Notes under the pieces: model-generated
Database searches by the model: none
Seen by the model: the letters and a program-made list of their open reading frames with translations, nothing else
What the model was told of the DNA's origin: nothing
NCBI RefSeq assembly: GCF_000787575.1
Contig: NW_012236482.1
Coordinates: forward strand, 2,470-25,060
Origin: Acytostelium subglobosum LB1
Taxonomy: Eukaryota; Evosea; Eumycetozoa; Acytosteliales; Acytosteliaceae
DNA length: 22,591 bases
Reading direction: 5' to 3'
Translations under genes and position numbers: made by a program
Shown here: positions 1-22,591 of the stretch, one piece after another
Layout: each line of letters starts with the position of its first letter
How positions within the stretch are numbered: the first letter of the stretch is position 1

Positions 1-2722
1 TTGTCACTACTGATTGTTGTTGTTGAAGTGATGGTGGGGATAGAATATAATGTGTCATCACATCCTCTGAGTTAAAAAAAAAAAGAAAAAAATGATGCTC
101 TAGTTGGGCAAAAAAAAAATTGAATGGCACACCTGGTATGAGTAGGTCAACATTAGGTTGGTCTCCATCATCTCCAGCGTTTTGTTCAAGGTTGAGGAGG
201 TTGGTTGTGGCTTGATCAGGAGCTTGGGGCACAAGTTTGATACTGAACAAAGCGGCCAGAGTGTCTTTGTTCCTGTTGTGAAGTACCCAATGATCCTTTG
301 GCTGTATTTTGTCCCAGAGCGCTTTGCTGTACTCCCTCTTGTACATGCTCAATCGAATGAACTTGGTTATGATCTGCTGTGTCATCATTGAGACACCATT
401 GCTTGTACCATTGGTGGCGTTGATCTTGATTGACTTGTTAATCTTGTGGCAACCTGTTACAATGATATTTAAAGATGTTAGCTGTGTGCTGACTGTCGTG
501 GCGTCACCGACTTGTTGATATGTGTGCGGCATGATCATACCTTCAAGGCTAAAGTTAGAGAACAGTTCCAAGTTTCCAAACTTGTGAAGGTAAAAGCCAA
601 AGTGGTACGTGAACACGTGCGAGTAGGAGATGGCGCTGGTTGGGCCATACAGCGCGGCTAGATTGCTCATCCATACTTTGGCCATGGACATCCAATGCTT
701 CTCTGAGATCTTGCGGCTCTTCTTCACATTGAACGCAACGTTCAACAGTGAGTAGAGTTGAGCCCACGCAGTTCCAACAGCGACTGCTCTGAGACCCTGT
801 CCTTCGGTACATCGTTTGAAGAGGTCAATGAGTTTCTCGTAGTTGAAGAGGATCTGCTTGCACTCCTCAAAGTTCACCCTAGAGTGTCTGAATCGCTCCA
901 CAAGGCTAGCGTCTCCCTTCTGGATAAGTGATAACTTGATCCCCTTGAAGGTGTTCCAGACATCTGTCTCAACAGTCTGCAGGGGTACTCGGCCTCTGTA
1001 TTTCATAATGTCGATCAACAACCACCTGGTCTGTAGTTTGATCAATGACATCGCCACGTGCAGAAGGTCTGGAATGAATGATTTCATGGTAAGGAAATCA
1101 AGTATTGGATGATGCTGGATGTTGTAGTTTGTTAGCAAAAATGTCTGATTGTGATTTAATGATTGATCGCGATTGGATGTGATGAATGAGCAGAGTTGAG
1201 TGAGTGAATGATTGAGTGAGTGTCTTACCTTGTGGCCGTAGGCCAATGCTGGGTTCTTCTCGTTTGGTTTAACACCTGATAGTAGTCGTTGTTGGTGACT
1301 TGGAATTGAACAATCGTGAAGTTGATCTTTGGTGACGTTGCACCAAGGGCAACGATACTTGGTCTGTGACATCCATACAGCATACAATCCAAACATTTCC
1401 AGGAGCAGCGCCATGTCAGCAACGACTACTGGCTCGATTGAATATCGTCTGTTGTGCATTAATTGTTGCTATGTTAGTGATTGAATGTACACGTGTTTGT
1501 TTGCAAGTATACATACATGTCCTGTGACTGTTCATTGTCATCTTTGATATCGTCTGATGTCATAAAGAACTTTTGTCTGCCTTGGAGCAGTTGTCTAAGC
1601 TCTGAGATAAAGTTCTCAAGCTGCACTGTCAGAGTCTGGTGTAACTCGTCGCCGACATACGCCAAGAAGATGTGACTGTCATATGGACACTTGACCCTCA
1701 TCTTGGTCTTTGATGCATAGATGAGTTGGACGCAACCAATGACCAACTTTTGATTGTTTGAAAGTGTGCATCCATCAATACTGATCTTCAGAAAGATCTT
1801 CTCTGCCTTGTATGCTCTCTGGCCTGGTGGGGTCGCTGCATTTCCAACAGTGACCTTGACCACAGGCTTCTTAGTCTTGTCTAGATTCGCTCGCTCCTCC
1901 TTGAGCATGAGACGCACCAAGTTGGTGAGTGGTACATACGTCCCATCAGTCTGTTCTTTGATATTGTACTTGTTTACGATCTCTGTGTTTGAGAATGAAT
2001 GAATAATTATTAATAATTGAAAGGTTAATGAATTGATGTATATATGTATTAATGTTTGTATGTATGAATGAATGAATGAATGAATGAATGAATGAATGAA
2101 TGAATGTGTGAGTGATGTTGATCAAATAAGAAGTGATAGAATTAATTATTAAATGAATTAAAAAAAAATCCATGTTGTTGAATATAATGGTGGGTGGTGG
2201 TGATCATTCATTCATTCAATCAATCACAATTTCTAACTTACCTTGTTGTAGAGCTTTAACCTTATCTAGAGAGTATTCTTTCTTATTCAGACACAACTTC
2301 TCGAGGAACTCCTTCCACAGGTGGTCTGAAATCATGAACAGATCTTTGACTGCAGCAATATCGTCAAGTGGAACAAACTTATTGGCCTCGCGCAATCGCT
2401 CTTTCATCTCATCTTTGCAAACAGTACAGACAAGTGGTGAACAATCTGGATGATCGCGATGGTAATGCAGTGCTAGGTTGGCTGGTGAATACATTTTACC
2501 AGTTGAATGGCTTTTACAAATGTTGTGTGGACATCGAACACCTTTGGCTTGTTTGGCACTGGACTCATCCTCTACCTTCTTTCTCTTCAAGCAACCAGGA
2601 CATTGGTCAGAACAATGGTGATGCACGCTTTTCTCATGCCTCAACAGTTTGGCTTCTCTCTTGAAGTCATGTCCTGTATTTATGCATGGAGGTGTGTGTT
2701 CACACCTGAACTCCTTTGCCAT
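1..2722 (-). CDS. Zinc-finger protein with DDE-transposase-like layout, C-terminus cut by window edge
   Basis: Model: complement(join(<1..66, 133..1114, 1229..1448, 1517..1982, 2242..2722)). All splice sites are GT..AG and phases agree; about 738 residues are visible. Residues 1-102 hold two copies of one zinc module: C7-C13-H29-H34 with C41/C44, then C64-C69-H86-H91 with C99/C102. A CPWC pair follows at 349-352. Acidic residues lie in strand-like or helix contexts: D230 in KISIDG, D405 in IPDLLH, and E580 in FSNFSLEG just after H560 and an HKFGNL segment. This D, CxxC, D, H..E order is known from RNase H-fold DDE transposases, including RAG1/Transib and large uncharacterised zinc-finger families of protists and invertebrates; assignment here is inference. 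No terminal inverted repeats are visible, and the introns suggest a settled or domesticated copy. The 66-bp last intron is divisible by three, so retaining it would also keep frame. Strong evidence for a gene, moderate for the family. Confidence 0.6.
2064..2106. repeat. ATGA tetranucleotide microsatellite
   Basis: About 10.75 uninterrupted copies of ATGA lie inside the first intron (1983-2241) of the zinc-finger gene. On the minus strand it reads as a His/Ser/Phe/Ile periodic frame, which is not a protein. Confidence 0.9.
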
Positions 2723-3112
2723 GTTGGCAATAATTAATTAACTATTATTGTCTGCAGTAATAAGTAAGTAAGCTATATAGTTATCTATTAAGGATTAGAG
2801 CTGTTGTGTACTCATACAAGTGAGGGACAAACATGAGTTTACATACACCAGTTCAGGCTCCTGCTTCACCATACACATGACCATACACTTTGATCAATAA
2901 ATGTTCAACTTTTATTTGTATCACACACCTATCTGATTATGTGTACAATCAACAATCCCACACCCACACACTTGTGTGCGGGGGAAAGGGACAAACATGA
3001 ATCCATCAGCGTGTACATCTACAGGAATCGATCTATATATAATATGTGACTGTTGAACCTATTCTTACAAAGTATAGCTTGTAGAGACATTATTTCCCAT
3101 TACACGCCAAGA

Positions 3113-3195
3113 GTCGCACTCCAACTGCCACCAACGTCTCGATAACACCTACAATTGACATACCAACAGACTCAACACATCAAGGTGAATCGATA
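3113..3195 (+). repeat. Diverged direct repeat, copy 1
   Basis: This unit begins GTCGCACTCCA and ends near AATCGATA. It aligns along its length, with small gaps, to 3286-3367. The end of each copy contains a CATCAAGRTGAA core followed by CGATA. Confidence 0.65.
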
Positions 3196-3285
3196 GATAT
3201 ATTGTACATCACTTCTGAAGCTATTCTTTAGCAACACATTCAACAACAGCCAGGATACACTCACATTGTGGCATCAACTACGATC

Positions 3286-3367
3286 GTCGCACTCCACTGA
3301 TCACCAACATCGTCCAACAAACACCTATGACACATCATCAGACTCGACCCATCAAGATGAAACGATA
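3286..3367 (+). repeat. Direct repeat, copy 2, immediately upstream of the FNIP gene
   Basis: This copy aligns to 3113-3195 over its full length. Its last 43 bases (3325-3367) match 4456-4499 far more closely, with only a handful of differences. The core contains an ATGAAACGATACAT string that may be, or may once have been, the start of a FNIP reading frame. Confidence 0.7.
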
Positions 3368-3381
3368 CATAAGAGGCAGAG

Positions 3382-4436
3382 ATGTTCGCACGCCTGACCA
3401 GGGAGAACAAGCATCTGACACTGCAGTGTGTCACGGTGGCCTGCCACAGTCGTATCTACACCCTGCATGATTTCGGCGACGTCCCCGCCTACTGCACCAC
3501 GCTGTACTACTGCTTCGATTAGCAGGATCGCGATCTCAGTAGCATTCCCGAGCACATCTACATGTTGTTCTTCAAGAAGCGTGTTGATGGCCAGATGCAC
3601 GGATCAATACCGACCTCGGTCACACGACTGAAGCTTGACAGCAAGTGCTTCCATCTGCTGACATCGGCCGCGATGGAGGCGGTTGCAGCAGGCTCGTTGA
3701 CCTACCTCAGTCTGGAGCATCCTGGCACGGAGCAACAACAACCCAGACGATGATGGATAGGACAACAATGTATGTCACTGCAGACAGCGGACACCTACCA
3801 GTCCATTGACCAACTCTTAGAACACCAAAGGTGTCAGACACCGTCACCTCAATTCTGCTCCAGGATTCAAACCAACCATTCCTCAAGGGATCTTTGCCAC
3901 GATCTCTGACGCACTTGGAGATTGGTGCTCCCTTCGACCAACGNTTGGACGATGGCGATGGGGGATCTATCCTCCCCGCTGCTCTGAGGACCCTCTACAT
4001 ATGGGGGCCATTCAACCAACTGTTACCACCTGGTGCACTTCCATCATCGTTGACCTTGCTCAACCTGAGCGACACCTACATCCATGATCACAACCTCGTT
4101 CCTGGGTCGCTCCCGCCGTCATTAATCACGCTCTCCATTGCGTCGCTCCAAATGCGACCGGGTTTTCTTCCGCCATCATTGACCGACCTCACGATTGTCA
4201 ACAGTCGCGATCGCGAAGATATCCCTCCTGGGACAATCACGTCCGCTCTTAAGAAGTTGAATATTCACTTAATGAACGAAGCGATGTACCCGGGCTCTAT
4301 CCCTCCAACACTGACATCGTTGTCCATAGGCTCGTTCGATATCTCAATCATTGCCAACGCCTCCTCGTCTGATGGTCGAGATCTACACCCATGGGCAACT
4401 CGATTGCAGTCATCCAGGATGCTGGCTGTGCAATAA
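3382..4436 (+). pseudogene. FNIP-repeat gene, apparently broken
   Basis: From 3810 to the stop at 4436 one frame encodes five or six tandem units of about 22 residues with the pattern (F)N..xPG.lPpSLt.L.i, for example PGSLPPSLITLSI, PGFLPPSLTDLTI and PGSIPPTLTSLSI. This is the FNIP/leucine-rich-like repeat typical of Dictyostelium proteins, which usually follow an F-box-like or divergent N-terminus. Upstream, a different frame starting at ATG 3382 has a plausible N-terminal region but is interrupted by TAG at 3520-3522, resumes in the same frame, and ends at TGA 3751. The repeat frame itself has a TGA at 3807. One in-frame stop plus a frame change point to a pseudogene. Unrecognised introns or draft errors (an N at about 3944) could explain part of it. 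Function is unknown; such repeats form scaffolds for protein contacts. Confidence 0.6.
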
Positions 4437-4455
4437 TCGACTATGGGGTTGAGCA

Positions 4456-4499
4456 CTATGACACATCAAAAGACTCGACACATCAAGATGAAGCGATAC
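4456..4499 (+). repeat. Direct repeat, copy 3, immediately downstream of the FNIP gene
   Basis: This 44-bp stretch (CTATGACACATC...GATGAAGCGATA) is nearly the same as 3325-3367. The pair therefore brackets the FNIP gene in direct orientation at a spacing of about 1.13 kb. Confidence 0.75.
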
Positions 4500-4984
4500 A
4501 TATAATATTCATCGTCTTTGGAACAATCTACATCAACTTTGGTCAACGACATTAAACTACACAGGTAAATACCAATTGGTCCGAGGACGCCCAAACACCC
4601 AAGACGAGGCCAACAAAGTCCTCCAATAGTGGAGACCGGTGCCCATCACACTATATAGTGGATGTACCAAGAAGGGAACACACTACTGGTTACCTCGATC
4701 GATCTGGGACCAACACATGACAATAGGTCGCATCCTCCATCTTTTACCCGTGCTGCCCAAGACATACTGAAGATGACAAAGACGATTCTGGAAAGGGGTA
4801 CAGCAAATGAGCCAACGCCAGCAAATAGAACGGTGATATCAGTACGTTACCGATGAGATTGAGTACGATGGTAACGAAGAGGTTTGGTTCATGACTCCGA
4901 TACAGGCATTCAAGGTAAGAGGTAAATGGTTATTATCGATTCATATCCACTTACTGATGACCATTCTTAATAAAATGACATTCT
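4500..4984 (+). pseudogene. Decayed coding fragments, no recognised family
   Basis: No intact gene is seen here. Two fragments have coding flavour. One is an open frame from ATG 4662 to TGA 4856. The other, in another frame, covers about 4842-4915, contains DEIEYDGNEEVWFMTP and ends at a good GT donor after FK (CAAG|GTAAGA). A TGA at 4854-4856 separates them. An AATAAA is present at about 4971. The stretch could be a degenerate neighbour of the FNIP gene, a poorly modelled small gene, or noise. I cannot give a function. Confidence 0.25.
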
Positions 4985-6302
4985 TTATGAACGACTGGTC
5001 ACTTCATTATCATCATCATCATCAGTCTGTCTTGAACGTCCAAATCGTGAGAAACGATCTCCTTCGTCCTTCTTGTTGTCTCCTCCATTGTCAATGTGAA
5101 ATATGGTTGTTCTCTGACCAAAGTGCCTATCATTGTTGTTGTTCTTTGAATGACCGTTGTATTTGATAGCTCCACGTCCCTTGAATGTCTTTCCCTCGCC
5201 AATCACTCCTGAATCTCTAAGTGGCTGCCAGGGAGTCTTTGAACGATCCTTTAGCCGATCCATGGATCCACTTCTGGACCTGGATCGATCTCGGTCCGAC
5301 TTGTCCTTTGAACGACCTCGTTTCCTTTCCTTCCTCTTTCTAGTAGATTCGCCTTCATCGCTACTATTGCCATCATCATCATCATCATCATCATCACTTC
5401 TAGATCTTTTCTCTTTCTTTCTTTCACGCCTAGCTCTCCTTTCTTCTTTCTTCCTCTTTCTCCTATCCTTGCGTTTTTTCCTCTCTTCCTCGCTGTCAGT
5501 ACTACTATTGCTTGAACTAGAGTCGCTCTCTACATCTTCTTTTTTTACTTGTGCTACCGAATCATCAGTTAGTAGTTCCTACAAGTTGACAACACAGACT
5601 ACAGTCGCTAACTGTGCGTGACACACATACCCTTTCGAATCAGCTCTCCACAATGGGAAATCTTGACGTCAGCGAAAGGTTTATCGTTCTGACCAGTTAA
5701 CACTGAGTTTAGAATGTCAACGATAGCCTTGCCATCGACCACTCTTCCAAATACTACATGTTTGCTATTTGTTGGTTATGTTGGTTAGTTTCTAATGCCT
5801 ATCATCTGTTATCCTCTACGACTACGACTACACATACCCATCAAGATGAGGTGCAGCATTGGTAGTGATGAAGAACTGTGAGCCGTTTGTGTTTGGACCT
5901 GCGTTAGCCATTGACAACAAGTATGGCTCGCTGTGCGTCTTCTTAAAGTTCTCATCATCAAAGCGATGTCCATAGATTGACTCACCGCCAGTGCCATTCT
6001 TGTTCTGAAAGTCACCACCCTGTATCATAAAGTTCTTGATAATACGATGGAATGGACTACCCTTGTAGTGAAGACGTAGTTGAAGTCGTTGTGACAGACC
6101 CTTCTCACCTGTGCAAAGACATCTAAAGTTCTCTGCTGTAATCGGTGTAATATCTGTATACAACTCAAATATTATCCTACCAACTATAGATTGATTGATT
6201 AATAACATATACAATGATGATGATGAATATGATGATCAAATAATACATACTCTGCTTTGAATCAATCTCCACATCAAAGAACGTTCGAGGTCTATCTGTC
6301 AT
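4985..6302 (-). CDS. SR-type nuclear cyclophilin (peptidyl-prolyl isomerase)
   Basis: Model: complement(join(4985..5553, 5631..5764, 5838..6183, 6251..6302)), 366 residues. The N-terminal half (about 7-177) is a complete cyclophilin domain with [25 protein letters not shown] (catalytic Arg and the Phe/Gln of the active site), GSQFFITT and HLDGKHVVFG. The Trp that contacts cyclosporin in cyclophilin A is His here, as in other SR-cyclophilins. The C-terminal half is a charged low-complexity tail with an Asp run, Lys/Arg-rich blocks and an RSRSRS stretch. [13 protein letters not shown] motif follows, similar to the short conserved motif of CypG/SR-cyclophilins. The domain order predicts a nuclear-speckle protein associated with pre-mRNA splicing. 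Its start lies only 56 bp from the stop of upstream bystin. Family assignment is firm; the exact orthologue is not. Confidence 0.9.
5554..5630 (-). promoter_or_regulatory. Cyclophilin intron 3 with TACTAAC branch-point match
   Basis: Only a splice to the acceptor after 5554 keeps the cyclophilin frame. A nearer-donor TAG acceptor (exon would start at 5580) brings in a stop. On the minus strand a TACTAAC string (5568-5574) sits about 15 nt before the chosen acceptor, which supports the choice. The skipped acceptor could allow a non-productive alternative transcript. Confidence 0.6.
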
Positions 6303-6351
6303 TGTTATTTGTTTGAGAGCTTTGTTTAATGGTGAGAATATTGGGTCAACT

Positions 6352-6357
6352 TTTATT
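6352..6357 (-). terminator. Bystin polyadenylation signal AATAAA
   Basis: AATAAA starts two bases after the bystin stop codon, within the 56-bp spacer before the cyclophilin start. Cleavage some 15-25 nt further on would fall just upstream of, or at, the cyclophilin ATG. Confidence 0.5.
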
Positions 6358-6358
6358 A

Positions 6359-7850
6359 TTATCCAGACATTGTTACATCTCCTCCTTTGTTGTTGCTGAT
6401 GTTGTTGTTGGGGAATATCTCTCTCCTTATTTCATTGGTGATGATGTGATGCGTCTGATGTCTCAACAGAGTACGTATGGCCTCCTTCTGATCGGTCTTG
6501 ATGTCATTCTTGAAACGTTGCACAAAGACCAACAGGGAATGGTGCCATAAAACGGGCAATTGACGACGCTCTTCGTTGAAGGAGACAAAATGACGAACCA
6601 AAGCATCGATCACTCGGTAGGGCAGAGAATACTTCTTGTCTATAAGTGTCCTGATAAAGATGCTGGTGGCTCCATTGTACTCTGTGAGTCCCGCAAGTTT
6701 GATGAGGGCCACTGAAGAATGTAACACGGGGATGGAGACCTTGGCCACAACGCTTGCCACGATCTTTGCCTCGAGCAGTGTGCAGTCGCCACCCTCGGCC
6801 AATGGCAACAGAATGGCCTTGTAGAAGGCCTGTGGTCTATAGAGTGATTTCTTCAACGCCATGTAATAGTGGAAGTTGAGCTTCTTATGATCGGCAATAT
6901 CATCCCTTATCTTTGGAAGTAACACAATAGAGAGGAATCTATAATAATGAATACCTTGTTGTAAGTAACTCATTGTACAATGAACAAAGTTTGGATAGGT
7001 ATACATACCTTTGGGTTAGTTTGGCATTTGTTCCCATACAGAACAACTTGGTGGCAACGAATGTAGCATTTGGAGACCACTTGTCTGGACGTGTTAGGTA
7101 GAGCAAGTCCTCCCAGTTGGCAAAGTTTGGAAGGATACGGAATGCACGAGGGATCTTTCCTGCCGTGTACGAATGCAGCAAAAGACCAACCTTTGTGAAG
7201 ACATCCACCACCTTTGGATCGAGTTGGTTCTTGGGATCGACAGTCTTAGCCTCTTGTTCCTTCAGCTTGCTCTCAATGAGTTCACCCAGTGTGAAACGGA
7301 TGCCACCTTTGGTGCCAACACCACCATGTCCATTCATAAACATGGACAGAATCTTCTCGTCCTCAGCGTCAATCTCTTCGATGATCTCCTCGTCAAAGTC
7401 ACGCTCGTTGTCATCATTTCCAAAGTCATCAAAGTTATCTTCGTTGTCGCCTTCGTCGTCACGGTAAATGGATGGATCCTCCTCTTCCTCCAAATCGTCT
7501 TGGAATGAGAGCAGACGTGATTGTTGACGCTCACGCTCACCCTGTGTTGTTGTGCTGCCCCTGCTGCTGTTGGCTGCGACCTTTGCTAGAATAGACTCTT
7601 CAATCTCCTCATCGTTGATCTCTTGCTGTTGCTCTCTTATTGCTGACATGATTTTCTTTGACAACTGTTTTGGTATGACGGACTCTGTCTCGTCTACGTA
7701 TTCATCATTGATATCGTTTCTCTTTTTCTTGAGCATACCCTTTCCTGTCCTCTCTCTTGACACCTTGTGAGCATTCTGTGAATCGACAATCTGTTTTCCC
7801 AATGGGTCATGTCTTGGTGCAATCTTTCTAGTTATCTTTTCTTTTCCCAT
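6359..7850 (-). CDS. bysl: Bystin / Enp1, 40S ribosomal subunit biogenesis factor
   Basis: Model: complement(join(6359..6938, 7009..7850)), one 70-bp intron, 473 residues, close to yeast Enp1 and somewhat longer than human bystin. The N-terminus ([20 protein letters not shown]) is basic. About residues 100-175 are acidic and disordered. The conserved bystin domain then follows, with [33 protein letters not shown], the [20 protein letters not shown] block, [20 protein letters not shown] and [20 protein letters not shown]. It ends in a short Asn-rich tail. The family acts in the nucleolus on late 18S rRNA processing and pre-40S export. The gene is divergent from the XRN-like nuclease, with 209 bp between start codons, so coordinated expression of two RNA-processing genes is possible. 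Identification is very secure. Confidence 0.96.
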
Positions 7851-8059
7851 TCTCTATATATATATATTTATTATTATTATATCTATCTCAATGATCATTA
7901 GGATAGAGAAAGAGAATCACTTTCGTTTTTGATGTGTGTATCAAAGCATTAAATTTATTTAAATTTGTTTTTTTTTCACAAACAAAACGAAAGGTGAACC
8001 CGTAATCATCAAGACAAAATAACAACCAATAATAACAACAACAAATAACAACAATAACG
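7851..8059. promoter_or_regulatory. Divergent promoter region, bystin / XRN-like nuclease
   Basis: 209 bp separate the two start codons. The region is AT-rich, with a TATATATATATA run next to the bystin start, a T-rich stretch around 7960-7976 and CAA-rich leader sequence before the XRN ATG. No specific factor site was recognised. Confidence 0.55.
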
Positions 8060-10512
8060 ATGGGTGTAAGTGGTCTCAATGGATATCTTGAGAAATACTT
8101 TGGCATTGTAGAACAACCTAGCTATCATGTCAAATCGAAACATTACTTTATAGACATGAATGGTCTCATTCATATGGTCCTCCGTCGTTCCAAATCCAAT
8201 GATATCGAACAAATCAAGCACAATCTATTGAGTTCGTTGCGCATTCATCTCAACCAGAAACACACACGCCAACTACAATCGGTGCATTACTATTTCGATG
8301 GACCTGGCACTAGATCAAAGATGGTGCTTCAAAGAAAGCGCCGGTCAAAGGTAACAATCACACATTTATACTCAAAGGTCCTCAATCCCATCCCTTCCAC
8401 TAACACCAAATGACTCACTATAGGCAGTGCCCGAGGAAAAGATAGATGCGATACATGCCACACCTGGAACCGACTTTATGGGACATCTAAAGCAAGCGGT
8501 ATCGGGATTCGCACAGGACTTGCTAAAGGAAACACAGAGCACTATAGACGAGATTTACTTGTCTGGCAGCGATCGATGGGGCGAAGGAGAGTACAAGATA
8601 TTCGAATATATCAATGGCAAACAGTGGGACAAATCAGAGGTACTATCCATCATGACATGTGACTCTGACACTATTCTCTTTGGTATGTATGTTTGCAACC
8701 CTTTGAGTACTCAATATGAGCTTTCCTGACTCCCCTACGATATCTACCACTGGAACAAATAGCACTCTTGTCAGATGCAAACATCAAGCTATTCAATATC
8801 CTTGGTACACAAATGAAGGATATCAATGAGTTGAAGTTCAGGATCACCTCTCGTGTCCCACACCGTACTCCAAGTAAGATTCATTACTTGGTTTGATCCA
8901 CTCAAACCGGAAGTCAACTAACTAACTGAACAACTCAAACCTAAACACAGAGCAAGTTCTCACAGACTTTGTATTTCTGAATCTGTTCAGAGGTAATGAC
9001 CTTTTACCATCACTTGGAAGGTTTGAGTTTCACTCAGTATGGAGGGCCTATACCAACAGCACAAGCACTGAGGGAATATACAACGCCGAACAATCTCAGA
9101 TCCATTGGCCATTGTTACTGGACGTCCTGTCCAAGAATCAGTTTGTAAGTACCCATCATGTGTAATTACACTTGGGCCATGCTATATATTACACACATAA
9201 TAATTAACAACACAATATATTAGGCTGGAGCTACACCTGCAAAGATTACTGCCAGGATAGAGTTTAAGAATATCTTGTCCTCATTGAATCGATTCTTGGG
9301 CAGAGTGGAGGATCGTCGTATCACTTGTCACGAGGTTTCTATTATCGATCCCAACACTGGTAAGAGTGAGACCATTCTGGCCATGGACGGTAGGAAGATT
9401 GGACCATTCTCTGTTGGTAAGCAAGGTGGCAGTGTCTCAGAGGATGAGCCCTACAAGGAGCTTTTAAACCCCGATCATCAATTCTGGACACACTACAAGG
9501 ACCAACTCAGTCCAGAACAATGGAGAAGGATTGAGGACATGTGCATTACCGCAAGCAAACAACTCTACACTAGGCAACAAGAGCTTCCCTCCATTGAACA
9601 TTTCCTCGAAGGTGTCATCTGGCAGATGGACTACTTGAGAGGCAAATGCACACACTTTGGCTATCACTATCGATTCTTTTCGACACCAGATATCACCGAC
9701 ATCAATCAATGTACCATTCCACCCAACTCGATCAAGTCGGATCCACTTCCTCCTCTTCAATTCTGTTTGGCCCTGACACATCCGATCAATAAGTATTTGG
9801 TCAACGATTCACTCCACTCGTTGTTTGACGAGTTGCCACACTTTGATACAGCAAGCCATATTCAAATCAATGTAAGTGGGTTCCACCTAGTTAACTAGCT
9901 AGATGTAGCAACACCAATACCAACACCTACAAATTCATATAGGCTTGGAAACAAGAGAATGCTTTGAAATCAATCAGTGAATCATTCAATAAGGTTCTCG
10001 ATCGATCAAAGTTGAGTCCCATGGAGTTGGATCATCTGCGGTTCAATCCAACACTTTGGTACAAGAGGGATGGAGAATCAATCTATTTACAGGAGGAGGT
10101 ACTGAATGTGGATAAAACACACACATACACAGAGCCAAAGCTCATTGGCAAGACCAATAACAACTCATCAACAAGGAACGTCACGGTGGTCACCAAGCTA
10201 CAGTCCTCACAGCAACAAGCAGCACCATATCGTCCAAGGAGTCAGATGATGAGCAACAATAATGCGCAATATAGACCAGCGACATCATCCAAACACAGTA
10301 GTGCAACATTCCAACATGGAAAACATGTTTCATCAAGTTGGACACCTCATCTTAACACTACCACGACGACAACGACAACCACAACTGCAACAACAAACAG
10401 TAATGGAAGCAGGAACTTTAACACCCTAAAACCATTCAATCATGTTTCGCCTCCAAGTCGCAACTTGACAAGAAATATTTCCAATCAACTGTTGTGGTTT
10501 TTGCGTAAATAA
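8060..10512 (+). CDS. Compact XRN-family 5'-3' exoribonuclease
   Basis: Model: join(8060..8350, 8424..8682, 8763..8873, 8951..9144, 9224..9871, 9943..10512), 690 residues, all GT..AG with agreeing phases. It begins with MGVSGLNGYL, the family's MGV start. It keeps the XRN signature and all acidic metal ligands I can place: D32 (FIDMNG), D80 (YYFDGPG) followed by the basic patch K..LQRKRR, TPGTDFM, E151/E153 (GEGEYKI), D177/D179 (CDSD) and D237 (GNDLLP). The domain therefore looks catalytically competent. It is much shorter than XRN1 and shorter than typical XRN2, diverges around these motifs (SGSDRWGEGE instead of the usual PGEGE context) and ends in a Gln/Thr/Asn-rich tail. It may be a third, lineage-specific XRN paralogue. 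Cytoplasmic or nuclear location cannot be told. Confidence 0.9.
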
Positions 10513-10540
10513 CGAACGAATATTCAAAACAAAAAAACAA

Positions 10541-10546
10541 AATAAA
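10541..10546 (+). terminator. XRN-like gene polyadenylation signal AATAAA
   Basis: AATAAA lies about 29 nt after the stop codon in an A-rich 3' flank. It falls within the 173-bp spacer to the next gene. Confidence 0.5.
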
Positions 10547-10651
10547 GGTCTTGAGTGTGTTTGTGAGTGTTTTACATGATCATGATTATGTGAACGATTT
10601 TCAACCTTCAAACAATTACAGATAGATAATAGAAATCCAATACAATTTATC

Positions 10652-10668
10652 TCTATCTATCTATAAAA
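10652..10668 (+). promoter_or_regulatory. CTAT repeat and TATA-like element before mtIF2
   Basis: A short CTAT repeat runs into TATAAAA (10662-10668), 17 nt before the mtIF2 ATG. It is too close to the start codon for a textbook TATA position unless the leader is very short, so a TATA role is uncertain. Confidence 0.25.
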
Positions 10669-10685
10669 AGACACACAACGACAAC

Positions 10686-11325
10686 ATGTTATTGTGTGCA
10701 ACAAAAAGATTCAATAGACTACACTCAGTAGTCTACACAAGCCCAACAACAAGTTCATCTGTTGTCGGATCTCATTCCCAACCAATATGTCTGTCGTACT
10801 CAACAAGCAGCTGGGTATGTATTTAGACATCACAACATAACAAACATCTTACAAACCAACTAACCATTAACTTACTGGATCATCGTCAACAAAGCAGCAA
10901 TCAACACAGTCCAACAGGACCACTATATTCCCACCTCCACCATCAACAGGAACCAGTGATAGCCCCCACTCAAAGAGTGCTTCGACGACATCATCATCAT
11001 CAGTGCAGTCTGGAGCATCATTTCAGATACCAGTCTCACCAATCCCACCATCGGGCAAAGTCAACTTCTTTGTCCAACCAAACAAACCACAGCAACAACA
11101 ACAACAACAGAGCCAGGATTTTAACCTAATGTTCCCACCTCCAATTGCTCCTCATGTGGCCAACCTCAATCCACAAGCATTCCCAAGTTTGCCCCCTCTT
11201 GCCAATAAGTCTGGCAGCCAAACCAGATTCCATCCATTATACCAAAGAACACAGCAACAACAACAACAACCTTTAAACCCTCTCATCAAACCACCACAAC
11301 ACAACAATCCCCTGTTTAAGCCACC

Positions 11326-11361
<36 letters not shown>

Positions 11362-11441
11362 TAGTATAGGTAATCCCCTTGCTAGACCTCCACAACAGAT
11401 GAATCCACTCTGGATACATCAGCAACACAACAACCAACATC

Positions 11442-11503
<62 letters not shown>

Positions 11504-13651
11504 ATCCCCAAACAGAACCAACCACAGCAAATCAACAACAAACCACAGCAACAACAAGATATCAAACAGAAACCAGTAACAATGTTGGATAACTTCAAGG
11601 ACTATAGGGAGAAGAGCTCAAAGAAGAACTTGACCAAGGAGTCCAACGGTAGAACTGTCATGCTGCCACTGGTCCCCACACCAAAGACAATGTCCTCCAT
11701 TACAGGAAAGTCAACAGTGGAGATCCTCAAGTGGATGATAAAGATGGGCGAAGCACCCATGAGGTCAGACATTGTGCTAAAGGAGGATGTGCTTTCGTTG
11801 CTCTCACAGGATCTGGGTGTCGATTTCACACGTCCAAATGCTAGCGAGGAACATCAACGCAGAGACCGCAAAGTGGACAGTACATGGAAGCGAAAGACAC
11901 CAGTGGTGACAGTTGTTGGACACATTGACCATGGCAAGACCTCCCTACTCGACTACTTGCGCAAGACCACTGTGGCCGAACAGGAGGCCGGCAGAATCAC
12001 CCAGCACATTGGTGCATTCGAGGTGGAGCTAGGAAGTGGCCAAAAGATTACCTTCATGGACACACCAGGACATGCTGCCTTCTCAACCATGAGAGTGCGT
12101 GGTGTCAACTCTACAGACCTTGCTATCCTGATCGTTGCCGCCGACGATGGCGTTCAAGAGCAGACAATTGAAGCAATCAAAGCTATTCAGTCGGCCAATG
12201 TACCTATGATCGTCGCTATCAACAAGATTGACAAACCAGGTGCTGATATCGACTCAGTCAAGCGTGAGCTTCTTCAAAATGGCGTGGCTCTGGAGGGACA
12301 CGGAGGACAGGTGCCTTATGTGGAGATCTCAGCAAAGACTGGAGAGGGCATTCAGAGCTTGGAGGACACCATTCTATTTGCAGCCGACCTCTACGATCTG
12401 TTGGCAAGCTATGAGGGCAACTCAGAGGCAGTTGTCATCGAGTCCACGTTTGTTAAGAATCTTGGTGTCAGCGCAACCATCCTCGTCAAACATGGAGTAC
12501 TAAAGACAAGTCAATTCTTTGTATGTGGTGAGAGCTATGGAAAGATCAGAGAGATGAGGAATCACAACAACAAGCCCATGAAAGAGGCACCTCCATCTTG
12601 TCCAGTTCAGGTGTTTGGTTTCAAGTCATCAGAGGCACCAAAGCCTGGTGACGAGTTCTACGTTGTTGACTCGGAACAGAAGGCCAAGGAGATTATCGAG
12701 GCAAAGATCGAGAAGAGGAACCAAATGCAAACGTTCGACTTGACAGAGAGTAACGAGAGCAACAGTAACGATGACAAGTCAAACCTACACTCAAAGAAGG
12801 GAACATTCAAGAAGTATCAGGATGAGAGCAAGCAAGAGGACGACCCAGAGGCCATTGTCGAGGAGTTGAGATCCAAGCTCAAGTCAAAACCATTCGAGGA
12901 GAAGGTGGCTGAGCACAAGGTGGCAAACCTCTATCTGAAGGGAGATGTAGGAGGATCTCTTGAGGCTCTGACAATTGCACTCAAGACCCTGCCAGAGGAC
13001 AATGAGATCACCTACAACATCTTCAAGACAGGCTATGGAGAGGTCACAGAGGTGGACCTCAAGGAGGTTGGAGTCATGCAATCACCACTTGTCTACTTTG
13101 GTCCCAAGCTGGAGGGACGCATTGTTGAGACAGCACACAAGAGAGGAATTTCAGTGATTGAAGGAGATGTCATCTATCACGTGGTGGACAGGCTCAAGGT
13201 TTATTTGGAGAGTCTGCTGGATCCAGTTCCAATCTACACGATCACTGGTGAGGCCAAAGTACAGCAACAATTCAACATTGACATTAGCAATCAAGTGGAG
13301 GTCACTGTCGCTGGCTGCAAGGTCACAGATGGCTTGCTCAAGAAAGGATCAAAGGTCCGTGTCAAGAGAGGAGAGGAGATCATACACGAAGGCAGAATAG
13401 AGATTCTAAAACATTTTAAGGAGACGTAAGTAACGCTACTCTTGGAAGTGAAGACATGTTGTTCCAAAAGGTGGTTGCTGACACAACTTTGCAAACAATC
13501 AAACAACAGTGTTAAAGAAGTGAACAAAGGCCAAGAATGTGGTATCTGTATAAAGAACTTTGATGACATTGTTGAGGGTGACCTTATCATGGCATTTTCC
13601 AAGTCTGAGGAGAGAAGGAAACTCGGAGAACACTTGAAGGTCTACCGGTAG
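10686..13651 (+). CDS. mtif2: Mitochondrial translation initiation factor IF-2
   Basis: Model: join(10686..10814, 10898..13425, 13510..13651), 932 residues. The first exon (MLLCATKRFNRLHSVV) is basic, lacks acidic residues and fits a mitochondrial presequence. About residues 80-270 are low complexity with several polyglutamine tracts. An IF2 N-terminal domain follows. The G domain has GHIDHGKT (384-391), DTPGHAAF (from 431), NKIDK (485-489) and a SAKTGEG motif. Domains II and III come next, and the C-terminal exon gives KGQECGICIKNFDDIVEGD of domain IV. The protein places initiator tRNA on the organellar ribosome. Reading past the last donor would hit TAA at 13427, so unspliced transcripts lose domain IV; similarity of the final exon to IF2 proves the splice. 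Identification is very secure. Confidence 0.95.
11327..11359 (+). repeat. (CAA)11 tract in mtIF2
   Basis: Eleven pure CAA codons encode Gln in the disordered N-terminal region of mtIF2. The opposite strand reads as polyleucine, which is a shadow. Confidence 0.9.
11441..11503 (+). repeat. (CAA)21 tract in mtIF2
   Basis: Twenty-one pure CAA codons form the longest homopolymer in the window. Purity at the nucleotide level implies a slippage-prone, probably length-polymorphic microsatellite. Confidence 0.9.
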
Positions 13652-13921
13652 ATGACCTCAATCAATAAAGCACAACCCCTTTTTGAGTCCGTCACCAGTC
13701 TACGTCTTTAGTTTTTTTTAGTGAGTGTTGGCAACCAAAAAAGGGCAAAAGAGTGTGGTTTTTTCTTTTTGGGGGATTTTGAATGTTCATCATTGTGTAT
13801 GAACATTGGTTAATGCCTTTCGCGAATACACTGTCATTCACACAAGCAGAAACTTTTTAACAACAAATAATAATTAACAATACAGATAATAATATATATA
13901 TATTAAACAAAATATAGAAAC
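13652..13921 (+). terminator. mtIF2 3' flank with AATAAA; no gene
   Basis: AATAAA at 13664-13669 lies 13 nt past the mtIF2 stop. The rest of the 270-bp spacer has T-rich and A-rich runs and a TATATATATA stretch near 13892, shortly before the next ATG. No open frame of note is seen. Confidence 0.5.
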
Positions 13922-14171
13922 ATGAAGAACGCTCTGAAGTTTGTGTCGGTGGCAACAAACAACCCTCTGAAGATTCGTTTAAAGCCAATAGCGTATGAAA
14001 GAGACGAGCAATCTTCATTCAATGTTGATCCCCCAAGTCCGATGGCCATCAAGGTACGATCAATAATGAAGAGACACTATTGTCAGGACGATACTAATTT
14101 GTATTATTTCTATTTATATATAGGAGTACAGACGTCGAAGCTACTTTGGAAAGGGTTACAAGTTGAGTTAA
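13922..14171 (+). CDS. Small basic protein of unknown function, 59 residues
   Basis: Model: join(13922..14053, 14124..14171). The first exon ends at a phase-0 donor (ATCAAG|GTACGA) and the second begins after TATATAG. The start is ATG in an AAAC context after a long A/T-rich leader. The product begins MKNALKFVSVATNNPLKIRL, has a Pro/Ser turn (DPPSPMAIK) and ends with a basic aromatic tail, EYRRRSYFGKGYKLS. There is no transmembrane segment. The N-terminus is basic and could be a mitochondrial targeting segment or, given the size, part of a small ribosomal or respiratory-complex subunit; neither is shown. I do not recognise the family. The clean splice and tail favour a real gene. Confidence 0.6.
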
Positions 14172-14598
14172 CTTGTATCCCAAAATTGCTCACAGTAGAG
14201 AGATAGAGGAGTTAGAGAGAGAGAGAGAGAGAGAGAGAGATATATATTGTCTAGATGTCAATTGTATATGAACAGAAAAGCAACAACTGCAGTACATGAG
14301 AAAGAAGAGACAAGAATGAGATAAATTTGTACACCGGTGATGTATATGACGTTCGAACGTACAATCCACCATGGAAAAGCGATTCAGGTGTACAGCAACA
14401 TTATAATCGTCAAGAGTGATTTACAGAATAATGAATATATGTATCTGTACTCCGATTACAGAATTTAATGTTATTATAAATTATTATTCATTGTGATGTT
14501 GTTTTTTTTTGCAAACTCACTGGTATACCAGGGTAGGAGACATCAACCCAATATAGAGCATTATTTGTTTGGAAGAACTATTAGATAGAGATATCACA
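14172..14598. other. Spacer upstream of kinase 1 with two 12-bp palindromes
   Basis: No gene is seen in these 427 bp. Two perfect 12-bp palindromes are present: ACGTTCGAACGT (14349-14360) and CTGGTATACCAG (14520-14531), the latter 67 nt before the kinase ATG. They could be dimeric transcription-factor sites. Nothing else supports that. Confidence 0.45.
14214..14240. repeat. (AG)n dinucleotide microsatellite
   Basis: 27 bases of perfect AG alternation lie in the spacer between the 59-residue gene and the first kinase. Confidence 0.9.
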
Positions 14599-14608
14599 AT
14601 GCATACGC

Positions 14609-14667
<59 letters not shown>

Positions 14668-16246
14668 CTGCTTCTTCACAATAGATACCAGATATTAGCA
14701 CTGGTTGGAGAGGGTAGCTTTGGTGCAGTCTACTCTTGTAGAGACAATACAGAATCAGAGACAGTTTGTATGAAGATTGTAAAGTGTCCTAGTCTGTTGG
14801 ATAAGGACAATGCTATCAAAGAGGTCCAAATACTTCAGAGACTCCATCATCCATATATAATAGGTTATAAGAGGACACACTGTAATGACCATGAGTTACA
14901 TATTGTAATGGAGTATGCTCCACATGGTGACCTCCAGACAAGGGTCCTTGACAAACGTATTGGACAAGTGGATTATTTGCCAGAGAGTGTATGTATCAAT
15001 GAATAAATAATCAAACTCAACCATATCAATACTGACAATATATAGTAGCAAGTACTTAGATGGTTTATACAACTGTGTTTAGCCATTAACTTTATACATG
15101 GCAATAATATTATCCATCGTGACATCAAGCTCAAGAACATTCTACAAGCATCTGACAGTGTTGTAAAGCTATCTGATTTTGGAGTGTCCAAGATTCTATC
15201 GACAGCCAGCAATGAGGCATCCACTTGCACTGGCAGCGCTCACTACATGAGTCCAGAGATTCTTAGCAGAGAGAGATATAACTACAAAACTGATATTTGG
15301 AGTCTGGGTGTTGTACTCTACGAAATGCTAACCAAGAAACATCCATTCCCGTAAGTATCATAGTTGATTCCCAACACAAACCTCTACTAAAGATAAACAT
15401 AGTGGCAGGACAGGGGAAGAGATTGCTCGAAACATAAAGGCTGGAAAGTATGAACCTATAAGAGGAAAGTATGTATAATTGTAGGTTGTTACCTTTCAGT
15501 ATTATTTTAAGTTTAGACTTACAATTCTATATAGCTATTCAGAGTGTTTGAATGCCCTGGTGCGATGTATGATGAACATGAATCCAAGGTTGAGACCTTC
15601 AACCTTTGAGATTCTAGAGAAGCCAATCATCAAAGAATATTTAAACACTGACCCTGATCTAAAGGCAATTGTGGACAAGTTCATTATCTTTAGAAAGGGT
15701 CGACCTGAAACATGTCAGTTGGTGAACAGACACAAAAAATCAGAAGGCAATGATCCTCAACTTCAATCACCAATGGATCATCTCCTATTGATATCCAAGC
15801 TACCCTCTGTAGGTTCTGATGATCAATTTATGAATAGGTCCACTAATCCAGTAGTCACTGCAGTCTTCAATCCAAGTGTTCTTAAAGAGAGGTACGATCA
15901 ATTATGAGGACCAATAGATATGGTATCTACATATGACTTATTTCTATATTCACTCTCCTACAGGAATCATAGTGATGATGAGCTTCAGAACCTTTTAGAT
16001 TTGGCCATTCAGAGCTATGGATTGGATGGACACCCTAATTCAAACGATTGGGGCATAAATGTTAACTTGTGCAAGAAGTTGGACATCCACCCTACGTCCT
16101 ATAACATTAACTCTACATCATTCGAGATGGAGCTAATCAGGAGTCACCTGGAGAAGAAGAGGAGAGCTCTCGTTGATGAGGACTACACCGACTGTGACAA
16201 CTATCTCACAACCAAAAGGGAAGAGTTGATGAACTATAATCTTTAG
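14599..16246 (+). CDS. NEK-like serine/threonine protein kinase 1 with polyQ N-terminus
   Basis: Model: join(14599..14988, 15049..15350, 15403..15468, 15535..15891, 15964..16246), 465 residues. Residues 4-23 are polyglutamine and the kinase domain starts at 30. The Gly loop is GEGSFGAVY (37-45), the ATP lysine K59 (CMK), the helix-C Glu is in AIKEVQIL, the hinge is VMEYAPHGDL, the catalytic loop HRDIKLKN (D155), then DFG (173-175), SPE and DIWSLGVVLYEM. All catalytic residues are present, so it should be active. The pattern after the hinge (LRWFIQLCLAINFIH) resembles NIMA/NEK kinases. The 150 or so C-terminal residues lack a known domain but share an ITxS(Y)..xxSFEMELIRS-like module with the next gene. 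Substrates are unknown. The upstream TTG-initiated extension was not used. Confidence 0.88.
14608..14667 (+). repeat. (CAA)20 tract at the start of kinase 1
   Basis: Twenty pure CAA codons follow the first three codons of the kinase and are absent from its tandem paralogue. Confidence 0.9.
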
Positions 16247-16444
16247 ACTATAAACAGTTCTTTTTGTGTTCACAATGTAGAGATTTAACTGTAAAGTAGG
16301 AAGGCAGCTCAATTCGGATAACAATCAGAGGATGTTGGAAATTATTTCCATTATATCTACAAAAATTGTCAGAACAGAAATAATCACATGTTAATTGATC
16401 TGCCTTGGTGTTATTCTTTACATGACCTTACTTATATTTATTTT

Positions 16445-18031
16445 ATGACAAGTGAACTAGACAGATATCAGTTCCTAAATACCATTGGAAAAGGTGGACA
16501 AGGAGCAGTCTATCATTGCAGAGATAAGATCGATGGAAGGGATTGCTGTTTGAAGCACGTCGTTCTGAGTGTCAGTAGAGAGTTGAAAGATCACATGCTC
16601 GAGCTCGACATACTTGGTATCTTTAGAGAGCATCCGTATGTGATCACAATGGACAGGTACTTTGTCATCGAGTCAAATCTCTATATAGTAATGGAGTACT
16701 CTCCATATGGTGATCTCCTCCATGTCCTCTCAAAGCTAAAGAATAATGGTAAGAGTCTTTCTCTTAAAGTATGATATCGATCGAACCTTGATGAACGAGG
16801 ATAACATCATCAACAACAACAACAACCCAGTGTTCTAACTCGATAACGTGTCCTGCAGAATGTACTTAGATGGCTCGTACAGATTAGCTTGGCACTGCAC
16901 ACGTTTCACAACACTGGATATGTACATCGCGACATCAAACCAAGAAACATATTATTGATGGAGGGAAACATAGTCAAACTGGCAGACTTTGGAGCATCGA
17001 TACCAATGTCATCAAAGAGCGACAGACTCGACTTTGTGGGAACACATCGATACATGAGCCCAGAGATGTTTAGAGGAGAGAAACATAACTTTGCCACAGA
17101 CATTTGGAGTCTGGGCGTTGTACTACTCGAGATGATCAGCCAAAGGCATGTCTTTGATGGCAGCAACAATGAAGATATCAAAGAGAATGTAGTACAAGGT
17201 CGTTTTATGTCTACAGATGAATTGTAAGTTGGTCCGATAACATGGAGTCCATTATCTTTTACTTAAAACATTAATGTTTGTCCTTCATGACAGACCTATA
17301 CCGAATGATCTGAAAGAACTTATAAACTCTATGCTACATCAATCTCCAGACAAAAGACCTTCAACGGAACATATACTCAAGAGTACAGTGATTAGGCAAT
17401 TCTTAGAGAATGACACACAATTGTCCAAACAGGTGGACCAATATGTGACTACGAGTCGACCAGAGTCTACCAGTTGGAGAGATTGCACTTATCACCAAAT
17501 CTCGTCACTTTGTCAGAGTGTCAAGAAGTCCAAAGCAACGGATCCTATCCAAGAGGACATTGATATTTCAGTGCCTAAGTATCGATTGGATAATAATCCA
17601 GACAAGAGACTTGACCTCAACAGTATTCAAATATTATCTGACGACGACAAGTTAATGTATGTTGCATTCATTCCTTGATGATGAACCTATAGACTATTAA
17701 CCAATATAATCAACAAAGTGGCAACAATCTACAATTGACATTGGTTGAAGGAATGAAGGACCGAATGAGGAGCATCAAGATGGTACATTGGGACATTGAT
17801 GAGGAGTTTCTCCCTCGTATAGGTATAAACATCTCATCCTATCAACCCACCAGCGATGCATTCGAAGTGGAGCTAATAAGAAGCAGATTGGAAATGATAC
17901 CAGAGGAATATAGAGTGAACTATCGCAAAAGCATAAACGAATTCCTACTGCACAAGCAATACACAATGATGAGTAGTAACAATGCAGACCTTCCTCCACC
18001 ACCCAGAAGGAAGAAGAAAAGGGACAGGTAA
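16445..18031 (+). CDS. NEK-like serine/threonine protein kinase 2, tandem paralogue
   Basis: Model: join(16445..16768, 16859..17223, 17294..17656, 17719..18031), 454 residues. An in-frame ATG at 16388 would add 19 residues; 16445 was preferred because it matches the end of the paralogue's leader. The Gly loop is GKGGQGAVY (15-23) with Gln where kinase 1 has Phe, K37 (CLK), HRDIKPRN (D133), DFG (151-153), SPE and DIWSLGVVLLEM, so catalysis is expected. The C-terminal module (INISSYQPTSDAFEVELIRSRLE) parallels that of kinase 1. It ends with a PPPPRRKKKRDR tail, a possible nuclear signal. Introns 1, 2 and 3 match kinase 1 introns 1, 3 and 4 in position and phase. Stop 18031 lies 72 bp from the stop of convergent malate synthase. 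Confidence 0.87.
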
Positions 18032-18103
18032 TATTTCCATTAAAATGTATTCTATAACTGTCATTACCTCTGCAGAGGGAGGATTTACTATTTTGATCTC
18101 CAT

Positions 18104-19835
18104 TTAGAGCTTGGATTGTTGTCTCTCCTTGGCAACAATATAGTCGTAAGCGGAAGGAGTCAAGAAGTCAACAAATTCGGGTGAGGCAACTAGGAGCTCG
18201 AATATTCCAATTGCATGCTTCAAAGTAGGTCTTGGTTTGGCTACTTTCTCAACCTCTGCCAAAACACTTCTGAAGTAGGCTAATGTGATGGTTGTTCCGT
18301 TGGAAAACTTGGCGCCATGACGAATCCATTGCCAGACTGATGAAGAAGATATAGATTAGTATTTTTCCAAGTCCATCAATGACCACTGATTACTTACTTT
18401 GGGATCTAGATATCTCGGCGGTAGCAGCATCCTCCATGAGATGGTTGATTGGGACGCACCCGTTTCCATTCAACCATGCCTCAATGTAGTCAACACCAAC
18501 AATGATGTTACTCTTGAATCCAGCTTCAGTGATATCACCTGGGGATACGGGAGTGACGTTCAACAGGTCCTTGGCAGTGATGTGTGGATTGACAGGGGAC
18601 TGGTTGATCTGGTTTGGAGTCTTCATATGCAAATTAAATTGCTCCATGGCTATTGGAATGAGAGCAGGATGAGCAACCCAGGTGCCGTCATGTCCAAACT
18701 TGACCTCTCTCTCCTTGTCCAACTTGACCTTCTCCATGGCGGCATCATTGGCCGCCTTGTTATCTTTGATGGGGATCTGAGCAGCCATGCCTCCCATGGC
18801 ATGTACGCCACGTCTGTGACACGTGTAAATTAGCATCTTGACATAGGCCTCCATGAATGGACTGGTCATTGTAACTTTAGCGCGGTCTGGCAGAACAAAC
18901 TGTGGATACTGGTTGAACTTCTTGATGAAGCTAAAGATATAGTCCCAACGACCACAGTTCAGACCAGCACTGTGCTCACGTAGCTCGTAGAGTATCTCGT
19001 CCATTTCGAACGAAGCCAGGATTGTCTCAATGAGTACAGTTGCCTTGATCGTACCAACTGGTACTTTTATGTAGTTTTGAGAGAAAACAAATACATCCTG
19101 TAGTAGTTGAAACATGTTGAGTTAGTCACAACCTATTATATCTAGATAAGGATAGTTACTTACGTTCCACAATCTGGCCTCCAAGTGACTCTCCATCTTT
19201 GGTAGATAGAAGTATGGTGCAGAACCACGGTTCAGAAGGATATTTGTGTTGTGGAAGAAGTAGAGTCCAAAGTCAAAGAGGGAGCCACTCATTGGATGTC
19301 CATCGACATAGATGTGTTCTTCGTTCAAGTGCCATCCACGAGGTCTGACAAAGAGAACCGCCACATTATCTTTGCGGAGGGAATACTTGCGACCATCAGA
19401 CGAGCTGAACTCGATTGTTCGTCGATTGGCATCGATCATGTTGAGCTGGCCCTGGATGGAGTTGGACCAGTTGGGACAGTTGGCATCCTCAAAGTCGGCC
19501 ATGAACACCTTGGCACCAGAGTTGAGTGCATTGATAACCATCTTGCGGTCGGTGGGGCCAGTGATCTCGACGCGACGGTCCTGGATCTCAGCGGGAACAG
19601 GTGCACATCGCCACTGGCCAGCACGAACAGCAGCAGTCTGTGACAAAAAGTCAGGGAAGACTCCGTTGTTAATCTCTTGTTGGCGCTTGCGACGTGCAGC
19701 GAGCAAGTCAATCCTTCTAGCGCCAAAGTTGCGCTCAAGTTCGACCAGGAATGCAAGAGCCTCAGTTGACAATATAGTATTGACATCTTTGTCCAACTGT
19801 CCTCTAATTTCAACGTTCCTTAAAGTAGAGTTCAT
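18104..19835 (-). CDS. Malate synthase, peroxisomal (glyoxylate cycle)
   Basis: Model: complement(join(18104..18336, 18398..19097, 19164..19835)), 534 residues, typical of the short malate synthase A form. It condenses glyoxylate and acetyl-CoA to malate. Visible signatures are [13 protein letters not shown] (111-123), the active-site Arg region VRPRGWHL (163-170), VLIET (244-248), [12 protein letters not shown] (269-280), [11 protein letters not shown] (323-333), HDGTWVAHP with the catalytic Asp at about 361, and ISRSQ|IWQWIRHG across the last splice. The C-terminus is QQSKL, a canonical PTS1, so the enzyme should be imported into peroxisomes. With isocitrate lyase it would allow growth or survival on fatty-acid or acetyl carbon. 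Isocitrate lyase is not in this window. Identification is very secure. Confidence 0.96.
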
Positions 19836-19843
19836 TATTGTTT

Positions 19844-19886
19844 TATATATATATATATATTAATTAGTATGTATGTATGTATGTAT
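19844..19886. repeat. (TA)n and (GTAT)n microsatellites upstream of malate synthase
   Basis: A TA run (19844-19861) begins 8 nt upstream of the malate synthase ATG and is followed by about five GTAT units (19867-19886). It would lie in the promoter or leader. Confidence 0.85.
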
Positions 19887-20109
19887 TTTTATTTAATGTG
19901 TGTGAATGAGAGTAATCAGAATTGTTGTTCTAGACCAAGCACTGTTTGTGTGTGTGAAATTTCATTTCAATAAAGAGTGTCATTGTTGGCCTGAAAAGGA
20001 AATGATCCAGTGTTGTGTGTGTCACGTGATTGTAATACCAAACAGGAAAGACACAACTAAAATGCGAGACGAAGTTCAAGTTAAGATAATAGTAGTTGTC
20101 ATCGATAGT
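19887..20109. other. Spacer between NAA10 stop and malate synthase leader
   Basis: No convincing gene is seen. This stretch holds the promoter of malate synthase and the 3' end of NAA10, both on the minus strand. Confidence 0.4.
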
Positions 20110-20984
20110 TTACTTCTTCTTGCCAGCAGCAGCCTTCTTCTTGCTTGAGCCAGTTGTTGGTTTCGATGGTTTTGAATCCTCTTTTCCACCATCCTTTTTG
20201 GCAGTAGTGTCTTCCAATCCCTCCTTCAAATGCAACACCATGTAGTAAGCATCCTCCTTGTCTCCATAATACTGCTTCTCAATATCTTGAATACTAATAT
20301 TTGTTTGACATATTGTCAGAGAGAGTGTCACCAAACTTGTTGTGTTGGATATATATATATATATATATATATTAGCAACTTACGTAAACTTCAATACCTC
20401 GTGGTAGAGACTGAATGCTGCCCTGTTGCTCTTTCTAACATGAAGTGAGACAGTGTCTGCGTCAAACACCTCTAACAGTGCCATCTCTGATCAGTGCAAT
20501 AGCCACCACTCGGCTGGTTAGTTCCTCACTCTCTGAGATAGATTGACAACACCTCATCAATACATACGAGCTTGCTTCATCAACTTTGTCGCAATACCTA
20601 GTTTCCTCTGTGATCTCAAAACTGCCAATGATGTAATGTGTCCTTTCTTTGGGTTGTTCTCATCACTGTATTGATAGTCATTGTCATGGTCTGTGAGTCA
20701 ACAGCTTGTGTCACTCTACCAAACCACAAGGGTCACTTACACTTTAGAGAGAACATAACCAACCAACTTACCATTATCATCCTCAGCGACAAATGATAGT
20801 TGGGGCCATGTCAGCACATGATAGAAGTAGTACTTTAGTTGATAATTCTCTGGCAGACATGTGAGATTGGCATTCTGCATCTGCAATAGGTCTGACACCT
20901 GTTTTCTATATAAGTATCGGTGTGTTTATATCTATTTGTTTGTATCACTTGATGTCTTACCTGACAGTTTCTAATGGATACCAT
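20110..20984 (-). CDS. naa10: N-alpha-acetyltransferase NAA10 (NatA catalytic subunit)
   Basis: Model: complement(join(20110..20293, 20384..20486, 20568..20690, 20742..20898, 20961..20984)), about 196 residues. Colinear with ARD1/NAA10: IRN near the start, [41 protein letters not shown], the acetyl-CoA loop [33 protein letters not shown] and [12 protein letters not shown] Lys/Ser-rich tail ends in AAAGKKK. NatA acetylates the N-termini of nascent Ser/Ala/Thr/Gly proteins at the ribosome together with NAA15. Four of five exons join cleanly. The junction after SK does not: the canonical donor (AAAGT|GTAAGT) and acceptor (CACAG|ACC) leave the frame off by one, so the boundary at 20742 was set to keep protein similarity. 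The family assignment is secure; that junction is not. Confidence 0.88.
20349..20372. repeat. (AT)12 microsatellite in a NAA10 intron
   Basis: Twelve AT units lie inside the 90-bp intron 20294-20383. Confidence 0.9.
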
Positions 20985-21132
20985 TGTTTATATCTGATCA
21001 ATCTCTATATCTATCTATCTATCTATTGAATGATGTAGAAAGGTCAGTGAAATGAATCTTGAGACCTCCCTTTTCGTCTTTTTTTCATTTGAATTACTTT
21101 CTATCAAACAAACAAATAATATATATAAAACA
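20985..21132. promoter_or_regulatory. Divergent promoter region, NAA10 / cytochrome b5
   Basis: 148 bp separate the two start codons. The region contains a TATC tetranucleotide repeat (21007-21026) and an AT-rich leader with TATATA before the cytochrome b5 ATG. No factor site was recognised. Confidence 0.5.
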
Positions 21133-21618
21133 ATGGATGATGGCAGAGAATCAATAGAGGTGCTGCCAACTGAACATGAGATTGAGGAGAAGAAGAATGG
21201 TAAGCGTCAGAAACAAAAGGTTCCTCTACAGCCTGGTCACAGTCAATTGGATTGGATGAGGATCCAGAGCGGAAGACACATGTCACAACAGGCTCGTCAT
21301 GGTCAAATCTTCTCAATCGAGGAGTTGAAGAAACACAATAGACCAGACGATGCTTGGACCGTATACAAAGGAAGAGTGTACGATATCACTTCTTACTTTA
21401 GCTACCATCCAGGTGGTGATGTCCAACTAGCAAGGGCTGCTGGAAAGGACTGCACCAAGATGTTTGGTATGTGCTTACTCTCTGTCTATCTATCTATCTT
21501 CCCACAGACTCTAACAACATAATAACCTACTCCAACAACGACGACAGAGTTTAGACATGGATGGGTTAACTTTGAAGCAATGATGGATAAGTTATTCATA
21601 GGTTATCTGGAAAGATAG
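21133..21618 (+). CDS. Stand-alone cytochrome b5 domain protein, NCB5OR/CYB5R4-like
   Basis: Model: join(21133..21466, 21548..21618), 134 residues. The first 30 residues are charged and disordered. A KVPLQPGHSQLDWMRIQSG segment matches the conserved lead-in of NCB5OR (CYB5R4), which precedes its b5 domain. The b5 fold follows: EELKKHN, DAWTVYKGRVYDITSYFSYHPGGD with the first haem His in HPGG, RAAGKDCTKMF, then the second haem His in EFRHGWVNFE across the splice. It stops at IGYLER, where NCB5OR continues into a CS domain and a flavin reductase. There is no transmembrane anchor, so a soluble haem electron carrier is expected. The downstream 500 bp show no CS or reductase exon, so this is a free-standing b5 unit rather than a truncated model. 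Partner reductase unknown. Confidence 0.9.
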
Positions 21619-22117
21619 GGTTGGGCTGTCTGGCAAATAACCGCCACTGCCTTGGTACTACAAGTCGTCTATCTTGTCCAGCATGCTGCTCTACATGTAG
21701 ATTAGGCGCTAAAGCTTTAAATATATATTTTTATTTAATTATTAAATTAAGTTACAAACTGGAGAGCCTCAGCAACCTGTTGCTGGCAACCAAAGAATAA
21801 CAATGAATCTTAAGATTTAAGTCTAACCTTAATTTATTTAATTATTAGCTTTTTGTGTTTAACAACAAGTACGAGTGTTGACTGGAATACTAGTGATAAT
21901 GAGTATATGTATAACAGATAAAAAACACCTTAATAGTATAATTGATGAACTGACTTGTATTGTCCAGTTAGTTCAAGTCGTTGGGTAATTCAATTCATTT
22001 CGATTATTTGGAATTTTTCATAATTAATTTGGAAGTTCACTGCAAAACACAGCATCATGCAGTCAGTCAGGTAGCTTGTACAGATAATAGTAATTGGCAA
22101 ATACACTTGCTCATTGT
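21619..22117. other. AT-rich convergent spacer
   Basis: About 500 bp lie between two convergent genes. It contains TATATATTTTTATTTAATTA-type sequence around 21721-21750 and other A/T runs, with possible AATAAA-like signals. No coding frame longer than about 60 codons has any character. I see no RNA gene. Confidence 0.5.
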
Positions 22118-22429
22118 TTATTCGTCCGATTTGGATGTATCACTGGAGTCTTTCCTGATGTAGGGAGCAAGCTCTTGTCTCTGGAGCATCTGGAGGTACG
22201 TGTCAAGCCGTGTCAGTCCGATGCGATGCTCCTCGATGTGGAAGCGCATTATTTGCGCGATGTGCTCATAATACTCCACAACCTCCTGGAGTTTGTGGAA
22301 ACTCAGCTCCTCAGTGGTGTAGTCTGACTGATTGAGATCGAGGGGCCCTTCTTTTCTGGCCCTCTTGACAGGACGAGCGGGCTCCTCATCGAGACTGATT
22401 GGTGCTTTTCGAGTGTCGAGAACAATCAT
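22118..22429 (-). CDS. Small helical protein of unknown function, N-terminus uncertain
   Basis: An open frame of 103 residues from ATG 22429 (MIVLDTRKAPISL) to TAA. It contains a basic, NLS-like RPVKRARK stretch followed by a predicted amphipathic helical region (EELSFHKLQEVVEYYEHI, then RFHIEEHRIGLTRLDTYLQM), and ends in a Ser/Asp/Lys-rich tail. The ATG is directly preceded by CACAG, so it may be an exon start rather than the true start. Upstream candidates are a five-codon exon at 22485-22499 (MTSKY, donor GTATGT), or a GC donor at 22551-22552 continuing an exon that runs to the window edge. The charge and helix pattern suggest a subunit of a nuclear complex, but no family is recognised. 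Confidence 0.55.
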   Translation of the reverse strand: MIVLDTRKAPISLDEEPARPVKRARKEGPLDLNQSDYTTEELSFHKLQEVVEYYEHIAQIMRFHIEEHRIGLTRLDTYLQMLQRQELAPYIRKDSSDTSKSDE

Positions 22430-22517
22430 CTGTGATCTGTGACCACCATGTCAGTTAAAGTGTCAAAGTCCAAGGTCAATCATACATACTTACTTGTCAT
22501 TTAAAACCGTCACAAAC

Positions 22518-22545
22518 AAAAAAAAATAAAAAAAAAAAAAAAAAA
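22518..22545. repeat. Oligo(dA) tract
   Basis: An almost pure A run (oligo(dT) on the minus strand) lies just upstream of the 22118-22429 gene. It could be a promoter poly-dT element, common in dictyostelids, or the pyrimidine tract of an intron. Confidence 0.6.
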
Positions 22546-22591
22546 TACTTGCCTTGAGCTGCCCAAGATCGCCTACATCCGCTCTTATCTT

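Follow-up and report, generated by a model that had tools for sequence, protein, structure and literature searches.

What kind of gene lies at the left edge of this 22,591-nucleotide stretch of the Acytostelium subglobosum LB1 genome (positions 2470-25060 of contig NW_012236482.1, here C7; hereafter the window)? A first-pass annotation had described an intron-bearing zinc-finger protein with the spacing of a RAG1/Transib-like DDE transposase, and proposed either a domesticated transposase or a little-studied transposon family. Following the gene through the whole assembly (30.7 Mb in 56 contigs, with a GC content of 42-43% across the loci read), we consider it very likely that it encodes the transposase of a cut-and-paste DNA transposon with a core homologous to RAG1, which places it with the CMCT clade, and it probably represents a new, diverged CMCT/RAG1-related transposon lineage of dictyostelids.

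The gene and all its parts are on the minus strand, and the spliced model reads from a Met at 2722 through five exons to the left edge of the window, giving 731 amino acids without a stop. Exon 1 (2242-2722) contains the Met, two zinc-finger-like modules and the start of a pre-core region, and is followed by intron 1 (1983-2241, GTAAGT..ACAG). Exon 2 (1517-1982) encodes pre-core sequence and the first half of the core, including D230 (SIDG, codon 1776-1774), a candidate first catalytic Asp, and intron 2 (1449-1516, 68 nt) separates it from exon 3 (1229-1448), which carries D327 (VVVADM, codon 1417-1415) and the CPWC motif at residues 349-352 (1351-1340). Beyond intron 3 (1115-1228; 114 nt, stop-free and in frame), exon 4 (541-1114) contributes D405 (IPDLLH, 1069), H408, H555, H560 (604) and E580 (SLEG, codon 544-542). 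The first three introns have GT-AG ends; we infer intron 4 (454-540; 87 nt, in frame) because its excision restores E-G-x-H-x-x-N-K directly after E580, as in the copies on C9 and C25. The residues highlighted in the first-pass annotation (D230, CPWC 349-352, D405, H560 and E580) each keep their numbers in this model, and the two C..C..H..H plus CxxC modules it described are present in tandem at the start of the protein, as C7-C13-H29-H34 with C41xxC44 and C64-C69-H86-H91 with C99xxC102. A Pfam search with the spliced window protein gave no match at E ≤ 1.

Exon 5 (1-453) leaves the window at its left edge and contains A-run artefacts at 74-123, as comparison with contig C39 revealed. This contig overlaps window positions 1-296 with 278 of 296 identical bases, all 18 differences being an A in the window, and it reads through 132-67 and extends the protein (locus L006); C39 and C7 may be one locus split by the assembly or two copies. 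A candidate intron at 132-67 was rejected as an A-run artefact, the same stretch being open in C39 within a frame of 467 amino acids. A-runs replacing real bases also occur in locus L060 (152-211, beside a gap), and such runs near assembly gaps or contig ends imitate poly-T introns on the opposite strand.

Searched against its own genome, the window protein matches sequences on 16 contigs other than C7 at E ≤ 0.001, some of them in the N-terminal modules only; for C38, C32 and C22 the similarity is confined to the exon 1 region. One subfamily groups C25 with C34 (97%), C9, C35, C47 and the stop-ridden C44, another groups C54 with C52 (96%), C41 and C56, and C46 carries one copy lacking most of exon 1 and a second with stops. 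Four contigs (C48, C50, C41 and C19) have about 960 bp in common at 99.1-99.9%, and the terminal 120 bp are 100% identical at five places (the same four and C49); C19 and C49, whose left flanks are identical, could be a single place counted twice. A query of IMG/VR with the C25 protein, which would reach close relatives only, confirmed none. Directly upstream of the C9 copy, locus L041 contains a hAT transposase remnant (5743-6972; hAT dimerisation domain, E 2.3e-13).

The relationship of this family to RAG1 emerges from family profiles. Searched against 177,635 PDB sequences, an 8-row profile found RAG1 or RAG1L in 16 of 18 matches at E ≤ 10 (best 0.00043; amphioxus RAG1L 0.0084), every match below E = 1 being RAG1 or amphioxus RAG1L and the first unrelated one standing at E 2.5. 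RAG1 accounted for 10 of 13 matches at E ≤ 10 with a 14-row profile (best 0.0033; first unrelated 0.16) and for all 14 matches at E ≤ 1 with a 5-row profile from which the window was omitted (best 0.0013), and was thus the top PDB sequence for all three profiles. Direct hhalign comparison of the 14 rows with mouse RAG1 (545-1014) scored 50.4 (E 6.2e-6), against a mean of 16.0 and a maximum of 24.9 for 60 shuffles, 18.1 for reversed RAG1 and 9-19 for seven unrelated window proteins. Nine rows scored 58.3 (maximum of 25 shuffles, 25.4), an alignment without the window 63.7 (25 shuffles, 27.0) and the 8 rows 55.1 (100 shuffles, 24.1; reversed, 24.9), such that the four alignments with most of the family range from 50 to 64, with E values from 6.2e-6 to 1e-7 and shuffles at or below 27. 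A fragment-only alignment was left out, having placed the region of the catalytic Glu onto that of the second catalytic Asp, and two further alignments were also set aside.

The window gene is tied to RAG1 transitively, since its own group (window, C9, C25 and C18) taken alone has no significant similarity to RAG1 (20.8 versus a maximum of 27.2 in 25 shuffles), and it joins the group that does at E 3.3e-19 (probability 99.2%). That second group (C55, C54, C36, C48 and C52) is significant on its own, at 52.3 versus a shuffle maximum of 20.8. Judged from these alignments, the core from after the first catalytic Asp to E580 is homologous to RAG1, in the case of the window through its paralogues; the relationship to RAG1 that had first been suggested by residue order is therefore borne out by family profiles and hhalign. 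Pfam recognised no transposase domain in any of the 14 rows at E ≤ 10, and genome copies were found neither with the RAG1 sequence nor with the Pfam RAG1 model, a search with no positive control that carries little weight. Because single sequences stay under the detection limit and the relation to RAG1 appears only in a family profile, this DNA transposon family has probably been overlooked.

The same alignments pair eight residues of the window protein with landmarks of RAG1: D327 with D708, C349 with C727, C352 with C730, D405 with D792, H408 with H795, H555 with H937, H560 with H942 and E580 with E962. All eight pairs are recovered by the 14-row alignment, seven by the nine-row alignment (which stops before E580), and three by the 8-row alignment by default or eight at a relaxed cut-off. 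Spacing is similar in the two proteins, with 22 residues between the second Asp and CxxC in the window and 19 in RAG1, 203 and 207 between CxxC and HxxxxH (315 in C9, which has a low-complexity insert), and 20 in both between His and Glu. The RAG1 landmarks are described as D600, D708, C727/C730, H937/H942 and E962 (PMC4914335), and H795 as an active-site residue (PMC7204232).

These pairings revise the first-pass annotation in two respects. It had taken D405 as the second catalytic Asp, a candidate we rule out: D405 aligns with D792, in the DALH795 motif of RAG1, and is Cys in the paralogue C36, and the residue aligned with D708 is D327, 22 residues ahead of CxxC, which is hence the counterpart of the second catalytic Asp. 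Likewise, the order attributed to RAG1, with CxxC ahead of the second Asp, is contradicted by D708 preceding C727 (PMC4914335). D230 does not align with D600, relaxed extensions pairing D195 or K188 instead, and it is a candidate equivalent by motif and order only.

Conservation was counted on the rows covering each site, in which C25 and C9 are close relatives, as are C52 and C54. The CxxC motif, H555 and H560 are present in 8/8 rows each, the C52 fragment being left out of the His counts because it ends before them. D327 is found in 7/8 rows (the C18 row is in the wrong frame there, and the other frame reads VND), D405 in 7/8 (Cys in C36), H408 in 7/8 (Glu in C18), E580 in 7/8 (Lys in C18; C43, outside the alignment, also has Glu) and D230 in 4/5 (the exception being C54; the C25 exon, outside its row, reads DVDG). 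For the three acidic residues first proposed as catalytic, D230, D405 and E580, conservation among paralogues is thus mostly favourable, with some rows being close relatives. The C18 paralogue (locus L039, 3588-4001 and 4012-5496), in which Lys replaces the catalytic Glu (SIKRM) and a long C-terminal frame remains open, is possibly a catalytically dead copy, retained or decaying.

Where within the CMCT clade this family belongs is a separate question. The clade is described as comprising CACTA/EnSpm, Mirage, Chapaev, Transib, Plavaka, ESTA, Lanisha and RAG1, all carrying C(2)C and H(3-4)H in the stretch from the second Asp to the last Glu, with termini that are mostly 5'-CA..TG-3' and target site duplications (TSDs) of 2-5 bp; for ESTA, too, it was similarity to RAG1 in HHpred that led to its recognition (PMC12730594). 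Elsewhere, Transib, TransibSU, Chapaev and Chapaev3 are described as one superfamily (PMC4411706). The C(2)C/H(4)H feature is present in our family (CxxC 8/8 and HxxxxH 8/8 rows, second Asp 7/8 and Glu 7/8) and, being common to the whole clade, leaves Transib membership unproven. We therefore file the family as CMCT and RAG1-related and name no branch.

There is a somewhat better than even chance that the family, with the same chemistry and in the same clade, sits on a different CMCT branch from RAG1/Transib, be it CACTA/EnSpm, Chapaev, Plavaka, ESTA or Lanisha, or forms a separate one; RAG1 would then rank first simply because many structures have been solved for this CMCT member. A solved Transib transposase (6pqn) is in the PDB set and gave no match at E ≤ 10 to the 14-row and 8-row profiles, and the terminal inverted repeat (TIR) of the group of copies that includes C49 starts with CCC, not CA, both of which speak for such a placement. 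Against it stands the lack of any Pfam transposase family match in the 14 rows at E ≤ 10, Pfam having CACTA and Plavaka models, together with the window terminus, CACGCTG, which agrees with the RSS heptamer (CACAGTG) at 5/7 positions.

The ends of the element bear on whether the window gene is still part of a transposon. The first-pass annotation had noted no visible terminal repeats, and there is indeed no TIR pair within the window: the element's left end falls beyond the edge (C7:1-2469 is N), and only its right end, at 3013, is included. This 5' terminus of the element (CACGCTGATGGATTCATGTTTGTCCC, 2988-3013, minus strand), located by 26-mer search and flank comparison, has CACGCTG as its first bases and sits inside a subtelomeric repeat. 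A search of the whole genome with the terminal 26-mer, leaving one base open and allowing up to three mismatches, found three places, the window and two at C46, with different flanks, and the C46 copy begins at the same base as the window copy. The flanking repeat, which is the insertion target (3014-3371), was delimited by its genome matches: at least 12 are full-length at 92-97%, with partial ones in addition, mostly close to contig ends, the match on C32 being internal in its contig. It is unbroken, reading GATGTACTGAATC, in all six other copies read (more than 15 were listed), and the window version reads GATGTA and then CACGCTGATGG. The window copy is inserted into the subtelomeric repeat. 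Adjoining this repeat, window positions 3810-4433 encode a fragment of an FNIP-repeat protein (Pfam E 3e-24) with one N base inside; FNIP repeats are typical of dictyostelids.

In the first 2450 bases of L006 (C39), no TIR partner of the window terminus was found (local score 24, shuffles up to 35). Both ends are available in three copies of the C49 group (C49, C50 and C41), which have an 11-bp TIR, CCCAACAAATT, beginning CCCAAC; a CACAGTG-like TIR is absent from these three. Their TSDs are inconsistent, with GAAT/GAAT (4 bp) at C49, ATCTCTA (7 bp) at C41 and none at C50, and a 5-bp TSD occurs in 0/3, all three copies having assembly gaps. An arm swap between C41 and C50, considered by eye as a cause of the missing TSD, was of no help. 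The best-bounded element, the otherwise complete C49 copy, contains 2367 N (L057, 433-2799), and a lone 38-bp fragment from the right end of the C49 group (C43:20077-20114, L058) is possibly a deletion derivative or a footprint. The family behaves as a transposon family, with dispersed near-identical copies, sharp ends and a TIR in one subfamily, in agreement with the transposon reading first offered.

The other reading first offered, that of a host gene domesticated from such a transposon, is by the same evidence disfavoured and in our judgement improbable. The window copy is open through its spliced length and the C46 copies are broken, as domestication would have it, but its 5' terminus interrupts a subtelomeric repeat and coincides exactly with the end of a damaged sister copy, and the window copy is therefore still a bounded element.

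Beyond the core, the C39 continuation encodes a SWIM-like finger (Pfam E 0.0013, just under the cut-off), and the paralogue on C18 has a SWIM domain above the Pfam cut-off. Farther on, a 44-amino-acid piece searched alone is Agenet-like and Tudor-knot-like (E 0.019 and 0.093, below the cut-off), with nothing at E ≤ 0.1 in Pfam for the full 170-amino-acid stretch around it; Agenet-like pieces also occur in C25, C52 and C9 (E about 0.001, below the cut-off), and Pfam finds none in the C55 and C43 stretches. Past the gap in C39, L006 4868-5191 contains an opposite-strand open frame that weakly matches the C25 protein in its C-terminal part (E 0.008) and may be the tail end of a further family member. 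SWIM fingers are typical of MULE transposases, and a MULE, KDZ/Zisupton, hAT or P transposase with motifs imitating RAG1 is nonetheless very improbable, as the finger is the only shared MULE feature, no MULE, KDZ or hAT Pfam match occurs in the core in the 14 rows at E ≤ 10, eight RAG1 landmarks align, and RAG1 and RAG1L are the only solved relatives below E = 0.1 in a PDB set that includes Transib, the PDB also having hAT, P and mariner transposases.

If the RAG1-related CMCT transposase works as its relatives do, D230, D327 and E580 would coordinate two metal ions within an RNase H-like fold and carry out two-metal hydrolysis and strand transfer, and C349, C352, H555 and H560 would form one zinc site packing the insertion domain against the active site, which H408 would line as H795 does in RAG1. 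Binding of the transposon ends could fall to the zinc modules at the N terminus and to the SWIM-like finger after the core. The enzyme would cut at a CA-type end and insert the element at a staggered cut in the target, and tethering to chromatin may be the role of the C-terminal Agenet/Tudor-like piece. The family may also be active at present.

RAG1 is the enzyme that vertebrates use for shuffling antibody genes, and the present family extends the known reach of RAG1-type cores. Its unusual domain set, combining zinc modules, a RAG1-like core, a SWIM-like finger and an Agenet-like piece, offers a route to studying target choice. A tentative and rather unlikely further reading is that Amoebozoa have a lineage of RAG1-type transposons that branched off early, targets subtelomeres and carries SWIM and chromatin-reader domains of its own; if true, RAG1-like recombination chemistry would extend to one more major eukaryotic branch, and unclassified dictyostelid DNA transposases would have a home. 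One study, whose available text contains no amoeba words, describes RAG-like genes from Aureococcus, a pelagophyte, as well as Transib-like proteins from bacteria, fungi and plants (PMC9435367). In the literature on Transib/RAG1-like elements together with Dictyostelium or Amoebozoa, no title among the matches listed reports such a family, which is weak evidence of absence.

Among known systems, the family is by description like Tdd, DDT and Thug of Dictyostelium discoideum in being DNA transposons of a dictyostelid. The transposases of these three are described as lacking significant similarity to known transposases (PMC5633606), TDD-4 and TDD-5 are said to have a Gypsy-integrase-like transposase (PMC2836005), and the genome paper of A. 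subglobosum counts one DNA transposon (PMC4334915). With CACTA, Mirage, Chapaev, Plavaka, ESTA and Lanisha, again compared by description (PMC12730594), it shares C(2)C/H(3-4)H between the second Asp and the last Glu, and it is unlike them in having no Pfam match. Like Transib (HzTransib, 6pqn), it is a cut-and-paste CMCT element, and the window terminus begins with CAC; unlike Transib, for which a 5-bp TSD is typical, it has no match to 6pqn at E ≤ 10, a TIR of the type CCCAACAAATT in the C49 group, and no 5-bp TSD among the copies seen. From RAG1 and RAG1L/ProtoRAG (amphioxus, 6b40) it differs in its 15-18% identity (hhalign), its non-alignable first Asp and the SWIM-like and Agenet-like pieces after the core. 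With these proteins, however, it shares zinc modules N-terminal to the core, significant family profile similarity, and the succession of second Asp, CxxC, DxLH, HxxxxH and Glu, whose spacing in the window gene is also nearly the same.
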